Positions 1 to 49,339 of a DNA stretch of 49,339 nt are shown piece by piece; the stretch's first letter is position 1, and each line of letters begins with the position of its first letter. A program made the position numbers and the translations under genes. Under the pieces are notes generated by a model. The model did not search any database. It worked only from the letters and a program-made list of their open reading frames with translations, and was not told the origin of the DNA. This stretch comes from Dehalococcoidia bacterium (lineage in GTDB: Bacteria; Chloroflexota; Dehalococcoidia; DSTF01; JACRBR01). The stretch is from positions 32,772-82,110 of the forward strand of contig JBBDXD010000023.1 of the NCBI GenBank assembly GCA_040902535.1, in the 5' to 3' direction.

Positions 1-30
1 GGGGGGGGGGGGGTGCCCCCCCCCCCCCCA
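1..30. other. Poly-G/poly-C contig-end artefact
   Basis: The window opens with a run of about a dozen G, then TG, then about fifteen C. Such back-to-back homopolymers are unlike anything else here and are typical of low-quality read ends at a contig edge. Any reading frame that starts inside it (encoding a poly-proline leader) should not be trusted. Confidence 0.7.
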
Positions 31-117
31 ACGACCAATCGCGTCTCGCTACGAAGAACTGAGCAGATCCAACGTATGCAGCTCCCAATGACCACAACGC
101 TGATCAAGAGGCCGCAC

Positions 118-651
118 ATGGTGTTCGCGAGCGCAAGGGCTGCGCTCGGGGGCATTCGTTTCCGCGCGCTGCTGCCGGAACGGCGCGCAACGCCTCGCGG
201 CCGCGCTACTTTCGAAAGCGGGCAGAACCTCATCGAGTTTGCGTTCATGATGCCGCTGCTGATCCTGATGATCGGCGCGATCATCATGGTGGCGCTGGGG
301 CTGCACGACCGTTCGAACCTGCAGCAGGCGGTGCGCGAAGGCGCGCGGCAGGCGGCGGTCGGCAAGTCGTTGGCAGACGTCCAGTCGCTGGCGGCGGGCA
401 ACTCCGGCGGCACGCTCGACGACAACGAGATCGACTGGTGCTTGCCTGCCGGTTCGACGGGCAGCGTCGGCGACTCGATCCGCGTGTACGTGGACGAAGG
501 CAACAACGGCAGCGAAGGCTACGACTACACGATCATCCCTTCGACCGGCATCTTTTCGGCGATGGGGGTGAGCAGCCTGACCGTGAACATGTCGCCGCGG
601 GCGACGGCGCGGCTCGAGCAGTCCGTTTCGGGGATACCCACATGCACCTGA
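118..651 (+). CDS. tadE: TadE-like pilus assembly protein (pseudopilin)
   Basis: This is a TadE-family minor pseudopilin, an inner-membrane protein of the Tad/Flp pilus machine. The diagnostic N-terminal segment (around residues 28-60) reads ESGQNLIEFAFMMPLLILM, the conserved Glu followed by one long hydrophobic helix. It is followed by a helical LQQAVREGARQAAVG stretch typical of TadE and an extracytoplasmic C-terminal part with two Cys. I chose ATG 118 because AAGAGG lies 6 bases upstream. ATG 76 and 88 lack a good ribosome binding site, and the start at 13 lies in the poly-C artefact. The stop overlaps the next start by 10 bp, so the two are translationally coupled. Flp pilin and prepilin peptidase genes are not visible and may lie beyond the contig edge. 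Confidence 0.85.
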   Translation: MVFASARAALGGIRFRALLPERRATPRGRATFESGQNLIEFAFMMPLLILMIGAIIMVALGLHDRSNLQQAVREGARQAAVGKSLADVQSLAAGNSGGTLDDNEIDWCLPAGSTGSVGDSIRVYVDEGNNGSEGYDYTIIPSTGIFSAMGVSSLTVNMSPRATARLEQSVSGIPTCT

Positions 652-1955
652 GCCGCCGACACCGGGGCACGGTCCGTGGTGAGCGCGGACAGATGATCAT
701 GACGTTCGCGCTCCTCGTCGTGCCGGTGACGTTCGTGCTGGGCGCGGTGGCGGTGGACGCGAGCTTGTGGCAGAGCGAGCGGCGGGGCGCGCAGAAGGAC
801 GCCGACCTGGCATCGCTGGCGGGGGCGTACGAGCTGCTGGAGCAGTCGGCCGGCGAAAGCATGACGCGCGATGCGGCGCAGCAGGCGGTAGATACGAATC
901 AAGACATCAACGATGAGAGCGGCAACGCAGAGATCATCGACGAGGACGACATCGAAGACGTGATCGTCGACAAGACATGTTTCAACAGCGATGAACTGGA
1001 TTCGGTGACGGTGAACGTGCGGCACGAGTCGCAGACGTTTTTTTCGAGCATTTTCGGGCTGGACCTGGCGCCGGACATCGGCGCGCACGCGCGTGCGTGC
1101 ATGGGCTCGCCGATCGAGGGCAAGGGGTTGATCCCCATCGGCGTGCAGGTGTCTGGGTTCGACAGCGACTGCTTCCAGGATCACGACAGCGACGGAAACA
1201 CGCCGGCGCCGAATACGCCGGAGTTACCGCTGTTCGGCGAGTACTGCCGGCTCGGCTATGACGGCAACGACACGACATCGGGCGAGGGCGGATTCCTTCG
1301 CATGTTTGACGATGGCGATACGACCTGCAGCTCGAACAGCACGGGCGGCGGTAACACTCTGAATGACGAGATTGAGCAGGGCGGGGCGAATACGACCTGC
1401 TACGTGGCGCCGCCCGCGGAGATCTCCGCATGCGCAAACGGCGATCCGGATTGCTGCGAGACGGTGCCGGTGGACTGGGCGTACGGGGAGACGGTCAACT
1501 TCTGTGTCTGGCCGAAGACGCAACCGCTGAACAATCCAACGCAGAATGCGTTCTCGGATCTGATCGGCAGCGAAGGTGAGTGCGACACGCTCTTCGGCGA
1601 CGGCGACGGCATCGACGAATGGCTGGAGGTCGTGGAGCCGGTCAACGGCGACCCGACGCCGGGACCGGAAACCACGTTCGGGCGGCGGGACTGCACGAGC
1701 CCGCGGCTGGTGAACCTGGTGATCATCGAGTCGTTCACGGACAACGGCAACGGGCCGGCACCGATCCTGGCGTTCGCATCCTTCTTTATAGACGCTTGCG
1801 AGATTGAGGCCGCGTTCTACGTGGACTGCAACCCGCCGAACGGCACACCGCTGGGCCACGCGTCGTTGTACGGGTTTTTCATGAACATCCTGAACATCGG
1901 CACGATCGGCGCGTTCAACGGATACGGGCAGAAGACGATCGCGTTGTGGGAGTAG
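642..1955 (+). CDS. TadG-like pilus-associated protein, copy 1
   Basis: 437-residue TadG/TadE-like protein. Its N-terminus carries GERGQMIMTFALLVVP and a single membrane helix followed by VDASLWQSERRGAQKDADLASLAGA, the usual TadG N-terminal pattern of a membrane anchor with a following helix that lines the periplasmic side. The rest is an acidic, Cys-rich extracytoplasmic region. The C-terminus (about 360-437) shows a PRLVNLVIIESF...ILAFASFFI pattern also seen in the next gene. ATG 642 overlaps the stop of tadE, and GGGGA precedes it. It is paralogous to the following gene: both share the N-terminal block and an FFSSIFG(M/L)(D/E)LAPDIGAHA motif. The exact role of TadG-like proteins is poorly defined; they are assumed to be minor pseudopilins or surface components. 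Confidence 0.8.
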   Translation: MHLSRRHRGTVRGERGQMIMTFALLVVPVTFVLGAVAVDASLWQSERRGAQKDADLASLAGAYELLEQSAGESMTRDAAQQAVDTNQDINDESGNAEIIDEDDIEDVIVDKTCFNSDELDSVTVNVRHESQTFFSSIFGLDLAPDIGAHARACMGSPIEGKGLIPIGVQVSGFDSDCFQDHDSDGNTPAPNTPELPLFGEYCRLGYDGNDTTSGEGGFLRMFDDGDTTCSSNSTGGGNTLNDEIEQGGANTTCYVAPPAEISACANGDPDCCETVPVDWAYGETVNFCVWPKTQPLNNPTQNAFSDLIGSEGECDTLFGDGDGIDEWLEVVEPVNGDPTPGPETTFGRRDCTSPRLVNLVIIESFTDNGNGPAPILAFASFFIDACEIEAAFYVDCNPPNGTPLGHASLYGFFMNILNIGTIGAFNGYGQKTIALWE

Positions 1956-1989
1956 GGCCCGCGATGGGCGACCAGTCGTGGAGACGACG

Positions 1990-3474
1990 ATGACGGACGG
2001 ACAGAGGAAGTGGATGCGGATTGCCCGCCGGGTGCGGGCGCGGGCGCGATGGTCGCGCGGCGAGCGCGGCCAGATGATCATGATGTTCGCGCTGCTGGTG
2101 GTGCCGATCACGTTCGTGCTCGGCGCGGTGGCGGTCGATGCGAGCATCTGGCAGAGCGAGCGGCGGGGGGCGTACAAGGACGCCGACCTGTCGGCGCTGG
2201 CTGGGGCGCTGGAGCTGGCTAAGCCTGTGCCGGACGGCGTCGGAGCCGAGGACGAAGCATACGCTTCGGCGGCGACGAACGATGAGGCGGGGAATGCAGG
2301 ACAAGACCCATTGAAGGTGGACGTGACGGTCGATAACTCTTGTTTCCCAAACGATGACCGGGATGACGGTGTGTCCGTGAACCTCACGCACGAATCGCGA
2401 ACGTTCTTCTCGAGCATTTTCGGCATGGAGCTGGCGCCGGACATCGGCGCGCACGCGAAGGCGTGCGCGGGGGCGGCGGGCACGGCGACACTCAACAACT
2501 TCGTGCCGTTCGAGATTGACCACGAGACGAGCCCGTGTTTCGAAGTGGGGCAGCCGGTGTTCACGAAGATGTGCGGGATCGAGTACGGCGCGCAGGGCGG
2601 GCCGGCGGCGCGCGGCTTGATCGACATGTCAGCGCCGGATGACTACTGCAGCGACACGCAGGGCGGCGTATCGAACGTAGACGAGATGATCGCGGGCAAC
2701 GTGGACCTCGGGGACTGCGAGATCAACACGTCAGGTGACTGCGATCCGACGAACGTCGGGCCCTGGTACGACTGTGTTTCGATCCAGCCGGGCAATGCGC
2801 AGAAGATTCTCGACGGCGTGCGGATGCGGATCGCGAAGGAAGAACTGTTTCCGAGCACGCCGTGCGACCCGGACGGCAACGGCATCCACGAGTTCGCCGA
2901 TGTCGTGCGTATCGTGACGGACACGGGGAACCCGACGACAAGCATCTATGAGGCAGTGGACTGCGACCTGGACACCGAGGGCGATCAGATCAGTCCCCGG
3001 ATGGTGACGATCGTCGTGCTGGAAGAAAAGCCAAGCGGCAATGCATCGCAAGGACGGCCCATCTGGGCGTTCGCGGGCTTCTATCTCATCGGGTGCGCGT
3101 CGGAGGTGATCGACTCGATCGACGAGGACCACCCAGACCTGAACAAGAAGTGCGACATCGACAACAGCAACGGGAACTCGTCGGCAGCGCCGCTGGGATC
3201 CGCGAACGCGGAGTTCGTGCAGTTCAACGCGGGCCAGGGCCAGTGCGGACGCGGCAACCAGGCAACTTGCACGCCAATCCCGGGAGGGCCAACAGCTACG
3301 CCGACGCCTGACGACGGCGGACCTGGCGGGGGTGGACCTGGCGGGGGCGGTCCCGGTGGGGGCGTCGGACACGTAGTGGTGTATGGGAAGTTCGTGAACT
3401 TGATCACGGCGGGCTCCGGGACTACGGCGCCCACGGAAGCAACAACCATCTTCAGCATTTCGTTGGTGGAGTAG
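1990..3474 (+). CDS. TadG-like pilus-associated protein, copy 2
   Basis: 494-residue paralogue of the preceding gene, with the same GERGQMIMMFALLVVP membrane helix and WQSERRGAYKDADLSALAGA block. The extracytoplasmic region has many Cys. Near the C-terminus (about residues 438-460) a Pro/Thr stretch PTATPTP runs into a low-complexity Gly-rich repeat of PGGGG units, probably a flexible linker, followed by a short final domain. I prefer ATG 1990, which has GGAG seven bases upstream, over GTG 1978. It is separated from copy 1 by 34 bp and from cpaB by 12 bp, in the same operon. Tandem duplication of this gene class inside a Tad operon suggests heteromeric minor subunits. Confidence 0.8.
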   Translation: MTDGQRKWMRIARRVRARARWSRGERGQMIMMFALLVVPITFVLGAVAVDASIWQSERRGAYKDADLSALAGALELAKPVPDGVGAEDEAYASAATNDEAGNAGQDPLKVDVTVDNSCFPNDDRDDGVSVNLTHESRTFFSSIFGMELAPDIGAHAKACAGAAGTATLNNFVPFEIDHETSPCFEVGQPVFTKMCGIEYGAQGGPAARGLIDMSAPDDYCSDTQGGVSNVDEMIAGNVDLGDCEINTSGDCDPTNVGPWYDCVSIQPGNAQKILDGVRMRIAKEELFPSTPCDPDGNGIHEFADVVRIVTDTGNPTTSIYEAVDCDLDTEGDQISPRMVTIVVLEEKPSGNASQGRPIWAFAGFYLIGCASEVIDSIDEDHPDLNKKCDIDNSNGNSSAAPLGSANAEFVQFNAGQGQCGRGNQATCTPIPGGPTATPTPDDGGPGGGGPGGGGPGGGVGHVVVYGKFVNLITAGSGTTAPTEATTIFSISLVE

Positions 3475-3486
3475 GAGGAAGGGACT

Positions 3487-4344
3487 ATGAGCAGCATCGC
3501 GGCAAACGCAAATTCGGAACGCACGAATCGGTGGCTCCTGATCGCCGGCGTGGCACTGGCGCTGGTGACGGGCATCCTGGTGTTCGCTGCGGTGTCGAGC
3601 ATGAGCGGCGACGACGCCCCGGCATCGTCAGCGGCGGCGACGGGAGATTCGCCGGTACTGGTAGCGAAGGAGACGATCCGCCAGGGCTCGAAGCTCGAAG
3701 CGGACCAGTTCCGCGTCGCAACGTTCGCCGAGGCGGACCTCGTGCCGAGCGCGATCGATAACCCCGAGACGATCGTCGGACAGACGGCGACGACGGACAT
3801 CTTGAAGGGACAGCAGCTCTCGCGCTCGCACATCGCGGCGGCGACAGACGACGACCGCGCGGACCAACTGACGTTCAAGGTGCCGGACGGGCACCGTGGC
3901 GTCGGTGTGGCGGTGAACGACGTGAGCACGTTCGGCGGACTCGTCGTGCCGGGCGACCGCGTGGACATCATCGTGACGTACGAAGAGAAGGAAGGGAACT
4001 TCACGGACGCGCCGACGTACAAGCGGATCTCGACGGTGCTGCAGAACGTGCTGGTGCTGGCGCGCGAGCAGACGGACATCCAGCGCGTCGATCCGCTGCC
4101 GGGCGAAGAAGATACAGCAGCGGGCGAAGAGCCTGCGGTGGCCGGCGGCGAGGCGTTCGAGCAGCGGCCGGAAGACTTCGAGCCGGACGGCGGCGTGAGC
4201 GTCGTGACGCTGGCGCTGACGCCGGCAGACGTGCAGAGCTTCATCCTGGCGGATTCGCTGGGCGAGGTGACGCTGGTGCTGCGGAAGTTCGGCGAAGACA
4301 GCATCGTGCCCATCGAAGACGTGCGGCAACTGATTTACGAATAA
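3487..4344 (+). CDS. cpaB: Flp pilus assembly protein CpaB (SAF domain)
   Basis: 285-residue CpaB/RcpC-family protein. One N-terminal membrane helix (residues about 17-37, WLLIAGVALALVTGILVFAAV) is followed by a SAF-like domain (VLVAKETIRQGSKLEADQFRV and GQTATTDILKGQQLSRSHI) and the RcpC domain (about 125-285) with VPDGHRGVGVAVNDVSTFGGLVVPGDRVDIIVTY, split here for length. AGGAGG eight bases upstream fixes the ATG. In didermed Tad systems CpaB works with the secretin CpaC. No secretin gene is visible here, which fits a monoderm envelope, although genes upstream of the window cannot be excluded. Confidence 0.9.
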   Translation: MSSIAANANSERTNRWLLIAGVALALVTGILVFAAVSSMSGDDAPASSAAATGDSPVLVAKETIRQGSKLEADQFRVATFAEADLVPSAIDNPETIVGQTATTDILKGQQLSRSHIAAATDDDRADQLTFKVPDGHRGVGVAVNDVSTFGGLVVPGDRVDIIVTYEEKEGNFTDAPTYKRISTVLQNVLVLAREQTDIQRVDPLPGEEDTAAGEEPAVAGGEAFEQRPEDFEPDGGVSVVTLALTPADVQSFILADSLGEVTLVLRKFGEDSIVPIEDVRQLIYE

Positions 4345-4380
4345 GCGCAGGGACAGAGGCGACGAGGAACCGGAGGCGCA

Positions 4381-5601
4381 GTGGCACGAACACCAGCAGC
4401 AATCATCATCGACCACGATGTACAGGCTCGCTTTGAAGTGAAGCAGATGCTCCGACCGACGGGGTTCACCTTCGCGGGGGAGTCTGACTTCGGGCAGGAA
4501 GCGATCACGCTGGCGACGGACACGCGCCCGGACGTGATGATCATCGCGCTCAACACACCGATGGAGCGTCCGTTGCAGACCATCGAATCGCTGCTGGGGC
4601 TGTTCCCGGAGACGCCGGTGATCGCGTACTCGCAGTCGCGTGACATCGATGCCGTGCGCGCGGCGATGCTCGCTGGGGTGCGGGACTTTCTGCCGCTGCC
4701 GCTGAAGCCGGACACGCTGCGCGAGTCGATCGTGCGGTCGATGGCGGCGGAAGAGAACCGGCGGTTGCGGCACCAGGGCCACGTCTCGGGGCCGACGGCG
4801 CTGGGCACGGTGATCACGGTGTTCGGGGCGAAGGGCGGCATCGGCAAATCGACTATTTCGACGAACCTGGCGGTATCGCTCGCGAAGCACGGCACCTCGA
4901 CGGTGATCGTCGACCTCGATACGGGGTTCGGCGATGTGACGTCGATGCTCGACGTGCGGCCGGAGCGGACGCTGGGCGACCTTGCGCGCGACGTCGACCA
5001 CGTGGGACGCGAGGAGCTGCGGGATTACGTGGCGACGCATGTGGCTTCGGGGCTGGACATTGTGGCGAGCCCGCCGGTGCTGGAGTGGCGGCAGTTGTCG
5101 GTCGATGACCTGCGCCAGTCGATCGAGCTGCTGTCGAAGTACTACGACAAGATCGTGCTCGACACGTCGGGCTCGTTGAACGAAGTGTCGGAGTTGGCGC
5201 TGGAGCTGGCGACGATCGTGCTCTGGGTGACGACGACGGAATTCACGAGCGTGCGCGACAGCCTGGAAGCGATGCGCGCGATGGAGACGCTGGCGCTGCC
5301 GAAAGAGCGGATGCGCGTCGTGTTGAATACGGTTTCGCCCGAAGACAACGTGCGGCCCAAGACGCTCCAGGACGTGTTTCAGAAGGACGTATTCTGGCAG
5401 ATCCCGTACGACAAGCGCGTCCGGCAGGGCACGCACTTCGGGCAGCCGATCGCGGTTTCGCAGCCGCAATCGGCGGCGGCGCGCAGCATCGCCGATCTGG
5501 CGACGGTGCTGGCGGGCGGGCGCCCGGACAACGGACGCAAGCCATCGAACGGGGTGAAGTTTGCGGGGCGCACGCGGGCGGCGAACGCAGAAGGCAGCTG
5601 A
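4381..5601 (+). CDS. cpaE: CpaE/TadZ-like pilus localisation ATPase with pseudo-receiver domain
   Basis: 406-residue two-domain protein. Residues about 7-112 fold like a response-regulator receiver, but the phosphoacceptor Asp position is not acidic (PDVMIIALNTP) and the usual conserved Lys is changed (DFLPLPLKP), so it is a pseudo-receiver. Residues about 140-380 form a MinD/ParA-type ATPase with the deviant Walker A GAKGGIGKST (about 149-158) and the VIVDLDTGFGD motif. TadZ/CpaE proteins of this architecture position the Tad pilus machine at the cell pole. The start is GTG, with GGAGG upstream, and the 36-bp spacing to cpaB indicates one operon. The C-terminal 30 residues are basic and disordered. 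Confidence 0.9.
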   Translation: MARTPAAIIIDHDVQARFEVKQMLRPTGFTFAGESDFGQEAITLATDTRPDVMIIALNTPMERPLQTIESLLGLFPETPVIAYSQSRDIDAVRAAMLAGVRDFLPLPLKPDTLRESIVRSMAAEENRRLRHQGHVSGPTALGTVITVFGAKGGIGKSTISTNLAVSLAKHGTSTVIVDLDTGFGDVTSMLDVRPERTLGDLARDVDHVGREELRDYVATHVASGLDIVASPPVLEWRQLSVDDLRQSIELLSKYYDKIVLDTSGSLNEVSELALELATIVLWVTTTEFTSVRDSLEAMRAMETLALPKERMRVVLNTVSPEDNVRPKTLQDVFQKDVFWQIPYDKRVRQGTHFGQPIAVSQPQSAAARSIADLATVLAGGRPDNGRKPSNGVKFAGRTRAANAEGS

Positions 5602-5630
5602 TCTGACATCGAAGGCGATGTGGAGGCGAC

Positions 5631-6947
5631 ATGGTAGCTGAGAAGACGGTACTGACTCCGAGCCGGATGGAACACGCCGATGGCTCGAACTGGATTGAAG
5701 TCGTGTACCAGTTGCACCTGCGGCTGTTGCAGGACATGGATCCGGCAGCGCTGGAGAAGCTGGAGGCTTCGCGCTCGCGGGCGGCCGTCGAATCGGCGAC
5801 GCGGCAGCTTTTGACGCAGATGTTCCCTGCGATCATGGGCGACGACCGCGAGCAAATCGTCCTGCACGTCATCGAGGAAGCGGTGGGGTTTGGGCCGATC
5901 GACTCGCTGCTCAGGGACCCGTCGATCTCGGAAGTGATGGTGAACTCGCCTCGCGAGGTGTACTACGAGCGCGACGGCATGATCTTCGAGGCGCCGGCGC
6001 GGTTTCGCGACAGCCAGCACATCATGCGGATCGTCGAGCGGATCATCGCGCCGCTCGGGCGCCGAGTGGACGAGTCGTCGCCGTACGTGGACGCGCGCCT
6101 GCCGGATGGTTCGCGCGTGAACGTCGTCATCCCGCCGATCGTGCCGCACCCGACGATCACCGTGCGGAAGTTCCGCCCCGACAAGTACCACGTGCAGGAC
6201 CTGGTGGCGAACGGCACGCTGCCGCGGCAGATGGAGGAGTTCTTCCGTGCCTGCGTCCACCAGCGACTGAACATCGTGATCTCCGGCGGTACCGGCTCCG
6301 GCAAGACGACGCTGCTCAACGCGATCTCGGAGTTCATTCCGAGCCGGGAACGCATCGTGACGATCGAAGATCCGCTGGAGATGAAGCTGCAGCAGGCACA
6401 CGTGATCCCGATGGAAGCGCGACCGGCCAACATCGAAGGGCGCAACGAGATCACGCAGCGAGACCTGGTGCGCAACGCGCTCCGCATGCGTCCGGACCGC
6501 ATCATCGTCGGCGAGGTGCGTGGCGCGGAAGCGTTCGACATGCTCCAGGCGATGAACACCGGTCACGAGGGATCGATGACGACGGTACACGCGAACGGCT
6601 CGCGCGACGCGCTCGCCCGCATCGAGAACATGGTGCTGATGGCGGGCTTCGACCTGCCGGTGCGGGCCATTCGCGAGCAGATCGCTTCGGCGTTGCACAT
6701 CGTCGTGCAGCTTATCCGGTTCTCGGACGGCAGGCGGCGCATCGTGAACATTTCGGAGGTGACCGGGCTGGAGAGCGGGACGGTGACGATGCAAGACTTG
6801 TACCGGTTCGACCAGAAGGGCGTGAGCAGCGACGGCACGATCAACGGAGACTTCGTCGCGACGGGCATCACGCCGACGTTCGCAGACAAGTTCCGCTCCG
6901 CGGGCTTCAACATTGAGATGGGCGTTCCGGGCGTGAGGTTGGTGTAA
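5631..6947 (+). CDS. cpaF: CpaF/TadA family pilus assembly ATPase
   Basis: 438-residue secretion ATPase of the CpaF/TadA family, which powers Tad pilus extension. Visible motifs are Walker A GGTGSGKTT (219-227), the Asp box TIEDPLE (about 244-250), Walker B RIIVGEVRG (290-298) and the His box GHEGSMTTVHAN (about 311-322). The N-terminal domain ends in PYVDARLPDGSRVNVVIPP, typical of the family. GGAGG is ten bases upstream of the ATG. The stop and the start of tadB overlap as TAATG, which predicts coupled translation of the motor and its platform protein. Confidence 0.95.
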   Translation: MVAEKTVLTPSRMEHADGSNWIEVVYQLHLRLLQDMDPAALEKLEASRSRAAVESATRQLLTQMFPAIMGDDREQIVLHVIEEAVGFGPIDSLLRDPSISEVMVNSPREVYYERDGMIFEAPARFRDSQHIMRIVERIIAPLGRRVDESSPYVDARLPDGSRVNVVIPPIVPHPTITVRKFRPDKYHVQDLVANGTLPRQMEEFFRACVHQRLNIVISGGTGSGKTTLLNAISEFIPSRERIVTIEDPLEMKLQQAHVIPMEARPANIEGRNEITQRDLVRNALRMRPDRIIVGEVRGAEAFDMLQAMNTGHEGSMTTVHANGSRDALARIENMVLMAGFDLPVRAIREQIASALHIVVQLIRFSDGRRRIVNISEVTGLESGTVTMQDLYRFDQKGVSSDGTINGDFVATGITPTFADKFRSAGFNIEMGVPGVRLV

Positions 6948-7912
6948 TGGAGTATCTAGCAGCCGCCGGCGCCGGGCTGGCGGTCCTTTGCCTGTTTACG
7001 TTTCTTGTGCGGGCGCAGTCGCTTCGGCCTTCGGAGTCACGGCTGCACCGGCTGAGCGCGAGCCGCAACGTGACGATCGACCAGAGCGGCGACGGCTCGA
7101 TCCTGCGCCGCAATCCTTCGTCGATCCCCGCCATCGGCCGGCTCCTGACGAACCGCGGGTACGCGATGCAATGGAGCGCCGACCTTGAGCGAGCGGGGCT
7201 CACGCTGCGACCGATCGAGTACATCCTGATCCGCGTGCTGACCGCGAGCGTGGCGTTTCTCATCGTGATGCTCATATTCCTCAGTCCGCTGGGTCTCATC
7301 CTGGCGTGCGTTGCGGGCGCCGCGGGATTTATGGTGCCGGCTTTCTGGGTCGGTATGAAGATCAAGGGACGCGTGAAAGGCATCGAGGATCAGCTCGTCG
7401 AGACGCTGACGCTGATGTCGAACTCGCAGCGAGCCGGATTCGCGTTCGCGCAGGCCGTAGAGCTTGCGGCGCAGCGCACCGGGCCGCCGATCTCGATCGA
7501 GCTGAACAGAATGCTGCTCGACCTGAACCTGGGCGCGAGCACCGAAGATGCGCTGGTCGCCATGAACGACCGTATCGGCAGCGAGGACCTTGACCTGGTG
7601 GTGACGGCGATCCTCATCCACCGGCAGACCGGCGGCAACCTGGCGGAGATCCTGGACAACGTGACAGAGACGATGCGGGACCGCGAGCGCATCAGGGGCG
7701 AGATCAAGACGCTTACGGCATCCCAGCGGCTGGCCGGAATTATTCTCAGCGGCTGGCCCGTGGTGCTGGGCCTGATCTTCACGGCCATCAATCCGAGCAT
7801 GATGTCACTGATGTGGACAACGACGGCGGGCATCATCATGTTGGTCATCATGCTGACGCTGAATCTGGCTGGATACCTTTCGATCCGGCGGATCCTGGCT
7901 ATCGACATTTAG
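6947..7912 (+). CDS. tadB: TadB-like inner-membrane platform protein (T2SSF domain)
   Basis: 321-residue type II secretion F-family protein. It has an N-terminal helix (about 3-23), two adjacent helices around residues 95-135 and a final pair near 262-320. The cytoplasmic T2SSF domain lies at about 145-265 with LVETLTLMSNSQRAGFAFAQA and DLDLVVTAILIHRQTGGNL, typical of TadB. The start overlaps the cpaF stop by one base. TadB with TadC forms the membrane platform engaged by CpaF. Confidence 0.9.
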   Translation: MEYLAAAGAGLAVLCLFTFLVRAQSLRPSESRLHRLSASRNVTIDQSGDGSILRRNPSSIPAIGRLLTNRGYAMQWSADLERAGLTLRPIEYILIRVLTASVAFLIVMLIFLSPLGLILACVAGAAGFMVPAFWVGMKIKGRVKGIEDQLVETLTLMSNSQRAGFAFAQAVELAAQRTGPPISIELNRMLLDLNLGASTEDALVAMNDRIGSEDLDLVVTAILIHRQTGGNLAEILDNVTETMRDRERIRGEIKTLTASQRLAGIILSGWPVVLGLIFTAINPSMMSLMWTTTAGIIMLVIMLTLNLAGYLSIRRILAIDI

Positions 7913-7924
7913 AGGAGAGGTGAC

Positions 7925-8830
7925 ATGCTCGCCCTGATTACTTCCATAGCGGCCTCTTCGTCGGTCCTTGTGCTGGCGGTGTGGTACGGCCAGAGCAGGA
8001 GCCGTCATGACGTACGCCTGCGCACGCTCATGGAGCCGCAGCGCATGCTCGCGGAGCAAAGCGATCCGTTCTCTCAGCGCGTCGCATTTCCGGTGGTGAA
8101 CACGCTGGTGAACGTGCTGATGGCGATCTTGCCGACGGCGTTGATCGGGCGGGCGCGGCGCTGGCTGCTGATCGCGGGCGACAAGATGGTGATCTCGCAG
8201 TTCCTGACGATCGTCCTGATCGCAGCGACGGCGCCACCGGCGATCCTGTTTCTGCTCATCTGGGCAGCGAGTGGAGGCTCTGCGCCGTTCTTCGTCTGGT
8301 TGCCGGTGCCACTGGCGGCGGTGATGGGATTCCTGTTCCCGTTCCTGCTCCTCAAGCGCGCCTCCCGCAAGCGCCAGCAGATCATCTGGCGGTCGATGCC
8401 GAACGCGCTGGACCTGCTGACGACGTGCGTCGAGGCCGGCCTGAGCCTGGACTTCGGCATCCAGCGCGTCGCGGAGAAGTACCCGGGGCCGCTCTCCGAA
8501 GAATTCCACCGCGTGCTCCGCGAGATGGGTCTCGGCAAGCCGCGACGAGAAGCGCTCACCGAGATGACGGAACGGATCCAGCTACCCGACGTGACGACGT
8601 TCATCAACTCGTTAGTGCAGGCGGAGCAACTGGGCACAAGCATCGGTGACGTGCTGCGCGTGCAGGCGAAGCAGATGCGGATGCGCCGCCGTCAGCGCGC
8701 CGAGCAGATCGCGCACCAGGCGCCGGTGAAGATGGTCTTCCCGATGGTGTTGTTCCTGATGCCTTCGCTGTTTCTGATCACCATCGGACCCGTGATCCTG
8801 GCTGTTATCCGCTCGTTCCAGGAGGCGTAA
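7925..8830 (+). CDS. tadC: TadC-like inner-membrane platform protein (T2SSF domain)
   Basis: 301-residue second T2SSF protein. A signal-anchor helix (residues 1-20) is followed by a membrane pair around 90-145 and a last helix near 275-297. The T2SSF core includes RSMPNALDLLTTCVEAGLSLDF and TTFINSLVQAEQLGTSIGDVL, which is diagnostic for TadC. GAGGAGAGG lies just upstream of the ATG. It is twelve bases downstream of tadB, completing the core motor and platform set. Confidence 0.9.
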   Translation: MLALITSIAASSSVLVLAVWYGQSRSRHDVRLRTLMEPQRMLAEQSDPFSQRVAFPVVNTLVNVLMAILPTALIGRARRWLLIAGDKMVISQFLTIVLIAATAPPAILFLLIWAASGGSAPFFVWLPVPLAAVMGFLFPFLLLKRASRKRQQIIWRSMPNALDLLTTCVEAGLSLDFGIQRVAEKYPGPLSEEFHRVLREMGLGKPRREALTEMTERIQLPDVTTFINSLVQAEQLGTSIGDVLRVQAKQMRMRRRQRAEQIAHQAPVKMVFPMVLFLMPSLFLITIGPVILAVIRSFQEA

Positions 8831-8845
8831 GGGCGAAAGCCGACC

Positions 8846-10327
8846 ATGGATGAGACGGCTGTTGCACCAAACCCCGGGCCGTACGCGGTCCTGCGCCTGC
8901 GCGAAGGAGCGCCGCGCGAGCTTGTCGAGGAGACGTACTGGCTGCTGGTGCGCCGGCTGAAGTACGGCGTCATCGACGACGTCGAGGGACTGCGCCAGCT
9001 CGACCGGCTGAACACGGCGTACGAGTCGATCGCGCGCAACGGCGTGCACGTGCAGCCGCTGCCGGTCGAGGGCGGCAACGGACGGCGATGGTGGTCGCGC
9101 CGCGGACAGCGGCCGCACATAGCGCTCGACCCCTACGAGACGCTCTTCGTGACGGAGGAGGCGGACCTCGACATCGCGCTGCTGGCGTCGAAGGTGCTCG
9201 CTGGCCGTCCGCCGGGCGACATCGATCGCCAGGAGTGGGATCGCGCCGTGGCGGACGCGGCGGGCAAGCTATGCGACCCGACGTGGCGCGCCGCGCAGTC
9301 GCCGCCGGGCGAAGACGGACACGGCGGAGCGCTCGTCGATGACGCGGTGCCTGCCGAGGCGAATGATCGGCTCAGCGCGGCGCAACCGGCGGGCGTCGAG
9401 ACGGCGCCGGAGGCAGCCGGGGGAGCAGCCGTCGAAGAACCCGCGCCCGTCGCTCAGCCCGAAGACGCGAGTTGCGTCGACGCGGCAGAGGACGATGCGT
9501 CCGCGGCGGATCCGGCGGTCGCGACGGCCAGCGCCGTTGATCTGGCGAGCGACTCGGCGGAGTCGGAGCCCGTGATCGCGGCACACATCGAGGAATCGAC
9601 GGCGGTTGTTCTGGACGACGTTGAGATGAGCGATTCGACGTCGTTCGAAGCTGCGGTCGATGCGATCAGCGCGGATGCGGTCCGGACGGACGCACACGCG
9701 ATGGATCGATTCGCTTCGCAGGCGGCGGACATAGCGCCCGTGCCGGAGTACGTGCGTCCGGCCGCAGCAGACATCGAAGCGTCCGCGGCAGTCGATCGCA
9801 CGCCGGACGCGCGGCCAGCGCCGCGATCCTGGATGGAGCGCATCCGCGGGCGATCGGACGACCGCGACGCGAGGATCGAAGCGGAGAACGAACGGATATT
9901 GTCGCTGCGCGTGGACGGTGACGCGCCCGTCGTGCACGAGCACACCAAGGGTCACGGCCACGACAGCGCGGACGAACCGTTTGCGTTGCGGCCGCAGTTG
10001 CGCCCCGCAGCCTCGGGGCCTGTCGAGCTGGAACTGACGGAAGACGAGGGTTGCGACTTCCTGCTGGGCAGCGAAGCGGATCCGGCGCGCGTACAAATCT
10101 GGCGTCAGGGCGGGCGTTACCTGCTGCAGCAGGTCTCCGGACCGGCAGTTTCGGTCGGCGGCGCGCTCCTGGCATCGCCGATCATCGTGCTCGAGGACGG
10201 CGACGAAGTCGCGGCCGGCGATGACGTCGTGCGCATCTCCTTCGCGCAGGAGTCGCGGGCAGGCGCGCCCGGCGATGGCATAGCGCCGAATGCGCTGCAC
10301 CCTTCGATGTCATCCGACGAGCGCTAG
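8846..10327 (+). CDS. Unknown protein with J-domain-like N-terminus and FHA-like C-terminus
   Basis: 493 residues, last gene of the Tad operon, 15 bp after tadC. Residues about 10-65 (PYAVLRLREGAPRELVEETY, then a helix and LRQLDRLNTAYESI) resemble the helical pattern of a degenerate DnaJ domain. There is no HPD at the usual place, so Hsp70 stimulation is unlikely. Residues about 150-395 are an Ala/Asp/Glu-rich low-complexity linker. Residues about 400-472 (CDFLLGSEADPARVQIW, then LEDGDEVAAGDDVVRISF) have the beta-strand spacing of an FHA domain, but the canonical phosphothreonine-binding GR..S..H pattern is not clear. I infer a scaffold or regulator of the pilus machine. I do not recognise a named family. 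Confidence 0.7.
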   Translation: MDETAVAPNPGPYAVLRLREGAPRELVEETYWLLVRRLKYGVIDDVEGLRQLDRLNTAYESIARNGVHVQPLPVEGGNGRRWWSRRGQRPHIALDPYETLFVTEEADLDIALLASKVLAGRPPGDIDRQEWDRAVADAAGKLCDPTWRAAQSPPGEDGHGGALVDDAVPAEANDRLSAAQPAGVETAPEAAGGAAVEEPAPVAQPEDASCVDAAEDDASAADPAVATASAVDLASDSAESEPVIAAHIEESTAVVLDDVEMSDSTSFEAAVDAISADAVRTDAHAMDRFASQAADIAPVPEYVRPAAADIEASAAVDRTPDARPAPRSWMERIRGRSDDRDARIEAENERILSLRVDGDAPVVHEHTKGHGHDSADEPFALRPQLRPAASGPVELELTEDEGCDFLLGSEADPARVQIWRQGGRYLLQQVSGPAVSVGGALLASPIIVLEDGDEVAAGDDVVRISFAQESRAGAPGDGIAPNALHPSMSSDER

Positions 10328-10381
10328 TCGCCTTCTATATCTATAAGCGCGTCGCAATGATCGACGGTCGCCGTATGCGCG

Positions 10382-11464
10382 CTAGTCGAACATAAGCACG
10401 GTGCGCGCGACCTCGCCGGCCTTCATGGCGCGGAACGCTTCGTTGACGTCTTCGAGCTTGCCGCGGCGGCTGATCATCTCGTCGAGCTTGAGCCTGCCCT
10501 GCAGGTAGAAGTCGATGTAGCGCGGCATGTCGACGCGGAAGCGATTCGAGCCCATCGTGCAGCCCTGGATCTTCTTCTCGGAGAGGAACTGGTAGCCGTC
10601 GAGCTCGACCTTCTGGCCGACGGGGATCATGCCGATGATCGTCGCGGTACCGCCGCGGCGCAGGCTGTTGAACGCCTGCTCGGCGGCGATCTTGAGGCCG
10701 ATCGCTTCGAACGCGTAGTCGACGCCGCCGCCCGTCATCTCGATGATCGCCGGTACGGGGTCTTTCGACGAAGCGTCGACGATGTGCGTCGCGCCGAGTT
10801 CGCGGGCGGTCGCGAGCTTCGCTTCGATCATGTCGACGGCGATGATCATGCGGGCGCCGGCGATGAGCGCGCCCTGGATGGCGGCGAGGCCGACGCCGCC
10901 GGCGCCGTAGACGGCGACCGTCGAGCCGGCTTCGATGCGGGCGGTGTTCAGGACGGCGCCGACGCCGGTCATGACGCCGCAGCCGATCAGCGCGGCGCGG
11001 TCGAGCGGCATGTCCTCGCGGATCTTCACGACGGCGTTCTCGTGGAGCAGCATCTTCTCCGCGTAGCTCGAGATATTGAGGAACTGGTGCATCACGTCGC
11101 CCTGCTGGTTGAGGCGCGGCGGCTGGTCGGGAGTGCGGCGGGTCGACGGGTCAGCGCACAGGCTGGGGTGGCCGGTCATGCACATTTCGCACTGTCCGCA
11201 AAACACGGAGAGGCAAGAGATCACGTGGTCGCCGGGCTTCACGTAGGTGACCAGGCTGCCGACGGCCTCGACGATGCCGGCTGCTTCGTGGCCGAGCACG
11301 GCCGGTGCGGGGTGGCCGTAGTAGCCATCGACGAAGTGGAGGTCGCTATGGCAGACGCCGCTCGCGACGGTGCGCACGACGATCTCGCGCGGGCCCGGCA
11401 CATCGATGTCGACGTTTTCGATCGTCAGGGGTTGCTGGGGGCCGTGGAACACTGCGGCTTTCAT
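10382..11464 (-). CDS. Zinc-dependent alcohol dehydrogenase, class III/NDMA-type MDR family
   Basis: 360-residue medium-chain dehydrogenase/reductase. Catalytic zinc ligands are Cys38 (GVCHSDLH) and His59-Glu60 (LGHEAAG). The structural zinc site is the four-Cys cluster Cys89, 92, 95 and 103. The Rossmann motif VYGAGGVGLAA lies near residue 187. A 15-20 residue insertion after the Cys cluster (around RRTPDQPPRLNQQGD) matches the actinobacterial class III/NDMA-dependent branch more than E. coli AdhP. Likely reaction: NAD(P)- or bound-cofactor-dependent oxidation of an alcohol or formaldehyde adduct; the substrate cannot be told. ATG 11464 has GAGGAG upstream. An open frame continues 59 codons further upstream but lacks family similarity. 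Confidence 0.88.
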   Translation of the reverse strand: MKAAVFHGPQQPLTIENVDIDVPGPREIVVRTVASGVCHSDLHFVDGYYGHPAPAVLGHEAAGIVEAVGSLVTYVKPGDHVISCLSVFCGQCEMCMTGHPSLCADPSTRRTPDQPPRLNQQGDVMHQFLNISSYAEKMLLHENAVVKIREDMPLDRAALIGCGVMTGVGAVLNTARIEAGSTVAVYGAGGVGLAAIQGALIAGARMIIAVDMIEAKLATARELGATHIVDASSKDPVPAIIEMTGGGVDYAFEAIGLKIAAEQAFNSLRRGGTATIIGMIPVGQKVELDGYQFLSEKKIQGCTMGSNRFRVDMPRYIDFYLQGRLKLDEMISRRGKLEDVNEAFRAMKAGEVARTVLMFD

Positions 11465-11780
11465 CGTCGACGTTCTCCTCGCACAGGTGGCGCTTTGTCT
11501 TTTCTTGCAGGCGGACCGTGGCCGCGCGTTGGCGATCATAGCGGCGATCTTGCGGAAGCGGTACGGGGTAGGCAGGGCGCCGGCTGGCATCGCCGCCCCG
11601 CCCGGCTCAGCGACGGCCGGTAGCGGCGTCCGGAGCGCCAACCGGGCGGGGCGTCGACCCGTCGATGAGGGTGCGGCTTGTCAAGCCGGGCGCCGGGGCG
11701 ACGAAAATCGCAGCGCGGGGGGCTTTTCGCGAAGCTGAGGCCGGCTTAGGATGAAGCTGGCAGCCCGGCGACGAATGATG

Positions 11781-11810
11781 TTGCACACGGGACGGATGTC
11801 GTATTATTCT
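11781..11810 (+). promoter_or_regulatory. Candidate sigma-70-type promoter for the P450/ferredoxin operon
   Basis: TTGCAC (11781-11786) and TATTCT (11805-11810) are separated by 18 bases in a locally AT-rich patch, about 65 bases upstream of the P450 start. The predicted transcription start falls inside the palindrome at 11813-11826. Confidence 0.5.
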
Positions 11811-11812
11811 AT

Positions 11813-11826
11813 TTAGCGCTCGCTAA
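11813..11826. promoter_or_regulatory. Operator-like palindrome TTAGCG-CT-CGCTAA
   Basis: This is a perfect 6-bp inverted repeat with a 2-bp spacer, directly after the -10 element. Its size and position at the transcription start fit a TetR-family repressor site. No repressor gene is adjacent, so the regulator is unknown. Confidence 0.5.
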
Positions 11827-11876
11827 GTAAAGGCCGCCCGGCGGCGGGCGTGGCAGACGACGGAGGATCGACCGCG

Positions 11877-13103
11877 ATGGCTGAACCTGTAGGCAACTGG
11901 ACGGCTGACTACGACATTTTCTCCCCCGAGTACGTGAAGGATCCGTTCCCGATCTGGGACGAGATCCGCGGCAAATGCCCGATCGCGCACACGGAGCGCT
12001 GGGGCGGGTCGTTCATGCCGACGCGCTACGAAGACCTCTTCAACATCGCGCGCGACATCGAGAACTTTTCTTCGCGGAACGTGCTGGTCGCGGACGTGAT
12101 GCCGCAGCCGGGCGAAGAGCTTGAAGAAGAGCCCGAGATGGTCGAGACGTACAACGTCGGGGCGCCGCCGATCACGTCGGATCCGCCGGTTCACACCTGG
12201 GCGCGCAAGCTCCTGCTGAAGCCGTTCTCCGTGACGGAAGTGGCGGAGTATGAGCAAGAGACGCGCGAGCTGTGCAACGAACTGATCGACGCGTTCATCG
12301 ACAAGGGGCGTGCGGACGGCGCGGTGGACTACGCGCAGCAGATCCCGCCGCGCGTCATCGCGAGCATGCTGGGCATTCCGAAGGACATGACGGCGACGTT
12401 CACGGAGTGGGTGCGGGGCTTCCTGGAGCTGGGGCTGACGAACCCGCAGCTCCGGCAGGAGTCGGCGCGCAACATCTTCATGTTTATGAATGACCAGATC
12501 CAGGAGCGGAAGGCGAAGCCCGGCGACGACCTGATCACGCGCCTGCTCGCCGAGAAGGTCGAAGGCGAGCCGGTGCCGGAGTCGCACGTACTGGGCACGT
12601 GCTTTCTGCTGCTGGTCGCGGGCATCGACACGACGTGGAGTTCGATCGGGTCGGCGGTGTGGCACCTGGCGCAGCACCCGGAGGACCGCAAGCGGCTCAT
12701 CGAGCAGCCGGAGCTGATGCCGAACGCGATCGAAGAGTTGCTGCGCGCGTACTCGCCGGTGACGATGGCGCGCTACGTGGCGCAGGACACGGAGTACGCG
12801 GGCTGCCCGATCCCCGAAGGCAGCAAGGTGCTGATGAACTTCCCGGCGGCGAACCGCGACCCGAAGGTGTTCGAGGATCCGGACAAGGTGATCCTGGACC
12901 GCGCGAAGAATCCGCACATCGCGTTCGGCGTCGGGATTCACCGCTGCGCCGGCTCGAACCTGGCGCGGATGGAGATGAAGGTCTCGATCGAGGAGCTGTT
13001 GAAGCGGATTCCGAACTTCAAGCTCGAGAATCCGGATGTGGTAACGTGGGCGGGCGGGCAGGTCCGCGGCCCGCGCATCATGCCAATCGTGTGGGGGTCA
13101 TGA
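11877..13103 (+). CDS. Cytochrome P450
   Basis: 408-residue soluble bacterial P450. The I-helix oxygen-activation motif is AGIDTT, the K-helix ExxR is EELLR, and the heme loop is FGVGIHRCAGSNLAR with the axial ligand Cys357. These are the defining residues of a catalytically competent monooxygenase. ATG 11877 has GGAGG ten bases upstream and is preferred over GTG 11850. The gene overlaps the downstream ferredoxin by ATGA, so enzyme and electron donor are co-translated. Substrate is unknown; the general type resembles actinobacterial CYPs acting on terpenes, steroids or xenobiotics. A ferredoxin reductase is not in the window. Confidence 0.93.
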   Translation: MAEPVGNWTADYDIFSPEYVKDPFPIWDEIRGKCPIAHTERWGGSFMPTRYEDLFNIARDIENFSSRNVLVADVMPQPGEELEEEPEMVETYNVGAPPITSDPPVHTWARKLLLKPFSVTEVAEYEQETRELCNELIDAFIDKGRADGAVDYAQQIPPRVIASMLGIPKDMTATFTEWVRGFLELGLTNPQLRQESARNIFMFMNDQIQERKAKPGDDLITRLLAEKVEGEPVPESHVLGTCFLLLVAGIDTTWSSIGSAVWHLAQHPEDRKRLIEQPELMPNAIEELLRAYSPVTMARYVAQDTEYAGCPIPEGSKVLMNFPAANRDPKVFEDPDKVILDRAKNPHIAFGVGIHRCAGSNLARMEMKVSIEELLKRIPNFKLENPDVVTWAGGQVRGPRIMPIVWGS

Positions 13104-13315
13104 AGGTTCAGAAGGTGACGGTCGACAGCGAAAAGTGCCAGGGGCACAACCGGTGCTACGCGATGGCGCCGGGCATGTTCAAGGTCGACGAACTGGGATA
13201 CGCAACACCGCGCGGCGACGGCGTGTTGAAGACGCCACAGGATGTCGAGCTGGCGAACCGGGCGGTTGAGAATTGTCCTGAGCGCGCGATCGATATTGTC
13301 GAGGACGAGGGGTAG
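13100..13315 (+). CDS. [3Fe-4S]-type ferredoxin, P450 redox partner
   Basis: 71-residue ferredoxin. The cluster ligands are Cys13 and Cys19 (CQGHNRC) and a later Cys in NCPERAI. His occupies the position of the second Cys of the usual CxxCxxC motif, which is the pattern of P450-linked ferredoxins with a three-cysteine or modified cluster. Its start overlaps the P450 stop by 4 bp (ATGA). Its role is to pass single electrons to the P450. A strong hairpin terminator follows 30 bases after the stop. Confidence 0.9.
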   Translation: MKVQKVTVDSEKCQGHNRCYAMAPGMFKVDELGYATPRGDGVLKTPQDVELANRAVENCPERAIDIVEDEG

Positions 13316-13345
13316 CGGGCGCGGCGGGCATAGAGCGAGTAGCAG

Positions 13346-13379
13346 CCGGCGATGAGGTTCCGACTCATCGCCGGTTTTT
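13346..13379 (+). terminator. Rho-independent terminator of the P450/ferredoxin operon
   Basis: An 11-bp perfect stem (CCGGCGATGAG / CTCATCGCCGG) with a 7-base loop is followed by TTTTTGTTTTT. It lies 30 bases after the ferredoxin stop. Confidence 0.85.
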
Positions 13380-13410
13380 GTTTTTCGCTGGCGCTCGTGT
13401 GCGGCAGGTG

Positions 13411-13905
13411 GGCTGCGAGGATGGCGGGGGTCGCCGTGAGGGGGTCCTTCGCGTTCGCTCAGGATGAGGGTGAACGGAGTTGGTGTGCGCGACGGGACTG
13501 TCCGCCAGGAGATTCTTCGCTTCGCTCTGAATGACGATATGCAACGCTCAGGATGACGGTGAACGGAGTTGGTGTGCGCGACGCGACTGTCCACCAGGAG
13601 ATTCTTCGTTCGCTCTGAATGACGATATGCAACGCTCAGGATCACATGTGCGGCGCGCCGGTTGCGGGATGGCGGGGGTCGCCGTGACGGGATCCTTGCG
13701 TTCGCTCGGGATGACGCTATGCGGCGGTTGGTGCGCGGTCGAGAGTGTCGTGCTGGGAGATTCTTCGCTTCGCTCTGAATGACGATATGCAACGCTCAGG
13801 ATGACGGTGTGCGGCGCGCCGGTTGCGGGATGGCGGGGGTCGCCGTGACGGGATCCTTCGCGTTCGCTCAGGATGACGGTATGCAGCGCAGTCGTGTGCG
13901 GGGTG
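13411..13905. repeat. Intergenic array of degenerate GGATCCTTCGCGTTCGCTC / GATTCTTCGCTTCGCTC units
   Basis: About 500 bases without a credible gene. The block GGATGGCGGGGGTCGCCGTGA recurs near 13419, 13669 and 13829 (written here as one 21-base unit minus its last base: GATGGCGGGGGTCGCCGTGA). Between copies, GATTCTTCGCTTCGCTCTGA and ACGATATGCAACGCTCAGGA recur three times each. Short open frames through it are translations of the repeat. Similar sequence appears at 15460-15590. It separates the convergent P450 and CoA-transferase transcription units. Confidence 0.8.
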
Positions 13906-13917
13906 GCGCAGGTACAG

Positions 13918-15231
13918 CTACATCCAGCCGCGCTTCTTTGCGTGCTCTTTGAGTTCGCCCCGGAAGTCGGGGTGGGCGACGCTGACGAGTTCGGCGGCGC
14001 GTTCGCGGACGGTCTTGCCGCCCAGGTGCGCGATGCCGTGCTCGGTCACGACGTAGTCGACGAACGTGCGCGGGACGGTGACGGCCGTGCCCGGCGGCAA
14101 CTCGGGCACGATGCGTGAGTAGCGCTGGCCATCGACCGCCGAGCTGGACGGGACGGCGATCACCGAGCGGCCGCCTTCGACGGAACAAGCGGCGGTGGCG
14201 AAGACGGTCTGGCCGCCGGGGCCGCTGTAGACCTGGCCATTGAGCGTCTCGGCCGTCACCTGGCCCGTGAGGTCGATCTGCAGTGCGTTGTTGATCGCGA
14301 CGAAGTTCTCCTCGCGCAGCAGCGTGCGCAGGTCATCGGTGTGGCAGAAGTCCCAGAGCTCGAACTTCGGGTTCATGTGCGCCTTCTGCAGTTCCTCGGG
14401 CGGCAACACCGCGAACGCCGAGCCGATGACCTTGCCGGGCGCGATGCGCTTCTTGCGGCCGGTGACGACGCCCTGCTCGACCAGGTCGACGACGCCGCCC
14501 GGGATCAGTTCGGTCTGGATCCCCAGGTCGTGCTTGTCGCCGAGATAGAGCGCCATCGCTGCGGTCACGTCGCCGATGCCGATCTGCAGCGTGTCGCCGT
14601 CGCGCACGAGTTCGCTCGCGACGAGCGTGCAGATCACCTCGGCGGCGGCGATCACTTCGTCGGTGCGGGGCGGGATCGGCGCCGCGCGATCGTCGGAGGC
14701 GACGTGCTCGACGAGCGCGGCGACCTCGGAGATGTGCACGTAATTCTCGCCGTAGGTGCGGATGAAGCGCTCGTCGACCTCGCAGACGATCTGCTTCGAG
14801 GCGTTGCAGGCGGTGCGGTTGATCCACAGCGAGCCGCCGAAGCTCATGTAGCCGTTCTCGTCGGGCGGGGACGTCTTCACCATGGCGACGTCCATGTCCT
14901 TGAAGAGCTGCATGATGTACGACTCGCGAAACACGCCGACCGGCTGGTAATCAGCGAGCCCTGCGTGCACCTGCTTGCGATCAGCGGGCGTTGAGAACGA
15001 CGTGACGAGGCGGAAGTGGCCCTGCGTCTCCGGCGTCGACCAGAGGAACGGCGCGACGTAGTGGTAGATGCGGACGTCGTCCAGTTCCGGATGGCGCGCG
15101 TACAACGCCTTCGCGAGACCCTCGGGGCAACTGCCGAACATGCCCAGGTAGACGCTCTGGTTCGAGCGGACGATCTTCGCGGCGTCCTCGGCGGACATCA
15201 GCTTATCGGCGTGACGGGTTTTCCAGTCCAT
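13918..15231 (-). CDS. Acetyl-CoA hydrolase/transferase family protein (4-hydroxybutyrate CoA-transferase-like)
   Basis: 437-residue family I CoA-transferase of the Cat/4-hydroxybutyrate CoA-transferase group. The catalytic Glu is expected at Glu241 in GIQTELIPGG. The CoA-binding SGPGGQ loop and the EHGIAHLGGKTVRERA C-terminal signature are both present. It would swap CoA between a short-chain acyl-CoA and a carboxylic acid in the cytoplasm. Length is as expected. GGAG lies about 9 bases upstream of the ATG. It is a single gene with repeat-rich spacers on both sides. The exact acid substrate cannot be deduced from the sequence. Confidence 0.9.
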   Translation of the reverse strand: MDWKTRHADKLMSAEDAAKIVRSNQSVYLGMFGSCPEGLAKALYARHPELDDVRIYHYVAPFLWSTPETQGHFRLVTSFSTPADRKQVHAGLADYQPVGVFRESYIMQLFKDMDVAMVKTSPPDENGYMSFGGSLWINRTACNASKQIVCEVDERFIRTYGENYVHISEVAALVEHVASDDRAAPIPPRTDEVIAAAEVICTLVASELVRDGDTLQIGIGDVTAAMALYLGDKHDLGIQTELIPGGVVDLVEQGVVTGRKKRIAPGKVIGSAFAVLPPEELQKAHMNPKFELWDFCHTDDLRTLLREENFVAINNALQIDLTGQVTAETLNGQVYSGPGGQTVFATAACSVEGGRSVIAVPSSSAVDGQRYSRIVPELPPGTAVTVPRTFVDYVVTEHGIAHLGGKTVRERAAELVSVAHPDFRGELKEHAKKRGWM

Positions 15232-15307
15232 GCGTGTGCTCCGCTCTCGCTCTCGACGTGTGGCGGCGATTATCGCATAACGGATGACGCGAGGCGACGG
15301 GCGCGGG

Positions 15308-15431
15308 GAGCCTCACCCTCTTATCCCTCTCCGTCGGGCGGAGAGGGACGATCGAGTGTGCGGGGTAAGACGGAACCTCACCCTCTTATCCCTCTCTCCG
15401 CGAGGCGGAGAGGGACGATCGAGTGTGCGGC
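15308..15431. repeat. Tandem hairpin repeat (TCCCTCTCCG...CGGAGAGGGA)
   Basis: Two direct copies of a unit starting CCTCACCCTCTTATCCCTCT and ending GGGACGATCGAGTGTGCGG. Each forms a 10- to 11-bp GC-rich stem with a 5-base loop (15324-15348 and about 15390-15413). A related 12-bp stem is at 35870-35896. The rest of the 15232-15598 spacer holds relics of the 13411-13905 repeat (GGGATTCTTCGCTGCGCC at about 15459 and GGGATGCTTCGCCGCGCTCA at about 15560) and no gene. Confidence 0.8.
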
Positions 15432-15598
15432 CGGTCGGTGTGGTGGTGCGTTGCACGCCGGGATTCTTCGCTGCGCCACGTAACTTCATTCGGGCGCAGC
15501 TAAAGCTACGTCCCTACGATCGGCGGTATGGCGATCGGGCGTGGGGTGCGGCGGCGTGACGGGATGCTTCGCCGCGCTCAGCATGACGCGATTGGCGT

Positions 15599-16432
15599 TC
15601 ACTCATAATCGAGGACGTACGCGGTCAGGGCGGCGGGCAAGTCGGCGGCGCTGAGGCGGATCGTGGTGCTGCCGGCGCGCTCGACGGTCTTGCCGACGAG
15701 GAACGGTTCGGCGGTGTCCCGGAGGAACGTCACGCGCTCCGTCTGGTAGTGCATGGGAAAGGCGATCTTCGCGTCGAGCTGGCCTGCCACTTGCGTGGCG
15801 GCGGCGGCATCGAGCGTAAATCCGCCGCCGACGGGCACCATCAGCGCGTCGACCTGCCCGATGCCGGTGCGCTGTTCGTCGGTAAGGACGTGACCGAGGT
15901 CGCCGAGGTGCGCGATACGCAGCCCCCCAGTCTCGAATACGAAGACGGCGTTGCGGCCGCGTTCGCTGCCCTGCGACGCGGCGTGACACGTCTGGACCGT
16001 GCGGATGTTGACGTCGCCGATCGTCTCGTCGATGTCCGCCCAGCCGTCGGCGGTGAGTCCGCGCAGCACGGTCGCCGTGCCGGCGAGCGCGTCGTTGCTG
16101 TGGTCGGGATGCTCGTGCGTGATCGTCGCCACGTCGCTGTTGAGGGGCGGCGGCAGCGTGTAGCCGATTTCGCCGAAGGGGTCGAGCAGCACCGTCGTGC
16201 CGCCCGGGCTCGTGAGCAGAAACATCGACTGGCCGAACCACTGCAGTCCGGCGGCGCCGCGGTCGGCGCCTGCGTCGACCGTGGGCGATGCCGCGGCTGC
16301 GGGGGCTGTCGCGTCGGGGGCAGGCGAAGCGACGCCGCCGTTGCCGTCGTCGCCGCAGGCGGCGCTCACGTACGCCGCAGCGATGCCAGCCGCGCCGACG
16401 ACGATAAATCTGCGTCGTGTGAACTCACGCAT
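15599..16432 (-). CDS. Tat-exported lipoprotein of the metallo-beta-lactamase fold (UlaG-like hydrolase)
   Basis: 277-residue secreted metal-dependent hydrolase. The N-terminus MREFTRRRFIVVGAAGIAAA is a twin-arginine signal, ending in a lipobox (VSAAC, Cys26), so the protein should be lipid-anchored outside the membrane. After a Pro/Ala linker the catalytic domain starts with GQSMFLLTSPGGTTVLLDPF and carries the metal-binding THEHPDHSND motif, then a HLGDLGH segment and a final MHYQT. This matches the UlaG/UPF0173 branch of MBL-fold proteins. GGAGG sits before ATG 16432. The substrate is unknown. Confidence 0.85.
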   Translation of the reverse strand: MREFTRRRFIVVGAAGIAAAYVSAACGDDGNGGVASPAPDATAPAAAASPTVDAGADRGAAGLQWFGQSMFLLTSPGGTTVLLDPFGEIGYTLPPPLNSDVATITHEHPDHSNDALAGTATVLRGLTADGWADIDETIGDVNIRTVQTCHAASQGSERGRNAVFVFETGGLRIAHLGDLGHVLTDEQRTGIGQVDALMVPVGGGFTLDAAAATQVAGQLDAKIAFPMHYQTERVTFLRDTAEPFLVGKTVERAGSTTIRLSAADLPAALTAYVLDYE

Positions 16433-16487
16433 CGCGTACCTCCCTGCCTGCAACGTCGAAGTATACGTCCGGGCCGTCGGCGAAGAT

Positions 16488-17129
16488 TCAGCGCGGTCGA
16501 TCTTCCAGCGGCAGCCATCGCGCGATGGCGAAGGCGGCGCACCCGACGACGGCGCCCCAGAGCCAGCCGCCGATCACGTCGGTCGGCCAGTGGACTCCCA
16601 GGTAAAGGTTCACGAGCGCCGTCGCCAGGAGCAGTAGTGCGCTGAAGACGACGATCGTGGCGCGTAGCGCGCTCGACCAGGCACCGCGCTTCATCGCGAG
16701 CGTCGCAAGCACGCCGTAGAGCACGGTCGGGCTCATGACGTGCCCCGACGGAAAGCTCGGGCTCGTGATGCTGCCGCGGATCTCCACGAGACCGGCGCTC
16801 GGCCGCGGGCGATCGACGATCTCCTTGATCGATGGCTGCGCGATCTCGAGCAGCGCCAGCGCGATCGCGAGCGTGACGGCCGCACGACGCTCGCCGAGCA
16901 ACCAGAGCGCGACGGCGACGGCGATGCCGCTGATCACGACGACCTGCGTCGTCGTCACGAAGCGCACGGTGTCGGCGAACGCGCCGCCGAGCCAGTCCCA
17001 CGACTGGATCTCGCGCAGGACGCGCGCTTCGCCGGGCAGCACGTCGTCGAGCGCGACGGCGATCGACAGCGTGACCGCGGCGATCAGCGTCGCGACGGCC
17101 ATCGCCGTCCAGCGCGCGGCGGGTGACAT
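16488..17129 (-). CDS. PAP2-family membrane phosphatase
   Basis: 213-residue multi-spanning phosphatidic acid phosphatase type 2 protein. The three phosphatase signatures are present: KEIVDRPRP, SPSFPSGHVMSP and the final LYLGVHWPTDVIGG with the catalytic His. About five or six hydrophobic helices surround them, and the active site would face outside. Typical substrates are lipid phosphates or undecaprenyl pyrophosphate. It starts two bases after the stop of the small gene upstream, so it belongs to a three-gene transcription unit with that gene and the dienelactone hydrolase. Confidence 0.9.
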   Translation of the reverse strand: MSPAARWTAMAVATLIAAVTLSIAVALDDVLPGEARVLREIQSWDWLGGAFADTVRFVTTTQVVVISGIAVAVALWLLGERRAAVTLAIALALLEIAQPSIKEIVDRPRPSAGLVEIRGSITSPSFPSGHVMSPTVLYGVLATLAMKRGAWSSALRATIVVFSALLLLATALVNLYLGVHWPTDVIGGWLWGAVVGCAAFAIARWLPLEDRPR

Positions 17130-17131
17130 CA

Positions 17132-17428
17132 CTAGTGGCCGCGGCGCAACATCCAGCGCCGATCGATGGCAGCGCCGCGCGCGGACCAGCGCTCGAACTC
17201 CGTGACGAGCGCCGACTCGTCTTCGGCGAGCAGCGGCGCAAGCCAGTCACGCACGTCGGAGGGCGCGGCTGTGCAATACACGATGAGTGCGCTGGCGCCG
17301 GCGCGCCGGATGTCTTGCGGGCGGACGTGTGCGTGAAGCGCGGCTTTGGCGACCGCGACCAGATCGCGCCGCGCGTCGAGCACGATCAGCTTCAGCGTGC
17401 CAGCGCCGATCGGCTCAGGCGTGGTCAC
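17132..17428 (-). CDS. Small conserved-looking hypothetical protein
   Basis: 98 residues, GTG start overlapping the stop of the dienelactone hydrolase gene (GTGA) and ending two bases before the PAP2 start. The tight spacing on both sides is the main evidence that it is real. Residues 12-50 (LKLIVLDARRDLVAVAKAAL, then VRPQDIRRAGASALIVY) look like an alpha/beta fold, and the C-terminal part is helical and ends in RRWMLRRGH. It has no signal peptide and no Cys pair. I do not recognise a family. Confidence 0.6.
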   Translation of the reverse strand: MTTPEPIGAGTLKLIVLDARRDLVAVAKAALHAHVRPQDIRRAGASALIVYCTAAPSDVRDWLAPLLAEDESALVTEFERWSARGAAIDRRWMLRRGH

Positions 17429-18126
17429 TTGAGGTAGCGTTCGAACCACGAGACGGTTTTCTGCCACGCGTCCTGCGCGACCTCTTCTCGATAGCCCGGA
17501 CGGCCGACGTTCATGAACGCGTGCCCGACGCCGGCGTAGGAGTGGAACTCGTGCGGCTTGTTGAGGCGGGTCAACGCGGCGTCGATCTTCGCGACGTCGT
17601 CCGGGTTGGGGTTGCCGTCTTGCTCGCCGAAGAGCCCGAGCAGCGGCGCGCCGATCTTCGCGGACTCGTCGAACGGCGCCGGACCGTCGCCCCACGGCTG
17701 CATGATGCTGCCGCCGTAGAAGACGACGACCGCCTTGAACTCCGCGTCCTGCGTCGCCATGAGGTACGCGACGCGGCCGCCCATGCAGAAGCCGGTGATG
17801 CCGATGCGGTCGCCGCGCGCTTCCGGCAGCGACTTCAGGTGCGCCACCGCCGCCGAGACGTCAACGATGATCTTGTGGTCGCGGAGGCGGCCCATGCGCG
17901 TGAGCGGATCGTCGGCGTTTGCGGAATTGTCGCGGTGATACAGATCCGGCGCGATGCCGACGAAGCCCGCTTCGGCAATGCGCTCGGTCATCGACTGGAT
18001 GAACTGGTCGACGCCGCCCGCATGCTGAATGACGACGACCGCCGGCGCGGGCGTCGTGGCGGGCAGCGTGACGTAGCAGCGCATCCTGGCGCCATTGGAC
18101 TGGACTTCATCCCAACGTGTTTCCAT
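17425..18126 (-). CDS. Dienelactone hydrolase family protein
   Basis: 233-residue alpha/beta hydrolase of the dienelactone hydrolase family. The nucleophile is the Cys in GFCMGG, the acid is the Asp in FGEQDGNP and the His is in GVGHAFMN, giving the Cys-Asp-His triad typical of the family. Oxyanion-region sequence QHAGGVDQF is also present. The family hydrolyses dienelactone in chlorocatechol breakdown, but many members act on other small esters or lactones. GGAGG lies before the ATG. It is the first gene of a three-gene minus-strand unit. Confidence 0.9.
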   Translation of the reverse strand: METRWDEVQSNGARMRCYVTLPATTPAPAVVVIQHAGGVDQFIQSMTERIAEAGFVGIAPDLYHRDNSANADDPLTRMGRLRDHKIIVDVSAAVAHLKSLPEARGDRIGITGFCMGGRVAYLMATQDAEFKAVVVFYGGSIMQPWGDGPAPFDESAKIGAPLLGLFGEQDGNPNPDDVAKIDAALTRLNKPHEFHSYAGVGHAFMNVGRPGYREEVAQDAWQKTVSWFERYLK

Positions 18127-18210
18127 GTTCGCCTCCCTGACGGTAGCCTAGCGGCACCCGGCGATAGACTCGACGTTCGCGGTGTTGCTGCTCGCCACGA
18201 GGAAGCGCGG

Positions 18211-18687
18211 CTAATCAGCCGCCGTCGCGAGCGCCGACAGCGCAGCGTCCGTCAGGCGGTAAACCGTCCAGTCGTCCATCGCGACGGCGCCGAGCGACCG
18301 ATAGAACGCGATCGAAGGCTCGTTCCAGTCGAGTGCGGACCACTCGAGGCGCCCGCATCCGCGCTGGACCGCGATCTGCGCGAGACGCGACAGCAGCGCC
18401 TTGCCGTGGCCGCCCCCGCGATGCTCGGGGCGCACGAACAGGTCTTCGAGGTAGATGCCGGGCTTGCCGAGAAACGTCGAGAAGTTGTGGAAGAACAGCG
18501 CGAACCCCACGACATCGCCGGCGTGCTCGGCGAGGATAACCTCGGCGTACCGCCGCTCGCCGAAGAGGTACGCGCGCAACTCGTCTTCATCGAACACGGC
18601 TTCATGCGCGAGGCGTTCGTACTCGGCGAGGGCGCGGATCAGCGCCGCGATCGACGGGATATCGTCGGGTGTGGCATCACGGATCAT
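18211..18687 (-). CDS. GNAT family N-acetyltransferase (diamine/polyamine acetyltransferase-like)
   Basis: 158-residue GNAT protein. The acetyl-CoA loop is VRPEHRGGGHGKALLSRLA (a variant of RxxGxG/A), preceded by the strand GIYLEDLFV. The segment ALDWNEPSIAFYRSLGA closes the fold. The FHNFSTFLGKPGIYLEDLFV region resembles the diamine/spermidine acetyltransferase (SAT1-like) subgroup. It would transfer acetyl from acetyl-CoA to an amine in the cytoplasm. The amine substrate is an inference from resemblance only. Confidence 0.85.
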   Translation of the reverse strand: MIRDATPDDIPSIAALIRALAEYERLAHEAVFDEDELRAYLFGERRYAEVILAEHAGDVVGFALFFHNFSTFLGKPGIYLEDLFVRPEHRGGGHGKALLSRLAQIAVQRGCGRLEWSALDWNEPSIAFYRSLGAVAMDDWTVYRLTDAALSALATAAD

Positions 18688-18735
18688 GCGACAAGCGTAA
18701 ACGCGATCGTCAGTGCGCGCTTTCGAACAGTGCGG

Positions 18736-19503
18736 TCAGGTCGTCGAGGCGGGTGAGCGCGCTGACGCCGGGCAGATCGGCGTTCTTGCGCGTAATGGCG
18801 CCGTCATCGTCGATTTCGTAGGTGTGCCCGGGGATCGAGCGCGACGCATCGCAACGGCGGGCTCGTGCTCGGCGAAGATCGCGTAGCGGGCGGCGAAGTC
18901 GAGCGGGTGCACGGGGTTCTTGCCGAGGACGATGTGGGCGTCGGTTTGCGGGCCGTCGGACACGCAACCGACATAGGCATCCTGCGCGAGACGCACGACG
19001 CCGTCCGCCGTCTCGATCTCCGACACCAGCACGAAGAAGTCGCCGCGGTCGTTCGACGCGTAGTCCAGGTATTGAGCCGTGACCTTGCCGACGATGAGGG
19101 CATCGGCGCGTGCGGCGGCGTCTGCTGCGCTGACCGGCTCGCTCCAGCCGTCGATCAGCGTCTCCCTGCGTTCGACGCCGGCGAACGACGCTCGCGCCTC
19201 GACGAGTTGTGTTTGCAGTTCGTCCATGCGTCCGCGATGCAGCGCCGTCACCGTGCCCGACCACTGGCTGAGGTTTTCGACGGTGATGTCCTGCGTCGGG
19301 ATGGGCGTCGGATCTGAGGGTTCGCGCGTGGGGCACTCGAAGTCACGGGCGTCGGGACCGATTGCGCGCTGCTGTGGCACGTCGCCAGCCGATCGCGTGC
19401 GCGGCGTGCCGTCGCCGCACGCGGCGAGGAGCGCGAGCACCGGGGACATCGCCAGGGCGATGACGGGCGCGTGCCTGAGTGCAGCGGATACGAGGCGGCG
19501 CAT
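18736..19503 (-). CDS. Hypothetical lipoprotein with an apparent C-terminal frameshift
   Basis: The N-terminus MRRLVSAALRHAPVIALAMS and LALLAAC give a lipoprotein signal with Cys29. The following 190 residues look like a normal extracytoplasmic domain (EIETADGVVRLAQDAYVGCV, then DAHIVLGKNPVHPLDFAARY). From about 18855 the frame becomes Arg/Thr/Pro-rich and unnatural. The alternative frame there reads SIPGHTYEIDDDGAITRKN and DLPGVSALTRLDDLTALFES and stops at 18710. I infer a single-base indel near 18835-18865, either a sequencing error or a recent mutation; the intact gene would span 18710-19503. Function unknown. Confidence 0.7.
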   Translation of the reverse strand: MRRLVSAALRHAPVIALAMSPVLALLAACGDGTPRTRSAGDVPQQRAIGPDARDFECPTREPSDPTPIPTQDITVENLSQWSGTVTALHRGRMDELQTQLVEARASFAGVERRETLIDGWSEPVSAADAAARADALIVGKVTAQYLDYASNDRGDFFVLVSEIETADGVVRLAQDAYVGCVSDGPQTDAHIVLGKNPVHPLDFAARYAIFAEHEPAVAMRRARSPGTPTKSTMTAPLRARTPICPASARSPASTT

Positions 19504-19674
19504 GCCCGATCGTTGATCCGGGCCATCGGCCTGTCAATGAACGGCGGGCGAAGCGAACGGGCGTCTGTCAACGAGCGGCATCGAACGCCGCGAGCGTCGC
19601 TGCGTGGATGCTACTGCTATGCCGCCGCGGCGTCCGCGAGCGCGGCGGCATTCGTCGCGGGATACGATGTAGGC

Positions 19675-20559
19675 ATGGCGTACGCGCGCGTGAACGGCGT
19701 CGATCTGTACTACGAGGAGCACGGCGAAGGGCCGCCGCTGATCTTCGCGCACGGGCTGATGGGCAGCACGGAGCTGGGGCGGGCGTTCGGCGAGAATATC
19801 GAGGCGATCGCTGAGCGCGGCGTGCGCGTCATAGCCTACGATGCGCGCGGCCACGGCCGCTCGGGGCACACGACGCGGCGGCGTGACTATCGATGGTCGT
19901 CGCTCGCGGAGGACATGCTGGGCGTGATGCACGCGCGCGGGCTGGAACGCGCGAGCGTGTACGGCGCGTCGATGGGGGCGGGCACGGCGTTGGTGCTGGC
20001 GCTCGCGCATCCGGCGGCGGTCGACAAGCTCATCCTGCGCGCGCCGCCGCCGATGGGCGAAGGAGCGGGCGAAGCGCGGAAGCTCTTCGGGACGCTGGCG
20101 ACGATGTACCAGTTCCTGGGGCCGCGGCTGACGTCGGCGATGCTGATGCGGATGCCGCAGGTGCGGGCAGCGGACGCGGCGACGCCGGGCGTCAGCCTGC
20201 GAGCGTTCTTCGCATCGCAGCGGCGCGAGCGCGTCGTGCCGGCGATCCGCGGCGTGCTGTTCGACGAGCGCCTGCCCGTCGACAGGTTTTCGGAGATCGC
20301 ACACCAGGCGCTGGTGCTGACGCACCCCGGCGATCCGATCCACCCTGAGGCTTCCGGGCGCATGCTGTACGAGGCTATGCCGCACGCACGCCTGGCCGCG
20401 GCGCCAACACGCGGGTACTGGCAAGAGAACCCCGACGCGCTCTCGCACGCGATTGCGGCGTTCGTGCGCGGCGAGCCGATCGCGCGGGGGTTGCCGCAGA
20501 AGGTGCGGCACGAGCAAGTGCCGGTCGACCGGGATGGTCGGCTGGAGGTTGGCGGCTAG
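19675..20559 (+). CDS. Alpha/beta hydrolase with an altered catalytic triad
   Basis: 294-residue alpha/beta hydrolase. It has the HG oxyanion motif (FAHGLMGS), DARGHGRSG, the nucleophile elbow GASMGAG and the acid-loop region THPGDPIHP. At the place where the family normally has GHW...P (the catalytic His) the sequence is TRGYWQENP, so the His is replaced by Tyr. The enzyme may be inactive, may use a nearby His, or may have a different chemistry. ATG 19675 fits the family start; longer in-frame starts upstream lack similarity. The last codons lie in a heptamer repeat. Confidence 0.85.
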   Translation: MAYARVNGVDLYYEEHGEGPPLIFAHGLMGSTELGRAFGENIEAIAERGVRVIAYDARGHGRSGHTTRRRDYRWSSLAEDMLGVMHARGLERASVYGASMGAGTALVLALAHPAAVDKLILRAPPPMGEGAGEARKLFGTLATMYQFLGPRLTSAMLMRMPQVRAADAATPGVSLRAFFASQRRERVVPAIRGVLFDERLPVDRFSEIAHQALVLTHPGDPIHPEASGRMLYEAMPHARLAAAPTRGYWQENPDALSHAIAAFVRGEPIARGLPQKVRHEQVPVDRDGRLEVGG

Positions 20560-20617
20560 AGGCTGGAAGCTGGAGGCTGGATTCCTCGGGTTGGAAGTTG
20601 GAGATTAGAGGTTAGAG
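20541..20617. repeat. Heptamer-period repeat tract (GCTGGAG-like)
   Basis: About eleven consecutive 7-base units such as GCTGGAG, GCTAGAG, GCTGGAA, GTTGGAA, GTTGGAG and GTTAGAG. They span the end of the alpha/beta hydrolase gene up to the start codon of the next gene. Confidence 0.75.
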
Positions 20618-20872
20618 GTGAGCCTGTTTGGACGTCCGCGATCTCCGCGTGGGGCTGTTGTGTTGCCGCTCGACGATCCGAAGCTCGCGGAGCATGCGCG
20701 CCGGCTCGCTGACTTCGCGAGTGAGCATAACGGCGAGGGCCACGAGTTGCGGATGGTGTCGGCAGGGAAGCGCGGGCAGACGATCGCGTGTGGCTGCGGA
20801 GGGATCCGTGACGACGCATCCGGCGGGATGCCGCTGGCGCTCATGGAAGACGAACTGATCGACGATGGCTAG
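20618..20872 (+). CDS. Small hypothetical protein
   Basis: 84 residues starting with GTG at 20618, where the last repeat unit (TTAGAGG) could act as a ribosome binding site. The composition is natural for a small soluble protein: VVLPLDDPKLAEHARRLADF, then ELRMVSAGKRGQTIACGCGG and an acidic C-terminus. Two Cys lie close together (CGC). I do not recognise a family. Support is limited to composition and to the absence of a better frame. Confidence 0.45.
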   Translation: MSLFGRPRSPRGAVVLPLDDPKLAEHARRLADFASEHNGEGHELRMVSAGKRGQTIACGCGGIRDDASGGMPLALMEDELIDDG

Positions 20873-20909
20873 CGTGCGGGGTGCGATCGTCCGGCGGTGG
20901 CGGATGCAG

Positions 20910-22139
20910 TCAGGGCACGCGGATGGCCAGCGCGGCATAGACGATGACTTCGGCGCGCACCGCTTGCCTGGTTGATGGCACGATTGCCGAAATCCCCGCC
21001 GACTCACCCGCGTCGATGCCGCCGGGAGCGAACGTGCTCGCCGCCCCGACCAGCTGGCCGTTGCCATCGCGGAGCAGGAAACAGGAGCCGTCAATGTTAT
21101 AGAAGCGATCGTCGGGATTGGAGACGGTCGCGGTGACGCGGTTGCCGTTGAGTTGGACGTGGCTCACGGGGAGCGAGCGCCAGGACGGCGTGTTACCGGG
21201 GAAGCCCTGGATGCCGGAGATGACGACGTCCGGCGCGGCCACGCCATCGGGCAGGGGCAGGAGGAACGTCGCGGGGACGAGCTCGCCGGCCGGCGCCGCG
21301 ATGCCGCAGCCGACGGGAACTTCATCGGCTCGATCGGCGGGCGACCCTGCGACCTGCGCGCCCAGGTGGACGCTGTAGAGATCGCGGCCGGTGGTGTTTT
21401 CGAACTGGCCGACGACGAGGGCGAAGCGACGGCCCGTGGCGTCGGTCACTTCACGGCGCGACTCGACGTGGAAGTCGTCGGGATCGAGCGTCGTGGTGCC
21501 GCAGCAGTCGAGCTTCGCCTGCGTGACGAACTCAAGCTGACCGGCCGGCGCAGCGTTGAAGTAGAGGATCGCCGTCGTGCGCGCACCGCGCCGCAGGTCC
21601 CACGGAAAGACGCCTGCGTGCGCTGTCTCGATGAGCGTTCCATCTGGGGCGCGAAGGTTGGCGCACAACTTGACGTCGCGGTAGTCGACGTTGGAGTCGT
21701 TGCTGAGTTCGACGTACGCGTAGCCGCGGACCAGGTTCCGCTCGAGCAGGCGGACGCGGATGTCGGCCGCGACGGCTCGATCGTCGTGGTCGATGCTCTC
21801 GGTCCGGATGACGGCGGAGAATGGCGGAATCGGTCCGTCGGTCGGGATGATGCGCGGATAACCGGTCGGTTCGCGACCGGGCATGTAGACGGTGTAGGTG
21901 GCCTTCTCGCCGGGGGCAAGCTGCTCAGGACACGTCCGCGCACTCGCCTGAAATCGCGCCCCTGCCGCATCGGTGATGTCCGCGTGGACCTTCGAGTCGG
22001 AGACGACGCCGCGCCCGGTGTTCAGGACTTCGCCGACCCACGGTCCGTCCCGGGCGTTTTGACGCGTCGCCGTCACGCAGGTCGCGGCGAACAGTGAAAG
22101 CGCGGAGAGCATCATGCCGATGGTGGCGATGCGTTTCAT
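20910..22139 (-). CDS. Secreted protein with repeated FxLYD-like beta-sandwich domains
   Basis: 409 residues. The N-terminus MKRIATIGMMLSALSLFAAT is a signal peptide; Cys21 could make it a lipoprotein. The mature part seems to hold three related beta-sandwich units with features of FxLYD/DUF3426-type domains: VGEVLNTGRGVVSDSKVHAD with a later LAPGEKATYTV; AYVELSNDSNVDYRDVKLCA with a later LRRGARTTAI; and GQFENTTGRDLYSVHLGAQV with a later PATFLLPLP. Such domains occur on the surface of archaea and monoderm bacteria. It is transcribed divergently from the dehydrogenase at 22364. No enzymatic motif is seen. Confidence 0.7.
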   Translation of the reverse strand: MKRIATIGMMLSALSLFAATCVTATRQNARDGPWVGEVLNTGRGVVSDSKVHADITDAAGARFQASARTCPEQLAPGEKATYTVYMPGREPTGYPRIIPTDGPIPPFSAVIRTESIDHDDRAVAADIRVRLLERNLVRGYAYVELSNDSNVDYRDVKLCANLRAPDGTLIETAHAGVFPWDLRRGARTTAILYFNAAPAGQLEFVTQAKLDCCGTTTLDPDDFHVESRREVTDATGRRFALVVGQFENTTGRDLYSVHLGAQVAGSPADRADEVPVGCGIAAPAGELVPATFLLPLPDGVAAPDVVISGIQGFPGNTPSWRSLPVSHVQLNGNRVTATVSNPDDRFYNIDGSCFLLRDGNGQLVGAASTFAPGGIDAGESAGISAIVPSTRQAVRAEVIVYAALAIRVP

Positions 22140-22363
22140 ACCAAATAGAAACGCCTGGCGCGGACCCTAGGTTAACCGGCGATGTGGGCCTCGACGGCTT
22201 CCGACTCAGGCCCGTCAAGACAAAGACCGCCAGCGATGCATCACGGAAATACACTGCGAACTCCCGTGGAGAAGTGACCCCCGCGGCATGGCTACGGGCA
22301 TACAATGGATTGAGAAATCCTGCACAATCGATGAGGGACGCCCGCAGGAAAGGGAGTGATGCG

Positions 22364-23260
22364 ATGATCCTGATATCTGGCGGCACAGGATTCGTGGGCT
22401 CGGCGATCGTCAAGGAACTGCTGCGCCGGGACCAGCCGGTGGCGGTACTGGGCCGCGACGATGAGAAGATCCGCAAGAAGTTCGGCCATGACGTCGAGGC
22501 GCGCGAGGGCGACGTGCGCGAGCCCCAGTCGCTCGTCGCGGCGATGCAGGGCGTCGATACGGTCGTCAATGCCGTGCAGTTTCCGAATTCGCCGATCGAG
22601 AACCGGCGCAAGGGCTGGACGTTCGAGGACATCGACCTGAAGGGCACGCGCAACCAGGTGGACGCCGCGAAGACGGCCGGCGTCAAGCGCTTCGTGTACG
22701 TGAGCGGCGCCGGCGCGGACAAGGACGCCGACAAACACTGGTTTCGCTACAAGTGGGAGGCCGAGGCGTACGTACGCGGCAGCGGCCTCGAGTGGGTGAT
22801 CGTGCGGCCGACGTGGGTCTTCGGGCCGGACGACGTGTCGCTCAATCGCTTTCTCGGCTTCGCGAAGCTGCTGCCGTTCGTGCCGATGTTCGGCGACGGG
22901 AAGCAGTCGATGCAGCCGGTATTCATCGACGACGCCGGCCGCGTGGTGGCGGACGCCGCGCTGAAGCCCGAGGCGGCAGGTCAGGTCTTCGAGCTGGGCG
23001 GCCCGGAGGTGATGTCGATGAACGACGTCGTCAAGACGGCGCTCGACGTGCAGGGCAAGAAGCGACGGCTGCTGCACCAGCCGGTGATCGTCGGCAAGAC
23101 GCTCGGGCGATTCGCGTCGGTGTTGCCCGGGCCGCCGCTGAGCGCGGACGCGATCGACTTCATCACGGAGCCTGCGGTGGCGGACACGTCGAACCTGGAG
23201 GCGGTGCTGAAGCCGCGACTGACGCCGCTGCGGGAGGGGCTGGAGAGCTACCTGCGGTAG
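22364..23260 (+). CDS. NAD(P)-binding protein, complex I NDUFA9-like SDR family
   Basis: 298-residue atypical short-chain dehydrogenase. The N-terminal GGTGFVG nucleotide-binding loop follows the first strand (MILISGGTGFVGSAIV), and FVYVSGAGAD plus a WEAEAYVRGSGLEWVIVRPT segment match the NDUFA9/YwnB/NmrA-like group. This group often lacks the Tyr-x3-Lys pair, and here the pair is not evident, so it may bind cofactor without classical dehydrogenase activity. GGGAG lies upstream of ATG 22364. Longer frames upstream lack similarity. It is a single gene followed by a heptamer repeat. Confidence 0.85.
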   Translation: MILISGGTGFVGSAIVKELLRRDQPVAVLGRDDEKIRKKFGHDVEAREGDVREPQSLVAAMQGVDTVVNAVQFPNSPIENRRKGWTFEDIDLKGTRNQVDAAKTAGVKRFVYVSGAGADKDADKHWFRYKWEAEAYVRGSGLEWVIVRPTWVFGPDDVSLNRFLGFAKLLPFVPMFGDGKQSMQPVFIDDAGRVVADAALKPEAAGQVFELGGPEVMSMNDVVKTALDVQGKKRRLLHQPVIVGKTLGRFASVLPGPPLSADAIDFITEPAVADTSNLEAVLKPRLTPLREGLESYLR

Positions 23261-23284
23261 CGGGAGATACAAGGTGGGACGCAA

Positions 23285-23319
23285 GCCGTCAGCCGTCAGC
23301 CGTCAGCCGTCAGCCGTCA
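23285..23319. repeat. Five tandem copies of GCCGTCA
   Basis: Five perfect 7-base copies directly after the NDUFA9-like gene. They are related to the GTCGTCA/GTCGGCA tracts at 37023 and 38750. Confidence 0.9.
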
Positions 23320-23354
23320 GTCGTGGAAGGTTTGGCCGTCGCTGCTAGCAATCT

Positions 23355-24659
23355 CTATGGCGATTCTGACGCGCTGACTTCTTGCATCAGCAGTTCGGCG
23401 GGGATGCGGGCGCGGCTGCGGCCGTAGCTCAGCAGCGGGATCAGCGATGCGATCAGCAGCGCCGCGATCGCGCCGAGGAAATATCGCACATCGACGCGGT
23501 CGACGAGGACGCCGGCGGTGAGCGTCGGGATGATCGAGGCCACGCTGCCAATCGCCGACTTCGTCGCGAAGATCTGGCCGAGGCGCGCGGTCTCGGCACG
23601 TTCGTAGATCAGCGCGCGCGATGACACGTTCACGAGCGCGATGCCGAGGCCGCCGAACGGCACGATGACCATCGTCGTGGCGACGGGCAGGTTGACGTTG
23701 AAGGTCTCGCGCGCCCATTCGAAGTACGCCCACTCTCGCATCGCTTCCGATAGCGGGTCGACGGCCGCGAGGGCGGCGAGCGCGCCCGCAAACGCGATGA
23801 ACCCCAGCAGGGTGACCGTCGGGCCGCCGAGAAGGCGCGTCATGAGCGGCGCCACGGCGAGCCCGAACGCCACGCCGATCGCGCCAGGCGAGAAGATGTA
23901 GACGGCGTTGATGACGCCGGTCGAGAGCACGTCTTCCAGGTACCGCGGCACCGCCACGATGACCATCGTCGTGGCGGAGCTGAGGAGCACGAACTGGAGC
24001 ATCGCGCGCGTGGCCAGCGGGTCGGCGCGGAAGTAGCGGAGGCCGAACGAGAACGACCGAAGGAGCCCTTCGCGGTGCTTGGGCGGCTCGGCGGGGGACA
24101 GGTTTCGGATGCCCGCGAACATGAAGAGGCCGCCGAACACGAGCAGCAACGTGACGACGAAGAGGCCGCTGGCGTCGAACGTCTTCAGCGCCAGGGGGGC
24201 GATGAAGCCGGCGCCGCCGAGTTGCGCGATCAGGCTGACGATGTACATCACGGCGTTCGACTGCACCATCATGCCGGGCGGTGTGACGGCGATGAGCGCG
24301 GCGTTCTCGGCGGGCGAGTAGAACTGGTAGATCGCCCAGATCAAGAGCGTCAGGCCGAGCACGAGTGGCAGGCTGACGTCGAAGCGGATGAACATGAGGA
24401 TGATGGCAAGCCGCGCGACGAGCATGAGCAGGATCGTCATCTTGCGGGGCGTCGCGTCCGCGACGACGCCGCCGGGGATGCTGAGCAGCACGGACGGCAG
24501 CACGGAGCAGAGGACGAAGAGCGAGGTGCTGAGCGATGACTCCTGCTTCTCGATGACAAGGATGAACAGGCCGTAGATCAGCGCGTTCTGGCCGGCGAGC
24601 TGGAGCAGCTTGGCGATCGCGTACTGGCGGAAGCGTGCATCGAGCAGGAGCTGGCGCAT
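23355..24659 (-). CDS. Major facilitator superfamily transporter
   Basis: 434-residue membrane protein with about twelve hydrophobic segments, starting MRQLLLDARFRQYAIAKLLQ. The first helix pair and the loop GGVVADATPRKMTILLMLVA are the MFS signature between helices 2 and 3 (G-x3-D-x2-R/K-R/K). The second half begins near SFGLRYFRADPLATRAMLQF. Resembles the enterobactin-exporter/MFS_3 type drug or metabolite efflux proteins. Start ATG 24659 is chosen on family grounds; the ribosome binding site is weak. Divergent from the inositol synthase operon. The substrate is unknown. Confidence 0.85.
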   Translation of the reverse strand: MRQLLLDARFRQYAIAKLLQLAGQNALIYGLFILVIEKQESSLSTSLFVLCSVLPSVLLSIPGGVVADATPRKMTILLMLVARLAIILMFIRFDVSLPLVLGLTLLIWAIYQFYSPAENAALIAVTPPGMMVQSNAVMYIVSLIAQLGGAGFIAPLALKTFDASGLFVVTLLLVFGGLFMFAGIRNLSPAEPPKHREGLLRSFSFGLRYFRADPLATRAMLQFVLLSSATTMVIVAVPRYLEDVLSTGVINAVYIFSPGAIGVAFGLAVAPLMTRLLGGPTVTLLGFIAFAGALAALAAVDPLSEAMREWAYFEWARETFNVNLPVATTMVIVPFGGLGIALVNVSSRALIYERAETARLGQIFATKSAIGSVASIIPTLTAGVLVDRVDVRYFLGAIAALLIASLIPLLSYGRSRARIPAELLMQEVSASESP

Positions 24660-24680
24660 GGCGGGGGCAGCGTAGCTGAT

Positions 24681-24829
24681 TGGTGGTTGGTCGCTGGTCA
24701 CTGGTCGCTGGAAGTTCGTGATCGGACATCGGAGGTCGGAGACCGGAGGTCGGAGAACAGCGGTCGGAGAACAACCAGACAGACACCAGGTGGCGAACAG
24801 CAAACAGCAGACAGCAAACAGCAAAGGGG
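24681..24829. repeat. Heptamer-period repeat tract (CGGAGGT- and CAAACAG-like)
   Basis: A ~150-base noncoding stretch with 7-base periodicity that changes consensus along its length: units ending CTGGT, then CGGAGGT/CGGAGAC/CGGAGAA, then CGAACAG, CAAACAG, CAGACAG, CAAACAG. It lies between the divergent MFS and inositol synthase genes. Confidence 0.7.
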
Positions 24830-24898
24830 ATGGGTCCATGCGGCCGCGAGCGAAAACGGCGCCCTGGGTGTGTGCTGGCGGCGCCGGGGCCAGAAAAG

Positions 24899-24916
24899 AT
24901 GGTGCGTACGCACCAT
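24899..24916. promoter_or_regulatory. 18-bp perfect palindrome ATGGTGCGTACGCACCAT
   Basis: A perfect 18-bp dyad sits 107 bases upstream of the inositol synthase start, between divergent genes. The length and symmetry fit a dimeric repressor operator. A possible promoter (TTGACC at 24970, TACGGT at 24994, 18-base spacer) lies downstream of it. The same 8-base arms, ATGGTGCG and CGCACCAT, recur at 30961-30980. Confidence 0.6.
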
Positions 24917-25023
24917 TCCGGGCGGTTGGGTGCCGCGCGATATTGTGGACAAGGTAAAGTTTTCGTGACTTGACCGGGTCCGAGGTGGGCACGTACGGTT
25001 CATGAAACTTAACTGAGGTGGCG

Positions 25024-26379
25024 ATGATCCGCACGCGGGTGTTCGAGGTGCTCGAAGAGCGCGGCCAGAAGCAGCGCTGGCTGCTGTCTGAGTTGAAGCG
25101 GCGCGGGTATCGCGTGAGCGAAGGCTATCTGTCGCAGTTGAAGGCCGGCACCAAGCAGCCCGGCCGCCAGTTCATCGAAGCCGTGTGTGAGATCTTCGGG
25201 ATGCCCGAGCACCGGCTGTTCTACGACGAGGGGGCTACAAGCATGGCAACGAAGACCGCCCGCAAGACGAGCGCAAAGACGGCCGCATCGGCGAACGGAC
25301 GCTCGAAGGGCAAGATCAACGTCGCGATCATCGGCGTCGGCAACTGCGCGTCATCGCTGGTGCAGGGCCGGTACTTCTACCAGGATGCCGGGGAAGGCCA
25401 GTTGATCCCTGGCCTGATGCACCCCACGCTCGGCGGCTATCACATCAGCGACATCAACTTCGTCGCCGCGATCGACATCGACGCGAACAAAGTCGGCAAG
25501 GATCTGAGCGAAGCGGTGTTCGAAACGCCGAACAACACGTTCAAGTTCTCGGACGTGCCGCACCAGGGCGTGCGCGTCTCGCGCGGCATGACGCACGACG
25601 GTCTCGGCAAGTATCTCTCGCAGGTGATCACGAAGTCGCGCGGCGGCACGGAAGACATCGTCAAGTTGCTGAAGGACACCGAGACGGACGTCGTCGTCAG
25701 CTATCTGCCGGTGGGTTCGGAGGAAGCCACCAAGTGGTACGTGGAGCAGGTGCTGGCGGCCGGGTGCGGCTTCGTCAACTGCATCCCGGTCTTCATCGCA
25801 CGGGACCACTATGGGTACTGGCCGAAGCGCTTCCAGGAAGCGGGCCTGCCGATCATCGGCGACGACATCAAGTCGCAGGTGGGCGCGACGATCGTGCACC
25901 GGATGCTGACGCGGCTCTTCCGCGAGCGCGGCGTGCGCGTCGACCGGACGTACCAGTTGAACTTCGGGGGCAACACGGACTTCCTGAACATGCTGGAGCG
26001 GGAGCGGCTGGAGTCGAAGAAAATCTCTAAGACGAGCGCCGTCACATCCATGCTGGATTACGAATTGCCGGAGTCGGACGTCCACGTCGGCCCTTCTGAC
26101 CACGTGCCGTGGCTGCTGGACCGCAAATGGTGCTACATTCGGATGGAAGGCACGACCTTCGGCGATGTGCCGCTGAACGCGGAACTGAAGCTGGAGGTGT
26201 GGGACAGCCCGAACTCCGCAGGCGTGGTGATCGATGCGATCCGGTGCTGCAAGCTGGCGCTGGACCGCGGTCTGGGCGGGCCGCTGATTGGCCCATCGGC
26301 GTACTTCATGAAGTCGCCGCCGCAGCAGTTCCCGGACGACGTGGCCCACGACATGGTGGAGGAGTTCATAGCAGGGTGA
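25024..26379 (+). CDS. ino1: Inositol-3-phosphate synthase fused to an N-terminal helix-turn-helix domain
   Basis: 451 residues. Residues 2-66 form an XRE-like helix-turn-helix ([20 protein letters not shown], then [20 protein letters not shown]). Residues 71-97 are a Lys/Ala/Thr-rich linker. Residues 98-451 are an actinobacterial-type myo-inositol-1-phosphate synthase with the NAD loop GVGNCASS (104-111), [44 protein letters not shown] and KKISKTSAV. The enzyme converts glucose 6-phosphate to inositol 3-phosphate, the headgroup precursor of phosphatidylinositol. ATG 25024 has TGAGG close upstream. A second strong ribosome binding site (GAGGGGG) precedes in-frame ATG 25243, exactly where stand-alone synthases begin, so both a fusion and a free enzyme may be made. 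First gene of a five-gene operon. Confidence 0.92.
25228..25245 (+). promoter_or_regulatory. Internal ribosome binding site and in-frame start within ino1
   Basis: GAGGGGG (25228-25234) lies eight bases before ATG 25243 (Met74 of the fusion). Translation from here would give a synthase with only the basic linker at its N-terminus, that is, without the helix-turn-helix. Confidence 0.5.
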
Positions 26380-26386
26380 GGCCGCA

Positions 26387-27313
26387 TTGCTCGACAGGCT
26401 CGTCTACTGGCTGTTCCGCCTGGCGATCCTCGTCACCCGGCCGCTGCCGCTTCGCCTGGGCTACTGGTTCGGTGAGCGCGTCGCCCTCATCTGCTACTGG
26501 GTGATCTTTCCCCGCCACCGCAAGGCGCTGAACGCGAACCTGGCGCACGTCCTGCAAAGCGACGACGCCAGGTTCGTCGACTCCGTGGCACGGGACTCCT
26601 TCCGCAACTTCGGAAAGTACGTCGTCGACTTCATCCACTACCCGTCGATGTCGCGCGAAGAGGTGCGCCGGCGGCTGCGCTTCGACCAGTGGGCCGAGCT
26701 CGAAGAAACGCGGGACTCCCGCCGCGGCGTGATCATCGCGACGCTGCATTTCGGTAGCTGGGACCTGGGCGCGGCGGCGCTCGCGGCTTACGACTACCCG
26801 ATCAACGCCATCGCGGAGACGTTCAGCTACCCGCCGATGAATGACCTGGTGCAGGGCTCGCGCGAGCGGCTCGGCATGAAGGTGATCGGGCACGATCGGC
26901 TGGGGCCGACGGTGTTCAAGGCGCTGCGGCGCGGCGAGATGCTGGCGATGCTCGTCGATATTGCGCCGAAAGACGCCGGCGGCATTCGCGTCGAGTTTTT
27001 CGGGGCGCCGGCGCTGGTTTCGTCGGCGCCGGCGCGCATCGCGCTGCGGACGAACGCCTGGGTGCTGCCGGCCGTCGTGCTGCGCGGGCCAGACGATGAC
27101 ATGATCATCAGGCCGATCATCGACTCGTCGCTGCGCGACTTCAGAGCGAGCGGCGACACTACGCGCGATGTGCAGGACCTGACGCGGCTGATCATGCGTT
27201 CGATGGAGCAGACGATCCGCGCGTATCCCGGGCAGTGGTTCATCTTCCGCCGCATGTGGGCCCGCAAGCGAGTGACCGCGGCGGCGGCGCAGCGTGTCGC
27301 CGGGGAGGCCTGA
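26387..27313 (+). CDS. LpxL/PatA-like lysophospholipid acyltransferase, copy 1
   Basis: 308-residue membrane-associated acyltransferase of the HtrB/LpxL/PatA group. The catalytic HxxxxD motif is HFGSWDLG (about residue 125). The N-terminus holds a hydrophobic stretch (YWLFRLAILVTRPLPLRLGY), and the C-terminal YPGQWFIFRRMW segment is typical of the family. The TTG start lies seven bases after the ino1 stop, with GGTGAGG upstream. In actinobacteria the homologous PatA acylates a mannose of phosphatidylinositol mannosides; the association with ino1 and a PimA-like enzyme suggests a similar glycolipid here. That role is inference. Confidence 0.85.
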   Translation: MLDRLVYWLFRLAILVTRPLPLRLGYWFGERVALICYWVIFPRHRKALNANLAHVLQSDDARFVDSVARDSFRNFGKYVVDFIHYPSMSREEVRRRLRFDQWAELEETRDSRRGVIIATLHFGSWDLGAAALAAYDYPINAIAETFSYPPMNDLVQGSRERLGMKVIGHDRLGPTVFKALRRGEMLAMLVDIAPKDAGGIRVEFFGAPALVSSAPARIALRTNAWVLPAVVLRGPDDDMIIRPIIDSSLRDFRASGDTTRDVQDLTRLIMRSMEQTIRAYPGQWFIFRRMWARKRVTAAAAQRVAGEA

Positions 27314-27316
27314 GGC

Positions 27317-28270
27317 GTGGCGTTGATCCCGCGCCCGCGGCTCTGGAAGTACTACCTGATGGTCGCCGTGATCCAGACGATCGGCCGGCTGCCGCTCGGC
27401 TGGCGTTACGGCATCGCCCGCTTCGTGAGCGACCGGCTGTACAACCGCCGCCGGTCGATCCGCGAAAACACGCGCAGCAACGTGCGACATGTGCTCGGGC
27501 CGGATGCAACCGAAGACGAGGTGAATCGCATCGCGCGGCAGTGCACGCGTAACGCCGGGCGCTATTACGCCGACGTCATCGGGATGCATCGGATGGACGT
27601 GCGGCGTTTTTACGAGAACGACCTTGTCCTGGAGGGCGTCGACTACGTGCGGGAGGCGCAGGCGGCGGGACGGGGCGTGGTGCTGGCATCGGCGCACTAC
27701 GCGAACCCGGAGTTCGCGGTGCAGGGGCTGGCGGCAGTCGGCATCCAAGTATTCGCGCTCGTCGAGCCGCTGCAGCCGCCGGAACTCGGGCGGCTGATGT
27801 GGAACCTGCGCCGCGTCCACGGGCACGTCTACGAGCCGGTGAGCTTCGCGGCGGTGAAGAAGGCGCTGGCGTGGCTGCGCAACGGCGGCGTCGTGGCGAT
27901 CCTGATCGACCGCGATATCCAGAACCGCGGCATCGACCTGGAGCTGTGCGGGGCGCAGGCTCGCTTTCCGACGGGCGCGATCGACCTGGCGCTGCGCACG
28001 AACGCCGTGGTCTTGCCCGGTTGGGTGAAGCGCACGGGCGGCTTCAAGGTACACGCGAAGATCGGACCGCCGCTGGAGATGGTGCGCACCGGCAACAACG
28101 AGCACGATCTGCGGGTCAACAGCGCGGCGCTGCTGAAGCTGTTCGAGGCGCACCTGCGCAACGATCCGGGGCAGTGGAGCGTGCTCGACCGCATCTGGCG
28201 GGATGACGTCGCGGAGGCGGAACGCACATCCCCCGACGAACAGGCGTCCGAACCGCAGGCAGTACAATGA
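27317..28270 (+). CDS. LpxL/PatA-like acyltransferase, copy 2
   Basis: 317-residue second member of the same family, starting GTG three bases after copy 1. The catalytic motif is HYANPEF, that is HxxxxE instead of HxxxxD, a variant known in the LpxL group. Also present: LIDRDIQNRGIDL (the conserved D..... region) and a C-terminal DPGQWSVLDRIW that parallels copy 1. The two copies are clearly divergent and may add acyl chains at different positions. Part of the ino1 operon. Confidence 0.85.
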   Translation: MALIPRPRLWKYYLMVAVIQTIGRLPLGWRYGIARFVSDRLYNRRRSIRENTRSNVRHVLGPDATEDEVNRIARQCTRNAGRYYADVIGMHRMDVRRFYENDLVLEGVDYVREAQAAGRGVVLASAHYANPEFAVQGLAAVGIQVFALVEPLQPPELGRLMWNLRRVHGHVYEPVSFAAVKKALAWLRNGGVVAILIDRDIQNRGIDLELCGAQARFPTGAIDLALRTNAVVLPGWVKRTGGFKVHAKIGPPLEMVRTGNNEHDLRVNSAALLKLFEAHLRNDPGQWSVLDRIWRDDVAEAERTSPDEQASEPQAVQ

Positions 28271-28274
28271 TCGT

Positions 28275-28298
28275 GATCGGCGCGTTGTAGCGCCGATC
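28275..28298 (+). terminator. Intergenic hairpin in the ino1 operon (weak terminator or attenuator)
   Basis: A perfect 9-bp stem (GATCGGCGC / GCGCCGATC) with a 6-base loop in the 47-base gap between the second acyltransferase and the PHP gene. No T-run follows, so it may only attenuate or protect the upstream transcript. Confidence 0.35.
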
Positions 28299-28317
28299 GT
28301 GTTCTGGACGGAGCGCC

Positions 28318-29112
28318 GTGGGTAAGGCCGATCTGCACATCCACACGCGCTACGGCGACGGCATGGCGACCGTGCCCGACCTGCTCGAGTACGTCGAGCA
28401 GACGACGGACCTTGATGTCATCGCCGTGACCGAGCACGACACGCTGCGCGCCGCCGATGAGGCGCGCGAACTGCACGCGCGACGTGATTATCGCTTCGCG
28501 CTCGTCATGGGTGAAGAAGTGACGACGCTCGACGGCCACCTACTGGCGCTGTTCATCGAAGAGCCCGTGCCGTCGTTCCGGCGCATGGAACCGACGCTCG
28601 AGGCGATCCACCGCCAGGGCGGGCTCGCGATCGTGCCCCATCCGCTGTCGTGGCTGACGCGCAGCGTGCACGCGCGGGTGCTCGATCGCGTGGCGCTGAC
28701 GCCGAATGGCGGCATCCACTTCGACGGCATCGAGGAGTACAACCTGAGCCCCGCGGGACGCGTCACGTCGGCACGCGCGCGAAGGCTGAACCGCGAACGT
28801 TATCACCTGGCGGCGCTGGGCTGCAGCGATGCGCACTTCCTGGCATCGGTCGGCAGCGCGTACACACGCTTTGAAGGCACGACGGCCGGCGAACTGCGCC
28901 GCGCGATCGACGCGAAGACGACGGAAGGCGCCGCGGGGCGCGCGCCACGTATGAACGAACTGGGCTACCGGAACATCGCCGTGCAGTCGTGGCGCGGGAT
29001 GATGGCGACGCCGCGCAACATGGGCTGGGCGCCGACGATCCGCAGCTTCATCACGAGCCGTGGACGCTACCGTCACCCGCCGGAGACACCGCGCGAGGAC
29101 GTGGCGCCATGA
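28318..29112 (+). CDS. PHP-domain metal-dependent phosphoesterase
   Basis: 264 residues. The PHP signature begins at the N-terminus (ADLHIHTRYGDG), followed by VIAVTEHDTL, the Glu in GEEVTT, VPHPLSW and the final GCSDAHFL; these supply the His/Asp/Glu ligands of the metal cluster. Proteins of this type hydrolyse phosphoesters such as histidinol phosphate, nucleotides or lipid headgroup phosphates. In this operon it could act on inositol phosphate, replacing the usual inositol monophosphatase, but this is speculation. The GTG start has GGAG upstream. The stop overlaps the next start (ATGA). Confidence 0.85.
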   Translation: MGKADLHIHTRYGDGMATVPDLLEYVEQTTDLDVIAVTEHDTLRAADEARELHARRDYRFALVMGEEVTTLDGHLLALFIEEPVPSFRRMEPTLEAIHRQGGLAIVPHPLSWLTRSVHARVLDRVALTPNGGIHFDGIEEYNLSPAGRVTSARARRLNRERYHLAALGCSDAHFLASVGSAYTRFEGTTAGELRRAIDAKTTEGAAGRAPRMNELGYRNIAVQSWRGMMATPRNMGWAPTIRSFITSRGRYRHPPETPREDVAP

Positions 29113-30290
29113 AGATCGCGCTCGTGTCGCCGTACGACTGGAGCGTAAGCGGCGGCGTCAACAACCACATCCGCCATCTCGCGGAGCAGTTCGTCGAACG
29201 CGGGCATGAACCGCACATCGTCGCGGCGGGATCAAAGAAGGCGCAGAGCGACATCTGCCCGATCACGACGATCGGACGCGCGATACCGTTGCGCGTGAGC
29301 GGCTCCGTCGCGCGGATCACGCTCTCGCTGCGCGTGGCCGGGCACGTGCGGCGCTTCCTCGACGAGCACGAGTTCGACATCATCCACGTACACGAGCCGT
29401 TCATGCCGCAATTGCCGGTCCAGTTCCTGCGCTATTCGACGAGCGTGAACGTCGGCACGTGGCACGCCGCGCGCGACTCGAACTTCGTCTACCTGTACGG
29501 ACGGCGGCTGATCAAGCGCTGGGCGGCGAATCTCGACGGCAAGATCGCCGTATCCACGGCCGCCGTGAAGCACATCGAAAAGTACTTTCCGGGGTACTAC
29601 AACATCATTCCGAACGGCGTCGACGTCGAGCACTTTGCGCGGGATGCGGACGCGATGCCGGAATTCAGCGACGGCAAGCTCAACGTGCTGTTCGTCGGGC
29701 GGCCGGAGAAGCGCAAGGGGTTGAAGCACCTGATCCGCGCCTTCGTCGGCGTGCAGCGCGCGATCCCCGGCACGCGGCTGATCGTCGTCGGGGCCGGCGA
29801 CTTCGGACGCTACGAGAGCGCCGTGCGGCGCGCCAAACTGCAGAACGTGCGCTTTCGCGAGAACGTGCCGTTCGACGAGTTGCCGCGCTACCACCACTCG
29901 GCGCACGTCTTCTGCGCGCCGAACACGGGATTCGAAAGCCAGGGCATCGTGCTGCTGGAGGCGATGGCGGCGGGACTGCCGATCGTCGCGTCGAACATCG
30001 ATGGCTTCGCCGGCGTGCTGACGCACGGCGTCGAAGGGCTGCTGGTGCGCCCCGAAGACGCGGCGGCGTTATCGGGCGCGATCGTCGGGTTGTTGCGCGA
30101 CCCGGAACGGCGCGACGCGATGGCCGAGCGCGGCCGCGAGCACGCACAGCACTTCGCGTGGGAGCGCGTCAGCCAGCGGGTGCTTTCGTACTACGAACGG
30201 CTGATCTACGAGCGCCAGATCGTCGACCGCGAGGCGGCGGCTGCGGATGGCGACGCGTTGCCGGCTGAGCGGAGCGTGCTGGGGGTTTAG
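29109..30290 (+). CDS. GT4-family glycosyltransferase, PimA-like
   Basis: 393-residue GT-B fold glycosyltransferase. N-terminal domain: KIALVSPYDWSVSGGVNNHI with the GGV loop, and HVHEPFMPQLP. C-terminal nucleotide-sugar domain: LFVGRPEKRKGLKHLI and the donor motif ESQGIVLLEAMAAGLPIVAS. These features, including SPYDW..SGGVNNHI, are very close to mycobacterial PimA, the GDP-mannose:phosphatidylinositol mannosyltransferase. With ino1 and two PatA-like acyltransferases in the same operon, a phosphatidylinositol-mannoside-like lipid is a good hypothesis. A phosphatidylinositol synthase is not in the window. The start overlaps the PHP stop. Confidence 0.9.
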   Translation: MKIALVSPYDWSVSGGVNNHIRHLAEQFVERGHEPHIVAAGSKKAQSDICPITTIGRAIPLRVSGSVARITLSLRVAGHVRRFLDEHEFDIIHVHEPFMPQLPVQFLRYSTSVNVGTWHAARDSNFVYLYGRRLIKRWAANLDGKIAVSTAAVKHIEKYFPGYYNIIPNGVDVEHFARDADAMPEFSDGKLNVLFVGRPEKRKGLKHLIRAFVGVQRAIPGTRLIVVGAGDFGRYESAVRRAKLQNVRFRENVPFDELPRYHHSAHVFCAPNTGFESQGIVLLEAMAAGLPIVASNIDGFAGVLTHGVEGLLVRPEDAAALSGAIVGLLRDPERRDAMAERGREHAQHFAWERVSQRVLSYYERLIYERQIVDREAAAADGDALPAERSVLGV

Positions 30291-30317
30291 CGGCGTATCC
30301 GTACGGTGTGAGCACGC

Positions 30318-30962
30318 TCAGGCATCCGGGCCGGAATCGTGTTCCAGCTTGCCCAACTCGATCATGCTCGCGAGGTCGTCTGCCACCTCGGGCGCGTACT
30401 GGCCGATCACGTTGCGCACATCCGCGAGTCCTTGGTCATCGGCGAAGCCGAGCATGCGGCCGACGTCTGCGACGTCCTGCAGCCGCCCCGATTCGAGCTT
30501 CATCAGCACGAGAAACGGCAGCGTGAGAACACGCGAGCCAGCCGGGTCTGCGTTCGTTGTCGCAAGTTCCAACGCGGTCACCCACCGCGAGCCATCCACG
30601 CTGATGAGATCGAGTTGCTGACCGGAGGGCGCGCGCCACGTCGAACCGCCGATCGAGAGCGCGCCCAGCTTCTCGTAGCCGGCGGCGCTTAGACGCGCCT
30701 CCGCCGTGTTCGCATCTCCGGCGAGCACGACGACGTCAAGGTCGCTTGTCGCGCGTTCCGGCATATAGAGACGCGTGGCTACGGCTCCGACGATCGCCCA
30801 TCGCAGACCTTCGAGCGCGCCGGTGAGATCGGGCCACTGCGCCATATCGCTCCAATCCGTGAGCTTGAGAAGAGAGCCAGAGCCGGGCTTCTGGCGACGT
30901 CGCGCAACGCTGATGAGCAGGCGTCGCGTGCGACGGGCCAGTTCTTCGCGCGTGATCGCCAT
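30318..30962 (-). CDS. Nucleotidyltransferase-like protein
   Basis: 214 residues. The core AIVGAVATRLYMPERATSDL followed by DVVV matches the start of nucleotidyltransferase-fold proteins (AbiEii/Nuc-transf groups). In these, Asp-x-Asp binds metal; here DLDVVV gives that pair. An N-terminal helix-rich segment (TREELARRTRRLLISVARRR) and a C-terminal helical half follow. It could be a toxin-like or RNA-modifying nucleotidyltransferase, but no antitoxin partner is adjacent. ATG 30962 is chosen because GGAGG lies 7 bases upstream; ATG 30980 has none. Confidence 0.7.
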   Translation of the reverse strand: MAITREELARRTRRLLISVARRRQKPGSGSLLKLTDWSDMAQWPDLTGALEGLRWAIVGAVATRLYMPERATSDLDVVVLAGDANTAEARLSAAGYEKLGALSIGGSTWRAPSGQQLDLISVDGSRWVTALELATTNADPAGSRVLTLPFLVLMKLESGRLQDVADVGRMLGFADDQGLADVRNVIGQYAPEVADDLASMIELGKLEHDSGPDA

Positions 30963-30980
30963 GGTGCGCCTCCGCACCAT
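30961..30980. promoter_or_regulatory. Inverted repeat enclosing the ribosome binding site of the nucleotidyltransferase gene
   Basis: On the minus strand, ATGGTGCG-GAGG-CGCACCAT: two 8-base arms with the Shine-Dalgarno GAGG as the 4-base spacer and the start codon as the end of the second arm. In RNA this could hold the ribosome binding site in a hairpin loop. The arms equal those of the palindrome at 24899-24916. Confidence 0.45.
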
Positions 30981-31012
30981 TGTACGGGGCCGGGCAAGTG
31001 GAGTCGGCGCCG

Positions 31013-31975
31013 TCAGAACTCCGCCGACACGCCATCCAGCGTGGCGACCTCATCATCGGACAGGCGGAGATCTGATGCCGGCAGCAGGTCCGCGAGTTGC
31101 GCGCGCGTGTTGGCGCCGACGATCGGGGCGGTGATCGCCGGTTTGGAGAGCAGCCAGGCGAGCGCGACGGCGGCGATCGTCGTCGCGTGGGCGCCGGCGA
31201 TGGCGGCGAGCGCGTCGATCGCGGCGAAGCCCCTGTCGTTCAGGTAGCGCTGCTTGATGCGGTCCGCGCGCTGGCTCTTCGGGACGCCGGCGCCCTTGCG
31301 GTACTTGCCGGTGAGGAAGCCAGCGGCGAGCGGGCTGTACGGGATGACGCCGATACGCTCACGCTCGCACAGTGCGGCGAGGTCCGCTTCGAACTCGCTG
31401 CGATGCACCATGTTGTAGTGCGGCTGCAGGCTGACGAACGCCGGCAGCGACTTCGCGCGGGCGACGTCGAGCGCCTGTTGCAGTTGATCCGCGCTGTAGT
31501 TCGACGCGCCGACGTATCGCAGCTTGCCGCCGGCGATCAGTTCGCCGAAGACGGTGAGCGTTTCTTCGATCGGCGTGTCATCGTCGGGCCAATGACACTG
31601 GTAGAGGTCGATCGTGTCCACCTGCAGCCGTCGCAGGCTGTCCGCGACGGCGCGCGTGATGTGCGCGCGGCCCAGGCCTTCGCCGTCGCGGGCAGACCAC
31701 ATCTTGCCGCGCACCTTCGTGGCGATGACAAGGGAGTCGCGGTTGCCGCGCTGCTTCATCCAGCGGCCGATGATCTCTTCCGAGACGCCGCCGGGGTTGC
31801 CGGGCGACCAACTGCTGTAGATGTCCGCGGTATCGATGAAGTTGCCGCCGGCTTCGACGAAGGCGTCCATGACGTCGAACGACGCCGTCTCGTCGGTAGT
31901 CCAGCCGAACTGCATGCTGCCGAGGCAGATGTCGGAGACGCTGAGGTCCGTGGTGCCGAGCTTGCGTGTGTTCAC
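31013..31975 (-). CDS. Aldo/keto reductase
   Basis: 320-residue AKR with the catalytic tetrad visible: Asp and Tyr in FIDTADIY, Lys in VIATKVRG and His in LYQCHWPD. The (beta/alpha)8 barrel and cofactor-binding end (APIVGANTRAQLADLL) are complete. It probably reduces aldehydes or ketones with NADPH; the substrate is unknown. A second, divergent AKR is at 36011-37015. Single gene. Confidence 0.9.
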   Translation of the reverse strand: MNTRKLGTTDLSVSDICLGSMQFGWTTDETASFDVMDAFVEAGGNFIDTADIYSSWSPGNPGGVSEEIIGRWMKQRGNRDSLVIATKVRGKMWSARDGEGLGRAHITRAVADSLRRLQVDTIDLYQCHWPDDDTPIEETLTVFGELIAGGKLRYVGASNYSADQLQQALDVARAKSLPAFVSLQPHYNMVHRSEFEADLAALCERERIGVIPYSPLAAGFLTGKYRKGAGVPKSQRADRIKQRYLNDRGFAAIDALAAIAGAHATTIAAVALAWLLSKPAITAPIVGANTRAQLADLLPASDLRLSDDEVATLDGVSAEF

Positions 31976-32035
31976 GGGCTGAGCGTAGTCGTTCGCTGCG
32001 CAACGCGGTAGGCGCGCGCACTCGCCTGGCGGCAG

Positions 32036-32626
32036 TCACCGTCGTCGCAGCGCGGCGAGCGCCGTCCATGCTCCCATCACGAACGCCAGGCACGCAAACC
32101 CGAGCAGCCAACGAGAGAGGGACTCGGTGATCGGCTCCTCCGAGGTGCCGGTGCCAGGCAACTGGGGCGGTGCGGGCGATGCCGTCTCCACGGGAACCGG
32201 CGGTGGGGAGTCTTCGAGCGCTCTTGCCAGGACCGCGGGTTGCGACTCACCGCTCGCGTTGAACGCGACGACCGACACCCGCACAATATCACCCGTGAAC
32301 GCACGCGCAGTTGCCGAGAGCGCGACCGACGTGACGTTGGCGCCTACCTGATACTCCTCCGACTGTGGCGTGGCATCTCCTGCCTGACGTGAGTAGACAA
32401 TCCGGAACCCATCCTCGTTGTCAGAGTTGTCCTGCCACGTGATCGGGCCGGACAGATCGAGGGTGACGTTGCTGGGTGCCGCCGGCACGGCAGATGGCGT
32501 CGAATCAATCGCCGGTGTCGGCGTGGCGTCGCCAAAGGCGGCGACACTTCCGTAGCCAAATCGCGCGCCCAGCGATATCAAAACTGCGACGGTGATGGCG
32601 GTGCTCACGGCTCGGCGAATCATCAC
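32036..32626 (-). CDS. Cell-wall-anchored protein with FN3-like domain and LPGTG motif
   Basis: 196 residues. A signal peptide (residues about 1-30) is followed by a Pro/Thr/Ala linker, a fibronectin-III-like domain (about 48-135: PSNVTLDLSGPITWQDNSDN, then FRIVYSRQAG, then VRVSVVAFNASGES), another Pro-rich linker, and a sortase-type tail: QLPGTG, a hydrophobic helix (WLLGFACLAFVMGAWTALAAL) and RRR. LPxTG-helix-Arg is the classical covalent cell-wall anchor of monoderms, which supports a single-membrane envelope. GGGAG precedes the ATG. No sortase is in the window. Confidence 0.75.
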   Translation of the reverse strand: MMIRRAVSTAITVAVLISLGARFGYGSVAAFGDATPTPAIDSTPSAVPAAPSNVTLDLSGPITWQDNSDNEDGFRIVYSRQAGDATPQSEEYQVGANVTSVALSATARAFTGDIVRVSVVAFNASGESQPAVLARALEDSPPPVPVETASPAPPQLPGTGTSEEPITESLSRWLLGFACLAFVMGAWTALAALRRR

Positions 32627-32720
32627 AGACTCCCTTCTGAAAAATGCTTGCCTCTTTCGGGCAAAAATATCCTGTTGACAGTCGTTCGCCGCGCAACGCG
32701 GTAGGCATGGAGCGCGCTCG

Positions 32721-33137
32721 TCACGCTTCCGGCCGGTACGTCCCGAAGCTCCAGACGTTGCCTTCGAGGTCGCGGACGGTGTAATCGCGGCCGCCGTAGT
32801 CCTGATCGACGGGCGCCATCAGGATCTGCGCGCCCGCCGCCTTCGCGCGTTCGTAGTGCGCATCGGCGTCAGGGACGATCACGTAGATGCCCATGCTGAC
32901 GCCGGGCAAGTCGCGCGGGCTCTTCATGCCCATGCCATCGTCCTTGGCGGTCGACAGCATGATGACGCCGTTGCCGATGCGCATCTGCGCGTGACCGATC
33001 TCGCCGTCCTGTTCGCCGTAGACGGCTACCGTCTCGAGCCCGAACGCCTTCTCCAGCCAATCGATGGCGGCGCGCGCGTCCTTGTACCGCAGGAACGGCA
33101 CGATATCGGCGGTGACGGCAGTCTTTGCGTCTGGCAT
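32721..33137 (-). CDS. VOC-family (glyoxalase/PhnB-like) protein
   Basis: 138-residue vicinal-oxygen-chelate protein with two beta-alpha-beta3 repeats: VPFLRYKDARAAIDWLEKAF in the first and IYVIVPDADAHYERAKAAG in the second, ending DYTVRDLEGNVWSFGTY. This closely matches the PhnB/glyoxalase-like group. Such proteins include antibiotic-binding, dioxygenase and isomerase members, and the function here is open. GGAGG lies upstream of the ATG. Single gene. Confidence 0.85.
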   Translation of the reverse strand: MPDAKTAVTADIVPFLRYKDARAAIDWLEKAFGLETVAVYGEQDGEIGHAQMRIGNGVIMLSTAKDDGMGMKSPRDLPGVSMGIYVIVPDADAHYERAKAAGAQILMAPVDQDYGGRDYTVRDLEGNVWSFGTYRPEA

Positions 33138-33284
33138 GGAACGATCCTCCTACGGTAGTTCGAGGCGATGATAGCGCGTCGCTCATCGCGATGCTTGTAC
33201 GCAGTTACCGCTCCGGCGCCAACTCTAAGAGTCCTCTCACGTACGCCTCATCGGCGCCTCACGCGCCGAACTCATACTGGGCGG

Positions 33285-33561
33285 ATGGACGAAGCTCGAA
33301 GGCGTCTGCTTGCGATCGAAGATGAGGGCTTGCCGGCGCTTCCCGCCATGCTCGGCGATGAGGCCGCGTCCATGCTCGATGCGGCCGTGACAGACGGCGG
33401 CGGGCGCGTGTTCTCGGCGCGACCGGCGCAGGTCACGTGGCGCCCGGGGCGCTCGCTGGCCGAGACGTACGACGCGCGCGTCGGTTGCGGCGGAAAACGC
33501 AGCCAGCCAGACTCGGACCGTGCGCGGCATGGGGTACCGGCTCGTCAGCGACGCGCCGTAA
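33285..33561 (+). pseudogene. Chimeric remnant: phosphotransferase N-terminus joined to OmpR-type regulator C-terminus
   Basis: From ATG 33285 the frame reads MDEARRRLLAIEDEGLPALP and later VTWRPGRSLAETYDARVG, which looks like the first ~65 residues of an aminoglycoside/choline phosphotransferase-like protein. At about 33478 this similarity stops. In another frame (33481-33561) the sequence reads AASQTRTVRGMGYRLVSDAP and a stop, the typical last residues of a winged-helix (OmpR/PhoB) response regulator. A deletion has apparently removed the end of one gene and the beginning of another. The original frame runs on to 33599 without meaning. Confidence 0.65.
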
Positions 33562-33614
33562 CGACGCGATGCACGGGCGTCACTGAGCAGCCCCTTTGAC
33601 CGTGGGTATTGGAG

Positions 33615-33640
33615 AAGGCCCGCTCGAATGAGCGGGCCTT
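33615..33640. terminator. Hairpin between convergent genes
   Basis: A perfect 11-bp stem (AAGGCCCGCTC / GAGCGGGCCTT) with loop GAAT, located after the remnant gene and before the end of the minus-strand gene at 33667. There is no strong T-run, so it may be a bidirectional terminator of modest strength, probably once serving the lost regulator gene. Confidence 0.6.
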
Positions 33641-33666
33641 CCCGGCGTTGGTGTTAAAGCGCGCGC

Positions 33667-34713
33667 TTAACGCTGGCGCAGACGCGTTGCGCCCGCCGCT
33701 GCCGCCGCGAACAGCCCGATGCCGCCCGTGACGAGCAGCGCGATGAGCCACAGCCTCGTGGCGGTCCCGTCCGAGGGACCTGTCCCCGTGTCGGGAGCGA
33801 TCACACCCGTCGCCGGCGTCGGGCTCGGCGCTGGCGCGGGCGGCGTCGGCTCGATCGCCACGGCTCCGACCTCGCCGCAGGCGACGTACAGCCCGGCCTG
33901 CGCTTCAGACTGGTGGATGTTGATGGCGTAGTCGCCCGCTGACAAATCAGCGATCGGGATGCTGACAAACGCGAATGAGAAACCATTAAGCACGCTGGCG
34001 AGCGGCGAGGCGATGCCGCCGACGCCGGGGCAGTCGCCGTCGTGGATGTGCGCCGGCTGAAGGGCGCCCGCCGCGCCTGCCGCGATCTGGATACCGACGC
34101 CGGTGACTTCGGGGGACGCTTCGAAGAGGAACGCCTGACCGAGCTGACTGCCATCGCGGCCGGGACCGAGTTCGATGAGCAGTTCGCCGATGCCGGGTTC
34201 GCCGCCGCCGTCGTCCTCTTCCTGCTCACTGACGTATTCCAGGTACGCGCGGGTCTGCGGATCAGTCTCGTTGTAGGTGAAGTTCGCGCTCGTTATCAGA
34301 CCATCGACGACGGTAATCGAGAATGGCTGCAGGTAACGGCCGACGCCTGCTGCGTCGGAGTCATTGTCGGAAAGCGTTGCAAGACCGGTGACTTCGCCCG
34401 TGTCTTCATCGACGCTGACGCCGCTGAGCGCGATCTCGATGTTCTGGGCGGCGATCTCCTCGAAGATCAACGCGACGGCAGGCTTGCCGATGGCGGCGAA
34501 CGAGCCGCCGATCAGGCTGATGTCGGTGAAGGACGTGTCGTCGGCAAAGAGGGCGAGAATCGCGGCGGCGTCGCCCGCTTCGACGGCGGCGGCGAACGCA
34601 TCGACGACGTCGGCCGGTTCTTCCTGCGCGTGCGTCGCGCGCACGTTCAGGCTTAGGGCGCCGAGGATGGCGACGGACATGATGAACAAGAGGCGGATGG
34701 TGGAGTGGCGCAT
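33667..34713 (-). CDS. Secreted, membrane/wall-anchored protein with SnoaL-like and CHRD-like domains
   Basis: 348 residues. Signal peptide (1-29, ending THAQ). Residues about 32-155 resemble a SnoaL/NTF2-like domain (VVDAFAAAVEAGDAAAILAL and FADDTSFTD). Residues about 175-280 (QAFLFEASPEVTGVGIQI, HIHDGDCPG, INIHQSEAQAGLYVACGEVG) look like a CHRD/superoxide-dismutase-like beta domain with several His. A Pro-rich linker leads to PDTGTG, a hydrophobic helix and RLRQR, an LPxTG-like anchor with the first Leu missing. It shares this tail type with the protein at 32036. Function unknown; probably an exported surface protein. Confidence 0.75.
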   Translation of the reverse strand: MRHSTIRLLFIMSVAILGALSLNVRATHAQEEPADVVDAFAAAVEAGDAAAILALFADDTSFTDISLIGGSFAAIGKPAVALIFEEIAAQNIEIALSGVSVDEDTGEVTGLATLSDNDSDAAGVGRYLQPFSITVVDGLITSANFTYNETDPQTRAYLEYVSEQEEDDGGGEPGIGELLIELGPGRDGSQLGQAFLFEASPEVTGVGIQIAAGAAGALQPAHIHDGDCPGVGGIASPLASVLNGFSFAFVSIPIADLSAGDYAINIHQSEAQAGLYVACGEVGAVAIEPTPPAPAPSPTPATGVIAPDTGTGPSDGTATRLWLIALLVTGGIGLFAAAAAGATRLRQR

Positions 34714-34925
34714 GGGGGCCTCCGTGGGAGACAGATTGGCGGTCCCGCCAGGTTTGTGGGGTTAGTGTCGAGAGCGTAGCCCTCGAATAAAGGGGCGGTC
34801 AAGAGCGCGATTCGCAGTGCGCCGTGCGCCGTCCGTCGACGAGCGGCAGGCTCGGAGGCTGTATGCAGGCGACCGATGCCTTCAAGCCTTCCCGAGCGCA
34901 TACTTTTCTCGAAGGGAGGCACGTC

Positions 34926-35849
34926 TTGGCATTGGCAGACCGCACACCACCGACGCCGGCGGACTACAAGGACTACAAGCGGCGCTTCAGCAACTGGGGG
35001 CGCTGGGGCGACGACGATCAGCTCGGGACGCTGAATCACATCACGCCTCAGCGTCGTATTGCGGCGGGGGCGCTCGTGCGCAACGGCACGAAGGTCTCGC
35101 TCGCGAATCCGCTGGCAACGGCGCGCGTCGCCGGGCCGCGACGCAACGCGCAGCCCGCGGAGCATCGCATGAACGTCGGCGATGGCGGCTGCAGCGACTA
35201 CATCGGCGTCTCGTATCACGGCTTCGTCAACACGCACATCGACGCGCTGTGCCACATCTATACGGAAGACGGCAAGCTGTACGGCGGCCGCCCGTCGTCG
35301 GACATCACGCCGGAAGGCGCGACGTGCAACTCGGTCGATGCGTGGCGCGAAGGCATCGTCACGCGCGGCGTGCTGTACGACGTGCCGCGGCACCGTGACA
35401 CCGGCTACGTGACGGATGACGCGCCCGTACACGGCTGGGAACTCGAGGACATCGCGCGCGAGCAGGGCGTGACGCCGCAAGGCGGCGATGCGGTGCTCGT
35501 GCGCATGGGGCTGGCGGCGTTCTGGGCGGCGAACCCCGACTTCGAGCCGCCGTGGCTGGCGCCCGGGCTGCACGCATCCGCGCTCGAGTTCCTGTACGAG
35601 CACGACGCGGCGCTGCTTGGCTGGGACCTGATGGAGGCGCCGGGGCAGGAGGCGTACGGCGCGCCCGCGCTGCCGATCCATTCGATCGCGATCCCGTACA
35701 TGGGGCTGCCGCTGCTCGACAACGCGAACTTCGATGCGCTTGCCGAGGCGTGCGCGGCCGCCGGACGATGGGAGTTCATGCTGACGATCGCGCCGCTGGT
35801 CGTGCTGGGCGGCACGGGGTCGCCGGTGAATCCGATCGCGGTGATGTGA
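34926..35849 (+). CDS. Cyclase-family metal-dependent hydrolase (kynurenine formamidase-like)
   Basis: About 307 residues. The region SNWGRWGDDDQLGTLNHITP is characteristic of the bacterial cyclase family (PF04199 type), and the metal-binding motif appears as GFVNTHIDALCHIY, close to HxGTHxDxxxH but with Asn in place of Gly. The C-terminal part has LPIHSIAIPYMGLPLLDN and WEFMLTIAPLVVLGGTGSPV. Members hydrolyse N-formylkynurenine, isatin or related amides. I prefer TTG 34926 with GGGAGG six bases upstream, giving the usual family length; ATG 34863 (GGAGG, 4-base spacing) is an alternative. Confidence 0.85.
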   Translation: MALADRTPPTPADYKDYKRRFSNWGRWGDDDQLGTLNHITPQRRIAAGALVRNGTKVSLANPLATARVAGPRRNAQPAEHRMNVGDGGCSDYIGVSYHGFVNTHIDALCHIYTEDGKLYGGRPSSDITPEGATCNSVDAWREGIVTRGVLYDVPRHRDTGYVTDDAPVHGWELEDIAREQGVTPQGGDAVLVRMGLAAFWAANPDFEPPWLAPGLHASALEFLYEHDAALLGWDLMEAPGQEAYGAPALPIHSIAIPYMGLPLLDNANFDALAEACAAAGRWEFMLTIAPLVVLGGTGSPVNPIAVM

Positions 35850-35861
35850 CGGGGAACCTCA

Positions 35862-35900
35862 CCCCCCGGCCCCCTCTCCGCCGAGCGGAGAGGGGGAGCT
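35862..35900. repeat. Hairpin repeat CCCCCTCTCCGC-CGA-GCGGAGAGGGGG
   Basis: A perfect 12-bp stem at 35870-35896 with a 3-base loop, preceded by CCTCACCCCCCGGCC. It is the same family as the two units at 15308-15431. It lies between the cyclase and aldo/keto reductase genes and could also serve as a terminator. Confidence 0.8.
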
Positions 35901-36010
35901 TGCTTCTCGGGGGCGGTGGATTTCGTGGCACACGTCGTTGCTGCTACCGCGTAAGGCGCATCTGATCCACGATCGATCTACGTACGTGTATCGACGGACA
36001 GGAGACAGGC

Positions 36011-37015
36011 ATGGAATATCGCGCACTGGGTCGTACTGGCACGAAGGTCAGCAGCCTCTGCCTGGGCTGCATGATGTTCGGCGGCAAGACCAACCCCACC
36101 GACTCCTACGACATCATCGACCGGGCGCTCGACGCCGGCATCAACTTCGTCGACACGGCGAACGTGTACAGTACCGGCCGCAGCGAAGAAGCGACGGGCG
36201 AAGCGCTGAAGCGCAACGGCAAGCGGCAGAACGTCGTGCTGGCGACGAAGGTCCACGGCAAGATGGGCGAGGGCGTCAACGACCTCGGCAACAGCCGCCG
36301 CCACATCATCGAGCAGGCTGAGCAGAGTTTGAAGCGCCTGCAGACGGACTACATCGACCTCTACCAGATCCACCGCCCACAGCCGGATATCCCGATCGAC
36401 GAGACGCTGCGCGCGCTCGACGACCTGGTGCGGTCCGGCAAGGTGCGCTACCTCGGCACGAGCACGTTCGCGGCGTGGCAACTCGTCGAGTCGCTGTGGA
36501 CGTCGGAGCGGCTGGGGCTCAATCGCTTCGTCGTCGAGCAGCCGCCGTACAACCTGCTGGACCGCCGCATCGAGCGCGAGTTGCTGCCGGCGGCGCGCAC
36601 GTACGGCTTCGGCGTCATCCCGTGGAGCCCGCTGGCCGGCGGGCTGCTCACCGGCAAGTACAAGCGCGGCGAGGAGCCGCCGGAGGGCGCGCGCTTCGCC
36701 GACACGTCGAACCCGCTGTACCGGCGGCGGCTCAACGACCGCATCTACGACGTCGTCGAAGGGCTGGAGCCGATGGCGCAGGAGAAGGGCGTGACGCTGT
36801 CGCAGTTTGCGCTCGCGTGGTGCATGCAGCAGCCGGGCGTCACCAGCCCGATCATCGGCCCGCGGACGATGGAGCAGCTCGAAGACAACCTGGCATCGAC
36901 GGAGGTCACGTTCACGGAGGACGAGTTGCGCGCGATCAACCGCGTGGCGCGTCGGGGCGACTCGGTGGCGCCGTTCTACGAGGCGGAGTTCGGGCCGCAT
37001 CCGTTCCGCGTCTAG
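36011..37015 (+). CDS. Aldo/keto reductase
   Basis: 334-residue AKR starting MEYRALGRTGTKVSSLCLG. Tetrad: Asp/Tyr in FVDTANVY, Lys in VLATKVHG and His in LYQIHRPQPD. Sequence SPIIGPRTMEQLEDNL binds the NADPH phosphate region. It resembles the YdhF/Tas/GFO-independent general stress AKR group. AGGAGACAG precedes the ATG. Substrate unknown. A heptamer repeat tract follows the stop. Confidence 0.9.
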   Translation: MEYRALGRTGTKVSSLCLGCMMFGGKTNPTDSYDIIDRALDAGINFVDTANVYSTGRSEEATGEALKRNGKRQNVVLATKVHGKMGEGVNDLGNSRRHIIEQAEQSLKRLQTDYIDLYQIHRPQPDIPIDETLRALDDLVRSGKVRYLGTSTFAAWQLVESLWTSERLGLNRFVVEQPPYNLLDRRIERELLPAARTYGFGVIPWSPLAGGLLTGKYKRGEEPPEGARFADTSNPLYRRRLNDRIYDVVEGLEPMAQEKGVTLSQFALAWCMQQPGVTSPIIGPRTMEQLEDNLASTEVTFTEDELRAINRVARRGDSVAPFYEAEFGPHPFRV

Positions 37016-37022
37016 ACGCGGG

Positions 37023-37125
37023 GTCGTCAGTCGTCAGTCGGCAGTCGGCAGTCGGCAGTGGTTGCTGAACCGCCGAGGCGCAGAAGCGCGCAGGAAGTTA
37101 ATGTGGCGCGGGCTTTCAGCCCGCG
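37023..37125. repeat. Heptamer repeat tract and GC hairpin
   Basis: Five 7-base units (GTCGTCA twice, GTCGGCA three times; 37023-37057) follow the AKR stop. A hairpin with an 8-bp stem CGCGGGCT-TTC-AGCCCGCG (37107-37125) comes later and may end transcription. No gene is seen in this spacer. Confidence 0.8.
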
Positions 37126-37161
37126 TCATCTTCCGGCCGCATGGTTCGCTGGTTCGCCCAC

Positions 37162-37632
37162 CTACGCCTCCGCGCCGCCTGCGGCCGGCGCGCCGAACGT
37201 GAGCACGCGGCCGTCGAGGTCCCTGATCTGGAACTCGCGGATGCCATAGAACTGTGTCACGGGTTCCTGCGGGAACTGCGCCCCTGAGGCCCTGGCGTGC
37301 GCGAAGATCTCGTCGACGCGCTCGCACCAGAAGTAGGTATCGCACGAGTACTGTTTGGACGACACGTTCGAGATCACGCCCAGTCCGCGCCGAACGGTCT
37401 TGCCGAGCATCAGGCGGTGCCCATCACGGTCGACGATCACGAAGAACACCTCGCTGGGGGAGCCGGGAATGTCGTTGCCGTCTTCGTCGTGGCCGTGATC
37501 GTCGGAGTAGTACTCGCCGATGTTGAAGCCGAGCGTGTCCCGGTACCACTCGGCCGATGCGACGACGTCGTCCACGAGAAACATCGGCGCAACGCCCGTC
37601 ACGAGCGCCTTCGTGGCTCGAACGTCTGTCAT
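37162..37632 (-). CDS. VOC-family (glyoxalase/bleomycin-resistance-like) protein
   Basis: 156-residue vicinal-oxygen-chelate protein. The N-terminal half has APMFLVDDVVASAEWYRDTL and the C-terminal half VDEIFAHARASGAQFPQEPV and REFQIRDLDGRVLTFG. The His/Glu metal ligands of glyoxalase I are only partly obvious (HRLMLG region). ATG 37632 has GGGAGG four bases upstream; the longer in-frame start at 37731 overlaps the upstream membrane protein gene. Single gene of unknown substrate. Confidence 0.85.
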   Translation of the reverse strand: MTDVRATKALVTGVAPMFLVDDVVASAEWYRDTLGFNIGEYYSDDHGHDEDGNDIPGSPSEVFFVIVDRDGHRLMLGKTVRRGLGVISNVSSKQYSCDTYFWCERVDEIFAHARASGAQFPQEPVTQFYGIREFQIRDLDGRVLTFGAPAAGGAEA

Positions 37633-37669
37633 GTGACCTCCCTTGTGAGGAACGCGCACCGTGCGCGGA

Positions 37670-38701
37670 TCAACCGGCCGGATCAGACCCAACGGCGATC
37701 TCGCCGCCCGCATCGCGCGTCCCGCTTCCATCGAGCAGCTTGCCTTGCTTCGACAGGCGGCGCGTGAGGATGGCGAACGCCACGAGGCCGACGATGACGC
37801 CGAACCAGAGCGTCGCGATGCGGATGATCAGCGTGCCGACGGTCGCCGCCGACTTGCTGAGGTCGAGCAACTCCTGCGTCAGCGACGTGATGCCCGCTTC
37901 GGCGACGAACAGGCCGCCCGGCGTCAGCAGGATCGCCGCGGCCAGCGTCGCGATCGGCAGGATGAACGCCGCCTTGAGCAGCGTATCGATCTCGGCGCCG
38001 GCGCCCAGCCCGGCGAGCGTCAGGTAGAACGCCATCACCTCGAAGAACCACGATGCGACGCTGAGCGCCGTCATGAGGATCACGCCGCGCGGGTTCATCA
38101 GGATGTACGTGCTCTCGTACAGCTCTTCGAAGCGCGGCGCGAAGCGGCCAATGAACGGCACGCGCGCCAGCACGCCGAGCAGCCCGTGCGCCGTCGGCCG
38201 ATGCCTCGACACGCCGATCGCGATCCCCGAGCCGACGGCGATCACGGCGACGACCGGCCACAGCTCCCGCCCGAAGAAGATCACGCCCGACCCGGCGATG
38301 ATCAGCAGCGCGAGGCTGTCCGTCAGCCGCTCCGCGAGCAGGATCGGCGCCGAGCGCGTGACGGGGGTGCCGTGTACTTCCTTCAGCAGGTAACTCTTCA
38401 ACCATTCGCCTACCTTTCCGGGCGTAATCGTCATGCCCAGGCCAGAAAAGAAGACGAGGAAGCTGTCCCTTCGCGCCAGGCCGCGGACGCCGATCTGGCG
38501 CAGGTAGTACTCCCACTTGATGAAGCGCAGCAGGTAGTTGCCGCAGGTCACCAGCAGGATGAGCGGCATCAGTTCCCAGTGGAAGTCGCCGAGGCTGCGG
38601 CCGACCTCGCGGAAGTCGCCATACGCGAGCAGCCCGGCGAACACGATGATGCCGAGCAGCATCGACACGAGCAAGCGATTGCGGATGTTGGACAGATTCA
38701 T
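37670..38701 (-). CDS. Lysylphosphatidylglycerol synthase TM/AglD-like membrane protein (UPF0104)
   Basis: 343-residue integral membrane protein with about eight helices. The diagnostic segment is TPGKVGEWLKSYLL, seen in the flippase-like domain of MprF and in AglD/UPF0104 proteins, together with LLAERLTDSLALLII and LTPGGLFVAEAGITSLTQEL. Members are thought to move lipids or lipid-linked sugars across the membrane. Without the soluble MprF synthase domain, aminoacylation is not expected. It could work on the glycolipids made by the ino1 operon, but this is only a suggestion. Start ATG 38701. Confidence 0.85.
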   Translation of the reverse strand: MNLSNIRNRLLVSMLLGIIVFAGLLAYGDFREVGRSLGDFHWELMPLILLVTCGNYLLRFIKWEYYLRQIGVRGLARRDSFLVFFSGLGMTITPGKVGEWLKSYLLKEVHGTPVTRSAPILLAERLTDSLALLIIAGSGVIFFGRELWPVVAVIAVGSGIAIGVSRHRPTAHGLLGVLARVPFIGRFAPRFEELYESTYILMNPRGVILMTALSVASWFFEVMAFYLTLAGLGAGAEIDTLLKAAFILPIATLAAAILLTPGGLFVAEAGITSLTQELLDLSKSAATVGTLIIRIATLWFGVIVGLVAFAILTRRLSKQGKLLDGSGTRDAGGEIAVGSDPAG

Positions 38702-38749
38702 CCGGAGCGCGCACGACCTCGCAGCGTGCGGTGGCAGGGTAGCGGATGG

Positions 38750-38770
38750 GTCGTCAGTCGTCAGTCGTCA
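38750..38770. repeat. Three tandem copies of GTCGTCA
   Basis: Three perfect 7-base units (a fourth is partial) just upstream of the membrane protein gene. The same unit occurs at 37023. The rest of the spacer to the tRNA (38771-38906) contains a GATGAAGCAGACGACGCAGA-like run and no gene. Confidence 0.85.
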
Positions 38771-38906
38771 GTCGTCGGGCGCGGGGCGTCCGCAGATGAA
38801 GCAGACGACGCAGATGGCGCAGGGAATGCCTTGTGGGCGCGCCTCGTATTGCGGTGCGGGCGGCGTCGCGTAGCGTGTCGTGCGCGATGCGATAACATGC
38901 GTGTGC

Positions 38907-38983
38907 CCCAGGGTAGCCAAGTGGCCTAAGGCAACGGTCTGTAACACCGTGTATCGCTGGTTCGAATCCAGCCCCTGGGACCA
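38907..38983 (+). tRNA. tRNA-Tyr (anticodon GTA), class I shape, CCA encoded
   Basis: Cloverleaf: acceptor CCCAGGG / CCCTGGG, D stem GCC / GGC, anticodon stem ACGGT / ACCGT with loop CTGTAAC (anticodon GTA), variable loop GTATC (5 bases), T stem GCTGG / CCAGC with loop TTCGAAT, discriminator A and encoded CCA. The anticodon gives Tyr. The short variable loop and C1-G72 pair differ from the usual bacterial tRNA-Tyr, which has a long variable arm and G1-C72. It is the likely attachment site of the integrated element to the right. Confidence 0.9.
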
Positions 38984-38995
38984 TGTTGTAGCTTC

Positions 38996-39021
38996 AAACG
39001 GCGCTCTCGGGCGCCGTTTTT
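38996..39021 (+). terminator. Rho-independent terminator after tRNA-Tyr
   Basis: A 9-bp stem AAACGGCGC / GCGCCGTTT with a 6-base loop, followed by TTC. It starts 12 bases after the tRNA CCA end. Confidence 0.75.
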
Positions 39022-39035
39022 CGTTCGTGTACGAT

Positions 39036-39061
39036 GGGTGACAGCAACGGGTGACAGCAAC
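39036..39061. repeat. Tandem 13-bp direct repeat GGGTGACAGCAAC
   Basis: Two perfect adjacent copies lie just right of the tRNA terminator. They may be integrase or excisionase arm-type sites, or a duplication at the element edge. Confidence 0.7.
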
Positions 39062-39149
39062 CGATACGGACGGCTGCGGACGCGCCGTGCCTCGGCTACT
39101 TACGTTGTTAGGCGGAGCCGGGCGCGGCGGAAAAAGGTTAGGCGTAAGA

Positions 39150-39917
39150 ATGGCCGACGAGCTGGAACTCCGTCCCGAGTATGTTTTCACGGGTCGGCTT
39201 ACTCCCGAGAACAGGTTCTTGTTGGTGGACCTGCCGGAATTGATAGTACAGACACCGGAGCTAAGGTTCTCCGTCGATATCAAGGTAAAAGACAGCCGAA
39301 TCACCGCTACCGTGCGCCCCGACGTCGGGCGAGGCACGCCCCGCGTGTCGACGCTCAGGGACTCCGTCGCCGATTGCGCAAGGGTGGCCGTGGATGTGCT
39401 CGGCTTCTATCAAGGGGCAGCGTACTACGTGCACCTGGAGGAAGTGACTGGTGCCGTTACGGAAAGGTTCGATTCGAGGCTTGGCGACCTACGGGAGCTT
39501 TTGGTGGACTCAGGTGTCTCCGAGCCGGAGATATGGGAACTCGCCTCGCGGCATGGAGCTCTCCGGCAATCTCTTTCCGACCTCCGCACTTCGATTCTCT
39601 CTCCTACCGACACTCCGTATTCAACATTTAGAGCGATAGAGTCAATCCGACAATACTTTGTGGATCGTGCGGACGCCGATGAACAGCGTGCGCGGCGCAT
39701 TAGCTGGGACAGAATGAGAGCAGCCCTCCAGCTGGAGCGATGGCGACAAGGCGAGAGTTGGTCCAAAGATGCACGCCATGGTGACGAGGTCTACCTCTCT
39801 TATGATGAGCGGTTGGCGGCACTACGGTTCGCCTGGAGCGCGGTGCTTCGCTTCTGCGTCTTCTTGCGCATGGGCCGAGATCTTTCTGCGGGAGATTACC
39901 CGCTCATTTCTGATTGA
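39150..39917 (+). CDS. Unknown protein, element cargo
   Basis: 255 residues, soluble and acidic, starting MADELELRPEYVFTGRLTPE. ATG 39150 is chosen because the sequence before it is basic and unnatural. The N-terminal half is strand-rich (LRFSVDIKVKDSRITATVRP), followed by helices (CARVAVDVLGFYQGAAYYVH) and a helical C-terminus ending in WSAVLRFCVFLRMGRDLSAG. No catalytic motif is recognised. It sits alone between the tRNA attachment site and the integrase, on the opposite strand to the integrase, where phages and satellites often carry defence or lysogenic-conversion genes. Lower GC than its surroundings supports transfer. Confidence 0.7.
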   Translation: MADELELRPEYVFTGRLTPENRFLLVDLPELIVQTPELRFSVDIKVKDSRITATVRPDVGRGTPRVSTLRDSVADCARVAVDVLGFYQGAAYYVHLEEVTGAVTERFDSRLGDLRELLVDSGVSEPEIWELASRHGALRQSLSDLRTSILSPTDTPYSTFRAIESIRQYFVDRADADEQRARRISWDRMRAALQLERWRQGESWSKDARHGDEVYLSYDERLAALRFAWSAVLRFCVFLRMGRDLSAGDYPLISD

Positions 39918-39978
39918 CGGCTAGTCGACGTTGAGAGAGGTCAAACCCCAAGCGTGATCGCGGCGTCCCGAACTGATT

Positions 39979-41097
39979 TCATCCTAGCAGGGCATCGAAC
40001 GCATCCGCGGCCTGCCGCTGCATCGTGGGCGTGACGTGCGAGTACAGATCGAGCGTCGTGCTGATGCGCGTGTGGCCGAGCATCTCCTGCACGATCTTCG
40101 CGTGGATGCCCTGTTCGAGCAGGAGCGTCGCGGCGCTGTGGCGGAGGTCGTGGAAGCGCATACGGGGCAGCCCGGCGTTCTTGAGCAGCGGCTCGAATGA
40201 CCGCTTGAGCAGGTTGCCTGCGGCGATCGGCTTGCCGACCTCGTTCGCGAACACGAGCTCGTTGTCTTCCCACGCGGCGCCGATGCGAAGCCGCTCCTCC
40301 TTCTGCGCGACCCGATGCCGGCGGATCGCCTCGACGGTCCGGGCCGGCAGAAGCACATGGCGTCGCGAGCCTCGCGTCTTGGTCTCAGCGAATCGCAGCC
40401 CATCCTTGGTCGCCTGCATCGTCCCGCGGATCTGGATGCTGGCTCGGTCGAGGTCGACATCCTTCCAACGCAGCCCGAGCAGTTCACCTTGCCGCATGCC
40501 AGTCGTCAGGGCCATGACGTACAGCGCTTCCAGACGACTCCCCTCCGCAGCGGCCAGTAGCGCGGATGCCTGGCGAGCGGAGAGCGTAGTGATCTCGTAG
40601 TGGCCGACCCTTGGCGCGTCCACGAAGTCGGCGACGTTGCGCTGCACGAGGTTCCAGCGCACGGCCTGCTTCAAGGCTCGGTGAAGCATCGCGTGGAGGT
40701 GATGGACTGTGGTCGATGACAGCCGCTCTTCAATCTTCTTCGAGTAAAGGCGCTGGAGGTGGAGCGGGGTGAGGTTCGTCAGCTGGACCTTGCCGATCTC
40801 CGGCGTGACGTGTAGCCGCACGAGCTGCTCGTAGCGGTCCCACGTCCGGACGCGGAGAGATGGCTTCGATGCGTTGAGCCACCGTTGCATGAACTGCGCC
40901 ACGGTCTGACGTTCACTGATGACCGGCAGCCCGTCGTCCTGTCCCTTGAGCGCGGCGCGGAGCTTGCGGGCGACCTCGTCGCGATCCTTGTTCAAGAAGT
41001 GCTTTCGATCACCGCTCGGCAGACTGATCGACGCCGACCACCGACCGTCGCTCTTGCGGAAGTAAATCGAGCCTTCGCCATTCGCTCGTTTAGCCAT
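39979..41097 (-). CDS. int: Phage-type tyrosine recombinase/integrase
   Basis: 372-residue integrase. N-terminal AP2-like/arm-binding strand region (GEGSIYFRKSDGRWSASISL), SAM-like core-binding domain (QTVAQFMQRWLNASKPSLRV) and the catalytic domain with Arg in TTGMRQGELLGL, HDLRHSAAT, LGHTRISTTLDLY (His and the nucleophile Tyr). All catalytic residues are present. It probably integrates the element into the tRNA-Tyr gene. ATG 41097 overlaps the end of the upstream gene by 8 bp, so both are co-transcribed from the divergent region at 42227-42317. Confidence 0.95.
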   Translation of the reverse strand: MAKRANGEGSIYFRKSDGRWSASISLPSGDRKHFLNKDRDEVARKLRAALKGQDDGLPVISERQTVAQFMQRWLNASKPSLRVRTWDRYEQLVRLHVTPEIGKVQLTNLTPLHLQRLYSKKIEERLSSTTVHHLHAMLHRALKQAVRWNLVQRNVADFVDAPRVGHYEITTLSARQASALLAAAEGSRLEALYVMALTTGMRQGELLGLRWKDVDLDRASIQIRGTMQATKDGLRFAETKTRGSRRHVLLPARTVEAIRRHRVAQKEERLRIGAAWEDNELVFANEVGKPIAAGNLLKRSFEPLLKNAGLPRMRFHDLRHSAATLLLEQGIHAKIVQEMLGHTRISTTLDLYSHVTPTMQRQAADAFDALLG

Positions 41098-42226
41098 GCT
41101 GATTCTCCAGTCTCTGTAGAAATGACGTGTAGTCGGGGAACATGATGAACCGCAGCGCACTCCAATAGTCACGCGCGAAGTTGCGCACGTTCTTATAGGT
41201 CCAGGCCGGATAGCGAGCGTTCCATTCATCCATGAGCACACGCCAGCTTGGTATCTCCAGGTTTTCATCGGTCTCCGACGTGACTAGTCGGAAAAGTGCG
41301 AGCCGGCGCGCGCTAATTGGGCGATTTTCTCTACCCAGGAATCGTCGCTGCGCCTTCTTGTACATTGCAGCGACACTTGCCGCAGAGACCCACGGTTCGA
41401 TCTGCAACTCGATTTGGCCGGAGTTGGCAAAGCTGCTCCACTTAATGGTGGAATTAGACTGCATCGGGACCGTGCGGGGCCGCTCACCGGTCAGGACAAA
41501 CCAAGTTGCATCACCCTTCTGCCATGGCAGAGGCTGAAGCGTTGTTGCTGTTCGACGTAGCCGGTCGAGCACCGATCCGTTGAACACCGTCGTCTCGTGC
41601 CGCATGCCCTTGAGACGAAACTCGAGGACGTAGTTTCCCGGCATCCCTTCCCAGAACGTTCCTACATCCTTCAGAAGATGCTCGAATTCAACCTGGACAT
41701 TCGGTGGACTGATGCTCAACACCGCGCAATATCTCTCGCCGCGGACGTAATCTTGCGATAGCACCTCGCTGTCGTGGACGAGCGGGATGCCATGCCGCTC
41801 GAACTCGACTGGTGTGAGCATGCGCGCAGCGCTGGAGTTCAATAGGCCCCTGGCATCCTGCTCACTGAGAAGGTGCCCTCCGAGGACATCGTGTCGAAAC
41901 GCGCGCACCTCAGGCAGGCTCGCCGCGTATTTGGCGTAGTACTCGGACATCGCCAGAGCGCGCTCCGATTCATACGCCGAAAGTGCTGGCTTCTGCGACG
42001 CCTCACCGCTGCGAACGACGCGAGCGCGGCGGTGTTGCATGGACTTCGACGAAAAGACTTGGAGGAGCCGCGCGGCGCGGCGCGCGAGATCATCGCGTCC
42101 GTTGTCATCGCTGACGTTCAGGAAACCGTCATCCCGGAGCAGGGACCATACGGCATCCGGGACGTCGCGCCCGAGCTTTTCGCCTACCCAACTGCGCAGT
42201 TCGCTCTCGTCCAAAACCGTCCTCAT
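41090..42226 (-). CDS. Unknown element protein co-transcribed with the integrase
   Basis: 378 residues, start ATG 42226 (GGTGG upstream; ATG 42241 is also possible). Soluble, no signal peptide. The N-terminal 60 residues resemble a small helical domain (ELRSWVGEKLGRDVPDAVWS). The middle is mixed alpha/beta (CAVLSISPPNVQVEFEHLLK). The C-terminal part (WRVLMDEWNARYPAWTYKNV, then RNFARDYWSALRFIMF) has a W..WN..YP..TY...RNF.RDYW pattern. I do not know a named family. Its position next to int suggests a role in integration control, immunity or defence. Less GC-rich than the host genes. Confidence 0.75.
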   Translation of the reverse strand: MRTVLDESELRSWVGEKLGRDVPDAVWSLLRDDGFLNVSDDNGRDDLARRAARLLQVFSSKSMQHRRARVVRSGEASQKPALSAYESERALAMSEYYAKYAASLPEVRAFRHDVLGGHLLSEQDARGLLNSSAARMLTPVEFERHGIPLVHDSEVLSQDYVRGERYCAVLSISPPNVQVEFEHLLKDVGTFWEGMPGNYVLEFRLKGMRHETTVFNGSVLDRLRRTATTLQPLPWQKGDATWFVLTGERPRTVPMQSNSTIKWSSFANSGQIELQIEPWVSAASVAAMYKKAQRRFLGRENRPISARRLALFRLVTSETDENLEIPSWRVLMDEWNARYPAWTYKNVRNFARDYWSALRFIMFPDYTSFLQRLENQHG

Positions 42227-42243
42227 GTGTCCACCACACATAT

Positions 42244-42258
42244 CACTGAAAGACAGTG
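42244..42258. promoter_or_regulatory. Inverted repeat CACTG-AAAGA-CAGTG between divergent genes
   Basis: A 5-bp dyad with a 5-base spacer in the AT-rich region between the int-side and excisionase-side genes. It may be an operator for the lysogeny switch or the HTH protein. Confidence 0.35.
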
Positions 42259-42317
42259 TAGAATGATTCGGACGCCGGGGTCAACCGGAGGCACCAGGCG
42301 GACTTGCAGGAACGTGA

Positions 42318-42515
42318 ATGGAAGAACGGCTTCTACTTACCGTCAAGGAGGCGGCGCAGCGTTTGGCGCTGGGACGCTCTGCGACATACGCCCTGATCCA
42401 GCGCGGCACGCTCCCCTCCTTGAAGGTCGGCGGTTCCCGAAGAGTGGCGGTGGCCGACCTCGTGGAGTTTGTCGAGCGGCTGCGATCTGAAATCCGGAGC
42501 GACGAGGGCGCGTGA
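42318..42515 (+). CDS. Excisionase-like helix-turn-helix protein
   Basis: 65 residues of the MerR-like/excisionase DNA-binding family (HTH_17): LLTVKEAAQRLALGRSATYA, then LIQRGTLPSLKVGGSRRVAV, then a helix. This is a complete single winged-helix domain. It is divergent from int and directly upstream of the primase; the stop overlaps the next start (TGATG). Likely roles are excision directionality factor or early-gene regulator. Confidence 0.88.
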   Translation: MEERLLLTVKEAAQRLALGRSATYALIQRGTLPSLKVGGSRRVAVADLVEFVERLRSEIRSDEGA

Positions 42516-44749
42516 TGGCTGACCAGGAACGTGAGATCATCGCCGCGATTGAAGAGGCCATTGCGTCGAGGCAACCGCGGCGCGAAGGGCGCGAGACCCG
42601 TTTCCTGTGCCCAGCCCACGACGACCACTCGCCCTCGGCACGCTGGCATCCCGAGAAGCACGTATGGTGCTGCGACGCCTGTGGCGCGGGCGGAGGGTAC
42701 GTCAACCTTGCCGAATTGCTCGGCGTTCCGCACTCACAACGCGGCGGACTATCGGTTGCGGAGCTCGCCGACGCCAAGGGACTCTCGGAGAAGTTCCTCC
42801 GCGATCTCGGTGTCACGGACGGCATCGTCGGCGCCAGCCGGACTCCATGCGTGGACATCCCCTACGACGACCGCACCGGCGAAGTGATCGCGGTCCGAAA
42901 GCGTCTCAACCTCAAGGGCGAGCATCGTTTCTCGTGGAGACGCGGCGACCATCCCTACCCCTACGGCCTGTGGGCAGTGCGGGAAGCACGCGAGCGCACG
43001 AACTACCTCCTCTTTGTTGAGGGAGAGTCCGACACGTGGGTCTGCAAGCGGGCAGGCGTGACCGCCGTCGGGATTCCCGGCGCTTCCACCATGAAGACGG
43101 ACTGGGCGCCTCTGTTCGAGGGAATCCCGCATCTGTTCGTCTGGCAGGAGCCAGGACCCGCTGGCATCACGTTCGTGGAAAAGGTCGCCGCGGCACTCCC
43201 CACGGTCCAGGTCATCACCGCCCCCGTCGACGCCAAGGACGCGGCAGACCTGTGGCTCGTCTGCAACCGTGATGCCGACGAGTTCCAGGCCCGCATCGCT
43301 GAACTCGCTCGGAGCGCGCCATATGTGTCCGCGATCAAGGCCGACACCTCACGACAGGACGCCAGGGAGTCGCTCGCCAAGGCGTGGGATCTGTTTCTCG
43401 CGCCGGATCTTCTTGCGAAGGTCGAGACCGCCATGCGCGACTTGGGCTACGCCGGCGACACCAAGCCTCCGATGCTCGCGTACGTCGCGCTCACATCGCG
43501 GCTCCTTCGTCGGCCGCTCAACCTCGCGTTCGTCGCACCGTCGGCGGCGGGGAAGAATCGTGCCATCGATGCTGCCTTAGCGTTGATGCCGGAGTCCGCC
43601 TACTACCTGGAGAAGGCCGGCTCCGCCCGCGCGCTCATCTACAGCGACGCCTCCTACGAGCACCGCGCTGTCGTCGTTGCGGAGGCCGACTCGTTGCCCA
43701 ACGACGACAGTTCCGCCGCATCGGCGGTTCGGTCACTCGCGGCCGACAACGAAATGACCTACGACGTCGTCGAGAAGGACAGCAAGGGTGAGTTTCATGT
43801 CCGGCGCATCACAAAGCCCGGACCCACCGGGCTCGTCACGACCTCCACGCGGCCGCTTCCGCACCAGTTCGACACCCGCACCCTGACCGTCACCGTTGCC
43901 GACACACCGGGACAGACGCGCGACGTCATGCGGGCTCACGCCGCGACGTTGAACGGTCTTGTTGCCCTGCCGGATGTCTCCGACTTCGTCGCTCTGCAGC
44001 GATGGCTGGAACTCGAAGGAAAGCGCGAGGTGCTTGTGCCATTCGCGCCGGCGCTCGCCGAACTGGTTCCCGCAGATCACGTTCGGATGCGGCGTGACTT
44101 CCGCCAGCTCCTCACCACAGTCGAGACGATGGCCATTCTGCACCAGCAGCAGCGTGAACTGGACGCAGACGGACGGATCGTAGCCACGCTGGACGATTAC
44201 GAACATGCGCGGACGCTTCTGATGGACGTCTTCCAGGCGGCGTCCAGCGCCGGCGTCACGCCCCAGGTTCGTGAGACGGTCGAGGCCGTGAACCGCATCG
44301 CCGACGGCGTGTCCCTGACAAAACAGGCCATCGCGGACGCACTCAAGCTTTCAAAGGACACGGCGTGGTACCGCATCAAGCGCGCAATCTCGCTCGGCCA
44401 CCTCATTAATGATGAAACGCGGAAGGGGAGGCCAGCCCAGATCCGCCCCGGAGACCCGCTGCCGGAGGATCGCCCTGCGCTTCCCACCGTCGAGGAGTTG
44501 TCTGCGTGTGTGTCACGGCACCCCGCAGTCGATTCAACCGTTCAACCGCGCCGGACCCTCGAAGCGGAAGGCGAATCTGGAAAGGTGGTTGAATCCGTGG
44601 TTGAAAGCGGCATTCAACCGCACGTTCAACCTGACCGCGCACCCGCGCCAGATTCACCTGCTCGGACTGCCGTCGCCGTGGTTGAACGGTTGAACGGCGA
44701 TCCCGGGAGTCTACACACACCTGACGGTCGCGAGGTGATGGAGATATGA
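42515..44749 (+). CDS. Phage/plasmid-type primase-helicase (CHC2 zinc finger, TOPRIM, ATPase)
   Basis: 744 residues. A DnaG-type zinc-binding domain at the N-terminus uses Cys32, His35, Cys53 and Cys56 (CPAHDDHSPS and CCDACGAGGG). A TOPRIM-like domain follows (about 165-255; LLFVEGESDTWVC, then VKDAADLW-like text as DAKDAADLWL). An ATPase domain has a Walker A-like VAPSAAGKNRAID (about 340-352) and an acidic Walker B VVVAEADS (about 384-391). Near the C-terminus SLTKQAIADALKLSKDTAWY is a helix-turn-helix, then a Pro-rich tail. It should prime and perhaps unwind element DNA during replication. ATG 42515 overlaps the HTH gene stop. Confidence 0.85.
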   Translation: MADQEREIIAAIEEAIASRQPRREGRETRFLCPAHDDHSPSARWHPEKHVWCCDACGAGGGYVNLAELLGVPHSQRGGLSVAELADAKGLSEKFLRDLGVTDGIVGASRTPCVDIPYDDRTGEVIAVRKRLNLKGEHRFSWRRGDHPYPYGLWAVREARERTNYLLFVEGESDTWVCKRAGVTAVGIPGASTMKTDWAPLFEGIPHLFVWQEPGPAGITFVEKVAAALPTVQVITAPVDAKDAADLWLVCNRDADEFQARIAELARSAPYVSAIKADTSRQDARESLAKAWDLFLAPDLLAKVETAMRDLGYAGDTKPPMLAYVALTSRLLRRPLNLAFVAPSAAGKNRAIDAALALMPESAYYLEKAGSARALIYSDASYEHRAVVVAEADSLPNDDSSAASAVRSLAADNEMTYDVVEKDSKGEFHVRRITKPGPTGLVTTSTRPLPHQFDTRTLTVTVADTPGQTRDVMRAHAATLNGLVALPDVSDFVALQRWLELEGKREVLVPFAPALAELVPADHVRMRRDFRQLLTTVETMAILHQQQRELDADGRIVATLDDYEHARTLLMDVFQAASSAGVTPQVRETVEAVNRIADGVSLTKQAIADALKLSKDTAWYRIKRAISLGHLINDETRKGRPAQIRPGDPLPEDRPALPTVEELSACVSRHPAVDSTVQPRRTLEAEGESGKVVESVVESGIQPHVQPDRAPAPDSPARTAVAVVERLNGDPGSLHTPDGREVMEI

Positions 44750-45321
44750 GCGCCACCTCGCTGGTGCGAAGTCTTGAGCGAAGAGGCGTGCGGCTTCAGG
44801 CGGTGGACGACCGTCTGGTAGTGGACGCGCCCCGCGGCGTGCTGACCGACGACGTCAAAGAGGAGTTGCGCGCGCAAAAGTCGGAAGTGCTACGGATCGT
44901 GCGCGAGGGACGGCCCTTGGCCGAACTGGCCGCGGACCGGCTTCCGAGCATCCGCTTCACGATCCGCGAAACCGGCGACACGGAACGGGACTTCGACCTC
45001 ATTGGCCGCGTTCGCCAGGTGATCGAGGAGTTCCAGCCCGGGGGCAACCACATCTACCTGACCATCGTCACCCTCGACCAGCGGCGCGTCGTGGTTGAGT
45101 GGCGCGCAGTCGCCGATCGCGAGCTGCGGCTTGGAATCGGCCACGTCCTCGCGCGTGGCGGCTGCGTGTGCGTGGCCACATTAGACCTGGGGGGTGTCGG
45201 TGAAGCCCGGAGCGAAGCCTCTGCCGACAAACGTGAAGCGGCTGCGGGGCACGCTGCGCAAGCACCGGATGCGCGGCGACGAACCCGACGTCGTCTCGGA
45301 CATCCCGACGTGCCCGCGTGA
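44746..45321 (+). CDS. TubC-like docking-domain protein of the element
   Basis: 191 residues starting in ATGA overlap with the primase gene. Residues about 5-50 (LVRSLERRGVRLQAVDDRLV, then VLTDDVKEELRAQKSEVLRI) match the TubC N-terminal docking domain known from hybrid polyketide/peptide synthases and also found in mobile elements beside primases. The middle (IRFTIRETGDTERDFDLIGR) is a separate small domain. The last ~40 residues are basic, low-complexity and overlap the next gene by 128 bp, so the true end may be shortened by a sequencing frameshift. Likely a protein-interaction adaptor for the replication apparatus. Confidence 0.7.
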   Translation: MSATSLVRSLERRGVRLQAVDDRLVVDAPRGVLTDDVKEELRAQKSEVLRIVREGRPLAELAADRLPSIRFTIRETGDTERDFDLIGRVRQVIEEFQPGGNHIYLTIVTLDQRRVVVEWRAVADRELRLGIGHVLARGGCVCVATLDLGGVGEARSEASADKREAAAGHAAQAPDARRRTRRRLGHPDVPA

Positions 45322-45691
45322 ACTGAGCAAGACGGCGAAGCGCGAATGGCGCCGCATCGCGCCGGAACTGGCGCAACTGGGGCTGCTCGCCCGCATCGAC
45401 CGCGCCGCGCTCGCGCTCTATTGCGATGCGTGGGCACGCTGGTGCGAAGCCCAGCAAGCGCTCCAGAAGTACGGCGTTGTCGTGAAGTCGCCGAACGGCT
45501 TCCCGATGCAGAGCCCGTACCTGGCGATCGCGAACAAGGCGCTCGACCAGATGCGCCTGTTGCTTGGGGAGTTCGGCATGTCGCCGTCGAGCCGCACGCG
45601 CGTGAGCGCCGTGCCACAGGTGGAGGAGGACGAGTTCAGCGAGTTCGAGCGGCACCGGGACCGACGGGCGAGCGGGGGCACCCTGATTTGA
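45194..45691 (+). CDS. Phage terminase small subunit, P27 family
   Basis: 165 residues. Sequence KPLPTNVKRLRGTLRKHRMR near the N-terminus, CPRELSKTAKREWRRIAPEL and WARWCEAQQALQKYGVVVKS, then NKALDQMRLLLGEFGMSPSS, is the typical layout of the P27/phi105 small terminase family, which recognises phage DNA for packaging. The GTG start (45194, or 45200) lies after a G-rich stretch. A large terminase gene is not immediately downstream as usual; the ParB-methyltransferase comes first. Confidence 0.88.
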   Translation: MSVKPGAKPLPTNVKRLRGTLRKHRMRGDEPDVVSDIPTCPRELSKTAKREWRRIAPELAQLGLLARIDRAALALYCDAWARWCEAQQALQKYGVVVKSPNGFPMQSPYLAIANKALDQMRLLLGEFGMSPSSRTRVSAVPQVEEDEFSEFERHRDRRASGGTLI

Positions 45692-45829
45692 AGTCAAAAC
45701 GATCGCGAACGCGCAGCGCTCTGCTACCGCGGCTGCGCGCCGGCATCCGCCATGAGCGGCCTGCCGACCCGAACGAACAGACCACGCGACGGTGGGCTTC
45801 GAGGAGTACAAGCGGAGCTTGGAGGTTTG

Positions 45830-47065
45830 ATGAAGACAGAAACGCGGATGCAGATCGCGCACGTCCCGATCGACGACCTGAAGCCCGACCCCGCGAACCC
45901 GCGCCGGATCTCCGACGACGAGCTGGAGGCGTTGACGCGCAGCCTCCGCGAGTACGGCTTCGTGCAGCCGGTGCTGGCGCGGCGGGAGGACATGACGGTG
46001 ATCGGCGGCCACCAGCGCCTCACCGCCGCCCGGCGTCTGGGCATGAAGGACGTGCCGGTGATCTTCCTCGACGTTACGCAGGAGCAGGCGCGCGTCCTCA
46101 ACCTCGCGCTCAACAAGATCAGCGGGGCCTGGGATGAGGAGCTGCTGGCGCGGATGGTCGCCGACCTCTCGTCGATCGAGGCTGTCGACCTGAGCCTCTC
46201 GGGCTTCGACGAAGACGAGCTGGACGCGCTGCTCAAGAGCCTGGACGTGCGCGAGCGGCGCGAGAAGCCCGAGGCCTTCGACGTGGACGCGGCGCTGGAG
46301 GCGGCACGTGCCGCGACACGCGCCAAGCCGGGCGAGCTGTGGGCGTTGGGCGACCACCGGCTCCTGGTGGGCGACGCGGGCGACACGGCGGCCGTACAGC
46401 GGCTCCTCGACGGCAAGCGGGCGCCGATGTGCTTCACCGACCCGCCCTACAACGTCGCGCTCGGCGACCACGGCGGCCAGCAGCGCGGGCAGAAGAAGAG
46501 ACGCATCCAGAACGACGCCATGCCGAACGAGCAGTGGGAGACGTTCTGCCGCGGTTGGACGCGCAACCTCCTCGCCAGCGTGGACGGTGCGATCTACTGC
46601 TGCATGTCGTCGAAGGAACTGCCGCTCGTCTCGCGCGTGCTCGAAGAGGAGGGCGGGCACTGGTCCGACACGATCATCTGGCGCAAGGATCGCTTCACGC
46701 TCGGCCGCGCCGACTACCAGCGACAGTACGAACCACTCTGGTACGGCTGGCGCGAGGGCGCCAAGCACCAGTGGCACGGCGGCCGCGACCAGGGCGACGT
46801 GTGGGACGTCGAGCGCCCGTCCGAAAGCGCAGCACATCCGACCATGAAGCCCCTGCCGTTGATCGAACGCGCGATGGAGAACTCGTCCTCACGCGGCGAC
46901 GTCGTGCTCGACCTGTTCCTCGGATCGGGTAGCACGATCATCGCCTGCGAGCGCACAGGACGCGTCTGCTACGGCACGGAACTTGACCCGCACTATGCGA
47001 GCGTAGTGATCGCCAGGTGGGAAGCGTTCAGCGGCAGGGAGGCGCAGTGCCTCAGCCGTTCGTGA
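45830..47065 (+). CDS. ParB-like nuclease domain fused to a DNA methyltransferase
   Basis: 411 residues. Residues about 8-95 form a ParB N-terminal-like domain (HVPIDDLKPDPANPRR, VQPVLARREDMTVIGGHQRL with the GxHR-type motif). A helical bridge follows. Residues about 185-405 are an amino-methyltransferase with the catalytic DPPYN (about 203-207) first and the AdoMet loop DLFLGSGST (about 362-370) last, i.e. beta-class order. It probably methylates adenine-N6 or cytosine-N4 in element DNA, perhaps against host restriction. ATG 45830 has GGAGG four bases upstream. Confidence 0.9.
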   Translation: MKTETRMQIAHVPIDDLKPDPANPRRISDDELEALTRSLREYGFVQPVLARREDMTVIGGHQRLTAARRLGMKDVPVIFLDVTQEQARVLNLALNKISGAWDEELLARMVADLSSIEAVDLSLSGFDEDELDALLKSLDVRERREKPEAFDVDAALEAARAATRAKPGELWALGDHRLLVGDAGDTAAVQRLLDGKRAPMCFTDPPYNVALGDHGGQQRGQKKRRIQNDAMPNEQWETFCRGWTRNLLASVDGAIYCCMSSKELPLVSRVLEEEGGHWSDTIIWRKDRFTLGRADYQRQYEPLWYGWREGAKHQWHGGRDQGDVWDVERPSESAAHPTMKPLPLIERAMENSSSRGDVVLDLFLGSGSTIIACERTGRVCYGTELDPHYASVVIARWEAFSGREAQCLSRS

Positions 47066-47532
47066 TCACGAAGGACGGACGGGGCGCGCAGATGCACGTG
47101 CGGCGGCGAGACACGGGTGAGTGCATCGGCTGCATCGAGGCCGGCCTCTACGAAGTCGTGCGCGCGGTGATCGAGGAAGAGGTAGCGGCCCCGACCGAAG
47201 AGGGCATCCAGGTCGGGGCCGCTAGGAAGGCGATGGTAGTGAGTCGTTGGGTCTATTCCTCGTCCTCCTCGCCGTCAAGCGACCGCAGTTCCTGCTCGAT
47301 GATGTCGCGCTCGAACTGTCCGAGCCAGCCGCCGCCGCGACCCTCGAACGCGGCGAGGCAGTACGCGTTGATGCGAGTGTTGCCGATGGCGCGCAGGAGC
47401 ACGGCGATCTCGTCCATCTTTTCCAGTACCCCTTCGAGGACGTCGCGTGTGTCGTCGTCGTTCATGGTCGCTCCTTTCGCGGAGCCATACATCACTCTGT
47501 GCGGAAACGAAGTCAACGGAGTCCAGAGATGA
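47047..47532 (+). CDS. Small hypothetical protein, 3' part doubtful
   Basis: The GTG start overlaps the end of the methyltransferase gene. The first ~60 residues look natural (VPQPFVITKDGRGAQMHVRR, CIGCIEAGLYEVVRAVIEEE). After about 47240 the frame becomes Ser-rich and lies antisense to the small gene at 47253-47465. A 14-bp perfect hairpin at 47183-47224 interrupts the end of the natural part. The real protein may end near there after a frameshift. Function unknown. Confidence 0.4.
   Translation: MPQPFVITKDGRGAQMHVRRRDTGECIGCIEAGLYEVVRAVIEEEVAAPTEEGIQVGAARKAMVVSRWVYSSSSSPSSDRSSCSMMSRSNCPSQPPPRPSNAARQYALMRVLPMARRSTAISSIFSSTPSRTSRVSSSFMVAPFAEPYITLCGNEVNGVQR
47183..47224. repeat. 14-bp perfect inverted repeat TAGCGGCCCCGACC ... 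GGTCGGGGCCGCTA
   Basis: Very GC-rich 14-bp stem with a 14-base loop, between the methyltransferase gene and the convergent minus-strand gene. No T-run. It may be a bidirectional terminator or a protein/DNA-processing site. Confidence 0.7.
47253..47465 (-). CDS. Small acidic element protein
   Basis: 70 residues: MNDDDTRDVLEGVLEKMDEI at the start, then INAYCLAAFEGRGGGWLGQF and an acidic end (DGEEDEE). AGGAG lies five bases before ATG 47465. It is driven by the left one of two divergent, nearly identical promoters (47488-47516). It has the size and charge of small phage regulators or anti-restriction/DNA-mimic proteins, but no family is recognised. Confidence 0.6.
   Translation of the reverse strand: MNDDDTRDVLEGVLEKMDEIAVLLRAIGNTRINAYCLAAFEGRGGGWLGQFERDIIEQELRSLDGEEDEE
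47488..47516 (-). promoter_or_regulatory. Promoter of the small acidic gene (left copy)
   Basis: On the minus strand: TTGACT, 17-base spacer, GATGTA. It lies in one arm of an inverted duplication whose other arm carries the right promoter. The shared stretch continues to the ribosome binding site (GCGAAAGGAGC). Confidence 0.6.
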
Positions 47533-47576
47533 ACAAGCCGACGCTGCACAATCGCTCCGGACGGCAGGAACAGCCG

Positions 47577-47605
47577 TTGACTTCGTCGCGGAGCGGAGCG
47601 ATGTA
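47577..47605 (+). promoter_or_regulatory. Promoter of the RAMA/zinc-finger gene (right copy)
   Basis: TTGACT, 17-base spacer, GATGTA, within CCGTTGACTTCGT (47574-47586) that is the exact reverse complement of 47507-47519. It drives the gene starting at 47659, which has the same GCGAAAGGAGC ribosome binding site as the left gene. Confidence 0.6.
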
Positions 47606-47658
47606 TGCGCTCGCCAACGAAGGTGCCCCTGGCGAGGGCGAGCGAAAGGAGCGGCGAG

Positions 47659-48123
47659 ATGCCGATCGAGAACAGGACCTTGGAAGCGGGGACGCGCCTC
47701 GTGGCGCGTCACAAAGGGAAGGAGTTCGTCTGCGAGGTCGTGCAGACGGACGAGGGGCTGCGGTACCGGGTGGACGGGAAGGACTTCAACAGCCCGTCGT
47801 CGGCGGGCCGCGAGGTGACGGGCGGCGTCGCGGTCAACGGCTGGCGCTTTTGGTCGCTCGAAGGGACGCTCAAGGAGCGGGCGCCGAAGGCCGCGAAGGA
47901 GCGCAAGCCCAAGATCGACAAGCCGGCGAAGAAGACGGCGAAGACCAAGAGCGCCAAGACCGTGAAGCCGAGGGCCAAGAAGGGCGCGAAGAAGGGAGCC
48001 AAGAAGGCCACGAAGAAGGCGGCACAGACGGCGAGCCACGATTCGTACGGGTGCGGCGTCTGCCCCGAGACGTTCCCGACGCTGAAGGCCGCGACCAAGC
48101 ACGCAATGACGCACACGCAGTAA
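47659..48123 (+). CDS. RAMA-like domain, histone-H1-like tail and C2H2 zinc finger fusion
   Basis: 154 residues. Residues about 7-72 (LEAGTRLVARHKGKEFVCEV, then DGKDFNSPSSAGREVTGGVA and GWRFW) match the RAMA/DUF2924-like domain linked to DNA modification systems. Residues about 76-128 are a Lys/Ala/Thr-rich tail with KKGAKKGAKKATKKA, as in bacterial H1-like and HU-tail proteins. Residues about 131-153 form YGCGVC...F...H...H with spacing C-x2-C-x12-H-x3-H, the classical (eukaryote-type) C2H2 zinc finger. AGGAG lies upstream of the ATG. It may bind and perhaps sense modified element DNA. I know of no named protein with this exact order. Confidence 0.8.
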   Translation: MPIENRTLEAGTRLVARHKGKEFVCEVVQTDEGLRYRVDGKDFNSPSSAGREVTGGVAVNGWRFWSLEGTLKERAPKAAKERKPKIDKPAKKTAKTKSAKTVKPRAKKGAKKGAKKATKKAAQTASHDSYGCGVCPETFPTLKAATKHAMTHTQ

Positions 48124-48353
48124 CCCGCCTCCAGAACGACGCGCTCCTTGCGGGGCGTGTCGCTCTCTCTCCTGCGATCGCGGCGCTGCCGCCGCGCATC
48201 GCGTACCGCCGCGAAGTAGCGCTATCGACGCAGGAAGACGAGCGCATCCCGCTCGCACTCATCGACGCGATCATCGCCGACGCGGGACCGTCACTATCGC
48301 TGGATAGCCACCGACTACCAGAGCGCGAGCCTAGCAGAGGTAGCGAATGGTAG
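48051..48353 (+). CDS. Possible small overlapping gene
   Basis: A frame that starts at GTG 48051 inside the preceding gene and ends in an overlap with the next start (ATGGTAG). The part after 48124 looks protein-like (LQNDALLAGRVALSPAIAAL, then EDERIPLALIDAIIADAGPS), but no good start codon or ribosome binding site supports it. Otherwise the 48124-48346 spacer would be empty. Confidence 0.25.
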   Translation: MRRLPRDVPDAEGRDQARNDAHAVTRLQNDALLAGRVALSPAIAALPPRIAYRREVALSTQEDERIPLALIDAIIADAGPSLSLDSHRLPEREPSRGSEW

Positions 48354-48745
48354 GGTCGCGCGCCTGTTCCGCCCCTACCAAGAACGGCGAAGCCTGCAGC
48401 GCGACGCCCATGCACGACAGCCCGTTCTGCTTCTGGCACTCGCCGGAGCACGTCGAGGAGGCGGCGAAGGCGCGGAGCCTCGGCGGCCAGCGACGGCGGC
48501 GGGAGTCCACGCTCGTGGGCGCCTACCACATGGAGCCCCTCGACACGGTGAGGGGCGTCCGGCGCGTCCTGGAGATCGCGACCTTTGATGCCCTGGGCAT
48601 GGAGCAGTCCGCCAACCGCATCCGGCTGTTGATCTCGGCGGCGACCGTCGCCGGCCGGCTCCTGCAGGCGGCCGACCTGGAGCAACAGGTGAAGGAGATC
48701 CTGGCGATCCTCAAACCCCGCGACCAGCGGAAGGGACGCCGGTGA
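48347..48745 (+). CDS. Phage protein with Cys/His zinc-ribbon-like N-terminus
   Basis: 132 residues. The N-terminus has CSAPTKNGEACSATPMHDSP followed by FCFWHSPEH, a Cys-Cys-Cys-His set common in small actinophage and Chloroflexi phage proteins encoded near terminase genes. It is followed by a helical region (TVRGVRRVLEIATFDALGME, NRIRLLISAATVAGRLLQAA) similar to DNA-binding small subunits. The stop overlaps the next start (GTGA). Perhaps a packaging or replication accessory factor. Confidence 0.75.
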   Translation: MVGSRACSAPTKNGEACSATPMHDSPFCFWHSPEHVEEAAKARSLGGQRRRRESTLVGAYHMEPLDTVRGVRRVLEIATFDALGMEQSANRIRLLISAATVAGRLLQAADLEQQVKEILAILKPRDQRKGRR

Positions 48746-49339
48746 GCGACTCGCGCCTCGACCGGATGCTGCCGCTGCTCACGCCGAAGGAGCGCGGCAT
48801 CATGACGCTCCGCGACTTCAAGGCGGGCAAGGAGCAGGACCGCAACCTCCTGCGCGCGGCGCCCGATCGACAGACGAACGAGATCAACCGCTACGTCGGC
48901 ATGATGAACGCCGCCAACGGCGACCTGGCGAACGTCATCCTCGTCATCCGCGAGCGGGCGCGGCAGGAGGAGCTGCGCTTAAACTGGTTGCGCTGGGCGA
49001 CGTTCTGCGCGCTGGAGATGTGGGCGGTGCGGGCCGCGTTCGCGATGAGCGCCCGCGAACCGATCACCGAGACGGAGTACAAGAAGAAGGAAGCCGAAGC
49101 GCGCGCAGAGCTGATCCCGCTGGACGAGTGCGCGATGCTCTACACGGAGTATCACCACAGGTGGGACGACGCCGATTACGAGACGGACGAGGACGGCAAC
49201 CAGATGCCGACCGACGAGGCCTGGTACCGGGTGCGCGACGCGAAGCTCGAAGAGATGCGCAAGGCCGCGGCCGGCGGGGTGCTGAGCGCCCCGGGGAAGG
49301 GCAAGCGGATGAAGATCGCGTCAGGCTCGTTCCACGACT
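48742..49339 (+). CDS. Phage protein of unknown function, truncated by the window end
   Basis: An open frame from GTG 48742, overlapping the previous stop by GTGA, runs to the last base without a stop (199 codons visible). It begins VSDSRLDRMLPLLTPKERGI, is helical and charged (QEELRLNWLRWATFCALEMW, DADYETDEDGNQMPTDEAWY) and ends in a Lys-rich stretch. No Walker motif has yet appeared, so it is not an obvious large terminase start. Function unknown. Confidence 0.75.
   Translation, partial: MSDSRLDRMLPLLTPKERGIMTLRDFKAGKEQDRNLLRAAPDRQTNEINRYVGMMNAANGDLANVILVIRERARQEELRLNWLRWATFCALEMWAVRAAFAMSAREPITETEYKKKEAEARAELIPLDECAMLYTEYHHRWDDADYETDEDGNQMPTDEAWYRVRDAKLEEMRKAAAGGVLSAPGKGKRMKIASGSFHD

Follow-up and report, generated by a model that had tools for sequence, protein, structure and literature searches.

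The locus raises the question of what a promoter-like sequence is doing twice, back to back, between two divergent genes, and whether it is peculiar to the DNA that carries it. The last 10 kb of the window (the whole stretch of DNA analysed, 49,339 nt from a Dehalococcoidia bacterium) resemble a prophage in gene content. Pfam and PHROG comparisons identified an integrase (39979-41268, minus strand), a primase (42512-44749), a terminase small subunit (45194-45691, plus strand; Terminase_4 / phrog_83) and a ParB-N6/N4 DNA methyltransferase (45752-47065, plus strand). A tRNA-Tyr gene (38907-38983) is followed by the integrase, a tyrosine integrase in convergent orientation, and this junction is a probable attachment site of the prophage. 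A gene with a TubC_N docking domain (44746-45321) lies between the primase and the terminase small subunit. The contig stops at the end of the window (G000:C23:32772-82110 of 82110; window position 49339), so that the remainder of the prophage is unseen. The left gene of the divergent pair (47253-47465, minus strand, ATG at 47465) encodes an acidic protein of 70 aa; the longer open reading frame containing this 70-aa reading has no Pfam or PHROG match, and a gene at the same position in the locus of genome G005 encodes a counterpart with 65% identity over 63 aa. The right gene (47659-48123, plus strand) encodes 154 aa with a RAMA/DUF2924-like domain and a C-terminal C-x2-C...H-x3-H zinc-finger-like segment; its start was placed at the ATG at 47659 because MPxENR is conserved in orthologues.

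An earlier note on this DNA had described three blocks matching as reverse complements, with a TTGACT-17 bp-GATGTA promoter before each gene. All three blocks are present in the order claimed. The pattern TTGACTTCG-N14-GATGTATG occurs in two back-to-back copies, 47486-47516 on the minus strand and 47577-47607 on the plus strand. The left promoter-like site, TTGACTTCGTTTCCGCACAGAGTGATGTATG, has its -35-like TTGACT at 47511-47516 and GATGTA, at the place of a -10 box, at 47488-47493; in the right site, TTGACTTCGTCGCGGAGCGGAGCGATGTATG, the same boxes lie at 47577-47582 and 47600-47605. The two 31-mers are identical at 24 of 31 positions, and the inverted arms around them (47471-47519 and 47574-47622, 49 nt) are 71% complementary. 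Both sites are exact matches to TTGACTTCGT-N13-GATGTATG, the only two in the window, and with up to 3 mismatches the window holds three matches, whereas 100 dinucleotide shuffles gave 0.00 on average. The third (41661-41691, 3 mismatches) lies within an open reading frame and looks like chance; no copies beyond the pair were found elsewhere in the host genome or in as much of the prophage as the contig contains. A second pair of arms, 12/12 complementary, corresponds to the Shine-Dalgarno block GCGAAAGGAGCG, present at 47469-47480 (minus strand) on the left and 47642-47653 (plus strand) on the right. This shared block is not special: allowing up to 2 mismatches, GCGAAAGGAGC shows no enrichment in the window (19 matches against 27.85 expected from shuffles), relatives carry other sequences at that place, and the block is an ordinary ribosome site in a generic Shine-Dalgarno region. 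Both leaders can fold beside the ribosome site, the left one (47470-47485) as GCTCC-GCGAAA-GGAGC and the right one (47608-47644) as GCTCGCC...GGCGAGC, and a GC hairpin just 5' of the ribosome site is also seen by eye in other RAMA leaders of the family. The earlier note had overlooked how far the motif extends, that its spacing is fixed, and a candidate operator at 47548-47564.

The distribution of the motif outside the window was then analyzed. The 31-bp pattern at up to 2 mismatches was found in 11 of the 99 genomes searched, the window's own genome included, with one match to the reversed control. Reading the sites of these 11 genomes gave the longer consensus TTGACTT-N12-GAGYGATGNATG, which at up to 1 mismatch is present in 21 of the 393 genomes searched from the class (zero for the reversed control among the matches listed). 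In IMG/VR it has exact matches in 82 stretches and its reversed pattern in 1. When 6-22 free bases were permitted before AGAGTGATGNATG, 61 of 72 stretches kept the same 17-bp geometry; in ten more the box at this geometry is TTGC or TTGG and an additional TTGAC stands just upstream of it, and the remaining one looks like chance. A sister class (class II), TTGCTAT-N11-AGAGTGATNNATA, is present in at least 120 stretches and is at least as common as class I, and a single phage can carry multiple copies, from either class or from both. Among species genomes (at least 119 stretches, 123 sites read) the motif was found in Dehalococcoidia, Clostridia, some Bacilli, Selenomonas and many Candidatus Gastranaerophilales; the matches in L131, L146 (Sulfurimonas), L190 (Saprospiraceae), L219 and L224 look like chance occurrences within genes. 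Many loci of different scans are the same contigs (L160 is G003:C15 and L161 is G051:C1), and counts from different scans are therefore not additive. The suggestion that the sequence is a recurring phage motif was thus borne out in other phages and prophages; the further copies envisaged within the element itself were not found in its available part.

Genes were also retrieved by protein similarity and their upstream DNA was then scored. Upstream of DNRK (amidoligase-like) genes the motif was present at up to 4 mismatches in 68 of 75 loci and at up to 6 mismatches in 72 of 75 (5 of 80 loci having been dropped before counting for too little upstream DNA or a partial match), levels reached by 0.07% and 6.7% of shuffles, respectively. 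Among RAMA relatives it was present at up to 4 mismatches in 13 of 20 loci and absent at that threshold in 7. Three of five named phage records carry it within 4 mismatches (0, 2 and 4), two do not. Most of the genes in the DNRK and RAMA query alignments were themselves flanked by the motif, and some loci are contigs of the IMG/VR scan, so that selection for the motif is removed only in part from these proportions.

The genes behind the motif are mostly phage accessory genes, serine recombinases of the large type and a Mu-like transposase, and include amidoligase-like, RAMA and gamma-glutamyl cyclotransferase-like proteins, other small accessory proteins and tyrosine integrases. DNRK is a PHROG amidoligase family, annotated as "virulence-related protein" in Streptococcus phage Javan630; since such "virulence-related" DNRK proteins and Amidoligase_2 proteins have a common C-terminal motif and the same PHROG, amidoligase-like proteins make up much of the cargo that follows the promoter-like motif. 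The commonest places of the motif are beside a methyltransferase gene and between lysis genes and recombinases; the phrog_498 methyltransferase is present in 33 of 38 viral records, all of them motif-bearing. In many loci a protein of about 150-160 aa that has an HTH at its N terminus and two zinc-ribbon-like pairs (L049:11367-11816, L057:4013-4465, L115:7833-8321) is encoded directly before the methyltransferase or serine recombinase; it belongs to a PHROG family of unknown function, and the one member scanned has no Pfam match.

The position of the motif with respect to genes was examined on non-redundant subsets of sites. A start codon with a ribosome site is found within 130 nt downstream of 88 of 98 class I and 87 of 88 class II sites; on the upstream side the proportions fall to 31 of 98 and 32 of 86. 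Class I sites lie a median of 30 nt ahead of the start codon that has a ribosome site, and an A-rich stretch is seen just upstream of the first box. Position, geometry and A-rich stretch are features of a promoter whose second box would stand at -10. Sigma-A promoters have a -35 box near TTGACA, 16-18 bp of spacing (17 being usual) and a -10 box near TATAAT, with A at position 2 and T at position 6, and transcription starts 5-9 nt after the -10. In the window TTGACT, present in both copies, is close to the -35 consensus (5/6) and the spacing is 17 bp, fixed across the class. GATGTA agrees with TATAAT at only 2 of 6 positions, and a standard sigma-70 promoter scan returned no promoter-like site in 47000-48400 because the -10 is GATGTA and not TATAAT. 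The arrangement of MerR-type promoters (a 19-20 bp spacer with a dyad operator) was not found either, the spacer being poorly conserved over the 98 class I sites.

The most serious alternative is that these are plain host sigma-A promoters with a weak -10, alike through common descent of phage modules and forming no special class. Their -35 box, spacing, upstream A-rich stretch and close downstream start codon are indeed those of sigma-A promoters, and the host polymerase is the default reader since sigma region 2 (Sigma70_r2, PF04542) was found in only 2 of 38 motif-bearing phage records, many of which may be fragments, and over cut-off in 1. We nevertheless consider this explanation rather doubtful. 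The motif differs from sigma-A promoters in having GAGTGAT instead of TATAAT, in showing no spread of spacing and in occurring nowhere else in the host genome; moreover the near-invariant GAGTGAT and the single spacing hold across genes as unrelated as those of amidoligases, serine recombinases and a Mu-like transposase, across phyla and with two -35 classes.

Several candidate readers of the motif were considered. A phage-carried sigma factor was rejected on the scarcity of PF04542; matches to the region-4-like PF08281 are common though mostly weak, at E 0.05 in 32 of the 38 records and over the cut-off in 13. Clustering the genes of 15 viral records, the window prophage and one Gastranaerophilales element revealed no universal phage-encoded reader gene, a clustering that is not exhaustive, as it missed the window's own methyltransferase, 37% identical to that of L115 by direct comparison. 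The ParB-methyltransferase, present in 33 of 38 records, was rejected in that it clustered with no gene of the Gastranaerophilales element, and the small HTH-zinc-ribbon protein in that it is not general among sites.

An action at the level of RNA was also considered: the boxes would be part of a transcript begun farther upstream, in which the N12 segment would pair with the ribosome site and hide it. Complementarity between spacer and leader in runs of at least 6 is indeed above controls, on non-redundant subsets of sites (24 of 99 class I against 9-11; 47 of 140 class II against 10-17), and hairpins formed by such pairing are found in L091, L065, L053 and L194. However, most sites lack the pairing, and no Rfam family covers the motif: 13 loci that carry it gave no match over it at gathering level, and window positions 46900-48200 gave no credible match. 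A structured RNA was rejected on these negative results, the pairing being real but restricted to a subset. In Gastranaerophilales, moreover, the motif lies at the edge of the shared sequence, which leaves no conserved upstream promoter. It may also be that the site itself is the promoter and that the pairing serves to silence read-through transcripts. A cis-acting RNA is thus an improbable explanation.

We give the same small credit to readings without a promoter, in which the motif is bound by a repressor or another regulator or serves for recombination at cassette borders. Such a role would explain that the motif marks the left edge of exchangeable modules and that its conserved part is longer than a usual -10. 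In Gastranaerophilales the gene behind the motif is a Mu-type transposase followed by an AAA/TniB-like ATPase, and only a few bases separate the motif from the left edge of the sequence common to the elements. In L194 (2101-5692) the transposase operon (transposase, AAA/TniB-like ATPase and two small genes) begins right at the motif. Directly upstream of 48 Gastranaerophilales sites the sequence is variable, partly recurring and host-like, and ends in C in 48/48 cases, mostly in AC; this Mu-type unit looks like an element with a few preferred insertion sites. No inverted right-hand copy of the motif was found in 8 Gastranaerophilales genomes, and an element end or inverted terminal repeat was rejected on this ground. 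The motif is also directional, points nearly always toward a start codon and has -35/-10 geometry, all of which speaks against a mere binding or recombination site. Finally, the two sites might be alike by chance or through duplication within a single phage, and arms 71% complementary are what a duplicate would show. This explanation is refuted by recurrence elsewhere: shuffles give 0.00 expected matches, the class is widespread, and other genomes of the family have the same pair with diverged sequence between the promoters.

We thus favor, as probable, the reading of the interval as a back-to-back promoter pair of one conserved mobile-element promoter class, jointly with the description of that class by a -35 box TTGACTT (TTGCTAT in the sister class), a rigid 17 bp and a non-standard -10 inside GAGYGATNWATR. 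TTGACTT and GAGTGATG would be the two boxes of the promoter, and host RNA polymerase with a specificity factor would start at each site. The pair would drive two accessory genes, the 70-aa acidic one on the left and the RAMA/DUF2924 zinc-finger-like one on the right. In sites with spacer-leader pairing, the ribosome site would be masked in transcripts entering from outside and not in those starting at the site.

Comparison with relatives suggests a common control of the two genes. The candidate operator ACAATCGCTCCGGACGG (47548-47564, plus strand), lying between the two promoters, is conserved in G005 and G003. The 17-bp block ACAATCKCTCCGGACGG is present in single copy in the window and, with 0 mismatches and at the same place, in G005; on four contigs of G003 it is repeated directly, with 30 bp between the two copies, and the inter-promoter gap of G003 is 93 nt against 52-60 elsewhere. 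By eye, the rest of the gap is little alike between the window's genome (G000), G005 and G003. Divergent pairs with the same operator-like block are found in G000, G005 and three G003 contigs. At 0-1 mismatch ACAATCTCTCCGGACGG was detected among 118 genomes only in G000, G003 and one G009 site, and among the loci also in G005; 2-mismatch matches in other genomes look like background. An operator as a general part of the promoter class was rejected given this confinement. In this family the 17-bp block is probably an operator common to both promoters, through which both genes would be switched together; the same timing and the same regulator, which the earlier note had derived from the likeness of the promoters, may follow. 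The left site has an orthologous copy in G005 and partner-swapped copies in G003, where the left gene comes from another family while the promoter and the RAMA gene are unchanged, as expected of exchangeable cargo. The right site also precedes RAMA-like genes in G002, G003, G005, G011 and G026.

Known systems offer partial parallels. The transposase genes of IS10 and IS50 are protected from read-through transcripts. Some motif sites similarly have a spacer complementary to the downstream leader; unlike in IS10/IS50, this concerns a subset of sites only, and the genes are phage cargo, integrase and transposase. The start-associated sequences of cluster K mycobacteriophages lie at the ribosome site and are found in one phage cluster. 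The motif resembles them as a repeated conserved element before many phage genes and differs in that its conserved part is upstream of the ribosome site and occurs in several phyla. In records of Ca. Heliusviridae/Heliusvirales, which are gut phages (PMC9226167), methyltransferase, cargo (amidoligase, gamma-glutamyl cyclotransferase) and terminase are laid out as in motif loci, and 2 of 4 named records carry the motif at up to 4 mismatches. In contrast, the window prophage is in a Dehalococcoidia host and has its terminase small subunit before the methyltransferase, with structural genes beyond the contig end. Assignment to Ca. Heliusvirales relies on terminase, portal, protease and capsid genes in common. 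The words promoter and methyltransferase are absent from the main text of PMC9226167. More generally, no mention of the motif was found by its letters or by topic in the open-access literature, to judge from which the class is apparently undescribed.

Taken on its sequence features, this is a real and conserved promoter-like class of which the window pair is a divergent instance, with a function that we infer. A broader proposal, which we hold only tentatively, is that the non-sigma-A -10 is read by a conserved factor and defines a cross-phylum regulon of otherwise unrelated mobile elements. Its members would be accessory genes, serine integrases and a Mu-like transposase, carried by elements of Dehalococcoidia, Clostridia, some Bacilli and Gastranaerophilales. 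The motif serves as a sequence tag from which accessory and integration genes of many uncultured phages can be predicted, and it suggests a start signal common to these two kinds of phage genes. It also raises the question of which polymerase factor, with a range that takes in Dehalococcoidia, Clostridia and gut Gastranaerophilales, would recognize GAGTGAT instead of TATAAT.

Follow-up and report, generated by a model that had tools for sequence, protein, structure and literature searches.

The RAMA-Zn protein, encoded in a satellite-like integrated element of a Dehalococcoidia bacterium, is a new combination of known domains: a RAMA domain, a Lys/Ala-rich tail and a C2H2 zinc finger. Its gene begins 593 bp downstream of the end of a ParB-methyltransferase (ParB-MTase) gene in the 49,339-nucleotide stretch of DNA that was analysed (the window; Table 1). 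We tentatively favour a reading in which RAMA-Zn is a DNA-binding accessory protein of the element, functionally tied to this adjacent enzyme. Most likely, we infer, it binds the DNA backbone and either assists ParB-MTase in trans or acts on DNA that ParB-MTase has methylated. DNA binding is suggested by the residues of the RAMA domain, while cooperation with the enzyme, and its direction, is suggested by the gene neighbourhood. A search of the literature found no paper on a RAMA protein that stands alone, carries a zinc module and is encoded next to a ParB-methyltransferase.

The coordinates, strand and frame of the open reading frame (ORF; 154 codons and a stop) were all verified, and an RBS-like AAAGGAGCGGCGAG stands immediately 5' of the ATG. 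AlphaFold predicts confident folds at both ends of the protein, with a pLDDT of ~95 for the RAMA domain and ~90 for the finger. The initial annotation had proposed the order RAMA-like domain, basic tail and C2H2 finger, an arrangement borne out by Pfam, AlphaFold and the alignment of relatives. Structure prediction for residues 1-72 and 128-154 accordingly covers two confidently predicted folds, the second of them a zinc-finger fold. A frameshift origin of the tail, also considered, is ruled out by its conserved frame, a GC3 of 0.96 and a Lys/Ala-rich composition in 7/7 C2H2 members. As for known phage proteins, tblastn against 50,697 phage records gave no match; likewise, a PHROGs search with the protein returned no significant match and a BFVD structure search with its model none at E<=0.001.

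Table 1. Features of the element in the window, with the basis for each assignment.
Feature	Position	Strand	Basis
tRNA-Tyr(gta), likely integration target	38907..38983	+	related element on G003:C20 also beside tRNA-Tyr and integrase
Tyrosine integrase, presumed left end of element	39979..41268	-	Phage_integrase E=7e-30
Primase/helicase-like protein, CHC2 zinc ribbon	42512..44749	+	profile matches
ORF with TubC_N docking domain, between primase and terS	44746-45321	+	Pfam E=9e-13
Phage terminase small subunit (terS)	45194..45691	+	Terminase_4 E=1e-30; phrog_83
ParB_N and beta-class DNA methyltransferase (ParB-MTase), 437 aa, no RAMA of its own	45752..47065	+	ParB_N, N6_N4_Mtase; DPPY then FLGSG
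Divergent 70-aa acidic ORF	47253..47465	-	65% identical relative adjoining the RAMA-Zn gene in locus L022; no family match
Second box copy, before divergent ORF	47486..47516	-	pattern search
Conserved box TTGACTTC-N11-GAGCGATGTATG, upstream of RAMA-Zn gene	47577..47607	+	pattern search, alignment
RAMA - Lys/Ala tail - C2H2 zinc finger protein (RAMA-Zn), 154 aa	47659..48123	+	ORF, Pfam, alignment, AlphaFold
RAMA domain, residues 1-72; predicted phosphate-contact residues S45, S47, N60, W62	47659..47874	+	Pfam RAMA; CcrM/MPND fold; residues compared with PMC6787082
Lys/Ala-rich predicted disordered linker, residues 73-128, net charge ~+18 to +20	47875..48042	+	low pLDDT over most of it; composition
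C2H2 finger, residues 129-154 (C132, C135, F139, H148, H152)	48043..48120	+	pattern, AlphaFold, PDB profile matches
Conserved element ORF after RAMA-Zn gene	48347..48745	+	syntenic in many loci
Conserved element ORF, open at contig end	48742..49338	+	synteny in related loci

The N-terminal domain is a true Pfam RAMA match rather than merely RAMA-like, and RAMA is a domain tied to DNA adenine methylation. PF18755 matches it with E=1.9e-8 and 34.6 bits against a cut-off of 35.2, and a genome search that included neighbours gave 35.3 bits, over the cut-off; among the 14 control genomes of that search only Caulobacter was positive. DUF2924 matches residues 4-67 (E=8e-7). Foldseek alone found no PDB match at E<=0.001, and CcrM and MPND surfaced only when the model was compared structurally with the best Foldseek chains. 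In that re-ranking the top three entries were CcrM (6pbd, Z 6.6) and MPND (7ydw, Z 6.5; 7ydt, Z 6.2), with 62-64 residues aligned at an rmsd of 2.6-2.9, and the next unrelated chain followed at Z 5.0. Moderate as these Z values are, the top ranks go to the RAMA structures that the literature describes, and the sequence agrees with the fold assignment.

The RAMA domain of CcrM, an adenine methyltransferase of the beta class, contacts DNA phosphates via S315, H317, N330, W332 and R350, and as one subunit methylates, the domain of the other grips the non-target strand (PMC6787082). The W332A variant is inactive and S315A loses DNA binding (PMC6787082). Four of these five contacts recur in RAMA-Zn, where S45, S47, N60 and W62 are the counterparts of S315, H317, N330 and W332 at identical +2/+15/+17 spacing, and W65 stands at the position of CcrM W335. 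The fifth, R350, and its Asp partner (Asp347) have no counterpart, the chain of RAMA-Zn running on into the tail at that point. Among 30 aligned members of the family S47 and W62 are invariant and S45 and N60 are conserved in at least 90%; the full set of invariant RAMA positions across the family is G11, S47, A49, A58, G61, W62, F64 and W65. MPND contacts DNA through S113, S115 and W135 (PMC9963953).

The adjacent enzyme, a ParB-methyltransferase as the initial annotation had it, has its motifs in the order typical of the beta class, and no RAMA domain follows at its C-terminus. The accessory-protein reading stems from this RAMA-less beta-class neighbour together with contact residues at CcrM spacing. 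The RAMA domain would grip the DNA backbone through S45, S47, N60 and W62, while the flexible basic tail and zinc module may strengthen binding, act as a tether or contact a protein. Strand-holding could be supplied in trans, by a separate RAMA protein, to a beta-class enzyme without RAMA, which is conceivable since the RAMA domain of CcrM works across the dimer; alternatively, RAMA-Zn may sit on DNA that ParB-MTase has methylated. M.HhaII, with the same target as CcrM but without a RAMA-type domain, shows no strand separation, whereas M.HinfI, which has the domain, acts like CcrM (PMC10359602). A split CcrM-type system can be envisaged in which a ParB beta-class methyltransferase works with a separate strand-gripping RAMA protein, recruited to DNA or to its partner by an exchangeable zinc module (C2H2, CCCH or C2HC), and we consider it unlikely in so specific a form.

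In 25 of 30 family loci the RAMA-Zn gene has a ParB-MTase gene nearby, and three of the five exceptions have less than 2.2 kb of upstream DNA. The proximity holds even where the enzyme sits on the other strand or is only ~30% identical. When viral-contig loci were instead chosen by the enzyme, a RAMA gene was nearby in only 1 of 80, suggesting that ParB-MTase is not generally in need of a RAMA protein; the dependence of RAMA-Zn on ParB-MTase thus appears to be one-sided. No ParB-MTase/RAMA fusion of the Rosetta-stone kind was present in ~140 enzyme-bearing loci. The accessory reading is favoured by the RAMA fold, its contact residues, the RAMA-less beta-class neighbour and the recurrent proximity, while the missing fusion, the rarity of RAMA in the viral loci, the missing R350 counterpart, a separate upstream box for the RAMA-Zn gene and a zinc module that is freely lost or swapped count against it. 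The pairing could also be inherited synteny within Dehalococcoidia elements, as the family is largely confined to one host class and gene order may reflect common ancestry.

Acting on methylated DNA could take the form of reading it: RAMA-Zn would bind sites marked by ParB-MTase and so regulate, protect or mark adenine-methylated element DNA. Work cited in PMC9963953 and PMC11037411 named RAMA for a predicted role as a 6mA-associated reader and reported that MPND senses 6mA, and a RAMA gene that is nearly always near ParB-MTase, when the enzyme is often without a RAMA gene, has a reader-like direction of dependence. However, both solved RAMA-DNA structures, those of CcrM and MPND, have contacts to the phosphate backbone only (PMC9963953, PMC6787082). 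MPND bound 6mA and unmodified DNA alike, and a preference for 6mA is disputed even for this protein (PMC9963953). The partner methyltransferases of the family are also very diverse and point to no common mark. The suggestion in the initial annotation that the protein reads modified DNA is accordingly not established for RAMA, and we regard a reader as rather unlikely.

The C-terminal finger follows the pattern C132-x2-C135-x12-H148-x3-H152, with the core aromatic F139 present. Fingers of the Ros/MucR type have x9 spacing between the Cys pair and the His pair, and the eukaryotic-type x12 spacing claimed at the outset is indeed present in the sequence. The predicted fold is a bba finger (hairpin 130-139, helix 142-149), although Ala145 replaces the usual Leu before the first His and the Pfam zf-C2H2 match is marginal (E=0.045; 14.7 bits against a cut-off of 25.2). 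The predicted finger is thus a variant C2H2, not a textbook one. The profile of the RAMA-Zn family has PDB matches to C2H2 fingers, both natural and designed, with a best E=8.6e-5. The strict pattern has a chance rate of ~1 per million residues; six-frame segments totalling 1.1 million residues contained it five times, and four of these occurrences belong to the RAMA-Zn family. Both F139 and the four predicted zinc ligands are kept in 7/7 full-length C2H2 members, one being the window protein and the other six coming from three further genomes of its Dehalococcoidia family. Pooled pN/pS is 0.43 for the RAMA domain, 0.78 for the tail and 0.91 for the finger (25 codons with low pS); by these counts the finger, taken as a unit, does not appear to be under purifying selection, and the ligands are nevertheless invariant. 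Zinc binding is predicted from the sequence and the model.

The tail of the window protein is 35% Lys and 23% Ala with a net charge of ~+20, and it is Lys/Ala-rich and basic in all seven C2H2 members. Such a Lys/Ala-rich basic C-terminal tail is a feature of linker histone H1, and to that extent the initial description as H1-like stands for the window protein and the C2H2 lineage. It does not extend to the whole family, across which linkers vary from 15 to 91 residues and from -9 to +23 in net charge. Nucleoid-type compaction, in which the tail would condense element or host DNA and the folded ends merely anchor it, would fit this composition. However, the relatives without C2H2 keep RAMA, and usually a zinc module, on short, neutral or acidic linkers (-9 to +9), so compaction is not a function the family shares. 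There is also no H1 globular winged-helix domain among Pfam matches up to E=10, the folded part being RAMA. Compaction as the core function is accordingly very unlikely, and the silencing of host DNA, which had been raised alongside it, found no support in the analysis; like compaction, it would depend on a tail that the relatives lack.

Relatives were sought in species-representative genomes, in viral contigs and in 393 genomes of the class, yielding ~30 distinct close relatives. Where the genome record is named, it is a MAG of Dehalococcoidia or Chloroflexota; in the class search 31 of the 393 genomes were positive at E<=1e-4, the weaker ones as RAMA-only matches. Across the wider family RAMA is kept while the C-terminal module is C2H2, CCCH ribbon-like, C2HC-like (loci L029 and L036) or absent. 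The C2H2 form (C-x2-C-x12-H-x3-H) was found in the bacterial family of the window. In the CCCH module (C-x2-C-...-C-P-x-G-H), modelled as a ribbon-like beta-hairpin, the C, C, F, C, P and H residues are invariant in 14/14. A tree on 74 RAMA columns groups the six other C2H2 members (98/98) and leaves the placement of the window RAMA unsupported, and the C2H2 form may have had one origin or two, both being possible.

Several further copies were seen in individual genomes. One related genome (G003) carries four RAMA-Zn copies at different places (contigs C3, C15, C20 and C43), that on C43 with a frameshift ahead of the finger. In the genome of the window itself (G000) a truncated copy at C3:199963-200097 is 87% identical over its end and is followed by DNA 76% identical to the window, a methyltransferase 85% identical lies at C6:696-1955 near a contig end, and a partial one, 71% identical, at C1:99778-100452. 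These three sites are further or partial copies of the element. The same genome has another RAMA domain (C22:9465-9746, locus L093) near the C-terminus of a 347-residue ORF whose N-terminal part, we presume, resembles type I restriction R-subunit N-terminal domains. A separate protein (locus L082, G017:C24) combines a weak RAMA-like start without the NGWxFW motif, a Lys/Pro-rich tail and a C2H2 finger (zf-C2H2 E=0.0015).

The RAMA-Zn gene and the divergent 70-residue ORF have a common intergenic region in which each is preceded by a copy of a box of ~30 bp. In the family the box takes the form TTGACTTC-N11-GAG(T/C)GA, ending in GAGTGA or GAGCGA, and 30 of 31 loci have it upstream of the RAMA-Zn start, 28 of them at a distance of 53-82 nt. 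At least 12 positions are invariant in 26 aligned sites, some of them fixed by the search pattern itself. The whole 3.18 Mb genome has two sites only, both in the divergent intergenic region of the window, and 0.98 Mb of control loci has three, two again before RAMA-Zn genes. As the RAMA-Zn gene has its own upstream box, co-expression with the methyltransferase is not required. The presence of the GAGTGA form before the gene in nearly all family loci, and its flanking of the divergent ORF, would suit a transcription regulator, perhaps one that acts on its own promoter through the box. Searching viral contigs for the box alone, however, found it before RAMA-Zn genes and also before unrelated mobile-element genes of other phages and integrative elements, often near ParB-MTase. 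Serine recombinases and a phage family annotated as amidoligase (phrog_2443) are among these unrelated genes, and the box is thus not specific to RAMA-Zn. Since RAMA is not known for reading sequence and a single finger is rarely specific, a regulator is improbable in our view. The box may be a promoter or operator that mobile elements of several host groups have in common. In viral contigs of other hosts (L158:5001-7111, L261, L262 and L266) the phrog_2443 gene fills the slot after ParB-MTase, with the box.

In the window the gene order is integrase (on the reverse strand), primase/helicase, terS, ParB-MTase, RAMA-Zn, two ORFs and the contig end. TubC_N, found in the ORF before terS, is a docking domain named after biosynthetic megasynthases. 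Its genes give the element the appearance of a satellite of the integrase-primase-terS kind, sited at tRNA-Tyr. In the related element on G003:C20, which also lies beside tRNA-Tyr and an integrase, host genes begin after ~15 kb; an exact repeat of the tRNA-Tyr end that could serve as right attachment site was not found there. Among the larger ORFs of this element and of that on G003:C15 there was no capsid, portal or large-terminase match. The initial annotation spoke of phage DNA; with no capsid or large-terminase gene seen in two related elements, satellite-like integrated element is probably the better label. Phage-inducible chromosomal islands (PICIs) have an integrase, a primase or replication gene and terS but no capsid genes (PMC6092414). 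The window element has integrase, primase and terS but runs off the contig end, the check for virion genes being on the larger genes of the two related elements, and it additionally carries the ParB-MTase and RAMA-Zn genes.

This setting raises the possibility of a packaging factor that, with terS and the methyltransferase, would pick out the DNA of the element to be encapsidated by a helper phage. The order terS, methyltransferase, RAMA-Zn is kept in several loci of elements with terS, and no capsid or terL genes were detected in the two related elements. However, fewer loci yielded a terS match than a methyltransferase match, neither a pac site nor a contact is known and some members sit in large viral contigs. 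A role in packaging is hence quite doubtful.

Compared with known systems, RAMA-Zn is closest to the C-terminal RAMA of CcrM and M.HinfI, with the same fold (63 residues aligned to 6pbd at 24% identity), four of five phosphate contacts and an association with a beta-class methyltransferase, but it is encoded separately rather than fused and has an extra basic tail and zinc finger in addition to missing the Arg350/Asp347 pair. MPND of animals has the same RAMA fold and Ser-x-Ser and Trp DNA contacts (PMC9963953), but its sequence is far diverged and it has acidic flanks and an MPN protease-like domain and no zinc finger. The DUF2924/RAMA proteins of prophages and transposons, e.g. in Wolbachia (PMC11342252), are likewise small, stand-alone RAMA-related proteins of mobile elements, though their RAMA-like part is C-terminal whereas RAMA-Zn has RAMA first and the zinc module last. 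AFV1p06 is likewise a single classical C2H2 finger protein in a virus-type prokaryotic element, but it is archaeal, has no RAMA and uses Glu as one ligand (PMC3541406). Ros/MucR proteins also have C2H2 ligands in a bacterial protein, from which RAMA-Zn differs by its x12-x3 spacing and by having a small bba finger only.

If RAMA-Zn binds DNA merely non-specifically, it would be a modest addition to the known RAMA proteins of mobile elements. It also stands as a clear bacterial example of a mobile-element protein with a C2H2 finger of eukaryotic type, in a slot that related elements fill with other zinc modules. In CcrM the role of RAMA is inseparable from the enzyme itself; if RAMA-Zn and ParB-MTase cooperate, the role of RAMA in strand separation would become testable by adding or omitting one small protein.
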